From positions 1-32,553 of the IMG/VR virus record IMGVR_UViG_3300034280_000445: DNA of 32,553 bases. The stretch is one strand, 5' to 3'. This document shows, one piece after another, positions 1-32,553 of the stretch (position 1 is the first letter of the stretch; every line of letters begins with the position of its first letter). The notes under the pieces are model-generated. The model saw only the letters and a program-made list of their open reading frames with translations, had not been told where the DNA came from and ran no database searches. The stretch comes from a virus. Made by a program: the position numbers and the translations under genes.

Positions 1-180
1 AACACTAGGGCCTTGCGTGTTCAAGGTAACCAACTTGCTGCTGCCCTAATGAGCGATAACCTGCCAAAGGCGTCTGGTGGTTATGGGCAGGTGGCTCAAC
101 GTGGTATTCAAAACGCAATGACTCCTCAAATTGAGGAGTATCAAGCTTGGAGAAGCAGGAACAAAAAAGCAGCACTATGA
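1..180 (+). CDS. partial hypothetical protein (C-terminal 59 aa)
   Basis: The frame is open from the first base of the window to a TGA at 178-180, so only the C-terminus of a longer protein is present. The visible part is polar and Gln/Ala/Arg-rich and ends in a basic stretch (RSRNKKAAL). There is no recognisable domain. It overlaps the next gene by ATGA, which places it at the head of a tightly coupled plus-strand unit. Its neighbours are similarly low-complexity, so a virion-associated role is possible but not shown. Confidence 0.6.
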   Translation, partial: NTRALRVQGNQLAAALMSDNLPKASGGYGQVAQRGIQNAMTPQIEEYQAWRSRNKKAAL

Positions 181-326
181 TTAATAAGCGTTACAAAGAG
201 TACGACGAAGAGCAGTTGGAAGAAGATCTAGCAGACGTTCGTTATGAAAAGCAGTACACAAAGTTTCTAGTTCGTAACCACAAACTAGAAAAACGTAGGG
301 CTAACGATTGGGATTTATATGACTGA
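177..326 (+). CDS. small charged hypothetical protein, 49 aa
   Basis: This 49-aa ORF starts at the ATG of an ATGA overlap with the preceding gene and ends at a TGA that overlaps the next ATG (319). The protein is highly charged, with an acidic first half (EEQLEEDLADV) and a basic second half (KLEKRRAN), and is probably mostly helical. The double overlap, with no gap, is the main reason for believing it is translated. I do not recognise a family. Confidence 0.6.
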   Translation: MINKRYKEYDEEQLEEDLADVRYEKQYTKFLVRNHKLEKRRANDWDLYD

Positions 327-462
327 GAAAAAGAAGACAACTCGTACTGGTAAGAAGCAGACGATCATCCCCAAGAAGCCTCGTCCTGTATCACCTGTAG
401 GTGGTGGCCAGGGCGGGTTCCTTACCGGCCCTGGAACTAGTTTAGGAATAGGTAATGGCTAA
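319..462 (+). CDS. small basic hypothetical protein, 47 aa
   Basis: This 47-aa ORF overlaps the preceding gene by 8 nt and the following gene by 8 nt. The N-terminal 20 residues are Lys/Thr-rich (MTEKKKTTRTGKK). The C-terminal half is Gly/Pro-rich and probably disordered. Function is unknown. The start is supported by the overlap architecture more than by a ribosome site. Confidence 0.55.
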   Translation: MTEKKKTTRTGKKQTIIPKKPRPVSPVGGGQGGFLTGPGTSLGIGNG

Positions 463-952
463 CCAACAAACGTTCACCAACTGGAGTGGGGGTTACGACC
501 CTTACGGTGCACCCGCACAAGCCCCAGCATTGGGGCCTTCACCGGTGTTCCGTAACGCTAAAGACGCCCAGTTGGCAGCGTTTGGGGCCAGCCCCCTTAC
601 TCAACACCCTGATGGTTATCTAGGCACTATGTCCTCTAACCGTCGTCAAGATAAGTTGACGGATGCTGTCAAGCGCACCAACACCAGGTCCTACAGCCGA
701 GGTGTCCACAAGGGTGAGCGCATCAATGTCGGTGACTACGTTTGGCCAAAAGAGTTCAACCTCCTTACTGGTATTGAACTAGAGGCCCAGGGTAAGAAGT
801 TTGCACCACCTGGTGCTGAGCCTGTGCGTCTCCATAATGACGGCAAGGTTGGCCCTCGGGGTATCTCCCGTGGTATCAGCAACCCAGATCAGCCCATGAT
901 CGACGCACAACGCCGCAGCATGTTGAAGACTCTTACGCCTAACTGGCGGTAA
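455..952 (+). CDS. hypothetical protein, 165 aa
   Basis: The ATG at 455 follows an AGGAAT ribosome site and overlaps the upstream gene. The first 60 residues are Gly/Pro/Ala/Tyr-rich (for example YDPYGAPAQAPALG) and look disordered. The middle is basic (RRQDKLTDAVKRTNTRSYSRGVHKGERINVGDYVWPKEF) and the C-terminus is Arg-rich. There are no membrane segments or cysteine motifs. Composition and position would fit a minor virion or scaffold-like protein, but I do not recognise the family. Confidence 0.65.
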   Translation: MANQQTFTNWSGGYDPYGAPAQAPALGPSPVFRNAKDAQLAAFGASPLTQHPDGYLGTMSSNRRQDKLTDAVKRTNTRSYSRGVHKGERINVGDYVWPKEFNLLTGIELEAQGKKFAPPGAEPVRLHNDGKVGPRGISRGISNPDQPMIDAQRRSMLKTLTPNWR

Positions 953-954
953 CC

Positions 955-1197
955 ATGGCAGAACGTCCTAGCATTAAAGTAACCCATAAGGGTTACAGCC
1001 AACCCGACCCTACCGATCCTCGGCAGGCTAAGACTAGCCAAGGCGCTCGCACTCGTGAGCAAGCCCTCATTGATGCTCGTCCTGCCACTCACCGGCCCGG
1101 TGAGCGCCCCCGATTGAGTGGTCCTACTGGTAGTGGTTTAGGAACCCTTATGGGGGAAGTGGCCACCAATATGGTTACTGGTCGGCCTCTGCCATAA
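955..1197 (+). CDS. small hypothetical protein, 80 aa
   Basis: Starts 2 nt after the stop of the previous gene. The protein is rich in Pro, Arg, Thr and Gly, with no predicted compact domain. It belongs to the same run of low-complexity plus-strand proteins. After its stop there is a 36-nt gap holding a hairpin. Confidence 0.55.
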   Translation: MAERPSIKVTHKGYSQPDPTDPRQAKTSQGARTREQALIDARPATHRPGERPRLSGPTGSGLGTLMGEVATNMVTGRPLP

Positions 1198-1201
1198 GTA
1201 A

Positions 1202-1233
1202 ACCGTATTTGTTAAATGCGGTAAACTATAAGC
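1202..1233 (+). promoter_or_regulatory. hairpin and possible leaderless -10 element
   Basis: A 9-bp stem (1202-1210 with 1214-1222, one G-T pair, GTT loop) is followed by TAAACT at 1222-1227 and then the ATG at 1234. The downstream gene has no visible ribosome site. A TANNNT hexamer about 6 nt before an ATG is the usual arrangement of leaderless actinobacterial transcripts. No convincing -35 is visible, so this is a weak call. Confidence 0.25.
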
Positions 1234-1530
1234 ATGGCTAAACCTTGGCAGTCACGACAAGAGTTCTTAGTTGATCAGGCCTTGCAGGCCGCTATTAGCG
1301 ACCCCGACACTATTCGGGAGACTCGCCCCGTTGTGCCCCAGCAGTTGTTCCCCGAGCGCTTTGGGTTTGCCCGCCAAGAACACAACCTTATGTCGGTTAT
1401 GAATGTAGACCGGTATATCCCTACGTATCGCTCATGGATGTCAGGTATGCCCGTGATGGAAAGTTCATTCCAAGATGGGGGCTTCGATGGAACAGGTCGG
1501 TACTCCATGTCTAGCATTGGAAACGTGTAA
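1234..1530 (+). CDS. hypothetical protein, 98 aa
   Basis: 98-aa protein with no recognised domain. It is moderately Met/Phe/Pro-rich in its second half (MNVDRYIPTYRSWMSGMPVMESSF). No Shine-Dalgarno sequence precedes the ATG, unlike most genes here. The stop (TAA) overlaps the ATG of the next gene by one base, indicating translational coupling. Confidence 0.6.
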   Translation: MAKPWQSRQEFLVDQALQAAISDPDTIRETRPVVPQQLFPERFGFARQEHNLMSVMNVDRYIPTYRSWMSGMPVMESSFQDGGFDGTGRYSMSSIGNV

Positions 1531-2534
1531 TGGCCGGTGAGATGTACCAACGGGGCATGGCCCAGCGAGAAGGTAGGGCTGCAGGGTTCGACCCATACGG
1601 ACAACGTGGGTGGTCAGACACCAAGGCTGATTACGACACTAACTGGCGGCGGTGGGAAGTAAACCGTTGGTATTCAGGTGATGACGGTTCTCAGGTAGGC
1701 GGTCGGTTCTCTAGTAGAGACCCTAGTTATTCCGCAATGCTTAGTGAGGGTGTAACTGGCCCCAACGTACGCAGAGGAGGGGGCACCTCCTGGTCAGCCT
1801 CCAGAGACTTTGGGGGTGGCTCCGCTACGAACCCGGCCAAAGAGATTGGGCGTCTGCAGAGTGCTATGGCCACCACCTCAGGGTTGCTCGCCGGGGCTGG
1901 CTCTGCCTTTTCTCAGGCCGGGGCGTTAGGTCGCCGTATTAGGCAGGCTCAAAAGATGGCAGGGGATTTGGACAACCTGCCCACTTTGCCATCTCCTACT
2001 CGTATGAATAGTGGTAACCCTTCCAATACGGTGCGTGGTGTTCGGGGTAACACCCCAGCAGGCCCCCGGCCCATGATGCAGTCCCCTACTAGAGGGGGCC
2101 TTGTAAACATGAATAACAAGCAGGATATCAACGCTGTTGCTAACTGGACAGATGAGCAAGTCTCGTCAGCCCCTGGTTACGGTGGTGCCTTCCTTCGTGA
2201 CATGCGTAATAAGGCGCAGCAGTCGCAGTTGGAGAACAATATTAAAAGAGGCGGTGTTCCTTATACTGCTTCCCAGCGGGTGGCTGACCAGAAGCAACTT
2301 CGTGATGAGTGGAATAAACAACAGCAGAGTAAGAAACAGCAGGCGCAAGGCGTCAACCCGTCGCCCACTATGTCAGGAGCGTTGCAAGTGCCACCAGTGC
2401 CCAACACAAATGATCCTCAAAGCAATAAACCTCAGAGTAAGCCCCCTACAGGGGGCGGGCGATTCCGTGATAAAAACAAGAGGTACAGCACCTGGGAAAA
2501 CGCTGTGTCTAATGACGACATTTCATTCTCTTGA
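1530..2534 (+). CDS. hypothetical Gly/Arg/Gln-rich protein, 334 aa
   Basis: Starts in a TAATG overlap with the upstream gene. Residues 1-100 contain repeated Trp/Tyr/Gly/Arg motifs (WRRWEVNRWYSGDDG). Residues 100-150 are Ala/Gly-rich and helical. The rest is Pro/Ser/Gln/Asn-rich and mostly disordered, with a QQQSKKQQAQG stretch near residue 265. It is one of the longer plus-strand proteins. Composition fits an extended virion or scaffolding component, but no domain supports that assignment. Confidence 0.65.
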   Translation: MAGEMYQRGMAQREGRAAGFDPYGQRGWSDTKADYDTNWRRWEVNRWYSGDDGSQVGGRFSSRDPSYSAMLSEGVTGPNVRRGGGTSWSASRDFGGGSATNPAKEIGRLQSAMATTSGLLAGAGSAFSQAGALGRRIRQAQKMAGDLDNLPTLPSPTRMNSGNPSNTVRGVRGNTPAGPRPMMQSPTRGGLVNMNNKQDINAVANWTDEQVSSAPGYGGAFLRDMRNKAQQSQLENNIKRGGVPYTASQRVADQKQLRDEWNKQQQSKKQQAQGVNPSPTMSGALQVPPVPNTNDPQSNKPQSKPPTGGGRFRDKNKRYSTWENAVSNDDISFS

Positions 2535-2549
2535 GATAAGGATAACTCC

Positions 2550-2741
2550 ATGGCAGTAAACGAATCCCGTTCAGCAAATGCTGATATGAAACTAGGCCAG
2601 CGTGATGGCCGCTATAAGAGCCTGACACCGAGCCGTGGTGGTGAGGTTGACATGAGCAACGTTGCTATCCGTGCGAAAGAAATACCGATGCACTACGGTT
2701 TTGTCACCCATGGTGAAGGTTGCGCCTGCGGTTCTTGCTGA
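2550..2741 (+). CDS. small hypothetical protein with a C-terminal Cys motif, 63 aa
   Basis: An AAGGA ribosome site lies 8 nt upstream of the ATG. The N-terminal part is basic and polar. The protein ends with HGEGCACGSC, a compact CxCxxC cluster that could bind a metal. It is followed by a 45-nt gap before the zinc-finger protein gene. No family recognised. Confidence 0.6.
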   Translation: MAVNESRSANADMKLGQRDGRYKSLTPSRGGEVDMSNVAIRAKEIPMHYGFVTHGEGCACGSC

Positions 2742-2786
2742 CGCTCTCTTTTGTTGTTACAATCGGTAATCTAGTAGGAGATCAAT

Positions 2787-3248
2787 ATGCCACGTCTTTT
2801 GACATGCCAGTCGTGTAAAACCATGTACCGCCTTCGTGATTACGATGGCCCCGCAGAGTACGACATGGAGTTGATCGAACTCTGTAACCGGCATCTACAG
2901 CGAGCAGATAACCCTGATCCAGACGCTCACAAGAGTCTCATCTTGCGTTGTGATGAGGACACCTGGAACAAACTTGGTGATGAAACCCAGATCAAAGCGG
3001 AACTTGCCAAGAACGAATGGGAAGTTCGTGAGATGCGCGACGACCTTAAGGTAGAGGCCATCAAGTGCTTCAACCGCCATGGTCAGCCGAATTCATCCAA
3101 AGGATGCCCTGATTACGAGGATGAGTCCAAGACCATTGGTCACAAGATCGGTGTGCCCAAAGAGAACCGGCAGTATCTATGTCACTACTGCCCGTTCCAG
3201 TCGCACGTTACACACGTGCTTCGTAAGCAAAAAGGAATGTACGACTGA
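2787..3248 (+). CDS. conserved phage zinc-finger protein, 153 aa
   Basis: The start has a clean GTAGGAG site. The protein opens with a CxxC knuckle (C7, C10) followed by YRLRDYDGPAEYDMEL. It has a central KCFNRH region and a C-terminal CHYCPFQSHV motif. From memory, this layout (an N-terminal CxxC, a stretch ending KCFNRH, and a C-terminal YLCHYCP) is a conserved but uncharacterised family in actinobacterial phages. The paired Cys/His sets suggest one or two structural zinc sites. It leads a tightly packed trio with the HAD-like and TGT-like genes, so a shared pathway is plausible. Confidence 0.75.
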   Translation: MPRLLTCQSCKTMYRLRDYDGPAEYDMELIELCNRHLQRADNPDPDAHKSLILRCDEDTWNKLGDETQIKAELAKNEWEVREMRDDLKVEAIKCFNRHGQPNSSKGCPDYEDESKTIGHKIGVPKENRQYLCHYCPFQSHVTHVLRKQKGMYD

Positions 3249-3257
3249 GGTTGTGTC

Positions 3258-3731
3258 GTGATCCTTTTCAACTTCTCAGTTATCGCCAGGCCCGCTGACA
3301 CTTTGCCCCTTCGTCAACCGGATGCTGATGGTAGAGCCTTGTGGTCGATGCTTAGCGACCGTTACATGGGGCGAGTCTGCCTCATTGTTAATGAGGACTA
3401 CCCTCGTGATGCTATGGAGGCTTGGCTTAAGTCAGAGAAGTTCAAGCCTTCTATGTACGAGGTCATTGACGAAACCATTCCTGAGTTGAAGGCAGAGAAG
3501 ATCCACCGAGTGGGCGCGGTGTTCGGTAGACCATCCTGGTACGTAGACAATGACCCCACGGTGTGCGCCAAGACGGTGGCCCTTGGCATCCCCACGTTGA
3601 TGGTGGCTTGCCCCTACGTGCTTCGCCCAGAGTGGGTGCAGCAACGAGACATGCGTCAATGGGATGATTTGGTCGGTGAGATGAACCGCCAGGCATTGAA
3701 AGAGGCAGAGCGCATTTGGAAGGATGACTGA
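3258..3731 (+). CDS. HAD-like hydrolase-fold protein, 157 aa
   Basis: GTG start 9 nt after the preceding stop. The fold clues are an early Asp/Pro-rich segment (RQPDADGRALWSML), a beta strand (RVCLIVNEDYP), and the late motif WYVDNDPTVCAKTVALGIPTLMVA. That last motif resembles the (D/N)DxxxxxxxAxxxGIPT signature of haloacid-dehalogenase-type proteins. The usual N-terminal DxDGT nucleophile motif is not obvious, so phosphatase activity is doubtful. The stop overlaps the next start (TGATG). A conserved actinophage family of unknown substrate seems likely. Confidence 0.6.
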   Translation: MILFNFSVIARPADTLPLRQPDADGRALWSMLSDRYMGRVCLIVNEDYPRDAMEAWLKSEKFKPSMYEVIDETIPELKAEKIHRVGAVFGRPSWYVDNDPTVCAKTVALGIPTLMVACPYVLRPEWVQQRDMRQWDDLVGEMNRQALKEAERIWKDD

Positions 3732-5161
3732 TGCATGTGTACTTCGGTGGCGGAGAAAAAGGATCACACCGATCTCTCCTTCTGACTAACAACATCAAGA
3801 GGATTGGGATCAACGTTACCCACCTCAGCATTCCCAAGACCAAAGAGTTCAACCTGCAAGAGGTGTACCGGGGTGCAGACCTGCTGCTCTACTCCTCAGA
3901 GGGTGACGAGGATGTGTCTCGGTACGGGGACTTCGTACGGTCATACGCCGACGACTTGGCGCTCATCATTGGTCGGCCCGATTTTGACGGGGAGTTCTTG
4001 GGTGACAAGTACATTCCTGTGTGGTCTGATGACGATGACCTGGAACGGCTGGCCTGGCTATGCCAGCGGTATGGTCGCGTAGCGATCAGCGACAAGGCGA
4101 TCAACGGCAAGACCCTGCCGCGTATCCGGTCTCTGTCACAGCGGTGGGATGCCCGCCTGATAGGTATCACTAGCAAGCCTGACATCATCGAAGCATTACC
4201 ATGGGATGCGGTCGTGGTGGGGTCTTGGACTTCGGCCATCCGTTATGGGGAGACCCAGGTTTGGGACGGTCACAGCCTGCGCCGTTACCCAGCGCAACAG
4301 AAGGAGTCATCGCGTAAGCGCCACCGGGCTGACATCATCCGCCTCGGGGTGGACTTCAACGAGGTGATGGAGGACAGTGTGACAGCGCTCGGCACGCTGG
4401 CAATCCGGTCGTGGCAGCAGTGGGAGCAGCGTACGGTTGGGGCCTATGACCCCCCAGCACTTGATGACGAGGATGAATTCTCTACATCAGAAGAGGGGGG
4501 AATAATTGCTATTGATGGTTTTGCTGACTCCCCAGGTTTGGTGGAACCTGCCCCTACTCCTATTACTACTGGACCCATCAACAAGCGGCACGAACAAGAC
4601 CGTGTATTGCTACCCGTTATGGGCATCGAACACATTGTGTCTATGGGTATGGAAACCTTTACAGATCAAGGGGAATCCATTGAAGTGGACCCCGTTGATA
4701 CCCCTGTAATCAGGTACAACTCGTCTCCTCTTAGGCAGTGTGATAATTGCTACCTAGCATCACGTTGTCCTGCATTCAAGGAACATTCCGAATGTGGGTT
4801 CAAGTTGCCTGTAGAGATCCGCACCAAGGATCAACTCAATGGCGTGCTCCAGGCGATGATTGAGATGCAAGCAAGCCGAGTTTTGTTCGCACGGTTTGCA
4901 GAAGAACTAGAAGGCCAAGGTCTTGACCCCGCTCTGTCATCTGAAATGGACAGATTGTTTAGCCTCATTGACAAGTTCAAGAACATCAATGACAACCGAG
5001 AAGTGTTGCGCATGGAAGTTGAGGCGCGCACAGGGAGCGGTGTGCTTTCTCGTATCTTTGGTGCCCGTGCTGGCGACAACGCTCGCCAACTTCCTGGTGG
5101 CGGTATGGACGTTAATCAAACCGACAGGTTTATCACGGACATAATTGACTTGGGTGGGTGA
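3731..5161 (+). CDS. TGT/DpdA-like domain protein with C-terminal Cys motif and coiled-coil region, 476 aa
   Basis: The N-terminal half (about 1-230) begins HVYFGGGEKGSHRSLL. It later has WDAVVVGSWTSAIRYG followed by a basic LRRYPAQQKESSRKRHR segment. This pattern recalls phage tRNA-guanine-transglycosylase/DpdA-like proteins, where a (S/D)xxSWxxxxRYG motif precedes basic residues. Those enzymes exchange a purine for a 7-deazaguanine in tRNA or DNA. A linker of about 110 acidic residues follows. The C-terminal third has CDNCYLASRCPAFKEHSEC, which is probably a metal site, and a long helical segment (VLQAMIEMQASRVLFARFAEELEGQG). I cannot map all catalytic Asp residues, so enzyme activity is unproven. 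No 7-deazapurine biosynthesis gene is visible in the window. Confidence 0.5.
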   Translation: MHVYFGGGEKGSHRSLLLTNNIKRIGINVTHLSIPKTKEFNLQEVYRGADLLLYSSEGDEDVSRYGDFVRSYADDLALIIGRPDFDGEFLGDKYIPVWSDDDDLERLAWLCQRYGRVAISDKAINGKTLPRIRSLSQRWDARLIGITSKPDIIEALPWDAVVVGSWTSAIRYGETQVWDGHSLRRYPAQQKESSRKRHRADIIRLGVDFNEVMEDSVTALGTLAIRSWQQWEQRTVGAYDPPALDDEDEFSTSEEGGIIAIDGFADSPGLVEPAPTPITTGPINKRHEQDRVLLPVMGIEHIVSMGMETFTDQGESIEVDPVDTPVIRYNSSPLRQCDNCYLASRCPAFKEHSECGFKLPVEIRTKDQLNGVLQAMIEMQASRVLFARFAEELEGQGLDPALSSEMDRLFSLIDKFKNINDNREVLRMEVEARTGSGVLSRIFGARAGDNARQLPGGGMDVNQTDRFITDIIDLGG

Positions 5162-5164
5162 TCT

Positions 5165-5359
5165 TTGTTATCTTATGGCGACCCCCAAGCAGGGTTACCA
5201 CCAAGTCTCAGTGACCGTCTGCTTGCCGCCAGTAACCGGCCAGATCTTCCATCAGACTTAGTAAACCTTGTGGTAACCGCTGCAATAGAAGTAGATCAAC
5301 TCCGATCAAAAGTCCTGTACTACAGGGATAACAAGCACAAAGGCGGCAGTGTTGGATAA
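5165..5359 (+). CDS. small hypothetical protein, 64 aa
   Basis: The only long frame here begins at a TTG (5165); the ATG at 5175 opens a 22-codon frame that I reject. It overlaps the next gene by 11 nt. The sequence is mostly polar, with a helical middle (LVNLVVTAAIEVDQLRSKVLYYRD). No family recognised. The start codon is uncertain. Confidence 0.5.
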   Translation: MLSYGDPQAGLPPSLSDRLLAASNRPDLPSDLVNLVVTAAIEVDQLRSKVLYYRDNKHKGGSVG

Positions 5360-5621
5360 CTCACCTCGGCAAGACGTTCTATACAAGGCTATTGAGGTCA
5401 TTACCGGTGACCGCAACATGGACTATGACGAACCTTCTCGGAACTTTGAGGTCATTGCAGACCTGTGGTCTATCTACCTCGGCATTGAAATCCACGCGCA
5501 TGACGTTGCGCTCTTGAACATCCTCCAGAAGGTGTCTCGCATGATGACCTCCCCAGGTAAGGAAGATCATTGGATCGACATCGCTGGGTACGCCGGGTGT
5601 GGGTGGGAAACCCTGTCCTGA
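5349..5621 (+). CDS. DUF6378-like phage protein, 90 aa
   Basis: GTG start overlapping the previous gene. The sequence follows the pattern of a widespread phage family annotated as DUF6378. It has an ITGDRNMDYDEPSRNFEVIADLWSIYLG-type N-terminal half, then HDVALLNILQKVSRMMTSPGKEDHWIDIAGYAGCGWE. The family is small, helical, and has no settled function. The length (90 aa) is normal for it. The last codons abut the WhiB-like gene directly. Confidence 0.75.
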   Translation: MLDNSPRQDVLYKAIEVITGDRNMDYDEPSRNFEVIADLWSIYLGIEIHAHDVALLNILQKVSRMMTSPGKEDHWIDIAGYAGCGWETLS

Positions 5622-6008
5622 ATGGATTGGTTAGACAGCGCCCTATGCCAAGGATTGCACGCTGACTTCTTCTTCCCACCGGTGGAGTCAAAAGCACCTA
5701 ACCAGTTCTACGCAGTGGGTAAGTACGTTTGCAACGCCTGCCCGGTGTGGCAGGAGTGCAAAGAGTACTGCGATGACAACGAGGAAGTGTGGGGGTTGTG
5801 GGCAGGATTGTCGCCACAAGACCGTAAGCGCCCACACTTGCTACCACACGGCAGCATTGAACGGTATCGGTCAGGGTGCCGGTGCGCTCAGTGTTTACAA
5901 GCACCTAAGCCTCCCGACTGTAGGTGCAGCATCTCATTAATCCCTAAATCACATCAAGATTTCGACCTTATGGAAGTCATCTTCTCCATCACCTCTCAAG
6001 GAGCATAA
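5622..6008 (+). CDS. WhiB-family iron-sulfur regulator with a C-terminal Cys extension, 128 aa
   Basis: The four WhiB cluster ligands are present at C9, C37, C40 and C46 (CNACPVWQEC). They are followed by the family's Gly/Trp turn, here WGLWAGLSPQDRK. WhiB proteins bind a 4Fe-4S cluster and modulate sigma-factor-dependent transcription. Phage copies such as that of TM4 can repress the host whiB2 and affect septation or superinfection. The C-terminal part (from about residue 75) adds HGSIERYRSGCRCAQC, a motif I recognise from other actinophage proteins, likely a second metal site. The start is the first ATG after the preceding stop; no strong ribosome site is visible, suggesting coupling. Confidence 0.85.
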   Translation: MDWLDSALCQGLHADFFFPPVESKAPNQFYAVGKYVCNACPVWQECKEYCDDNEEVWGLWAGLSPQDRKRPHLLPHGSIERYRSGCRCAQCLQAPKPPDCRCSISLIPKSHQDFDLMEVIFSITSQGA

Positions 6009-6211
6009 TGTACAACCAGATTGCTATCCACCTCATTGGTGGCACAGCCGAAGTAGCAACGGTGTTGGGCTGCCAGAAGCAGCAGATCCACGCCCTTCGT
6101 AAACGCTTGGACTTTCCAAAGCCGATTACCCAGTTGTCTGCTACTCCTCTGTGGAATCTAGATGAGATCAGAGCGTTTGAACTGACTTGGATTCGCCGTA
6201 AGCGCTCATGA
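6008..6211 (+). CDS. small helix-turn-helix DNA-binding protein, 67 aa
   Basis: A perfect AAGGAG lies 5 nt upstream of the ATG. The protein has the EVATVLGCQKQQIHALRKRLDFPKPI pattern: helix, turn, recognition helix, then the FPxP wing common in excisionase/AlpA-like and MerR-type small phage proteins. It ends with a TPLWNLDEIRAFELTWIRRKR segment typical of that group. It probably acts as a transcriptional regulator or architectural DNA-binding protein. It overlaps the next start by ATGA. Confidence 0.75.
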   Translation: MYNQIAIHLIGGTAEVATVLGCQKQQIHALRKRLDFPKPITQLSATPLWNLDEIRAFELTWIRRKRS

Positions 6212-7269
6212 AGATCGGCTTTGTATCTGGCGACTGGATTAGCCCAGAGCGCACCCATGATGAGAAAGAACGATGGGGAGGATCAGGGTGGGTACGGCTC
6301 GGGCAGTACCGAGATCGTCTTCCATTCAAGACCGTGACTGGCACCCTCTTGTGGAACAAGACGCACTTTGAGGTGGGTACCGATGATGGTGCCATTCATG
6401 ACATTGACGTGGTGTACATGCAGCGGCTGATGCACAGGGGCATTGCAGAGAACATCTCAAAGGCTAAGGCATATGGTCAGAAGATCGTCAACGACGTTGA
6501 CGACTGGTACTGGGGACTTGACCCCAGTAACCACGCATTTCAGGCCAATCACCCAAAGGTCAACGCAGAAGAAAACACGACGTACTACAAGACCACCCTC
6601 GCTCACTCTGACGTGCTGATCGTTAGCACTCCTTACCTTGCTGATCGCATCAGCCGGTTTACCAAAGGAGAGATCGTGGTGAACAGCAACACAGTTGACC
6701 TTGCCCGGTTTACCCCCCGACAGCATGAGGACACCCCCACCCCAATCATTGGCTGGGTAGGGTCTACCTTGCACCGTAGTGGGGATATTGAGACCCTGCG
6801 GGGCATCGTGCCCCCGCTGGTGCGTCAAGGTAAAGCCTCGCTGTACCACGGTGGTGACTATGCCTCTGCGCCCTCGTTTGCTTCTCGCATCGGTGTTGCA
6901 GGGCCTCTAGTGACTACTAAGCCACTTACCGATTACATGGGGTACCCAGATCTCATGTCGATGGACATAGGTATCGTGCCATTGCGAGATGCCCCCTTTA
7001 ACCTTAGCAAGTCTTATCAAAAAGGCATTGAGTACGCAGCAGCAGGAGTGCCCTTTGTAGCACAACATCTAGGTGAGTACATTCGACTAGCACAAGATAT
7101 GGGTATCGGGCGCACTGCTAAGAAGGCCCATGACTGGTTACGTCACATAAGAGAACTTTCTGATGTAGGTGTGCGTCGTGAAGAGGCCATTCGTAACCGA
7201 GAACTAGTCGAAAGTTGCGACATTCGGCACGGTGTAGATAGGCTGACTGACATCTTCGCAAACCTCTGA
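6208..7269 (+). CDS. glycosyltransferase, GT4-like (GT-B fold), 353 aa
   Basis: The protein begins with a Rossmann-like strand (MKIGFVSGDWI). It has the internal NDVDDWYW segment, the interdomain IIGWVGSTLHRSGDIETLRG, and a C-terminal SKSYQKGIEYAAAGVPFVAQ. The last corresponds to the nucleotide-sugar-binding KxxEYxAxGxP motif of GT4-family GT-B enzymes. It would transfer a sugar from a nucleotide donor. The acceptor cannot be inferred; candidates are a virion protein, DNA, or a host surface glycan. It lies between a small HTH gene and the second WhiB-like gene in one continuous operon. Confidence 0.75.
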   Translation: MKIGFVSGDWISPERTHDEKERWGGSGWVRLGQYRDRLPFKTVTGTLLWNKTHFEVGTDDGAIHDIDVVYMQRLMHRGIAENISKAKAYGQKIVNDVDDWYWGLDPSNHAFQANHPKVNAEENTTYYKTTLAHSDVLIVSTPYLADRISRFTKGEIVVNSNTVDLARFTPRQHEDTPTPIIGWVGSTLHRSGDIETLRGIVPPLVRQGKASLYHGGDYASAPSFASRIGVAGPLVTTKPLTDYMGYPDLMSMDIGIVPLRDAPFNLSKSYQKGIEYAAAGVPFVAQHLGEYIRLAQDMGIGRTAKKAHDWLRHIRELSDVGVRREEAIRNRELVESCDIRHGVDRLTDIFANL

Positions 7270-7280
7270 AGGAGTACCCC

Positions 7281-7724
7281 TTGACCACGCTAGAGAACCC
7301 CATGATCCAACTACCAGGCCTAAAGACCTGGGGGACAGGGGGGTGGAGAGCACATGCCAACTGTAAAGGCGCTCCCACAGATGACTTCTTCCCAGAACGT
7401 GGGGAAGGCATTGACAACTCTCTACCAGTGGCCCGTGCTCGGATGCGGTGCATCCCCTGCCCTGTGCGCCTGGAGTGTGTCAAGTTCGCTTTGGACAACA
7501 TCATCACGGATGGCACCTACGGTGGGTTACCCCCCAAGGAGCGCCGCCCTCTGTCAGCGGAAACAGTCACCTTGCATGACATCAAGATCCCTATCAAGAA
7601 GGCAGCGTATTACGCAAAGCGGGCCACGGGCAAACACCCGGTCGGTGTGCTTGCTTCCATCCTGGGCACTACCAAGGAGTGGGTAGAGGACACTCTTCGT
7701 AATGATCCAGATTACCGCGTCTGA
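7281..7724 (+). CDS. WhiB-family iron-sulfur regulator 2, 147 aa
   Basis: TTG start chosen because GGAG lies 6 nt upstream; the first ATG (7302) would remove seven non-conserved residues. Cluster ligands are C28, C57, C60 and C66 (CIPCPVRLEC). They are followed by the signature turn GTYGGLPPKERR. The C-terminal 60 residues have a basic helical segment (IKIPIKKAAYYAKRAT) that could contact DNA or host RNA polymerase. This is the second WhiB-like gene in the same operon. It lacks the extra C-terminal Cys module of the first and diverges outside the core. Confidence 0.85.
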   Translation: MTTLENPMIQLPGLKTWGTGGWRAHANCKGAPTDDFFPERGEGIDNSLPVARARMRCIPCPVRLECVKFALDNIITDGTYGGLPPKERRPLSAETVTLHDIKIPIKKAAYYAKRATGKHPVGVLASILGTTKEWVEDTLRNDPDYRV

Positions 7725-8106
7725 CATTCGCTGGCTCAGGCTCGCCCTTGTGCAGGCAGAGCAAGCCCCTCACGCTCAATGGCGTGTAGGGGCTGCTCTT
7801 GTTCGTGGTGGCAGCATTTTGAGCACTGGGTTCAACCGGTACCGCAACTCACCTGCACAGGTTGAATTGTCTGGTGTTTCATACCACGCTGAGGAAGCGG
7901 CGATACGCAAGGCCGGGAACGTGAAAGGGGCCACGCTGTACGTGGCCCGAATCACTCGTAGTGGTGCCCTTGGTACTGCTAAGCCTTGTGAGCGTTGCCA
8001 AGAGTTGCTGTGGAACAGCGGTGTCCACACCGTGGTGTGGACGACCCCCAAGGGTCTTATGAAAGACCGGCTTTCGGTACTGGCCACTTGTATGGCAAGT
8101 CATTAG
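7702..8106 (+). CDS. cytidine/deoxycytidylate deaminase-family protein, 134 aa
   Basis: Zinc-dependent deaminase motifs are present: H62-A-E64 (the HAE metal ligand and proton shuttle) and P95-C96-xx-C99 (PCERC). The single-domain length fits the cytidine/dCMP deaminase superfamily. The substrate could be a free nucleoside or nucleotide, feeding thymidylate synthesis, or a nucleic acid. The gene overlaps the preceding WhiB gene by 23 nt. Its last 50 nt overlap a gene on the opposite strand, with no obvious bidirectional terminator. Confidence 0.8.
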   Translation: MIQITASDIRWLRLALVQAEQAPHAQWRVGAALVRGGSILSTGFNRYRNSPAQVELSGVSYHAEEAAIRKAGNVKGATLYVARITRSGALGTAKPCERCQELLWNSGVHTVVWTTPKGLMKDRLSVLATCMASH

Positions 8107-8509
8107 GAACGCCCACCCACAACGGCCCGTAGTAAGCGGGATCTTTGCGGATTAGGTTTGACCTGTGTGATATTGCGACATCCATATCAAAGAGGAAGTT
8201 GGGCAGGTTGAACCTCTGGATCGGCAGGTCCAGGTCTACCAAAGGGAACATCTTTTCCACCTTCTCTTTCACGGTGTCTTGGTAGCCTCGCCAAACCCAC
8301 TCATCACAGATGCACGCCGTGTACTTGGCTAGTGCTTCTTCGTAGCCTTCCCACATCTTTACGGCAGGGTGGTTTGCCCAACCCTTGGACAGGCCTAGCA
8401 GCGTGTTGAGGATCTGCAAGCCTTCTACTCTTTGCTTACCGAGTCTTTGCCGGTCTAATACCAATGCGTTAGACCCAAACCAGTGACCATATGGAATGAA
8501 CGTTTGCAT
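8057..8509 (-). CDS. MSMEG_6728-type / pyrimidine-dimer-glycosylase-like protein, 150 aa
   Basis: The N-terminus (MQTFIPYGHWFGSNALVLDRQRLGKQRVE) matches the MSMEG_6728 family pattern of an N-terminal strand, then LDxxRLGKQRVE. The later segment AISHRSNLIRKDPAYYG resembles the C-terminal AISQARL...YYG part of T4-type pyrimidine-dimer DNA glycosylase. This suggests recognition or cleavage of damaged bases, although activity for this family is not established as far as I know. It is the last gene of the long minus-strand series and converges on the deaminase gene, overlapping it by 50 nt. Confidence 0.75.
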   Translation of the reverse strand: MQTFIPYGHWFGSNALVLDRQRLGKQRVEGLQILNTLLGLSKGWANHPAVKMWEGYEEALAKYTACICDEWVWRGYQDTVKEKVEKMFPLVDLDLPIQRFNLPNFLFDMDVAISHRSNLIRKDPAYYGPLWVGVPNDLPYKWPVPKAGLS

Positions 8510-8515
8510 GTTTGG

Positions 8516-8725
8516 CTACTCCACTTGCTCGTCGTCTACCGTGACTTCTACCTCTGTAAACGATGCTTGGTTGCCCCATCCATATCGGAAGTAATCAAAC
8601 CCACCATCTACAAAGACGTGCTTTTCTCTGTCGTCACAGTTGCACGTGACGAAGTTGTGTCGCCATTTAGATACGATAGTCGTATCACAGTGGTTGCAAT
8701 GTAACCCTTTTGCTACCTTACTCAT
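8516..8725 (-). CDS. DUF7695-like small zinc-binding protein, 69 aa
   Basis: Two Cys pairs (CNHC and TCNC) surround a KWRHNF segment, followed by HVFVDGGFDYFRYG. This is the pattern of a small phage family I know as DUF7695. One structural zinc ion is expected. The start (8725) overlaps the preceding gene by ATGA, and 6 nt separate its stop from the next gene. Function unknown. Confidence 0.7.
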   Translation of the reverse strand: MSKVAKGLHCNHCDTTIVSKWRHNFVTCNCDDREKHVFVDGGFDYFRYGWGNQASFTEVEVTVDDEQVE

Positions 8726-9042
8726 ACTGAGAACCCATTCAGTGCTTCAGCGATGCGGTTAGCAATGACAAGTTCGATTTGCGATTGGTAGTGCCCGTCA
8801 GAAGGAAACATGCTCTGGATCGGCTGGGTGCCACCCCAACCGTGGTCTACTTCGACGTTGTTCTCCCATCCAGCAGCATCAATACCCCAATCAGCCAACT
8901 CACTGTCGGAGGGTCTTCCGACCGGAATCCACACGTTGATGGTGGAGGAATGGTGTGACTGCCCTGTACTGAAGGAAATGTTGACGTTGGTACCGTAATG
9001 CTTACCAACTGATTGATAAACCTCTGCTGTTATTTCATTCAC
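8722..9042 (-). CDS. hypothetical protein, 106 aa
   Basis: I choose the GTG at 9042 because AAGGAG lies exactly 6 nt upstream; the longer upstream frame has no ribosome site. The protein has an alternating strand/turn pattern (NVNISFSTGQSHHSSTINVWIPVG) and a C-terminal helix (QIELVIANRIAEALNGF). It overlaps both neighbours (ATGA downstream, 8 nt upstream). No family recognised. Confidence 0.6.
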   Translation of the reverse strand: MNEITAEVYQSVGKHYGTNVNISFSTGQSHHSSTINVWIPVGRPSDSELADWGIDAAGWENNVEVDHGWGGTQPIQSMFPSDGHYQSQIELVIANRIAEALNGFSV

Positions 9043-9193
9043 GTGGTGCTCCTTCTTTTCCGATCTTGTTTGGGTACATGTGCCCAAACAACTTGTTGTG
9101 GTGCTCTAGTTGTTGCCGTATGTCTTCTACGTGCATAAGCCACATTTGTCTGAAGCAGAGTTCAAGGGCGCGAGATTCCTCGTTACTGTTCAT
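9035..9193 (-). CDS. small helical hypothetical protein, 52 aa
   Basis: The ATG at 9193 forms an ATGA overlap with the preceding gene, which decides the start over an upstream in-frame ATG. The sequence is one amphipathic helix (SRALELCFRQMWLMHVEDIRQQLEHH) with a basic tail. Function unknown. Confidence 0.5.
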   Translation of the reverse strand: MNSNEESRALELCFRQMWLMHVEDIRQQLEHHNKLFGHMYPNKIGKEGAPRE

Positions 9194-9549
9194 GCGACTT
9201 CCGTCCAGTACTCCCAACGTGTTTCTCCTTCACATTCGCCTTTGGCATTGCGTCGAAAGCGCGCCCATGGCTGTCGGTACTTCGTGCGGTACCGCTTAAC
9301 GTGCTCGTACTTCAACACCTTGAAGAGCGTCACTTCGGTTGCCACCGAATATGAGCCAGCCTCTTCTTCACTTACGATCTCCTCTGGGCCGCAGACCCAT
9401 TCCGACCAGTCAGACCAGGGGTATTCATATTCAAACTGGGCAATGGTCGGCAACATACTTTCTTCCTTTCCATGCCATACAGAAGGCTCACCAACCATTC
9501 GTGCGATGGGCTTCGGAATGGTTGGGTACGGCTTGCTTTCCAAGGTCAT
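9190..9549 (-). CDS. hypothetical protein, 119 aa
   Basis: The start at 9549 is set by an ATGA overlap; the in-frame extension upstream lies wholly inside the preceding gene and is discounted. The protein is rich in Trp, Tyr and Glu (YEYPWSDWSEWVCG) with a basic C-terminal half (KYEHVKRYRTKYRQPWARFRRN). There are no known motifs. Confidence 0.6.
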   Translation of the reverse strand: MTLESKPYPTIPKPIARMVGEPSVWHGKEESMLPTIAQFEYEYPWSDWSEWVCGPEEIVSEEEAGSYSVATEVTLFKVLKYEHVKRYRTKYRQPWARFRRNAKGECEGETRWEYWTEVA

Positions 9550-9869
9550 GGGGTCACCTCTCGCACCCAGTCGATGACTGGCTTCTGCAACACCGGGTAG
9601 CCATGGGTGCCACATTCCGGTTCGTCGTAGCACCCACCCATGCATGTGTTCGGGCCGTACACACCTTCGGACCCATCTTGCAGCAGGTACGGGCACCCCA
9701 TCGGGGTTTCGTCAAGCAACATGCCTAGCGCCTCACGGATCGCCTGCATCTCAGGCATGTTGAGGATGTCGTCTGCGGCCTTTTCGATACCACATACCCA
9801 ACCGAACGACACGCCTGTTTTGTCTTCTATTATATGCTCAATGGCGTTACGAAATGCGTTACTGTTCAC
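9546..9869 (-). CDS. hypothetical Cys-containing protein, 107 aa
   Basis: GTG start overlapping the preceding tiny gene (GTGA). An AAGGAG site lies just upstream at about 9874-9879. The N-terminal half is helical. The C-terminal half has four clustered cysteines (C58, C76, C80, C86, in segments MGCPYLL and NTCMGGCYDEPEC) that may bind metal. Family unknown. Confidence 0.6.
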   Translation of the reverse strand: MNSNAFRNAIEHIIEDKTGVSFGWVCGIEKAADDILNMPEMQAIREALGMLLDETPMGCPYLLQDGSEGVYGPNTCMGGCYDEPECGTHGYPVLQKPVIDWVREVTP

Positions 9870-9967
9870 GCTGGCTCCTTCTCACAACCTTCGGGGTGCA
9901 TCCATGAGGGTGCCTGGCAGCACATTGGGCAGCATTCGTCCTCTGGGCAATCACAGTCACTACTCAT
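9866..9967 (-). CDS. tiny Cys-rich protein, 33 aa
   Basis: A short ORF from ATG at 9967 to TGA at 9866. It overlaps its upstream neighbour by 8 nt and its downstream neighbour by GTGA, which accounts for the whole gap between them. Seven of 33 residues are Cys, in the core CDCPEDECCPMCC, suggesting a metal-binding mini-protein. The overlap logic is the main support. Confidence 0.5.
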   Translation of the reverse strand: MSSDCDCPEDECCPMCCQAPSWMHPEGCEKEPA

Positions 9968-10166
9968 CGTTCAACCTCAATAAGCGTGTGACTCGTCGCT
10001 GCTCTGCTTGGTGCAGAGCCTCAGCGATCTCGGTGGCTGTATCAGGGTCTGTTGTGCACATGTCGTGCCACGTCCAGCCGTCACGGGAGCGGATCACTGT
10101 TGCCTGAGGCTTCTCGGTTTCCAGCCACCGACCGTGGACGACTACACCGTACTGCTCACCGCTCAC
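9960..10166 (-). CDS. small hypothetical protein with MSGE start, 68 aa
   Basis: The GTG at 10166 lies in an 11-nt overlap (GTGAGCGGTGA) with the preceding gene and is preceded by a GGAGGCC ribosome site. This is the same start cassette that recurs at 20.4-23.7 kb. The body (YGVVVHGRWLETEKPQATV) is beta-rich and the C-terminus is an Arg-rich helix. Function unknown. Confidence 0.6.
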   Translation of the reverse strand: MSGEQYGVVVHGRWLETEKPQATVIRSRDGWTWHDMCTTDPDTATEIAEALHQAEQRRVTRLLRLNDE

Positions 10167-10431
10167 GGCTGGCCTCCTTGATCGCATCACGCAGTTCATC
10201 CATGTCGGCCTGCGTTCCGCTAATAGACAGCGGGAGCAGCGCCAAGCACCACCGATCCACAGCGGCCTGTACCCGATCAGCATTGTCGATCGCTTCCCCT
10301 AACAGGGACTCCATGCATCGGAGTTCATGCCTGAAAGCATCGTTCTGATTCGCAAGTGCGATCCTTTCGTAATCGCCCGCCTCATACCCTGCCCGATAGT
10401 CAGGGCTAGTTTTGTACTTCTCCAGATCCAC
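10156..10431 (-). CDS. helical hypothetical protein, 91 aa
   Basis: ATG start inside the end of the upstream gene (26-nt overlap). The N-terminus is SPDYRAGYEAGDYERIALANQNDAF, and the rest is helical. It ends EASRER, the same C-terminal tail as several genes of the 20-24 kb array. That tail exists because the terminal codons overlap the next gene's start cassette. No known function. Confidence 0.6.
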   Translation of the reverse strand: MDLEKYKTSPDYRAGYEAGDYERIALANQNDAFRHELRCMESLLGEAIDNADRVQAAVDRWCLALLPLSISGTQADMDELRDAIKEASRER

Positions 10432-10570
10432 TGTCTTCCTCCTTCATGAGTTTCATCTCTTCTACCTTGCTTGACTTTGGGCTACAGCGGTGACTGCACC
10501 CAGTTAGTGCGATGGGTGACTCGTACACCTTCTTACACTTGCCACACTGGTATTTCCAGACCTTCTGCAT
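10406..10570 (-). CDS. small zinc-ribbon protein, 54 aa
   Basis: The start at 10570 follows AAGGAG in a TAATG overlap with the HNH gene. CGKC (C9, C12) and a second Cys pair (CSHRC) form a one-zinc ribbon, followed by a Lys/Glu-rich tail. It could bind nucleic acid or act as a protein adaptor. No specific family assigned. Confidence 0.6.
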   Translation of the reverse strand: MQKVWKYQCGKCKKVYESPIALTGCSHRCSPKSSKVEEMKLMKEEDSGSGEVQN

Positions 10571-11067
10571 TACAACTCCTTCTGTAGGGTGTCGGGGTTG
10601 TACCCAATATCCCACAAAAACTCACGTAAGCGTGAAATCTCTGCTTGTAGTGAGTAATAGAGGTGTTGTCTTGATATGTTCTCAGCCAAAGCCGTCTTCT
10701 CTAAATGGTCTGGGTTACAGCACAAGGTGTTACGGCAAAGGTGGTCAAGTGTCTCCTCTTTGGTTAGTGTGACATGCTTATGCTGCTCATATGACCATCG
10801 GTGAACTTGGTATGCCTTGCCACCGACGTACATGCGCCCATAACCCTTGTCGACTGGACCGGTCCACGTCCAGCACGGGGAGCCGTCACCATCGAACACT
10901 TTGGAACGTTTGTCGATGAACTTCCAGAACTTGTCTTCTGGCAGTTTGGATTTCTCAATGGCATGAAGCACACCATCTCTTTGTAACTGCTTGTAATGGC
11001 TGGAGCACAAGCCCTTAGCCACTGCTTTGTTGTTACATGCTGGCCCTCTACACATTCCCATTGTCAT
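10570..11067 (-). CDS. HNH homing-type endonuclease, 165 aa
   Basis: An N-terminal Cys motif (CRGPACNNKAVAKGLCSSHY) resembles a zinc-finger DNA-binding head. It is followed by PCWTWTGPVDKGYGRMYV and the nuclease core LDHLCRNTLCCNPDHLE, typical of the HNH_3-type family. The metal-binding His and Asn residues of the core are intact. A free-standing HNH nuclease in an actinophage is commonly a homing enzyme or a host-directed nuclease. It starts in an ATGA overlap and sits as an integral operon member, not in an intron. Confidence 0.85.
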   Translation of the reverse strand: MTMGMCRGPACNNKAVAKGLCSSHYKQLQRDGVLHAIEKSKLPEDKFWKFIDKRSKVFDGDGSPCWTWTGPVDKGYGRMYVGGKAYQVHRWSYEQHKHVTLTKEETLDHLCRNTLCCNPDHLEKTALAENISRQHLYYSLQAEISRLREFLWDIGYNPDTLQKEL

Positions 11068-11396
11068 TCCGGAGACAAGTCATTGTGTACGGCGTTGAAT
11101 ACGGCGTCGAATACAAGCGGCCAGCCACGCTCACACAGCATCTCAGGGATGCCCTTGCGCCACTCCCACGACCCTACTACCAAGTCCCACACTTCATCGG
11201 GCATGGGGTCGTCGAACGTCAGGCCAGTCGTCTCGTCATACTGAGCGTTCTGCCACTCTTGCTCAGCGTCGGCTCGGGTGAACACCGTGCCCGACCAGCC
11301 GAACTTCCTCTGCAACTCCCAGAACACAGTGAGTCCCTCATCCTCAGTGAGCGAGGGGAGGGACTCTTTGATGATGTCGAAAGCGATTTCGCTCAC
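11064..11396 (-). CDS. hypothetical protein, 110 aa
   Basis: GTG start in a GTGA overlap with the preceding gene. The sequence is acidic with many Trp residues (VWDLVVGSWEWRKGIPEML) and mostly helical. It overlaps the HNH gene start by ATGA. No recognised family. Confidence 0.6.
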   Translation of the reverse strand: MSEIAFDIIKESLPSLTEDEGLTVFWELQRKFGWSGTVFTRADAEQEWQNAQYDETTGLTFDDPMPDEVWDLVVGSWEWRKGIPEMLCERGWPLVFDAVFNAVHNDLSPE

Positions 11397-11944
11397 TTGC
11401 TAACTCCGTTTCCTATGATAGATGAGTGGATCTTGGGGATATGCGGTTCTACCTCTTCAAAGCAGTCCATACACAGGGTGGCGCTCTGGCCTACACCAGC
11501 AGATGACACGGCTATCGGCAAGGAGCCTACAAAGCAAGCCTTGTTGGCTGGCACACCCTCACCACAGTCATCGCAGTAGAAAGTCGGGTAGGGAATTTGC
11601 TGCTCAACAGATACTTGCCAACGTTTGGCTATCTCAAGAATCGCCTCTTCGGTAAGAGGTTTGTGCTTACAGAGCGCAAGTACTAACCGCTCAATATCCA
11701 GTATGGCCTCACCCAGTATGTTCCGCATAGCCCCGTCTACGTATGAGCCTGAGCCATTAATATCTGGCACTGTGATGGTGTGTCTATGTGGCTGCATGTT
11801 GTGTGTGTGGGGATTGGGGTGTACGGAGTATCTGTTGCCGATACTGGCCACCACGTGCTGGTCGAGCGGCTTGCGGCCAAATAACACCTTCCCATCGGAG
11901 CCAAAGGGGTACTGGTTGATGACGTTTAGTTCATCGTCATCCAC
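11393..11944 (-). CDS. hypothetical protein with C-terminal zinc ribbon, 183 aa
   Basis: I place the start at GTG 11944, which overlaps the preceding gene by 8 nt; an upstream in-frame ATG lies inside that gene. The first 70 residues are His/Pro-rich (HPNPHTHNMQPHRHTITVP). The middle is helical. The end has CDDC ... CMDC about 35 residues apart, a plausible treble-clef or ribbon zinc site. Function unknown. Confidence 0.6.
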   Translation of the reverse strand: MDDDELNVINQYPFGSDGKVLFGRKPLDQHVVASIGNRYSVHPNPHTHNMQPHRHTITVPDINGSGSYVDGAMRNILGEAILDIERLVLALCKHKPLTEEAILEIAKRWQVSVEQQIPYPTFYCDDCGEGVPANKACFVGSLPIAVSSAGVGQSATLCMDCFEEVEPHIPKIHSSIIGNGVSK

Positions 11945-12164
11945 GGATTGCCTCTTTCCACTTGGCACGGGCGACTAGTGCTTCTTCGACGTACATGAAT
12001 GCATTGTCGTGAGTCCAGTTGTCGTAGTCGCCAAACTGATTGACGCACTCATCCAGAGCGTTACCAGCCTCTATGAGTTGCTTGTTATGCTCTTCCAACC
12101 TGGCCATACGTTCGATCGTCTTCTGTATGAGAAGAACAACCGCATCGGCGGCGTCGGCGGTCAC
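11937..12164 (-). CDS. helical hypothetical protein, 75 aa
   Basis: GTG start in a GTGA overlap with the end of the ParB-like gene, so probably co-translated with it. It is a predicted coiled coil through about residues 10-40 (VLLIQKTIERMARLEEHNKQL). It could be a small partner of the ParB-like protein, but only proximity supports this. Confidence 0.55.
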   Translation of the reverse strand: MTADAADAVVLLIQKTIERMARLEEHNKQLIEAGNALDECVNQFGDYDNWTHDNAFMYVEEALVARAKWKEAIRG

Positions 12165-12961
12165 TTGTTGACTCCGACCATCGTCGGGAACTCTTCGGTG
12201 TCACGCAGCATCATCGTCAGGCGAGCGTTGCCCTTGATCCAAGCGTTCCAGGTCTTGATCAGCAGACCCAGGTGAGCACCTGCGTTCGGAAGCGCCCGCT
12301 TGTTGGCGAGCCAGTTACGCAGCGCCAGACGGGGGTCACCAATCTCAAGGTTGGTGCCCAAGCGCACACCTTCGATGAACTCTTCGGCCAGTTCTGGGTG
12401 GATGCGGTAGGCCATGATGATGAATGCGCCCCAAGCCGAACGGTTACCGCCAGCGAATGCCTCGTACATACGGGATGCGATGTGGACAGCAGCGGAGACC
12501 TCTTCGACGTGGTTGCCGTAGTACTCGCTGATGTCGATACGAGTGATCGTCTGCAGGTCGTCGGACTTGCGGGGGTCGCCGCCCAACTCCACGACGAGCA
12601 ACTGTCGGATGGCTGCTGCCTTGTGGCTAGCCGACTTCTCATGCCCGCTGCCCAGCGTGTCCGCTGGCGTACGGCTCAGTCCGCTGTCCAGAACAGGGAA
12701 CACGTCGTCGCTCACGTCACGGATGACGATGGCCTTGAGGGTGACATCGGCAGCGATGATGGCTGCGAGGCGGTGCTGACCGTCCAGCAATTGTCCGGTC
12801 ACGCTGAATCGGATCGGGTCACCCGTTTCCTTCCACTGACCACGGGTCATCTGCTCTGCGTAGCGGTTGACACGATGCTGACGGAGGGTACGGTTGCGGA
12901 GGTTCAGGGTGAGGTACTGCTTGGCCTTAGCGGCGTTGATCTCTTCGATTGCGATATGCAT
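12161..12961 (-). CDS. ParB/sulfiredoxin-like domain protein, 266 aa
   Basis: The start at 12961 has an AAGGAA site; the longer frame reaches into the promoter and is rejected. The N-terminal domain contains LLDGQHRLAAI (D60-G-Q-H-R64), the nucleotide-binding GxxR-type motif of the ParB/Srx fold, preceded by a QMTRGQWKETGDPI helix. The remaining 170 residues are helical, with no clear ParB HTH. Family members in phages are often annotated ParB-like nuclease or partition protein; a CTPase/ATPase switch or a DNase are both possible. It has its own consensus promoter, unusual in this operon-packed arm. Confidence 0.75.
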   Translation of the reverse strand: MHIAIEEINAAKAKQYLTLNLRNRTLRQHRVNRYAEQMTRGQWKETGDPIRFSVTGQLLDGQHRLAAIIAADVTLKAIVIRDVSDDVFPVLDSGLSRTPADTLGSGHEKSASHKAAAIRQLLVVELGGDPRKSDDLQTITRIDISEYYGNHVEEVSAAVHIASRMYEAFAGGNRSAWGAFIIMAYRIHPELAEEFIEGVRLGTNLEIGDPRLALRNWLANKRALPNAGAHLGLLIKTWNAWIKGNARLTMMLRDTEEFPTMVGVNK

Positions 12962-13005
12962 TGGAGTGGTTCCTTTTGGACGGTGCTGCGGTTGCAGCGA
13001 GGTGC

Positions 13006-13034
13006 AGTGTAAGCCCAGGGACAAGAAGTGTCAA
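13006..13034 (-). promoter_or_regulatory. sigma70/SigA-type promoter of the ParB-like gene
   Basis: On the minus strand a perfect TTGACA (13034-13029) is followed by a 17-nt spacer and TACACT (13011-13006). The -10 ends 44 nt before the ATG at 12961. It is the clearest promoter in the window and would drive the ParB-like gene and the genes down to 8 kb. Confidence 0.8.
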
Positions 13035-13085
13035 ACATAAATCTCAAGAAAGTGTAAAACACATCTTGACCAGGGGATATACGGA

Positions 13086-13117
13086 AGAGGGAGTGGGCAT
13101 TGCTGCCCACTCCCTCT
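13086..13117 (-). terminator. strong 14-bp hairpin, probable terminator
   Basis: A perfect 14-bp GC-rich stem (13086-13099 with 13104-13117) has a 4-nt loop. It lies between the stop of the Myb-like gene and the promoter of the ParB-like gene. There is no clear U-tract, but actinobacterial terminators often lack one. It could separate the two transcription units. Confidence 0.55.
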
Positions 13118-13185
13118 GCCATTGGGGTATCAAGTCACTCCCCGGTTGGTACCTGGCATTGACCAACACAGCGAGAGACATCATC

Positions 13186-13214
13186 ACCACGGTGTAGAAA
13201 GGGTTCACCGTGGT
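13186..13214 (-). other. second intergenic hairpin
   Basis: A 9-bp perfect stem (13186-13194 with 13206-13214, arms ACCACGGTG/CACCGTGGT) has an 11-nt loop. It lies 17 nt downstream of the Myb-like gene's stop on the minus strand. With the 14-bp hairpin at 13086 it makes a tandem-hairpin 3' region. The rest of the 269-nt gap (12962-13230) holds only the promoter; I see no ORF or tRNA in it. Confidence 0.4.
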
Positions 13215-13230
13215 CTGATACGTGATGACG

Positions 13231-13623
13231 TTACGCTGACATCTCCAACTTCTTCGCTCCGAAGAACGGGTTGTGGGAGGTACGAGGCTTGATGGTTGGG
13301 TTCGTCTTACGCAGTTGCGAGATCTTCTGGTACACGACCTGAGTCGTCGTGTTCATCTTGTCTGCAATCTGGCCGGGACGCTCACCCTTGTTCCAGAGGT
13401 CGATGAGGGTGGCGATCTTCTCGTCGGTCCATTGGATACGGGGTCGACGGTTGATATCCGTAACAGCGGGGGTAACCGTTACGGCGTTGATCAACTTGTC
13501 TACTGGGATGTTGCACTCACGTGCAAGGAGGTTGAACACCCTGTCACGGGGCATCTCGTTCTCTGAGAGAAGGACAAGCAGCGTGCGGATGTCAAGCGTT
13601 GGGGTAGTGGGGATGTGTTCCAT
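13231..13623 (-). CDS. Myb/SANT-like HTH DNA-binding protein, 130 aa
   Basis: The C-terminal half has WTDEKIATLIDLWNKGERPGQIADKMN followed by a recognition-helix segment TTQVVYQKISQLRK. This is the tri-helical pattern of Myb/SANT- or GcrA-like HTH proteins. The N-terminal 55 residues form a helical region (LLVLLSENEMPRDRVFNLLARE). It probably acts as a DNA-binding regulator. The ATG has a weak AAGGTGA site, 3 nt after the stop of the gene before it. It is followed by two hairpins, which should end its transcript. Confidence 0.7.
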   Translation of the reverse strand: MEHIPTTPTLDIRTLLVLLSENEMPRDRVFNLLARECNIPVDKLINAVTVTPAVTDINRRPRIQWTDEKIATLIDLWNKGERPGQIADKMNTTTQVVYQKISQLRKTNPTIKPRTSHNPFFGAKKLEMSA

Positions 13624-13626
13624 GTG

Positions 13627-13983
13627 TCAGTTCACCTTGAGTTGAGTGTAGGGGGTCTTGATGGTTACCTTGTCGATGAGGTCTCGGTCAACTTCGCCAA
13701 GTGACACGGCGGCGTCTACGAGGGTCGTGCGGATCTCCGTAGTGGTCAACTTGCGGAAGAGGGACGCACTGATGAGGGACTTGAGAGCAGCGGCATCGAA
13801 CGACCGGCGCTCTGCTTGGATAAGCGTGATCGTCTTACCGTCACACTCCATCTTGTCCATATGGTTCTTGACCAACTCAGCCTTGAGTTGTACTTCCAAA
13901 GCCTTGAGGGCTTCTGTTGCTGCATCGACAGCCGACTTGGTGGCCAAGTACTGCCGTGCGATCTGGTCAATTGTGATTGCCAT
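13627..13983 (-). CDS. hypothetical protein, 118 aa
   Basis: Two in-frame ATGs (13995 and 13983) lie at the two ends of a perfect palindrome. I take the inner one because MAITIDQIARQYLATK gives a normal N-terminus, but the ribosome site fits neither well. The N-terminal 50 residues form a long helix (AVDAATEALKALEVQLKAEL). This is followed by a strand pair (MECDGKTITLIQAERRSFD) and more helices. No family recognised. Confidence 0.6.
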   Translation of the reverse strand: MAITIDQIARQYLATKSAVDAATEALKALEVQLKAELVKNHMDKMECDGKTITLIQAERRSFDAAALKSLISASLFRKLTTTEIRTTLVDAAVSLGEVDRDLIDKVTIKTPYTQLKVN

Positions 13984-13995
13984 GGTGTACACCAT
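13982..13995 (-). promoter_or_regulatory. 14-bp palindrome spanning alternative start codons
   Basis: ATGGTGTACACCAT is a perfect inverted repeat that contains the outer ATG and ends in the inner one. It could be a protein operator or an mRNA hairpin controlling translation of the following gene. It could also be chance, since two near-start codons naturally give ATG/CAT ends. Confidence 0.3.
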
Positions 13996-14030
13996 ACCTT
14001 GTGTGTTTGTAGGTTGCTACTAGATGTGAC

Positions 14031-14053
14031 CTTGTTCTTGATATCAAGACAAG
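14031..14053 (-). other. palindromic hairpin after the CobT-like gene
   Basis: The perfect core TCTTGATATCAAGA (14036-14049) is flanked by CTTG and CAAG arms with one extra T. It begins 3 nt beyond the CobT-like stop in the minus direction. It may be an operator or terminator. The 61-nt gap to the next gene otherwise holds nothing clear. Confidence 0.4.
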
Positions 14054-14056
14054 TGT

Positions 14057-15946
14057 CTAGGCAAGGAACCCTGAGAGGGCCTTGCGGAACTGGTTTGGCA
14101 AGTCGTCCAGGCTGCGGATGAGTACCGCAGCGTTGGGGCGCTTCTTGGTGAGGATGGCGTCGTTCCATATCCGAAGACCGACGAGAACGAAGTAGCGCCC
14201 AGGGGATGACCACGGGGCAAGGGTGGTCACGGCGTCGTCCCATTCACCATCGGTGAGGATGAAGACAAGGTGCCGCTTCATATCCAAGCGTTGGCTATCC
14301 AACTTGTCAAGTAGTGGGGACGGCTCGGTACCTCCAGAGGGGCCGACCATCGTGGGTATGATGGCTTCATCGTGTTTGTAAACAACACCATATTCGGTGT
14401 TATAGGTGCTTACGGTGCACGGAATACCGATGTAATCGCACGCTTGACGAATGGCCAGTGCACATATCGACAGGCTTTCGGTGTCGTTGCACATTGAATA
14501 TGAGGTGTCAAGCATGACGGATACCGACAGGTCATATCCCTGTTGGCCTTGTTCATCCAGCCCCGACCAGTAGTCGGTGTCACCAGGCTCCCGCATCATA
14601 TAGGACGTGGGGTCTAGCACTCCTGTCTCTTGTCGAAACCGCCAGGAGGGGCTGGTGTGGTCGATCAGGTGCTCCAAGGCACCCACGACCCGATTGGTGA
14701 TGGCATCAGCCTTTGCACGATTGTCTGCGTTCATCAACTTGCAGGTTGTATCACGAGGTAGGTCACCGGTGAGGTCGTTGTGGATGGACTCAACGAACAC
14801 CTGTGCTTCTAACTTGAAGGAGTCACGCAGGTCACTCAGTGCTTTTTGGACCTCATTACCCACATCGCTAGTAGCCCCGCCAGCCCCGTTACCAGGGATG
14901 GGACTGGACTCTGGTACGTCGGCGTGTTCGGATTCTGGTTCAGCCACGCCCTCTTGAATGTTCCCCTTGTCATTACCGTTCTCCTTGTTGTTTTGCTTAC
15001 CACTTGATATTGGTCGGACAGATTGCTTCGCATCAGCCACCTGCTTGGCAGGACTTCTGCGGGATGCAGTCTCCATGTGCCTGGACTCATGGTTTTCGCT
15101 CAGTAGGCCCCACTGGCTCATGTCTTGCACAAACTTCTCAAACGCAACGAACATCTCATCTATGTTCTGTGCTGTTGAGTACTCTTCAATGCTCTGTCGA
15201 AGAGTCTCAACAAGGTGCGCCAGTTTTGGTGTATTGAGAGCGTCATCGTGAATAGCGTCGTAGATGTTGGCAGGTAGGTACTTGCGCCCAGCAATGTACG
15301 GCCATGAAAGTGTTGGGTTTTCGTCGTTGATCACCACGTTGAGAGCGGTCGTGGTGAAGTACCGGGCCAACGCTGGGGAGGCCAGTACCATGGCCCGCTC
15401 CATTCGTTGGTCTTCGATGATGTTCCAACAGCGGTGCACAAAGCCGTCACCATAAGTGTTGCCCAGTCTCATCAGGTGCACGCCATTTTCGACACTGACG
15501 TACAGCGACCACGACCGTAGTTGTTCGGTGTACAGGACGTGACCACCCTCATGGTAGATGGCACCCTTTACAATAGATATGAACTCCGCCACGGATTCCA
15601 TATCGTTGAGGTTCACACGCTTGGTGTCAACCTCAACGACGATCTGACGGAAGTCGGTGTAAGCCTTGACCGGGACTGGCCAACTGGGGTCCTGCAACTC
15701 TCCAACCAACACGTTGGCTGTGACGTTGAAGGAGTTGAGCACTTTGGTGGCCAAGGTGGCTGTGTTGAACAGGATGGACTGACGGGTACGCCGGTCACGG
15801 TCGGCTTTGGGGTTGAACGCTTGGGCACGTACCAGCGCTCGTAATGCGTACTCTCGCCGGTCTTTGTCAGCAGCAATTCGCTGGTTACGGATGGAGTCAC
15901 GTACTTTGTTACGTGTGCGTGCATATGCACCGTTTGTCTTTGCCAT
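14057..15946 (-). CDS. CobT-like VWA protein with HEGGH metallopeptidase-like motif, 629 aa
   Basis: The C-terminal VWA domain (about 470-629) has a complete MIDAS set: D480-T-S482-Y-S484, T540 in SGGTEP, and D566 in LTDGEWDD. The N-terminal half contains H132-E-G-G-H136 and, about 40 residues later, NIIEDQRMER (E178/D179). This HExxH plus EDxR(I/M)E arrangement is known from VWA proteins of the CobT/DUF2201 type and suggests a zincin-like site. The middle (about 285-375) is acidic, Gly/Asn-rich and disordered. It starts in a TAATG overlap right after the AAA+ gene, so the two are co-translated. Such VWA partners act as adaptors or substrate-binders for MoxR-group ATPases. A true role in cobaltochelation is unlikely here because no cobalamin gene is visible. 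Confidence 0.85.
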   Translation of the reverse strand: MAKTNGAYARTRNKVRDSIRNQRIAADKDRREYALRALVRAQAFNPKADRDRRTRQSILFNTATLATKVLNSFNVTANVLVGELQDPSWPVPVKAYTDFRQIVVEVDTKRVNLNDMESVAEFISIVKGAIYHEGGHVLYTEQLRSWSLYVSVENGVHLMRLGNTYGDGFVHRCWNIIEDQRMERAMVLASPALARYFTTTALNVVINDENPTLSWPYIAGRKYLPANIYDAIHDDALNTPKLAHLVETLRQSIEEYSTAQNIDEMFVAFEKFVQDMSQWGLLSENHESRHMETASRRSPAKQVADAKQSVRPISSGKQNNKENGNDKGNIQEGVAEPESEHADVPESSPIPGNGAGGATSDVGNEVQKALSDLRDSFKLEAQVFVESIHNDLTGDLPRDTTCKLMNADNRAKADAITNRVVGALEHLIDHTSPSWRFRQETGVLDPTSYMMREPGDTDYWSGLDEQGQQGYDLSVSVMLDTSYSMCNDTESLSICALAIRQACDYIGIPCTVSTYNTEYGVVYKHDEAIIPTMVGPSGGTEPSPLLDKLDSQRLDMKRHLVFILTDGEWDDAVTTLAPWSSPGRYFVLVGLRIWNDAILTKKRPNAAVLIRSLDDLPNQFRKALSGFLA

Positions 15947-17187
15947 TAGATGGTCTCCCAGGTTGGCGTTGTGGGTCCTGGCGCTGCGGGAGCAGGCGTG
16001 CTGTCGTCGGGTTCTACTGGTGACATCTCCTTTTCGATCATTTCACGGATCGAACGATCACGGATGATCTCTTCGACCACTGCTGCTTCGACCTTGGAGG
16101 TGAACTGCCCGGTGAATGCCCACAAGGCGAAGTCCACACCCAAGTGCACCAAGTCATCCTCCAGACGCTGCAGGGAACTAGTACCCACAGGTGAGGTGAT
16201 TGCACGGGTGTCACGTGCTGTACGCAGAGCCTGACCCAACAGCCGTACTGCGGCTGACTTGATCAACTTCTTCTCTACGTCTTCGTCGTAACCCCAAGGC
16301 AGCCACACGAAGCGGTTGGCGAACGCTTCGTTGGTCTTGGACATACCGGCATAGCCGGGGTTATAGGTGCAGAGCACCCACAGATCAGTGCTGCACTTGA
16401 CGACCTCAGGCATCCACACACCATGCGCACCGGATACGGGCTTGCGGATGTTGACGAAGGAGCGACGGTCGTCAAGTAGCGGGTGCAATGCAGCGGTGAC
16501 GTTACCGGGCATAGCGTTGACCTCATCCAGATACAGGATGCCACCGATACGCGCGGCGAGAGCCACGATGCCTTCCATCCAGCGCAACTGCCCTGTCTCA
16601 TCGGGGCGGTACTGGCCGTACAGGTCGTGGTCGGTGATAGCGGATGAGCCAGCAAGCGTGAACACCGGCAGCGGCTTGGTGAGGCCCATCTTCTTGGCGA
16701 TGACATGTGCCATCAATTCGACCAACATGGTCTTACCTGACTGGGTGTCACCTACGAGCCCGACGTTGATTGGGTACCCGTCCTTGCGGCGTTCCCAGTA
16801 GGAGGTGAGCACGGCGATGTCGTCACGACCACCAGGCAACTTGCGAGAGACGTAATCCTTGCTGATGGACGCTCGTTGCGGACGATATGGGTCAAGCGCT
16901 GGGTCGTCCAGTGAGGTGATCGGCGTAGCGGTGACGATGATGGCAGGTGGGCTGGACGGCGGCATGGTTGCGACGGGCCGCTGGGCAGATGGTGCCCCAG
17001 GCAGGTCAAGCAACTTGGGGATCATCCATTGCTCACCGATGCCGTCGATATTGACAAGCAACTTGCGCTGGTGCTCATGGCCGTCAGGCATGACAGCGGG
17101 GTCAACGATGGTCGCTGACAGGCCACCGAAAGGGCCGGACTTGATGGTGACGAGCATACCTGCCCGTAGTGACTTAGCCGAAGCCAT
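15946..17187 (-). CDS. CobS/MoxR-group AAA+ ATPase with N-terminal KOW-like domain, 413 aa
   Basis: Residues 9-55 (GMLVTIKSGPFGGLSATIVDP) look like a KOW/SH3-type barrel. A Pro-rich linker follows, then the AAA+ core. The core has Walker A G146-DTQSGK-T153, Walker B ILYLDEVN (D221, E222), sensor 1 in CTYNPGYAG (N276) and a likely arginine finger at NRF (R292). MoxR-type helix-2 inserts (DHDLYGQYRPDETGQLRWMEG) are visible. These ATPases form hexamers that remodel proteins with VWA partners. A strong AAGGAG precedes the ATG. A CRP-like palindrome lies 72 nt upstream. Confidence 0.88.
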   Translation of the reverse strand: MASAKSLRAGMLVTIKSGPFGGLSATIVDPAVMPDGHEHQRKLLVNIDGIGEQWMIPKLLDLPGAPSAQRPVATMPPSSPPAIIVTATPITSLDDPALDPYRPQRASISKDYVSRKLPGGRDDIAVLTSYWERRKDGYPINVGLVGDTQSGKTMLVELMAHVIAKKMGLTKPLPVFTLAGSSAITDHDLYGQYRPDETGQLRWMEGIVALAARIGGILYLDEVNAMPGNVTAALHPLLDDRRSFVNIRKPVSGAHGVWMPEVVKCSTDLWVLCTYNPGYAGMSKTNEAFANRFVWLPWGYDEDVEKKLIKSAAVRLLGQALRTARDTRAITSPVGTSSLQRLEDDLVHLGVDFALWAFTGQFTSKVEAAVVEEIIRDRSIREMIEKEMSPVEPDDSTPAPAAPGPTTPTWETI

Positions 17188-17258
17188 GGTGGTTCTCCTT
17201 GATTGGCTGGTGTTATGTGATGTTATGGGTCCGGTTGCTATATTGCAACGGATTTATA

Positions 17259-17274
17259 TGTGACGGATGTCACA
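17259..17274. promoter_or_regulatory. CRP-like palindromic operator before the AAA/VWA operon
   Basis: TGTGACGGATGTCACA fits the TGTGA-N6-TCACA consensus of CRP/FNR-type regulators such as actinobacterial GlxR/Crp. It overlaps the last bases of the small gene at 17270. It lies directly before a TATAAA (17258-17253 on the minus strand) that may be the -10 of the AAA/VWA operon, so a bound factor could regulate it. The rest of the gap (17188-17258) has an imperfect TTGC/GCAA hairpin and no ORF. Confidence 0.5.
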
Positions 17275-17416
17275 CGTCCTCTACTGAGGAGATCATGACC
17301 TCCACATTGTCGACCATCCATGGCGCAATGCTTTGAATGATGTCGTGTAGAGCGATTGCGGTATCCACATCATCTGCATCAAACATGATGTGGATTTCAT
17401 ATGAGCCAGGCTGCAT
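17270..17416 (-). CDS. small acidic hypothetical protein, 48 aa
   Basis: ATG at 17416 with a perfect AAGGAGG site, 9 nt after the SNF2 gene's stop. The sequence looks like a beta-alpha-beta mini-domain (SYEIHIMFDADDVDTAIALHDIIQS). It is acidic, with no Cys motif. It lies between the SNF2 helicase and the AAA/VWA pair and could be a small partner of either. Confidence 0.65.
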   Translation of the reverse strand: MQPGSYEIHIMFDADDVDTAIALHDIIQSIAPWMVDNVEVMISSVEDV

Positions 17417-17425
17417 TAGCCCTCC

Positions 17426-18814
17426 TTATCGGTAAGAGTCAAGGACTCCATCTTGGATGCTTTCCAGTAGGAACTCACCTTCACCGTCGATGAGTTCCCC
17501 TGTCTGAAACGCTTTCTGCTCTAGAACACCCCAGAGGCGTTCATCAATCGTCCAGCGATTCTCTAGTGCGCACAGGGCGATCTCTACCTGTACGTCCTTG
17601 GTTTGCCCGATACGGTGCAGTCGGTCTTCTGCTTGACGCAGGTCGGCAGGGGTCCAGGGTAGTTGTGCTACGACAACCCTGGTGTTTGTACCACCGCCAT
17701 GGAGGGTCAGACCAACACCTGCTGCTGTGACCTGCCCGATCATGACACGCGCTCGGCCTGAAGTAAAGGCGTCCACGGCATCTTGCTTCTCGTAGTCGTC
17801 CATGCCACCCCGTACTTCCACTATGGGGTATCGCAGTTTCAGCCCAAGGGCGTCCATCACATCGTGGTGTTCGGCAACGATGAACACACCGCCCGGTTCG
17901 TTGTCCAGTATGTCGTGTACGTGGTTGACCACGCCGTCCACTTTGGCAAGACCAGCGGTGTGGCGCAAGAGGTTCATACGTACGAGGGCTTCGTTGCGGG
18001 CAGCACCACGCCACTCTCTGTCCTCGCCCATAAGGAAAGCAATCAGGTCATCTTCGATACGGAAGTAATCTCTGGCTGCTTTACCGCTGCCCTCTATTGC
18101 TAGGGCAGTGCGGCCCTTATTGGGCAGTTCGATAACGTCATCACGACGCATACGTATCATGAAGGCCTGCATTGCAGTATGCAGCCCAGGCGTATCGTGA
18201 TTGCCTCTATTGCCGAAGGAGTCACGCCTAGGGCAGTAGTAACTCCAGAACTTACCCTTACCACCGATTGCTTTCCATGCTGTCGGCCCCAGGATATTGA
18301 GTTGCCCTGCTAGTTCAGCATGGCGACCATTTGGTGTGGGAGTACCTGACAACAACACTCGTGGCCCTGCCACTGTGTCCGCAATGCGGGCCATTGCCTT
18401 AGCACGGCCTGCCGTCATATTCTTATGACGGTGGGCTTCGTCAATGATAAGGGTCTTGATGTTATCAAGCAGTGCGTCCTCCCAAGAGGTAAGGACTGAA
18501 TCACCGATGATGAGCACGTCAACGTCGGGCAATTCCTGCATCTTTGTGCTCTTGATGACTGCCCCTGTTAGCCATGGTGCGAATTTGGCGATCTCACGCA
18601 CCCAGTTGGTCCGCAAACTTGGCGGCACCACGATGGCGATGGGGGTCAGTCCTGCTGCTTTGGCGGCGGCAGCAACGCCGATACCTACGGCTGTCTTACC
18701 CAGTCCCATATCTAGGGCTATGTAAGAAGCCTGCACGGACAGTGCGTGATCTAGCGCCGTCTCTTGAAAGTCCAAGAGTGGTGCTGCCAGAGGCACCTTG
18801 GTAAGTGGTGTCAT
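17426..18814 (-). CDS. SNF2-family DEAH helicase, SMARCAL1-like, 462 aa
   Basis: Two RecA-like lobes with all core motifs: Walker A D35-MGLGK-T41, motif Ia (VVPPSLRTNW), motif II D125-EAH128, and motif III SGTP (156-159). In lobe 2, motif V-like MIGQVTAAGVGLTLHG is followed by motif VI Q394-AEDRLHRIGQ404. The short single-chain layout resembles phage SNF2/SMARCAL1-type translocases, which remodel or reanneal DNA during replication and repair. A zinc-like insert is not present. It starts in an ATGA overlap and precedes the AAA/VWA operon by one tiny gene. Confidence 0.9.
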   Translation of the reverse strand: MTPLTKVPLAAPLLDFQETALDHALSVQASYIALDMGLGKTAVGIGVAAAAKAAGLTPIAIVVPPSLRTNWVREIAKFAPWLTGAVIKSTKMQELPDVDVLIIGDSVLTSWEDALLDNIKTLIIDEAHRHKNMTAGRAKAMARIADTVAGPRVLLSGTPTPNGRHAELAGQLNILGPTAWKAIGGKGKFWSYYCPRRDSFGNRGNHDTPGLHTAMQAFMIRMRRDDVIELPNKGRTALAIEGSGKAARDYFRIEDDLIAFLMGEDREWRGAARNEALVRMNLLRHTAGLAKVDGVVNHVHDILDNEPGGVFIVAEHHDVMDALGLKLRYPIVEVRGGMDDYEKQDAVDAFTSGRARVMIGQVTAAGVGLTLHGGGTNTRVVVAQLPWTPADLRQAEDRLHRIGQTKDVQVEIALCALENRWTIDERLWGVLEQKAFQTGELIDGEGEFLLESIQDGVLDSYR

Positions 18815-19065
18815 TGACCCTCTCTAAGGTCTTCCCATACTTCCACTGCTTTCTTCACCCGGTACAGGACACTTTCCTCCTCTCCGTATACCACGATCAC
18901 GTCGCTTGCTGCGAGTGCGAGGATGTCACCGATGATCTGCAATTCGGAAACCGTTGTTGTCAGTTCACGAATGGCTTTGACAGCACGGTTGATGTAGTGG
19001 TCGGGTTGCAAACCATTACCGATGACTTCCAATGACGCCTGAATGTCTTTGATGGACTGGTTCAT
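18811..19065 (-). CDS. helical hypothetical protein, 84 aa
   Basis: AAGGAG 7 nt before ATG 19065 decides this start over an upstream frame that is inside the next gene. It is a coiled-coil-like protein (AVKAIRELTTTVSELQIIGDILALA) that ends in an ATGA overlap with the helicase. Unknown function; possibly a small helicase partner. Confidence 0.65.
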   Translation of the reverse strand: MNQSIKDIQASLEVIGNGLQPDHYINRAVKAIRELTTTVSELQIIGDILALAASDVIVVYGEEESVLYRVKKAVEVWEDLREGQ

Positions 19066-19075
19066 GTGGTTCTCC

Positions 19076-19528
19076 TTACATGTTCTTTTCGATGATGTTG
19101 GCGATCTGCTTGAACGACTGCGGCTTACCATCAAACTTGCGGGTACCGTCGTTGCGGACGATGAGCGGATTGATTGACAATTTGCTCCGCTCCTCTGGGT
19201 CGTGTTCGTCACCCAGCGATATGCCTTCCTTTCGTAGGGTCTTCAGCGCCTCTTTAGTGAGCACCAGTTCCCACACCTCTTCAGGCGGTGCCCCATTGCC
19301 GTAGTCGATGTAGTCATCCATATCAGGATGATCTTGAGCCACGACATCACAAAGGACGCCCAAGCAGCAGTACCCAACATCACTCGCAAGTTGACCAATG
19401 GTCTGATCGTACTCGCCACTGCGAAGAGCCTTGAGCCACTTCTTCTTGTACTTCTCCTTCATCTTCGGCAGGCGCTTTGTGTCGGCCATGCGGTTATCAC
19501 GGGCCTTGACGCCCTTATATACAGCCAT
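19076..19528 (-). CDS. conserved phage protein with YCCLGVLCD motif, 150 aa
   Basis: I choose ATG 19528, preceded by AAGGA with 9-nt spacing, over earlier in-frame ATGs that lie within the upstream gene. The signature KWLKALRSGEYDQTIGQL...GYCCLGVLCDVV is recurrent in small phage proteins across many hosts, with unknown role. The N-terminal 35 residues are very basic (KMKEKYKKKWL), suggesting nucleic-acid contact. It overlaps the upstream gene by 14 nt. Confidence 0.7.
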   Translation of the reverse strand: MAVYKGVKARDNRMADTKRLPKMKEKYKKKWLKALRSGEYDQTIGQLASDVGYCCLGVLCDVVAQDHPDMDDYIDYGNGAPPEEVWELVLTKEALKTLRKEGISLGDEHDPEERSKLSINPLIVRNDGTRKFDGKPQSFKQIANIIEKNM

Positions 19529-19709
19529 GTTGTTCATTCCTTTTCTTCCATGTGTAAGGCAATCCGTGTGCCTGACACCAGTTGATGCACTCATGTTTTG
19601 TCGCAAAGCGCAGGGCTACTGTGCCCCCCTCTGAAACTACGTTCCAGCCAAGGCCATCCATGCGCTCATCTTCTTCATCGAAGTAGATGATCTGTTCCTC
19701 TTCACTCAT
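19515..19709 (-). CDS. small acidic hypothetical protein, 64 aa
   Basis: The start at 19709 is an ATGA overlap; the in-frame extension is rejected. The N-terminus is very acidic (SEEEQIIYFDEEDERMDG). The remainder (VVSEGGTVALRFATKHECINWCQAHGLPYTW) looks like a beta-beta-alpha fold. No known family. Confidence 0.6.
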   Translation of the reverse strand: MSEEEQIIYFDEEDERMDGLGWNVVSEGGTVALRFATKHECINWCQAHGLPYTWKKRNEQHGCI

Positions 19710-20107
19710 AGGATTGCCTCGTCCAGTATTGTTGGCCCTAACAGGTCTCCTACCCCTGCTGGGACCAACAGCGTCCAATAATCATCCCAGATATCACCGG
19801 CTGAGTTGTCTGACCAGACAACGCCTCGGCCACCCTTGCGGGATACCTGCCAACCAGGGGGGAGTACACGATTCAGTCGGTCGTATGTGGTTGTGGTTAC
19901 ATATCCGCAATCACGGATAGCCACGTAGCCGTTGGGGTACAGGATGGCAATCTTGTGCCCATGCAGGAGCATTCCGATGCCTTGAGTTGGGTCATGCAGA
20001 TTTTGGCGCACCACCTTGGTGTTGTTACATATGGTTGCTTCTGACTTGGTACGCAGGTGCTCTACCAGCGTCTTGAAGGTGTACTTGGGCAGCCGTTTCT
20101 TGGCCAC
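19706..20107 (-). CDS. hypothetical protein, 133 aa
   Basis: GTG start with an AAAGGAG site. Mixed alpha/beta protein with a basic N-terminus (MAKKRLPKYTFKTLVEHLRTK) and a C-terminal hydrophobic stretch (WTLLVPAGVGDLLGPTIL) too polar to be a clear membrane span. No recognised domain. Confidence 0.6.
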   Translation of the reverse strand: MAKKRLPKYTFKTLVEHLRTKSEATICNNTKVVRQNLHDPTQGIGMLLHGHKIAILYPNGYVAIRDCGYVTTTTYDRLNRVLPPGWQVSRKGGRGVVWSDNSAGDIWDDYWTLLVPAGVGDLLGPTILDEAIL

Positions 20108-20127
20108 GCCCTCTCCTTTCCTGTTGG

Positions 20128-20283
20128 TTACTCACACTCTGGGCCACTGTTGTAGTACACGACAGTGCAATCTTCCGGCCCATATGGGGTCGGATCTGGC
20201 CCGCTGCACGACCCCCAAGCGAGGATTGCAACGATACCCCCGATGATAAGGAAGTCGACTGGTGTCCAGTCACGGGCGCTCAC
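20128..20283 (-). CDS. small single-span membrane protein, 51 aa
   Basis: GTG start in a GTGA overlap with the previous tiny gene. One transmembrane helix (VDFLIIGGIVAILAWGS) is followed by a Cys/Pro-rich outside segment (CSGPDPTPYGPEDC...PEC). Start and size are set by the overlap. Role unknown; small phage membrane proteins often act in exclusion or lysis. Confidence 0.55.
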   Translation of the reverse strand: MSARDWTPVDFLIIGGIVAILAWGSCSGPDPTPYGPEDCTVVYYNSGPECE

Positions 20284-20405
20284 GGAAGACGACCCTTCTT
20301 CCTCAAGCGGCGACGAGCCGACCACCTACCGAGATGATAAACGGCGATGGTCGTCCAAACACCCGCCGAAAACCCGTAGAGCACTTCATGAAAGTCACCG
20401 ATCAC
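20280..20405 (-). CDS. small possibly membrane-bound protein, 41 aa
   Basis: GTG at 20405 lies in the recurring start cassette (GGAGGCCCGTCGTG) and forms an 11-nt overlap with the previous gene. The frame is open to a TGA that overlaps the next GTG. It has a weakly hydrophobic segment (GFSAGVWTTIAVYHLG) followed by a strongly basic tail (RRRLRKKGR), giving a positive-inside membrane-anchor pattern. The cassette at both ends is the main support. Confidence 0.5.
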   Translation of the reverse strand: MIGDFHEVLYGFSAGVWTTIAVYHLGRWSARRRLRKKGRLP

Positions 20406-20502
20406 GACGGGCCTCCTCCTCCTTGATTATGCGGCCGACGACAAGCCCGACGACGACCGAGAACACCAGCCAGACAGCCAAGAAGGTCGTCACCTCAGTC
20501 AT
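20395..20502 (-). CDS. tiny single-span membrane protein, 35 aa
   Basis: ATG at 20502 overlaps the preceding gene by 8 nt. Nearly the whole protein is one hydrophobic helix (TTFLAVWLVFSVVVGLVVG), followed by RIIKEEEARRDR. The C-terminal EARRDR is encoded by the shared cassette. Three membrane mini-proteins in a row (20128-20502) form a cluster downstream of the transglycosylase gene. Confidence 0.55.
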   Translation of the reverse strand: MTEVTTFLAVWLVFSVVVGLVVGRIIKEEEARRDR

Positions 20503-20755
20503 TGCGCTGCTCATAGCGGGCCTCCTTCCATTGATTGACAAGCACCACTGCGGTCGCCATGAGGTTGTTCTCCAGGGCACCTATCAGCGCGTCGCCAATA
20601 GCACGCAGCCGTTCGATCTCTGCGTCACGGGATTCAATGGCGGCAGCGGCAAGCAGGATGGCGCAAACGGGGTGGGAATCCCAGCAGCCCTCATAGTGGG
20701 TGCTGACACGGCCATCGTCCCAGTTCCGTAGCCGCTCCACGATGTCGTCACTCAC
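20495..20755 (-). CDS. MS(G/D)DIVERLR-family small protein, 86 aa
   Basis: The GTG at 20755 overlaps the end of the transglycosylase gene by GTGA. The N-terminus SDDIVERLRNW and a coiled-coil part (AAAAIESRDAEIERLRAIGDALIGALENN) place it in the family that is repeated at 22.1-23.3 kb. Related small proteins with a DIVERLR...AADEIERLR pattern are common in phages and have no known role. It ends near the shared EAR tail (QWKEARYEQRND). Confidence 0.65.
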   Translation of the reverse strand: MSDDIVERLRNWDDGRVSTHYEGCWDSHPVCAILLAAAAIESRDAEIERLRAIGDALIGALENNLMATAVVLVNQWKEARYEQRND

Positions 20756-21297
20756 TTGCACCATCCTCTCGTTTTACGCGTCACCCAAGGCTTCCATCCG
20801 CACTTCATCTGCTCTTGCGCCCGGTCATATAGGGCTTTACCTACTGTGAGGTTGGTAAGAGGGTCGAAGAGCAGCGTGAAGTCATTGTTGACCATTGGAC
20901 GAACCCACGATTTGTGCGCTTTCATGTTCAATTGCATCAACCCATATGAGTCGTCACGACCACGTTTGTTGTGGACTTCGGGCTGACACCGTGACTCACG
21001 CCAGATGATCTGGTCAACCCTGGGCCACTGGTCTTCGGCCCATCCTGCTTGGAGTGCTACCTCTTTCCACTCAGGGCACTTGTCGGTGACAACAGCGGTG
21101 TCACACTGTGCTGGTGTGAGCAAGGCCAGCGCCAACCCAATTGCATATCGCTTCTTACCTGGGTAAGGCGCTGGTGTCCATGTGTTTATTGCCCTCTTCA
21201 ATTCTTCCACCTTCTTCCTAATTGACGAAACGGCAATCATAGACTGCTCGTGGGTGGAATCCAACGGATGCGAGAAGTCAGGCATGTTCAGTCCCAT
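20752..21297 (-). CDS. lytic transglycosylase (SLT-like) with N-terminal membrane segment, 181 aa
   Basis: The C-terminal part has the lysozyme-like SLT motif set: IIWRESRCQPEVHN with the catalytic Glu (E101), then DSYGLMQLN (117-124), then a YDRAQ...CGWKPW helix. These enzymes cleave peptidoglycan between MurNAc and GlcNAc. Residues 50-64 (RYAIGLALALLTPAQ) are hydrophobic after a 49-residue cytoplasm-like N-terminus, suggesting a membrane anchor or signal-anchor. The start is ambiguous: ATG 21297 overlaps the preceding stop, and ATG 21285 follows it. It sits in the small-gene array, far from any visible lysis cassette, so a role in entry or remodelling is possible. Confidence 0.75.
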   Translation of the reverse strand: MGLNMPDFSHPLDSTHEQSMIAVSSIRKKVEELKRAINTWTPAPYPGKKRYAIGLALALLTPAQCDTAVVTDKCPEWKEVALQAGWAEDQWPRVDQIIWRESRCQPEVHNKRGRDDSYGLMQLNMKAHKSWVRPMVNNDFTLLFDPLTNLTVGKALYDRAQEQMKCGWKPWVTRKTRGWCK

Positions 21298-21635
21298 AAA
21301 TAGTCGTACTCACCATCTGATTTCTCCAGTACGAAGTAGTGGGGCTGCCCACAACACTCGCAGCCCTTATCGTCGGCGTTCTGACCTGTCAGGCGCTCCC
21401 ATTCACGGATCTTCTCTTCCGCATCAGCCTTGCTGGACACGGCGATGCTTGCCTTCGTAGCAAGCGCACCAAGCCACCGCCCATCACGAGTCATCTCTTT
21501 CCAGTATTCGTGGTCTTTCATCCACTCCACGTTCCAGCCTGCCTCTTCCATGGCAAACCAGTTCTCATCGGTGAGCCACCAGTCTCCACCGCTGTTGTTG
21601 CTGGAATATTCCAGCGTGCCGTAAGGCTCTTCCAT
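21288..21635 (-). CDS. conserved hypothetical protein, 115 aa
   Basis: An AAGGAG site 7 nt before ATG 21635 decides the start over an upstream ATG. The first half (YGTLEYSSNNSGGDWWLTDENWFAMEEAGWNVEW) is a recurring pattern I recall from actinophage small proteins. It has a CECC motif near the end (GCECCGQPHYF). Unknown function. Confidence 0.65.
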   Translation of the reverse strand: MEEPYGTLEYSSNNSGGDWWLTDENWFAMEEAGWNVEWMKDHEYWKEMTRDGRWLGALATKASIAVSSKADAEEKIREWERLTGQNADDKGCECCGQPHYFVLEKSDGEYDYLWD

Positions 21636-21651
21636 GTGGGTTTCTCCTTGT

Positions 21652-21837
21652 TCAGTAGTCGTCATCGTTGTTCACCATCGACTCAAAGTCGGGTTCTGAT
21701 GGGTACCAGCCACATTCGCACCCGTTCTCAGGCTCTTCAAGGTAGGTGTCGCAGTCTGGGCAATGGAACGGATCGCCATCGTCATATGGACTGGCTAGCC
21801 AGTGGTCATACCCAAGCCATGGCTTCTTCTTACCCAT
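21652..21837 (-). CDS. small zinc-ribbon protein, 61 aa
   Basis: Overlaps the preceding gene by 8 nt (ATGGGTAA). CPDC and CECG knuckles 14 residues apart make a rubredoxin-like zinc ribbon. The N-terminus is basic (MGKKKPW) and the tail acidic (NNDDDY). Likely a one-zinc adaptor; no named family. Confidence 0.65.
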   Translation of the reverse strand: MGKKKPWLGYDHWLASPYDDGDPFHCPDCDTYLEEPENGCECGWYPSEPDFESMVNNDDDY

Positions 21838-22123
21838 CAGTATTCACTTCCTCCTTGTTGAGGCCTCCCAACACCCACTCACCGAGAATGATTCTGATGA
21901 CGTCCAACTGCTGGCGGTCCCGAGCGAGCAGGGCTGGCACTCGCTTAGCCCAAGAGTCGTGTTCCCACTTCTTGGCCGTAGGCGGGTATGACGCTGCTTT
22001 CTCGTAGAACCAGCCACACCCGTCCGTGTGGTTACGCGTGCACTCACGTTCGTGGTAGTAGTCAGCCAGGCGTTCGATCTGTTGCGGCGTCAACTCGGAA
22101 CCAATGCGCTGCTCACCGCTCAC
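21830..22123 (-). CDS. MSGE-start hypothetical protein, 97 aa
   Basis: GTG start in the GTGAGCGGTGAG form of the recurring cassette, overlapping the previous gene by 4 nt. It contains TPQQIERLADYYHERECTRNHTDGCGWFYEKAA, then a helical C-terminal half. The N-terminus MSGE is shared with the gene at 9960-10166, but the bodies differ, so the cassette rather than the domain is conserved. Confidence 0.6.
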   Translation of the reverse strand: MSGEQRIGSELTPQQIERLADYYHERECTRNHTDGCGWFYEKAASYPPTAKKWEHDSWAKRVPALLARDRQQLDVIRIILGEWVLGGLNKEEVNTDG

Positions 22124-22524
22124 GACGCACTCAGATCACGTGGTTCGGCGTAAGTATCCGGGGAGGTTTCGCCGCACGTTTCGCCTTCGTGCCCGTCGTG
22201 TCTCCACATTGCATCGGCCTCATCGAAGAAGATGGAAACGCCGCAGTGGATACAGGTGGGCCGTGCCACGGGCGGGGGGTTGCCCCCCGCCATGCACTCG
22301 TTCTCGCAACGTAGTCGGGACAACTCAGCGGCGCAGTCGAAGTGGTTGTGATTTTCGGTGATGCGGTTGGCTGTCCGCTCAACGTCCAGTTCGGCCCGCA
22401 GCCGCCCAATCTCGTCACGGGCATCGCGCAGCAGACCGGCATCGACCGTGGTTGGAGTGACAATGGGTGTCCAAGCGGTGCGAGCCAACTCTGCTTGCAG
22501 CCGATCCACGATGTCGTCAGCCAC
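22120..22524 (-). CDS. DIVDRL-family small protein with zinc-finger C-terminus, 134 aa
   Basis: GTG at 22524 (MADDIVDRLQ) lies in the recurring cassette and overlaps the previous gene by 8 nt. Residues 1-60 are the DIVDRL/coiled-coil module (LLRDARDEIGRLRAELDVERTA). The C-terminal part has CIHCGVSIFFDEADAMWRHDGHEGETC, a probable treble-clef zinc site. It seems to be a fusion of the family's common head with a different tail. Confidence 0.65.
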   Translation of the reverse strand: MADDIVDRLQAELARTAWTPIVTPTTVDAGLLRDARDEIGRLRAELDVERTANRITENHNHFDCAAELSRLRCENECMAGGNPPPVARPTCIHCGVSIFFDEADAMWRHDGHEGETCGETSPDTYAEPRDLSAS

Positions 22525-22819
22525 GACGGGCCTCCTTGTTGCGTTCCAGGGCAGGGTGCCAGTGTTCATCGCGCCACTTCACTCGGGCTTCGTTCCACTC
22601 GCCATACCTTCTGCCATCGGTACGATCCCAGTACTGACCGTTGGCGAGTAGTCCCCACGCCAGTTCCATGCCTTCCATCAACCTTTCAATCTCGGTTGCC
22701 AATCTAAAGTTTTCAGCCTCCAACCTTTCGATCTCGTCGGCGGCGTCGCCACACACGATGTTGTTCATGCACATGCTGTCGATATGGCCCCGCAGCCGCT
22801 CCACGATGTCACCGCTCAC
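22517..22819 (-). CDS. MSGDIVERLR-family small protein, 100 aa
   Basis: GTG at 22819 in the full cassette (GTGAGCGGTGA), overlapping the previous gene by 11 nt. Residues 1-10 are MSGDIVERLR. DAADEIERLEAENFRLATEIERLMEG forms a coiled coil, and YGEWNEARVKWRDEHWHPALERNKEARRG is a Trp/Arg-rich tail. Same module as the genes at 20495 and 23069. Function unknown. Confidence 0.7.
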   Translation of the reverse strand: MSGDIVERLRGHIDSMCMNNIVCGDAADEIERLEAENFRLATEIERLMEGMELAWGLLANGQYWDRTDGRRYGEWNEARVKWRDEHWHPALERNKEARRG

Positions 22820-23072
22820 GACGGACCTCCCGCCATGCGGCGTTGACGTCGTCCAGACCTGACGCACTGGTTGAGCGGAACCCGTTGAGCACGGCGTACA
22901 GCGCATCGCCAGCGGCCCGCAGCCGCTCCACCTCGGCCCGCAGCCGCATGACCTCTACACACGGGCAGCGGTAGTAGTCCACGGGGTCATCGACTTGGAG
23001 GTTGTCTTCTGCCGCTCGTCGCCAGTCCCACCCAGCGCCTTCACAGACGACGCACTCTGGGTCACCGCTCAC
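22809..23072 (-). CDS. MSGD-start zinc-motif and coiled-coil protein, 87 aa
   Basis: GTG at 23072 in the cassette. After MSGD it diverges: CVVCEGAGWDW and CPC form a possible metal site. The family's coiled coil follows (VMRLRAEVERLRAAGDALYAVLNGF), then the tail WREVRRER. So the head has been replaced but the middle and tail are kept, which is consistent with recombination at the cassette. Confidence 0.65.
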   Translation of the reverse strand: MSGDPECVVCEGAGWDWRRAAEDNLQVDDPVDYYRCPCVEVMRLRAEVERLRAAGDALYAVLNGFRSTSASGLDDVNAAWREVRRER

Positions 23073-23302
23073 GACGGGCCTCCTTCGGGGTGGAGCAGGC
23101 GATGCGTCTTGCAGGGCCAACTTTTCCAACACGAGCAACATCCAGCGGGCTTTCCTATTGGCTGATGCAACGCGTCGATGGCGTCACGCTCGGCACGCAG
23201 CCGTTCGATCTCGTCGGCCGCAGGGTTGCCAACCACATCGCAGCCATACGGGCAGTCAATGGACCCCAGCAGCCGCAGCCGCTCCACAATGTCACCGCTC
23301 AC
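23069..23302 (-). CDS. MSGDIVERLR-family protein with C-terminal Cys motif, 77 aa
   Basis: GTG at 23302 in the cassette. MSGDIVERLRLLGSIDCP is followed by NPAADEIERLRAERDAIDALHQPIG, then CCSCWKSWPCKTHRLLHPEGGPS. The DAIDALHQP...CSC...RLLHPE part is also found in the gene at 28887-29069. Here the downstream cassette is read in a different frame (GGPS stop) from the EARRER tails. The long upstream Pro-rich extension of this frame is antisense-like noise and is excluded. Confidence 0.65.
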   Translation of the reverse strand: MSGDIVERLRLLGSIDCPYGCDVVGNPAADEIERLRAERDAIDALHQPIGKPAGCCSCWKSWPCKTHRLLHPEGGPS

Positions 23303-23552
23303 GACGGGCCTCCTGCCATGCGGCGACGGCGGCTTCGGCGGCATCGTCGTAGTCGGCCTCGGCGGCTTCAAGGGCAGCGATGTAGGTGGCGAAGGCGGCA
23401 TCGTCGGCGGCGTCGGTGGCAGCGTCATAGGCGGCGACGGCAGCGTCATAGGCGGCGTCATAGGCGGTGTAGGCGGCTTCAAGGGCAGCGATGTAGGCGG
23501 TGTAGGCGGCATCGTCCATGTCGGCGGCGTCGGCGTTGTCGTCACCGCTCAC
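23292..23552 (-). CDS. Ala-rich internally repetitive protein, 86 aa
   Basis: GTG at 23552 in the cassette. After MSGDDNADAADMDD the protein consists of imperfect repeats of the type AAYxAYxAALEAA/AAYDAA, giving a very Ala/Tyr/Asp-rich amphipathic helix. It ends AAWQEARRER. The DNA beneath is a tandem repeat, so the length probably varies between relatives. No homology-based function is apparent; it may be a spacer-like or expanding gene. Confidence 0.55.
   Translation of the reverse strand: MSGDDNADAADMDDAAYTAYIAALEAAYTAYDAAYDAAVAAYDAATDAADDAAFATYIAALEAAEADYDDAAEAAVAAWQEARRER
23320..23530. repeat. imperfect tandem repeats inside the Ala-rich gene
   Basis: Reiterated GGCGGC-based units: a segment beginning GGCGGCTTCAAGGGCAGCGA occurs twice (starting at about 23361 and 23473). 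CAGCGTCATAGGCGGC-type units are repeated in between. This is consistent with slippage or unequal recombination. Confidence 0.65.
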
Positions 23553-23731
23553 GACGGGCCTCCTTCTGCTTCTCTCGGTTGACCCAGGTTGCATCCTTCG
23601 GTGTCAAAGGTCTCCCTCTGAGTGGACGTGCGGTATGCGATGGCGATGTACGGCGGGAATTCGATGGTGCAGGTGCCGATTCCTGACACATGCTCGCCCT
23701 CGTCCCAAAACTTACAGTCATTGCACTTCAC
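23549..23731 (-). CDS. small Cys-rich protein, CxxCKFW type, 60 aa
   Basis: GTG at 23731 overlaps the previous gene (GTGA) just after a GGAGGCCC ribosome site. KCNDCKFWDEGEHVSGIGTC, then FDTEGCNLGQ, gives four Cys in a pattern common in small phage CxxC(K/R)FW proteins, probably binding one zinc. It ends EGGPS by cassette readout. Function unknown. Confidence 0.7.
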   Translation of the reverse strand: MKCNDCKFWDEGEHVSGIGTCTIEFPPYIAIAYRTSTQRETFDTEGCNLGQPREAEGGPS

Positions 23732-24135
23732 GACGGGCCTCCCCAGTTGATCTCGTCAGGGCTGTCGGGGATCATACCGACCATCTGTTCGATATCGACC
23801 TCAGACACGGTGCTGGGTGCCTGCGGGAAGCAGATCTCCCCATAGAAGAACGCGCTCTCATCGAAGTGGTATCCGATGACCAGCGACATGCGGCCTGCTT
23901 CTACCAACTGGTCGCCTATCTGGCGGATGGCCTCGTCAAACGGGATTTCCTCGGGCAACGGCGGCGAGACGAACGTCTCCTGGTCCTCCATGTCGATGAC
24001 GACCAGGCACCGCATGGCTTCCAGCGGATGCATGTTCTTGTCTACCACCAGTTCGGTGACCTGCTGCATCCACATGGCACGAGCAGCCTTGGACTTCATC
24101 TCTTCCATGCGGTTCTTGAATTCGTCGTGGTTCAT
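23728..24135 (-). CDS. hypothetical protein, 135 aa
   Basis: ATG 24135 chosen; the long N-terminal Thr/Pro-rich extension of the frame is antisense to the VWA gene's acidic tail and is rejected. Helical N-terminal half (FKNRMEEMKSKAARAMWMQQVTELVVDKNM), then a mixed part with VIGYHFDESAFFYGEICFP. First gene after the second AAA/VWA pair, separated by a 58-nt gap that holds nothing recognisable. Confidence 0.6.
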   Translation of the reverse strand: MNHDEFKNRMEEMKSKAARAMWMQQVTELVVDKNMHPLEAMRCLVVIDMEDQETFVSPPLPEEIPFDEAIRQIGDQLVEAGRMSLVIGYHFDESAFFYGEICFPQAPSTVSEVDIEQMVGMIPDSPDEINWGGPS

Positions 24136-24193
24136 GTTGTGGTTCTTCTTTCTTGTTGGGATATGGGGATATGGGACAGGGGCACGGTTGGGG

Positions 24194-25714
24194 CTAGTAG
24201 CCGTCGTCTTCGTCGTCGTCGTCGTCGTGGGCGCAGGTCTCACACAGGTCGCCATCGTAGGTGTAGGCCCCGCACTCGTAGCAGTGCCTCTCGTCGCACT
24301 CGTCGTCGTCTCCGTCGTCCCTGTACGGGGGAGGCGATGCCGGGCTGTCGTCGGTGGCGTATGGACGAGGTGGGTAATCGTTACCATATGGGTCGTTCTC
24401 GCTCAGGCGTCCGGTCAGGTACACCCCGAGGCGTTTGCCTTTGGCTGCTGCTGCCAGAGCCATCAGCGCCGTGTCGATGTCGTTGCACATATGTGTGCCA
24501 AACGAGCGGGCCATGTCGATGGCCTCCAAGGTCAGGTTGTCCCGATATTGATCGTGTAGGTCGGTAACCAAACCATCACACACCCAGACGAAAGGGTCTG
24601 ATGCGTTGCGCCGCTTGGTTGCAGCGAACGCCAAGGCCGGTCCATCGACGCAGTTGCCACTACCACCGTAAGGCATATCGGCTTCCTTGACGACGCGCCC
24701 TTTCTCGGCCATCACCCACACGTTGGGCTGATCTGTCGTACCGGGAATGTGTGAGTAGCCGATGATGGTGGCACCGGGGGCCATCTGAATGATGTTCCAC
24801 AAGTCGGCATGGTCCAGGTGCATCGAACCCGACTGGTCGATGAGCACGACGCCACCCAGGTCACGGCGGCGGTGCCCGAAGATGCGCTTCTGCGGGTCGA
24901 ACAGCAGCCGAGAGATGTTGCGAGGCACACGCCCGATGTCGCTAGCACGAGGCTTACGACTGTGCACGCCCTTGGCACGACCCTCCAGGGTCACGTCGGA
25001 CAGCACCATAGCGGCCCATCTGCCTTGGTTACGGTTGGGCGGCGGTGGGTTGCGGGGCTTACCCGGTGCGATGTCTGCTGCAAGAGGCTGCGGCATCATC
25101 GAGTTTTGAAGAGAATCTGCAACGGATTGGACGAGCCTCCAGTTGTTGGGGTGGTTGAAGAAGTCGCCGCTCTTGTCCGAGAACTCTGTTTCCGACGTGT
25201 CGGTCAGGCTCTCCATGTCCCAGTAGTCCACCCCGGCTTGCACTCGCTTGAGGTGCTCGTTTGCCAATGTTGACCACTCACGTTTCACGTCAGCGATACC
25301 TGCCAGCAGTTCGTCACCTGCACGGGTACCATAGATGGGTGCCAGTGAGGTGACGATCTCATTCCACTGCTCGTTGCGGGCGAGCAACTGACCACGCTTG
25401 AACTCCGCACCTGTGTGCATGAAGTCCAGGTCTTCGCCCATCTGCCGCATCATGCGGTTGGTGAGCATCTGCTGTGCAGCCTGCAGCACTACGGGCGAGT
25501 AGTAGTACCGATCCCACAGGTACTCCTTGGGAGCAACCTTGGCCATCAGCAGTTGCTGCAGCCTGACGCCCCGATATACGGGGTCATCGCCACCAGGGGC
25601 GATCATGGTGTGGTTACCAACGTCGGTATGGGCCATATGTGGTTGCCCATTCCGAACGGACCACTTGCTGGCCTCGTCATCTTGACGGGTCAGCCATTCG
25701 GGATAAGCGGTCAC
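24194..25714 (-). CDS. VWA-domain protein of the second AAA/VWA module, with zinc-ribbon tail, 506 aa
   Basis: GTG 25714 is chosen because it overlaps the AAA+ stop (GTGA); the longer frame lies inside that gene. Residues 1-250 are helical and lack an HExxH motif. The VWA domain starts at about residue 285, with MIDAS D293-Q-S295-G-S297 in VVLIDQSGSM, the YGGSG segment around residue 350, and VWVCDGLVTD. The C-terminus has a CDERHCYECG...CETC zinc ribbon and a poly-Asp end. VWA partners recruit substrates for MoxR-type ATPases. Unlike the first module's protein, it has no peptidase-like site. Confidence 0.85.
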   Translation of the reverse strand: MTAYPEWLTRQDDEASKWSVRNGQPHMAHTDVGNHTMIAPGGDDPVYRGVRLQQLLMAKVAPKEYLWDRYYYSPVVLQAAQQMLTNRMMRQMGEDLDFMHTGAEFKRGQLLARNEQWNEIVTSLAPIYGTRAGDELLAGIADVKREWSTLANEHLKRVQAGVDYWDMESLTDTSETEFSDKSGDFFNHPNNWRLVQSVADSLQNSMMPQPLAADIAPGKPRNPPPPNRNQGRWAAMVLSDVTLEGRAKGVHSRKPRASDIGRVPRNISRLLFDPQKRIFGHRRRDLGGVVLIDQSGSMHLDHADLWNIIQMAPGATIIGYSHIPGTTDQPNVWVMAEKGRVVKEADMPYGGSGNCVDGPALAFAATKRRNASDPFVWVCDGLVTDLHDQYRDNLTLEAIDMARSFGTHMCNDIDTALMALAAAAKGKRLGVYLTGRLSENDPYGNDYPPRPYATDDSPASPPPYRDDGDDDECDERHCYECGAYTYDGDLCETCAHDDDDDEDDGY

Positions 25715-26460
25715 AGTGCCTCCACTTTCAGGGTGTCGATGATGTACTGGGTCTGCTTGCCGAAGCACAGGCGGGCTGCCTGCTCCAACGGCAGGCTCTT
25801 GCGCAGGTGATCGAACGCCAGGAACGTGCGGATGCTGAACCGGCGGTCACCGGCAGCGTCGGCGCTGGTCTCGGCAGCACGGCGCAGGTCGGGCGACAGG
25901 CGCTCCAACGCAGCAGGGTGCGGACGGTCGATGCGGATGGCGACCGGGAACCTGTCCTTGAGCGCAGCGGGCAGGTCACGCATGTTCTCCACGTTCGTGG
26001 TAGCGACGACGCTGAAGCCGGGACGCGGACGGTGCACCTGCTTGGTGATCGGGTGCTTCCAGTACGCCGACTCGGGCGAGTCGGTCATGCCCAGCATCAT
26101 GGACTCGGCGTCACCGCAGATGCGGTCGATCTCGTCCACGTTGACGCGGCTACCCATCACACCGTCACCCTCCCAGGCTTCGATCATGGGGCCGAGGATG
26201 AACGTCCACTCGTCACCGATGGGCATGGGGTGGCCCACGATCTCACCCTGGGTCATGTCCTCGGTGCACTGGAGACGGTGTGCCATCTGGCCATCCTGCA
26301 GGCCGTAGTGCATGGCAGCGAACGTCTTGCCGGTGCCTGGGGGGCCGAACAGGAGGAGCCGGTCGATGCCGGTGTTGAGCACATCCTGCACTTCTCGCCA
26401 GCAGCCGGTGAGCTTGGGGTCGACGGTGGTGGTGGTGGTGGGGGTCTTCTTGGCAGTCAT
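25711..26460 (-). CDS. MoxR-group AAA+ ATPase of the second AAA/VWA module, 249 aa
   Basis: Compact AAA+ core with no extra N-terminal domain: Walker A G39-PPGTGK-T46, Walker B VNVDEID (D109, E110), sensor 1 VVATTNVEN (N156), and likely arginine finger in LKDRF (R170). The first residues are Thr-rich and disordered. A GGAG ribosome site precedes the ATG, which also overlaps the upstream gene (ATGA). The order ATPase then VWA is the same as in the 14-17 kb module, but the two ATPases are only distantly similar, so this is not a recent duplication. Confidence 0.88.
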   Translation of the reverse strand: MTAKKTPTTTTTVDPKLTGCWREVQDVLNTGIDRLLLFGPPGTGKTFAAMHYGLQDGQMAHRLQCTEDMTQGEIVGHPMPIGDEWTFILGPMIEAWEGDGVMGSRVNVDEIDRICGDAESMMLGMTDSPESAYWKHPITKQVHRPRPGFSVVATTNVENMRDLPAALKDRFPVAIRIDRPHPAALERLSPDLRRAAETSADAAGDRRFSIRTFLAFDHLRKSLPLEQAARLCFGKQTQYIIDTLKVEAL

Positions 26461-26672
26461 GACGGGTCTCCTGTGTTGAGCTTGCTGTTGGACGGCAGCA
26501 CGATTGCACTGTCGATATGGGAAGCCATTGCTTCCATGTCTTGGGCGAGGGATATGACCTCACCCTTATAGTCATCATGCGCATATGGCAGATAACCATT
26601 GAGAAGCACTGCTGCATCTAGCAACGCATCTCGTGTCATCTCCCGATATCGGGAGAGATCGAACTCACGCAC
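26457..26672 (-). CDS. helical hypothetical protein, 71 aa
   Basis: GTG start overlapping the previous gene by 8 nt and directly coupled to the AAA+ gene by ATGA. Helical and acidic in the middle (DALLDAAVLLNGYLPYAHDDYKGEVISLAQDMEAM). It could be a small accessory subunit of the AAA/VWA module; there is no motif support. Confidence 0.6.
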   Translation of the reverse strand: MREFDLSRYREMTRDALLDAAVLLNGYLPYAHDDYKGEVISLAQDMEAMASHIDSAIVLPSNSKLNTGDPS

Positions 26673-26859
26673 TGAAGTGCGTGAGCGTGAGTTTCACCTT
26701 GCGCTTGGGCACGCCTAAGGCGTCCGCAAGGTTACGGCGCGCAATACGTTGCGCTCCGGCCAACGTGCGGCCTACACCCGCCGCTGGCAGCCCGTCTACT
26801 AGTACGCAGAAGTGCTTGCCGTACCGCACCCATCTTGCTGGGAATTGGCACTTCTTCAT
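26665..26859 (-). CDS. small basic hypothetical protein, 64 aa
   Basis: ATG at 26859 in an ATGA overlap, with AAGGAGG just upstream. Strongly basic alpha/beta protein (VGRTLAGAQRIARRNLADALGVPKRKVKLTLTHFSA). Possibly nucleic-acid binding. No family recognised. Confidence 0.6.
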   Translation of the reverse strand: MKKCQFPARWVRYGKHFCVLVDGLPAAGVGRTLAGAQRIARRNLADALGVPKRKVKLTLTHFSA

Positions 26860-27203
26860 CCTTCCTCCTTGATGAATTGCTCCAACTTCGCTTCCCAGAT
26901 GAGCATGTCCGCCACACCGGGGAACTTCAGGCTCAGGGCCACCTTCTTCAGGCTGGCCATGCTGGCGTCCTTTTCGCCGTTCTCCATATTGGAGATATAC
27001 GCGTAGGACAGGCCGCTGGCCTCGGCCAGATCCTTGCGGCTCATGCGGAGCATCGTGCGTCGCACCGTGATCAAGTACCCGAGTGAGTGGCTATCCACCT
27101 GCTTACCTACTTTCTTGTTGGGTTGGGGCATGTTTGCCAGGAACGCGTCGCACAGTTCGCACTGGCGATCTTTGGTGCAGTAGCACCGGAAGGGAACGGT
27201 CAT
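26856..27203 (-). CDS. XRE-family HTH regulator with N-terminal Cys cluster, 115 aa
   Basis: The start at 27203 is an ATGA overlap. An N-terminal segment FRCYCTKDRQCELCDAFL (four Cys) may bind a metal. It is followed by an XRE/Cro-type HTH: LGYLITVRRTMLRMSRKDLAEASGLSYAYISNMENGEKDASMASLKKVALSL. It is the second gene of the operon that encodes the second AAA/VWA module. It may sense metal or redox state and control that operon, but this is inference from the Cys set. Confidence 0.8.
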   Translation of the reverse strand: MTVPFRCYCTKDRQCELCDAFLANMPQPNKKVGKQVDSHSLGYLITVRRTMLRMSRKDLAEASGLSYAYISNMENGEKDASMASLKKVALSLKFPGVADMLIWEAKLEQFIKEEG

Positions 27204-27562
27204 ACGATCACCGTACCCACGAGGGAAAGTTCTTCTGAGAACTCTTGACACTCCAAGTAGTCCTCGTAGTCAGCCTGGGCTGCCTCGGCATGACTGAGCA
27301 GGTTGGCGATGCGCAGGCTGTGGTACAGCACCGGCTCAGCCACGGTGCTATTGGGCTGATACAGCAGGTACGACAACCACCTGGGCAGTCTTATGCCTGC
27401 TGCGTAGGACTCCAACGCGTCCCGTACGTCGTCAATGGGGATTGCACGTCCTTTGACGTGCGCTCGTTTGGCACGGTCACTGGCCAAGATGTGTTCGATC
27501 TCAACCTGTGCCGCTGCACGTGCCAAGTCGGCCAAGTCGGCCAACGTGTCTGAGTTGATCAT
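27200..27562 (-). CDS. hypothetical protein, first gene of the operon, 120 aa
   Basis: ATG with AAGGAGG 8 nt upstream. Mostly helical (LADLADLARAAAQVEIEHILASDRAKRAHVKG), with a membrane-like but short stretch (PRWLSYLLYQPNS). Followed by the XRE regulator in an ATGA overlap. Function unknown. Confidence 0.65.
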   Translation of the reverse strand: MINSDTLADLADLARAAAQVEIEHILASDRAKRAHVKGRAIPIDDVRDALESYAAGIRLPRWLSYLLYQPNSTVAEPVLYHSLRIANLLSHAEAAQADYEDYLECQEFSEELSLVGTVIV

Positions 27563-27591
27563 ATGATCCTCCTTGAGCCTGGTGGTTATCT

Positions 27592-27652
27592 GTTATTGGC
27601 TAGGCTCTGACGCCAATAACTAAGGGAGTCGCAATATTGCGACTCCCTTAGT
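27592..27652 (-). terminator. 34-bp perfect palindrome plus second hairpin downstream of the tRNA
   Basis: Positions 27619-27652 form a perfect 17+17 bp inverted repeat with no spacer (centre AATATT). Positions 27592-27600 and 27612-27620 form a second 9-bp stem (GTTATTGGC/GCCAATAAC) that shares two bases with it. The palindrome begins at the tRNA discriminator base. As RNA these are back-to-back hairpins that could end transcription and aid 3' processing. As DNA the palindrome could be a protein-binding or cleavage site. Confidence 0.6.
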
Positions 27653-27724
27653 GGGGCGGGTGGGACTTGAACCCACAACCAACTGTTAATAAGACAGGTG
27701 CACTAACCATTGTGCTACCGCCCC
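27652..27724 (-). tRNA. tRNA with anticodon UAU (Ile, AUA codon), no encoded CCA
   Basis: A full cloverleaf of 73 nt can be drawn. The acceptor stem GGGGCGG/CCGCCCC is perfect. The D arm is GCAC/GTGC with GG in the loop. The anticodon stem has one end mismatch (C27-U43) and the loop is CUUAUUA. The T arm is GTGGG/CCCAC with TTCAAGT. Anticodon 34-36 is UAU, reading AUA (Ile). Position 37 is U instead of the expected A, which is odd. The discriminator is A73, and CCA must be added. A tRNA for a rare codon is common in GC-rich-host phages. Confidence 0.85.
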
Positions 27725-27777
27725 TTATGTAGACAAGGCACGGGGGGCCATGCCCTGACTACAATGCCCACTCTAAA

Positions 27778-28056
27778 TCAGTATGGGCACTCTTCGTACG
27801 GGTACGACAAGTACTCCACGTCTTTACCCAAGAGCGTGGCCTCCATGCCGCGATAGTCCACATACATGTGGACACCATCTGGATCACGGGATGCACATGC
27901 ATTGTGCACCACGCTGTACCCATTGGCCGAGTCAGCGTTGATACGATGGCTGACGTGTGCGTTACCGATTGCAAGTTCAGCCAAGGTCACGTCCTTCTTG
28001 CACAGGACGCACTGGGTCATACCGACCCTCTTTCCATCAACTGTGATGATGGTCAT
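27778..28056 (-). CDS. hypothetical Cys-containing protein, 92 aa
   Basis: ATG in an ATGA overlap with the preceding gene. It has a CVLCKKDVTLAEL zinc-knuckle-like segment, a HVSHRINADSANGYSVVHNACASRD middle, and an acidic Tyr-rich tail. The CxxC...H...C set resembles a single zinc site. Last gene before the tRNA; the 53-nt gap to the tRNA shows no clear promoter. Confidence 0.6.
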   Translation of the reverse strand: MTIITVDGKRVGMTQCVLCKKDVTLAELAIGNAHVSHRINADSANGYSVVHNACASRDPDGVHMYVDYRGMEATLLGKDVEYLSYPYEECPY

Positions 28057-28334
28057 TCTTCTTCACCTCCTTTCTCTCTGATCCGCTTCGCCAACGTATG
28101 GCGAAGCGATTCCATGCTCACAGATATGTGCGTTTCTTTGATGCGCTGATACGCAAGGTAATCAGCGGCAATCAGCGCTGGGTCAACCACGTACGGGTTG
28201 CCCTCCTGATCGCTCAGGCCCAGCCAGGACAGAGGAATGGACACACACGGCTCATCTTGGTAGATGTAACCGTCGCCCACCATTCTGCGCAACCATCCCG
28301 GCCATTCGATGAATGATTTGTGGTCTCGGTTCAC
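28053..28334 (-). CDS. hypothetical protein, 93 aa
   Basis: GTG start with GAGGAGG 8 nt upstream, in the end of the previous gene. WPGWLRRMVGDGYIYQDEPCVSIPLSWLGL, then PALIAADYLAYQRIKE; helical C-terminus with charged tail. No recognised domain. Confidence 0.6.
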   Translation of the reverse strand: MNRDHKSFIEWPGWLRRMVGDGYIYQDEPCVSIPLSWLGLSDQEGNPYVVDPALIAADYLAYQRIKETHISVSMESLRHTLAKRIREKGGEEE

Positions 28335-28337
28335 TCT

Positions 28338-28541
28338 TCACCTCCTCATGTATGACTGATTCGCCTGCCATTCAGGCGAATTGATTGATATGACCAGGGG
28401 TGGCCCCTTGTGTTGGCCGACCACCCCGTACTCTGCCCGAGACAGAGCAGGATTGGCCTGAGCACATGCAATGCAGTGCTTGTATCCCATCTCCAAACGC
28501 TCTTCGGGCATATCACCACCGCACATGCTGCACTCAGTCAT
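28338..28541 (-). CDS. small DksA/TraR-like zinc-finger protein, 67 aa
   Basis: ATGA overlap fixes the start at 28541. CSMCGGDMPEERLEMGYKHCIAC follows the C4 zinc-finger pattern of TraR/DksA-type small proteins (CxxCGxxIPxxRL...CxxC), without the long coiled coil of DksA. It could bind RNA polymerase as small phage TraR-like proteins do; this is inferred from the motif only. Confidence 0.65.
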   Translation of the reverse strand: MTECSMCGGDMPEERLEMGYKHCIACAQANPALSRAEYGVVGQHKGPPLVISINSPEWQANQSYMRR

Positions 28542-28783
28542 GGTGCCTCGCAGAATCCGCACTCGTTGTGCTCGTCTGCCATACCAGTGCCCTGGCAATG
28601 ACGGCACTCACTGGTTGGGCGCACATCATCCCAACCATCGAACATCGTTGCCGTATGCAGAAGCCTGTTGAGGGTTTCCGTCACATTGGCGTGGACGTCG
28701 TTGTCTTCTTCATAGACACGCCCATCCGTGTCTATCTCGCCAACCAACTGGAAACTGTCATCGAGTTTCGTCACCTCACCCAC
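28538..28783 (-). CDS. hypothetical protein with CxxCxGxG-type zinc motif, 81 aa
   Basis: Two GTGs are possible: 28783, with GGAGG 5 nt upstream, and 28774, which makes a GTGA overlap. I give the longer one. The body is acidic (GEIDTDGRVYEEDNDVHANVTETL). The end CRHCQGTGMADEHNECGFC resembles half of a DnaJ-type zinc finger. Function unknown. Confidence 0.55.
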   Translation of the reverse strand: MGEVTKLDDSFQLVGEIDTDGRVYEEDNDVHANVTETLNRLLHTATMFDGWDDVRPTSECRHCQGTGMADEHNECGFCEAP

Positions 28784-28890
28784 GGCCACCTCCGCCCGAG
28801 GTACACCACGATACGGTATCCGTACCGGTACCCAGTGGCTGCGCAGAACTTGTCTGCGCAGTCGTAGATGAAGCACTGGATGCGCTTCAT
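28771..28890 (-). CDS. small Cys/Tyr-rich protein, 39 aa
   Basis: A short ORF (ATG 28890 to TGA 28771) that starts in an ATGA overlap with the gene before it and ends in an overlap with the next. It fills what would otherwise be the only gap in this stretch. The sequence has three Cys (KRIQCFIYDCADKFC), a Tyr/Arg-rich strand region and an Arg/Trp tail. No family. Confidence 0.5.
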   Translation of the reverse strand: MKRIQCFIYDCADKFCAATGYRYGYRIVVYLGRRWPWVR

Positions 28891-29069
28891 GTTGCCTCCT
28901 CAGGGTGCAATAGTCGTGCGGTCAAGCAGTCGTGGTTGCCGCATGAGCAGGCACCGAACCCGACCGGCTGATGCAGTGCATCAATAGCGTCGATGAGGTC
29001 AGCGGCGACCCACGGGGGCGACCACGGCGAATACATGGCACGCAGCACGTCGGACATATCACAACTCAT
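28887..29069 (-). CDS. small protein with IDALHQP...CSC...RLLHPE motif, 60 aa
   Basis: ATG 29069 in a TGATG junction with the P-loop gene; the longer frame is rejected. AADLIDAIDALHQPVGFGACSCGNHDCLTARLLHPEEAT matches the C-terminal part of the array gene at 23069-23302, although the N-termini differ. The CSC...C cysteines may bind zinc. The shared part is therefore a mobile small domain. Confidence 0.65.
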   Translation of the reverse strand: MSCDMSDVLRAMYSPWSPPWVAADLIDAIDALHQPVGFGACSCGNHDCLTARLLHPEEAT

Positions 29070-29446
29070 CAGTCCTCCCACCTCTCTTTCATTCGGGCCA
29101 GCGTTGCTGCTGGCACATTGTGGATGGACACCCACGACGGATCACCGACGCAGGTGATGATCTGGTATGGCGTGTCGTATCGACAAGCCATATCAATGTA
29201 TGGCTGATACTCCCACCTCCGTGTGAAGGTGTTAGCAACAGCCACAGACACAGCGATACGGTGGCTGAGCAGTTGCTCCGTCACCGCCTGGCACTGGGCG
29301 TGCGCCGACCCCAACTTCTTGGGGTCGAACTTGTACTCACCGCCCTCATCGACCATGAACAGGTCGGCCTCTACCACGACGGGGGCAAGTTTGCCTGCCA
29401 CCGTGGTCTTGCCCGAACCGGGCAATCCTCTGATGATGTAGAGCAT
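29069..29446 (-). CDS. P-loop kinase-like ATPase (AAA_33 / polynucleotide-kinase type), 125 aa
   Basis: It begins MLYIIRGLPGSGKTTVAGKL (Walker A residues 7-14), then VVVEADLFMVDEGGEYKFD and RWEYQPYIDMACRYDTPYQIITC. This matches short zeta-toxin/polynucleotide-kinase-like P-loop proteins (AAA_33), in which the ADxF motif after the first strand binds substrate. A nucleotide, RNA 5' end or other small substrate may be phosphorylated. At 125 aa it is a minimal version. Confidence 0.8.
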   Translation of the reverse strand: MLYIIRGLPGSGKTTVAGKLAPVVVEADLFMVDEGGEYKFDPKKLGSAHAQCQAVTEQLLSHRIAVSVAVANTFTRRWEYQPYIDMACRYDTPYQIITCVGDPSWVSIHNVPAATLARMKERWED

Positions 29447-29820
29447 CAGCCCTCCCTCGTCTCTCGTACGTAATCGAAGGTGGCGCGCCGGAACAGCGCG
29501 GCCACGGCATTCAGGCTGTCGTGCGACATTCGGTACTCCACTGCATTACACAGCGCTACACCAGCCTCATGCATCTGCTTGGCGGCGTGGGCCAAGTCTC
29601 CGTACAACGTGTGCCACTGTAGGAGATCCTTATTCAGGTCCTCCACCTGCTTCTTGAGCAGGTCCATCTCGTCCCAGCCACGCAGGCCGGAGTTCGGTGC
29701 CCTGCCGGTGCCGGAAGGGCCGGGACACGCCTTGAAGGCCCAGGCCCCACCCGCTATCGCGAAACAACTGTCACAGTGCTCCTCGTTTGTGAACAGATGC
29801 CCGTAGGGGTCAGCAGTCAT
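29446..29820 (-). CDS. hypothetical protein, 124 aa
   Basis: ATG 29820 with an AAAGGTAGG-type site. The N-terminal part has CDSCFAIAGGAWAFKACPGPSGTGRAP (three Cys), followed by a coiled coil (EMDLLKKQVEDLNKDLLQWHTLYGDLAHAAKQM). It ends at a TGATG junction with the P-loop gene. Unknown function. Confidence 0.65.
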   Translation of the reverse strand: MTADPYGHLFTNEEHCDSCFAIAGGAWAFKACPGPSGTGRAPNSGLRGWDEMDLLKKQVEDLNKDLLQWHTLYGDLAHAAKQMHEAGVALCNAVEYRMSHDSLNAVAALFRRATFDYVRETREG

Positions 29821-29841
29821 GCTTACCTACCTTTCTGCCCC

Positions 29842-30063
29842 TCAGAGGGGCGTGTTGTGCAGTACACACGTGACGGTGTACTGCTCCTTGTCGTCGGTGC
29901 TGTAGACCAGCACCTCTTGCCGGTTCTGAACGATGTCCAGAACCTTGCATCGGGGTGCCCAGTACTGGGCCGGGTCCCGGTTGAACCGGGAGATGATGTC
30001 CTCCCGGCTCGCCTTCATGTCGACGGCAAACCCTGCCGCCGTGTAAGGGTGCTTGTAACGCAT
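29842..30063 (-). CDS. hypothetical protein, 73 aa
   Basis: ATG 30063 preferred to the in-frame GTG 30069 because GGGAGG lies 7 nt upstream of the ATG but overlaps the GTG too closely. Small alpha/beta protein (KASREDIISRFNRDPAQYWAPRCKVLDIVQNRQEVLVYSTDDKEQYTVTCVL). No recognised family. Its 5' region carries a hairpin (30111-30162). Confidence 0.6.
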   Translation of the reverse strand: MRYKHPYTAAGFAVDMKASREDIISRFNRDPAQYWAPRCKVLDIVQNRQEVLVYSTDDKEQYTVTCVLHNTPL

Positions 30064-30110
30064 AAGCACACCTCCCTTCTGGCCCTAAGGCCCTAGAGAA
30101 TCCCCTCATG

Positions 30111-30162
30111 GCAGGGGAGAAGCCCTAATGGCCATAACAAGCCATAAGACTTCTCCCCCTGC
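30111..30162 (-). terminator. long hairpin after the 30164 gene
   Basis: A 12-bp stem (30111-30122 with 30150-30162, one bulged base) encloses an inner ATGGC/GCCAT stem (30128-30132 with 30141-30145). It begins 2 nt after the stop of the 30164 gene on the minus strand. It has no U-tract. Its first arm (minus strand GCAGGGGGAGAAG) resembles the arms of the two hairpins at 30651 and 31106. Confidence 0.5.
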
Positions 30163-30163
30163 T

Positions 30164-30568
30164 TCATGCGTAGAAGTTGACCAGAGCTTCGACCACGCCT
30201 TTACCGACGTACTCGCGGTCTTCATCTTCTTCCATTTCCATGCGGTTGGCCTCCAACACCAACCAGGAGAAGATCTCCTCGCCCTGCTGACCGAGCGTCA
30301 GCGCCAGACGGTGGGCACGCCCCCACCTGGCGCTCGTCCATGCCCGCTCGTAAGCGGGCATGGCATCGGGCAGGTCCCTGCCCGATACGTACCCGAACGT
30401 GTCGAACGCCGACAGATTCGGGTAGGTGTGACGCTCCATCAGGAATCGCCACACCTCTTTCCGATATTCATCGGGGGCGGTCTGGCGGCGCTCCCATTCT
30501 GCGTTCTCACGCAGAATGAGACGGTTGAGGCTATCAGCCTCTTGTGGAGTCATTGCCTTACGCTTCAT
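30164..30568 (-). CDS. helical hypothetical protein, 134 aa
   Basis: ATG with AAGGGGG upstream. All-helical, charged protein (ENAEWERRQTAPDEYRKEVWRFLMERH; EEIFSWLVLEANRMEMEEDEDREYV). No domain recognised. It is one of three stand-alone genes separated by structured repeated intergenic elements. Confidence 0.65.
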   Translation of the reverse strand: MKRKAMTPQEADSLNRLILRENAEWERRQTAPDEYRKEVWRFLMERHTYPNLSAFDTFGYVSGRDLPDAMPAYERAWTSARWGRAHRLALTLGQQGEEIFSWLVLEANRMEMEEDEDREYVGKGVVEALVNFYA

Positions 30569-30618
30569 GATGCCCCCTTAGGGTCACCGGCATTGCCGGG
30601 GCAGGTACTTCCTGCCAT
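30565..30618 (-). CDS. putative leader peptide, 17 aa
   Basis: ATG 30618 is preceded by AAGGAA with 7-nt spacing. The frame (MAGSTCPGNAGDPKGAS) ends in an ATGA overlap with the 30164 gene. Two small hairpins (CCGGC/GCCGG at 30587-30599 and GGCAGG/CCTGCC at 30600-30616) lie within it. It could couple translation or be chance. Confidence 0.3.
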   Translation of the reverse strand: MAGSTCPGNAGDPKGAS

Positions 30619-30626
30619 CAAGGGAT

Positions 30627-30683
30627 TCCTTTTTGGCCCAAGCAGACAGAGCAAGAGACAAGTAATCGCTACTTATCTCCTGC
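30627..30683 (-). repeat. structured intergenic repeat, copy B
   Basis: A 14-bp stem (30651-30664 with 30670-30683, 5-nt loop) starts 20 nt after the stop of the 30703 gene. A 20-odd-nt conserved flank follows (minus strand ...TTGGGCCAAAAAGG at 30640-30627). Two pairs are G-U only on the minus strand, which indicates a minus-strand RNA. It may be a terminator followed by a promoter or leader for the next gene. Confidence 0.6.
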
Positions 30684-30702
30684 CCTTGCTTCCCTTGCTT
30701 CC

Positions 30703-31023
30703 CTAGTCGGACGGGAAGACACCAGCGTCGTAGACGCACTCCACGACGTTGGTGGTGAGGGAGTAGGGGAGGCCGTTGTAGACCCCCTCCACCGTCCACG
30801 GTTCGCCCTTGGTGGGCTTCGTGGCACTGACGACGTTGGACACCACGACGACCGTGGTACGTTCCTCACGGAACGTGCCCCTGTACGCGGTGAACTTGAA
30901 CACGCCGGTGCGCTTGACATGGTGCAGGACGGCAAACTTGTCGCCGCACTTCCCCTCACGGATGGAGAGGACATACTCGTCCCCGTCCACCGTATACACG
31001 GTGCACTCCTTACGCGGGTGCAT
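30703..31023 (-). CDS. beta-rich hypothetical protein, 106 aa
   Basis: ATG with a TTTGGAGG site 5 nt upstream. Dominated by strands (KECTVYTVDGDEYVLSIREGKCGDKFAVLHHVKRTGVFKFTAYRG; ERTTVVVVSNVVS). There are three isolated Cys but no paired motif. No known family. Has its own structured leader on both sides. Confidence 0.65.
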   Translation of the reverse strand: MHPRKECTVYTVDGDEYVLSIREGKCGDKFAVLHHVKRTGVFKFTAYRGTFREERTTVVVVSNVVSATKPTKGEPWTVEGVYNGLPYSLTTNVVECVYDAGVFPSD

Positions 31024-31027
31024 AACA

Positions 31028-31138
31028 CCTCCAAAGCAGTCAAGGAAACACTCCTATCTCCTGCTCTGCCTGCTTAGGCAACCTTTTTCGGCCCAAACGG
31101 ATAGAGCAAGAGATAAGCACTACATGCTTACCTCCTGC
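31028..31138 (-). repeat. structured intergenic repeat, copy A
   Basis: A 14-bp stem (31106-31119 with 31125-31138, 5-nt loop) lies 20 nt after the stop of the 31158 gene. It is followed by the conserved flank (minus strand TTTGGGCCGAAAAAGG) and a second repeat segment at 31028-31082 shared with copy C. Compared with copy B, the pair at 31118/31126 is C-G where B has T-A (30663/30671), a compensatory change. Further pairs differ by G-U exchange. Confidence 0.65.
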
Positions 31139-31157
31139 AGAGGGGGGGGAACTACTA

Positions 31158-31523
31158 CTACTGGAGGAACGTTACCGATTCCTCGCACGACTCGCACCAG
31201 TAACCGGGTCGCTCCACTGCCACCTCGTGGCACTTGTAGCACACGATGGCGCAGTTGCTGTGCTGTTCCAAGAACGATGCCTTACGCTCTTGGGACACAG
31301 GAACGTACCGCTCGTCCTCGTCATCGAACCATTCCAGCGTCAGGCGGTTACCGCAGGCACACATCCAGGTCACGGGTGCGGGTTCGCCAAAGGCGTCGTA
31401 CCCGCTTTCCGGCCCATAGGAGTGGTGCCCGATGCGGGTTGCCTTGATGCACGTGGGCAGTTGCACTGCCTCCTTGCGCACCCCGTCGATGGGTCGTCGG
31501 GTCAGGTCGTACACCCAGTCCAT
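31158..31523 (-). CDS. hypothetical protein with two zinc-ribbon motifs, 121 aa
   Basis: ATG with AGGAGG 6 nt upstream. A central WMCACGNRL and a C-terminal CYKCHEVAVERPGYWCESCEESV (CxxC...CxxC) form a probable zinc ribbon, with a further HSNC nearby. First gene of the minus arm after the regulatory region at 31.5-31.9 kb. Function unknown. Confidence 0.7.
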   Translation of the reverse strand: MDWVYDLTRRPIDGVRKEAVQLPTCIKATRIGHHSYGPESGYDAFGEPAPVTWMCACGNRLTLEWFDDEDERYVPVSQERKASFLEQHSNCAIVCYKCHEVAVERPGYWCESCEESVTFLQ

Positions 31524-31528
31524 ATACG

Positions 31529-31583
31529 CCTCCTAAGCAGTCAAGGGTATATCCCTATCTCCTGCTCTATCCGCTTAGGCCAT
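31529..31583 (-). repeat. intergenic repeat, copy C (leader of the 31158 gene)
   Basis: About 55 bp matching 31028-31082 with roughly a dozen differences, including the ribosome site (CCTCC on the plus strand). The small stem varies in parallel: AGGA...TCCT in copy A and AGGG...CCCT here. It lacks the 14-bp hairpin because no gene ends immediately upstream. Confidence 0.6.
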
Positions 31584-31587
31584 TACA

Positions 31588-31876
31588 TGCGACATTAGTC
31601 ACCCACAGATATTGCTATCCACAGGCTATCCGCTACCTGGCATCCATATGATTTATTGCTATTTCACATGGCTACCACCTATGGCATCCGGCCACAGCAG
31701 CGCATGTGCCACACCCGCTGAGCCATAGGCCCAAGCATAGGGGTGTGACAAATGTCACATGCCCTAATGGTGTGACAAATGTCACAGTGTGACAAATGTC
31801 ACATACGGATGCCTACATGCCTGGACGTGCGCTCGTTTGCGGCGGGCACACGCCCAGGCATGTGACATATGTCGCA
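31588..31876. promoter_or_regulatory. cluster of CRP-like palindromes in a 410-nt non-coding region
   Basis: TGTGACAAATGTCACA occurs exactly three times (31744-31759, 31771-31786, 31788-31803). A near copy TGTGACATATGTCGCA is at 31861-31876, and a weaker one, TGCGACATTAGTCACC, at 31588-31603. The exact sites fit TGTGA-N6-TCACA of CRP/FNR-type regulators. A CTATCCACA at 31614-31622 is one base from a DnaA box. The whole stretch 31524-31933 has no credible ORF. It may be the control region of the minus operon, or part of an origin. Confidence 0.6.
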
Positions 31877-31933
31877 CGTTCCCAGGATTGTCGGGGTTGG
31901 ACACAGTGCTTGCTGCCCTGACGGATGGTTATG

Positions 31934-32553
31934 TCAGGCCGACACCAGGGTGGTGTCGGGGGTGGCGGCCACCGGGGTGGCCTCGCTGATACGGAGGTCC
32001 ATGACCTCCATGATCGCCGCCAGGCGAGTACGGGCGGAGATCAGGGCATTGACATCCTTGATCTCCACCGACACTGCGTCTGCCAGGGTATTGACACCCC
32101 GATTGAACAGTGCCTCGCACGTGGGCAGGTCACGCTTTGCCGGGCGCTTCCACACCCCGGCCATCTCGCCCAAGTCCTGGGCGAGCAGCACGGCGTGGGA
32201 CGGACCCTCGGCAGGCTTGCTCAGACCGATGGACAGACGAATCATGTTCGTCACGTCTCCGGCCTGGCCGTTCTTGAGCAGCACCTGGATGGACGCAGCC
32301 AGTTGATCCAGCCACTTCCAGGTGAGGGTGTCACCACCCTGCACTGCCAGCGCCCAGGCGAGGTAGGACCGTGCTTCCGCACGTCCCGGCTTCTCGCCAC
32401 CAGCGAGCAGGGTCTGCTCGTACTGGTGGCGAGCGATATCGCCATAGGCGGTGAACGCTGCCGCCATGCTGTTGGCGAAGCCAGTCAGCATGGACATGAC
32501 CAGCCTCACCGCATCCGATGCGGTGAAAGCGTGGTCGGTGAACGCGAGTTCGC
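31934..32553 (-). CDS. partial hypothetical protein, C-terminal 206 aa or more
   Basis: The frame stays open from TCA at 31934-31936 (stop) to the right edge. The GTG at 32509 and the ATG at 32497 are internal, because ELAFTDHAFTASDA continues upstream in frame. Helical protein (LAWALAVQGGDTLTWKWLDQLAASIQVLLKNGQAGDVTNMIRLSIGLSKP), possibly a multi-helix bundle. An 8-bp GC-rich stem (31939-31946 with 31952-31959) overlaps its last codons and could terminate transcription before the CRP-like region. No family recognised. Confidence 0.65.
   Translation of the reverse strand, partial: ELAFTDHAFTASDAVRLVMSMLTGFANSMAAAFTAYGDIARHQYEQTLLAGGEKPGRAEARSYLAWALAVQGGDTLTWKWLDQLAASIQVLLKNGQAGDVTNMIRLSIGLSKPAEGPSHAVLLAQDLGEMAGVWKRPAKRDLPTCEALFNRGVNTLADAVSVEIKDVNALISARTRLAAIMEVMDLRISEATPVAATPDTTLVSA

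Follow-up and report, generated by a model that had tools for sequence, protein, structure and literature searches.

We analyzed an entire IMG/VR record of an uncultured virus, 32,553 bases long (hereafter the window), and found that each of three consecutive stand-alone genes in its rightmost block carries, in its 5' leader, an arm complementary to an arm in its own 3' trailer. The leader module (C) is complementary to the 3' half, plus an extension, of the trailer module (B) across the same gene, a relation missed by an earlier, sequence-only reading of this DNA. These C-B pairs are probably mRNA leader-trailer helices in modular single-gene cassettes, and may serve end protection and/or processing. 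The block is read leftwards on the minus strand and starts with gene 1 (31158..31523, 121 aa), gene 2 (30703..31023, 106 aa) and gene 3 (30164..30568, 134 aa), followed by denser genes. No family match was obtained for any of the three, and a comparison of genes 1 and 2 revealed no homology. Start codons were set by inspection. Matches to Rfam above the gathering score were restricted to a single tRNA in the window and to tRNAs in the related contigs L051 and L067. One tRNA-Ile(tat) was placed by ARAGORN at 27651-27724 (minus strand), inside the leftward gene block.

At the DNA level, none of 50,697 named phage records matches the window, and tblastn searches with three of its proteins gave no match in named phages. 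Relatives were found through its AAA-ATPase (25711-26460); they are uncultured viruses and six bacterial MAG contigs, five of them actinobacterial. We found no relatives of gene 1, nor of two cassette genes of the related loci L063 and L067, in viral contigs beyond the same contigs and L051.

The arms lie just outside the translated unit. In the 5' leader of gene 1, C1 (31554..31581; GGCCTAAGCGGATAGAGCAGGAGATAGG) pairs with B1 in the trailer (31090..31117), whose 5' part is also the 3' half of a local hairpin, A1-B1. The resulting helix encloses gene 1 with 28-29 bp (24 Watson-Crick and 4 G.U) and no internal mismatch, and the Shine-Dalgarno sequence of the gene (AGGAGG, 31529..31534) falls inside the loop. 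Gene 2 is enclosed in the same way by C2 (31053..31079) and B2 (30636..30662), with 27 bp, of which 22 are Watson-Crick and 5 are G.U, again without internal mismatches. In both helices every internal deviation is a G.U pair in the mRNA sense. Around gene 3, the arms C3 (30611..30629), which is unrelated in sequence, and B3 (30097..30115), which overlaps by 5 nt the end of a hairpin at 30111-30162, form 19 bp with 16 Watson-Crick pairs, 2 G.U and 1 mismatch. All these features are on the minus strand, and the window arms are not palindromic. Across the cassettes of this study, the leader arm stops 4-42 nt short of the start codon, and the trailer arm sets in 0-48 nt past the stop codon.

On the transcribed strand of the window, C1-B1 and C2-B2 score highest among all inverted repeats within 1.5 kb (50.5 and 46.5), against a maximum of 34 in ten shuffles of the whole window, and none of 2000 UTR shuffles reached either score. 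The C3-B3 pairing was equaled by 2 of 2000 shuffles. Between C1-B1 and C2-B2 six pairs vary: two are double changes (G-C/A-U and U-A/C-G), three are wobble-compatible single changes, and the outermost pair is broken in the gene-2 copy. The covariation of the window copies was equaled by 134 of 500 shuffles (control a), so a comparison of two sequences is not decisive and the argument rests on related contigs.

The earlier reading had centered on local hairpins and leader copies, and much of its description holds. The hairpins A1-B1 (31106..31138; -22.1 kcal/mol, z -6.4) and A2-B2 (30651..30683; -22.4 kcal/mol, z -6.4), both on the minus strand, fold better than all of 200 shuffles each. The first base of each is the 20th nt past the stop codon of its gene (31138 for a stop ending at 31158, and 30683 for one ending at 30703). 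They have the flank GGGCC(G)AAAAAGG, and they differ by one double change (C-G/T-A) and by exchanges that pair solely as G.U on the minus strand. Also present are the two leader copies (31025-31079 and 31526-31580), which share 82% identity, and their small stem covaries (AGGG..CCCT/AGGA..TCCT). The proposal of a repeated RNA element is supported, as pairing is maintained through compensatory and sense-strand G.U changes. What it called a related hairpin directly 3' of gene 3 (30111..30162, minus strand; -36.3 kcal/mol, z -6.4) is a real and strong fold, but it is alike in position only and its sequence is unrelated. Its other suggestion, a terminator-plus-leader cassette, was right in that the flanks are a module reused around unrelated ORFs; yet the two modules are not independent, since together they make up a single long-range helix around each gene, and termination is unsupported. 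As intrinsic terminators the hairpins were rejected: they were not listed by a pattern scan and no U-tract lies behind them on the minus strand. As a separate observation, A1 contains at 31120-31136 (minus strand) the string AGGAGG-TAAGC-ATG-TAG, i.e., a ribosome site and a start-stop mini-ORF, which is absent from A2.

There are no further sequence copies of the modules within the window, and blastn, pattern scans and nhmmer revealed none elsewhere. Six pattern matches in unrelated contigs lack a nearby inverted partner and are apparently chance matches in coding sequence. As a sequence-level search, the covariance model that had been suggested for finding further copies would be unsuccessful, since the relatives share the architecture but differ in sequence. 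Built from the two copies, and given that the arms of the relatives are unrelated, such a model would recover only itself.

B1 has three possible partners, namely A1, C2 and C1. The B1-A1 hairpin (-22.1 kcal/mol) and a B1-C2 hairpin (-35.2 kcal/mol, with two internal mismatches) are mutually exclusive, and the B1-C1 duplex has a predicted energy of -53.2. One might thus propose a local attenuator or terminator, in which the choice between A-B and B-C2 at the junction of genes 1 and 2 sets read-through and the distant C1 is irrelevant, all the more since A-B covaries too. We consider this very unlikely: B1-C2 has two internal mismatches where C1-B1 and C2-B2 have none, the U-tract is missing, there is no copy of C behind gene 2 or of B ahead of gene 1, and B1-C2 has a probability of 0.00 in the joint fold. 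In that equilibrium fold of a 1490-nt three-gene transcript, all three loops form side by side (C1:B1 0.90, C2:B2 0.68, C3:B3 0.83), with A2:B2 at 0.46. Folding nine cassettes of the window, L067 and L063 brought the arms together at 0.68-0.93, and three cassettes of L168 at 0.87-0.98. These models suggest three separate closed loops in the window, A-B being a local and probably earlier structure. The window arms are not gene-specific, since C1 fits B2 (duplex -54.0) as well as it fits B1.

To look for the architecture elsewhere, we scanned about 75 loci for single ORFs flanked by inverted repeats, scoring G.U and A.C alike, and L067, L051, L063 and the window were among the top scorers. The layout is reused in these relatives and in G005 (L168), where single ORFs are bracketed by different, gene-specific arms. 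The bracketed ORFs are 6211-6795, 7435-7692, 7805-8179 and about 8650-8958 in L067; 441-728, 829-1116 and 1638-1946 in L051; 5788-6360, 6613-6846 and 6953-7270 in L063; and 15339-15980, 16887-17141 and 17288-17731 in G005, with arms of 18, 17 and 15 bp. In the first of the latter, the 3' arm starts at the base right after the stop codon. We arrived at G005 via L089, which lies on this contig and is among the closest ATPase relatives of L063. The related contigs are partial. Because L051 and L067 are closely related to each other, three or four independent phages are represented besides the window. A wider set of relatives (80 viral and 6 genome loci, including the contig of L067) otherwise had operator-like or unbiased repeats only; one closer relative, G005, carries the brackets. 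A near-perfect 29-bp inverted repeat in L069 (6258-7015) has its arms at two gene ends, and was left out of the count because it encloses several short ORFs. Long stretches in which we identified no gene precede the ORF position that we call slot a in L051 (1-436), L067 (7024-7430) and L168 (about 16050-16840), and possibly encode a structured noncoding RNA. Those of L051 and L067 are 91% identical and lack an Rfam match.

The deviations from Watson-Crick pairing bear on whether the arms pair as RNA. The 11 curated stems comprise 225 Watson-Crick pairs, 35 G.U, 2 A.C and 12 others. Their G.U:A.C ratio of 35:2 compares with 27:36 in gene-flanking repeats of other contigs (Fisher p 1e-7); the curated arm limits were chosen by hand, and the uncurated, strand-neutral ratio is about 44:5. 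Mutation bias is not a likely cause of this excess, since the sense strand has no G/T bias (G+T of 0.38-0.53 at fourfold sites and 0.49 in UTRs). Among the slot-a arms of L067, L051 and L168, 98% of positions pair and the helix is nowhere broken internally, although three pairs differ by double changes and two by wobble changes; slid controls gave 25-56% pairing and no double change. These patterns argue that pairing is conserved at the RNA level, with the proviso that single-stranded DNA, if folded, would show a strand bias of the same sign. They also bear on a reading in which the repeats arise by chance or are operator palindromes, i.e., DNA-binding sites that flank genes and have no RNA role. 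Palindromic sites do yield gene-flanking repeats, as in phiC31 (CCTACTCACGTGAGTAGG), L044, L036 and others. Yet the window arms are non-palindromic, the repeats of other contigs show no G.U bias, and the five named phages examined had no comparable non-palindromic brackets, which makes this already disfavored reading highly improbable.

The related contigs also show gene exchange within a constant paired format. L051 and L067 can be aligned up to CTAATGATTAG on one side of a second position, slot b, and again from CTAATGATTAG on the other; in between, their ORFs and inner arms differ. At slot a the ORF has been swapped and the arms are retained. The ORF that L051 carries in slot a has homologs in slot b of L067 (51% over 55 aa) and in slot a of L168 (58% over 71 aa). 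Genes 1 and 2 of the window, with related arms and unrelated ORFs, look the same as this exchange pattern. The early regions of these phages, and only these regions, harbor clustered 11-bp palindromes, CTAATSATTAG in L051, L063 and L067 and CTAGTSACTAG in L088, L089 and L168, which are likely operators or stoperators. One CTAATSATTAG pair borders the exchanged cassette in L051/L067. CTAATSATTAG is missing from the window, even allowing one mismatch, and the arms are there all the same, hence this motif is not needed for the arms.

Such exchange could mean that the cassettes exist at the DNA level, the arms being terminal inverted repeats or recombination half-sites (attC-like when circular) that serve gene exchange and not the mRNA. 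The matching flanks of slot b around differing ORFs and arms would fit this, as would the arms shared by unrelated ORFs in the window and the long palindrome that the arms would form once joined; folding of single-stranded DNA would also favor G.T over A.C. Against it, slot a keeps its arms while the ORF changes, nearly all deviations are G.U when read in the mRNA sense, we saw no target-site duplication at the arms of the window, and these arms occur without CTAATSATTAG. We therefore regard DNA-level cassettes as rather unlikely. Integron cassettes and other mobile elements bounded by inverted repeats resemble the present ones in being tandem single-gene cassettes of conserved structure and variable sequence. 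However, the integron attC sits 3' of the gene, and the window lacks a conserved core site and has its G.U bias in the mRNA sense.

As mRNA leader-trailer helices, which is the more probable reading, the arms could act as follows. Each of the three stand-alone genes is assumed to be transcribed leftwards with its complementary C and B arms on one RNA. The C-B helix would close the mRNA into a loop containing the ribosome site, the ORF and the stop codon. It would place both mRNA ends in double-stranded RNA and may so shield the small message from end-dependent RNases. Additionally or alternatively, RNase III may cut the helix and thereby release the individual genes from a longer transcript, just as the leader-trailer helices of pre-rRNA are RNase III substrates. 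In the window, B would fold first with A just past the gene, and C would then invade via the unpaired 3' extension of B, used as a toehold, resulting in an ordered switch from a hairpin-ended nascent transcript to a closed loop. Long helices could just as well expose the message to decay by RNase III. As a more tentative and rather doubtful extension, this phage group (probably actinobacterial) might pack its small accessory genes as swappable closed-loop cassettes in a sequence-independent format, which would allow unrelated genes to be exchanged while stability or processing is maintained, with an A-B to C-B switch in the phage of the window.

The helices might also act on translation, either because the leader arm masks the ribosome site until this arm is bound by the trailer, which would check that the mRNA is complete, or because the trailer blocks the site, as in hok and icaR. 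The leader arms do contain short segments complementary to the ribosome site of the same gene (in the window, CCTAAGC/GCTTAGG), and in L063 6613-6846 the predicted accessibility of the Shine-Dalgarno sequence rises from 0.00 to 0.31 on closing. In the other eight folded cassettes, however, accessibility in the closed form is the same or slightly lower, and the arms lie outside the ribosome site, upstream of it, so that a translation switch seems quite improbable.

Among described systems, the leader-trailer helices of 16S and 23S pre-rRNA (PMC10250234) share with the putative phage helices the formation of a long helix from sequences flanking one unit and, presumably, the presence of several units per transcript; in both, complementary arms lie directly outside each unit. 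The phage unit differs in being a small protein-coding gene with arms of about 17-30 bp, and the format is shared or exchanged among unrelated genes. In icaR mRNA (PMC3868564) and hok mRNA, two UTRs of one bacterial mRNA likewise pair intramolecularly. Such pairing is deemed rare, icaR being presented as singular (PMC3868564). In those single genes, translation is blocked by pairing of the trailer with the Shine-Dalgarno region; in the phage, the ribosome site is not part of the arms, and every one of several consecutive genes has a pair of its own. We rejected a fold-back of the icaR/hok type, given arms upstream of the Shine-Dalgarno sequence and mostly unchanged accessibility.

The SAS/ESAS elements of cluster K mycobacteriophages (PMC3203893) are also repeats upstream of stand-alone small genes, by the ribosome site. 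ESAS are 17 bp inverted repeats placed together upstream of one gene, with a spacer of mostly 4-13 bp, and their authors found little support for an mRNA hairpin (PMC3203893). Membership in either class was rejected: the 13-bp SAS sequence (GGGATAGGAGCCC) matches the window once, at 19744 and with 2 mismatches, which is the chance expectation, and close inverted repeats upstream of one gene occur only at B1-C2, while leader 1 has no left repeat and gene 3 no right repeat. A search of the open-access literature revealed no description of such brackets around phage genes; as far as we found there, the layout is known from rRNA precursors and is not described for runs of phage mRNAs.

If a run of phage genes is indeed enclosed in covarying helices, this would suggest that closed-loop mRNAs can be a general format, and it would explain the long gaps around stand-alone phage genes. 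The arms would then provide short tags for testing whether mRNA closure protects. They would also caution that inverted repeats flanking phage genes are not necessarily DNA elements.

On the promoter side, the window has palindromes (TGTGACAAATGTCACA) that fit the CRP/GlxR consensus TGTGA-N6-TCACA, at 31744-31876 and 17259-17274. Three exact sites and one degenerate site lie upstream of gene 1, one exact site lies at 17259, and 1 of 100 shuffles has as many. L020 carries three CRP/GlxR-like sites at the matching place (7758-7852). Judging from these motifs, control of a phage promoter by a cAMP receptor protein is possible.
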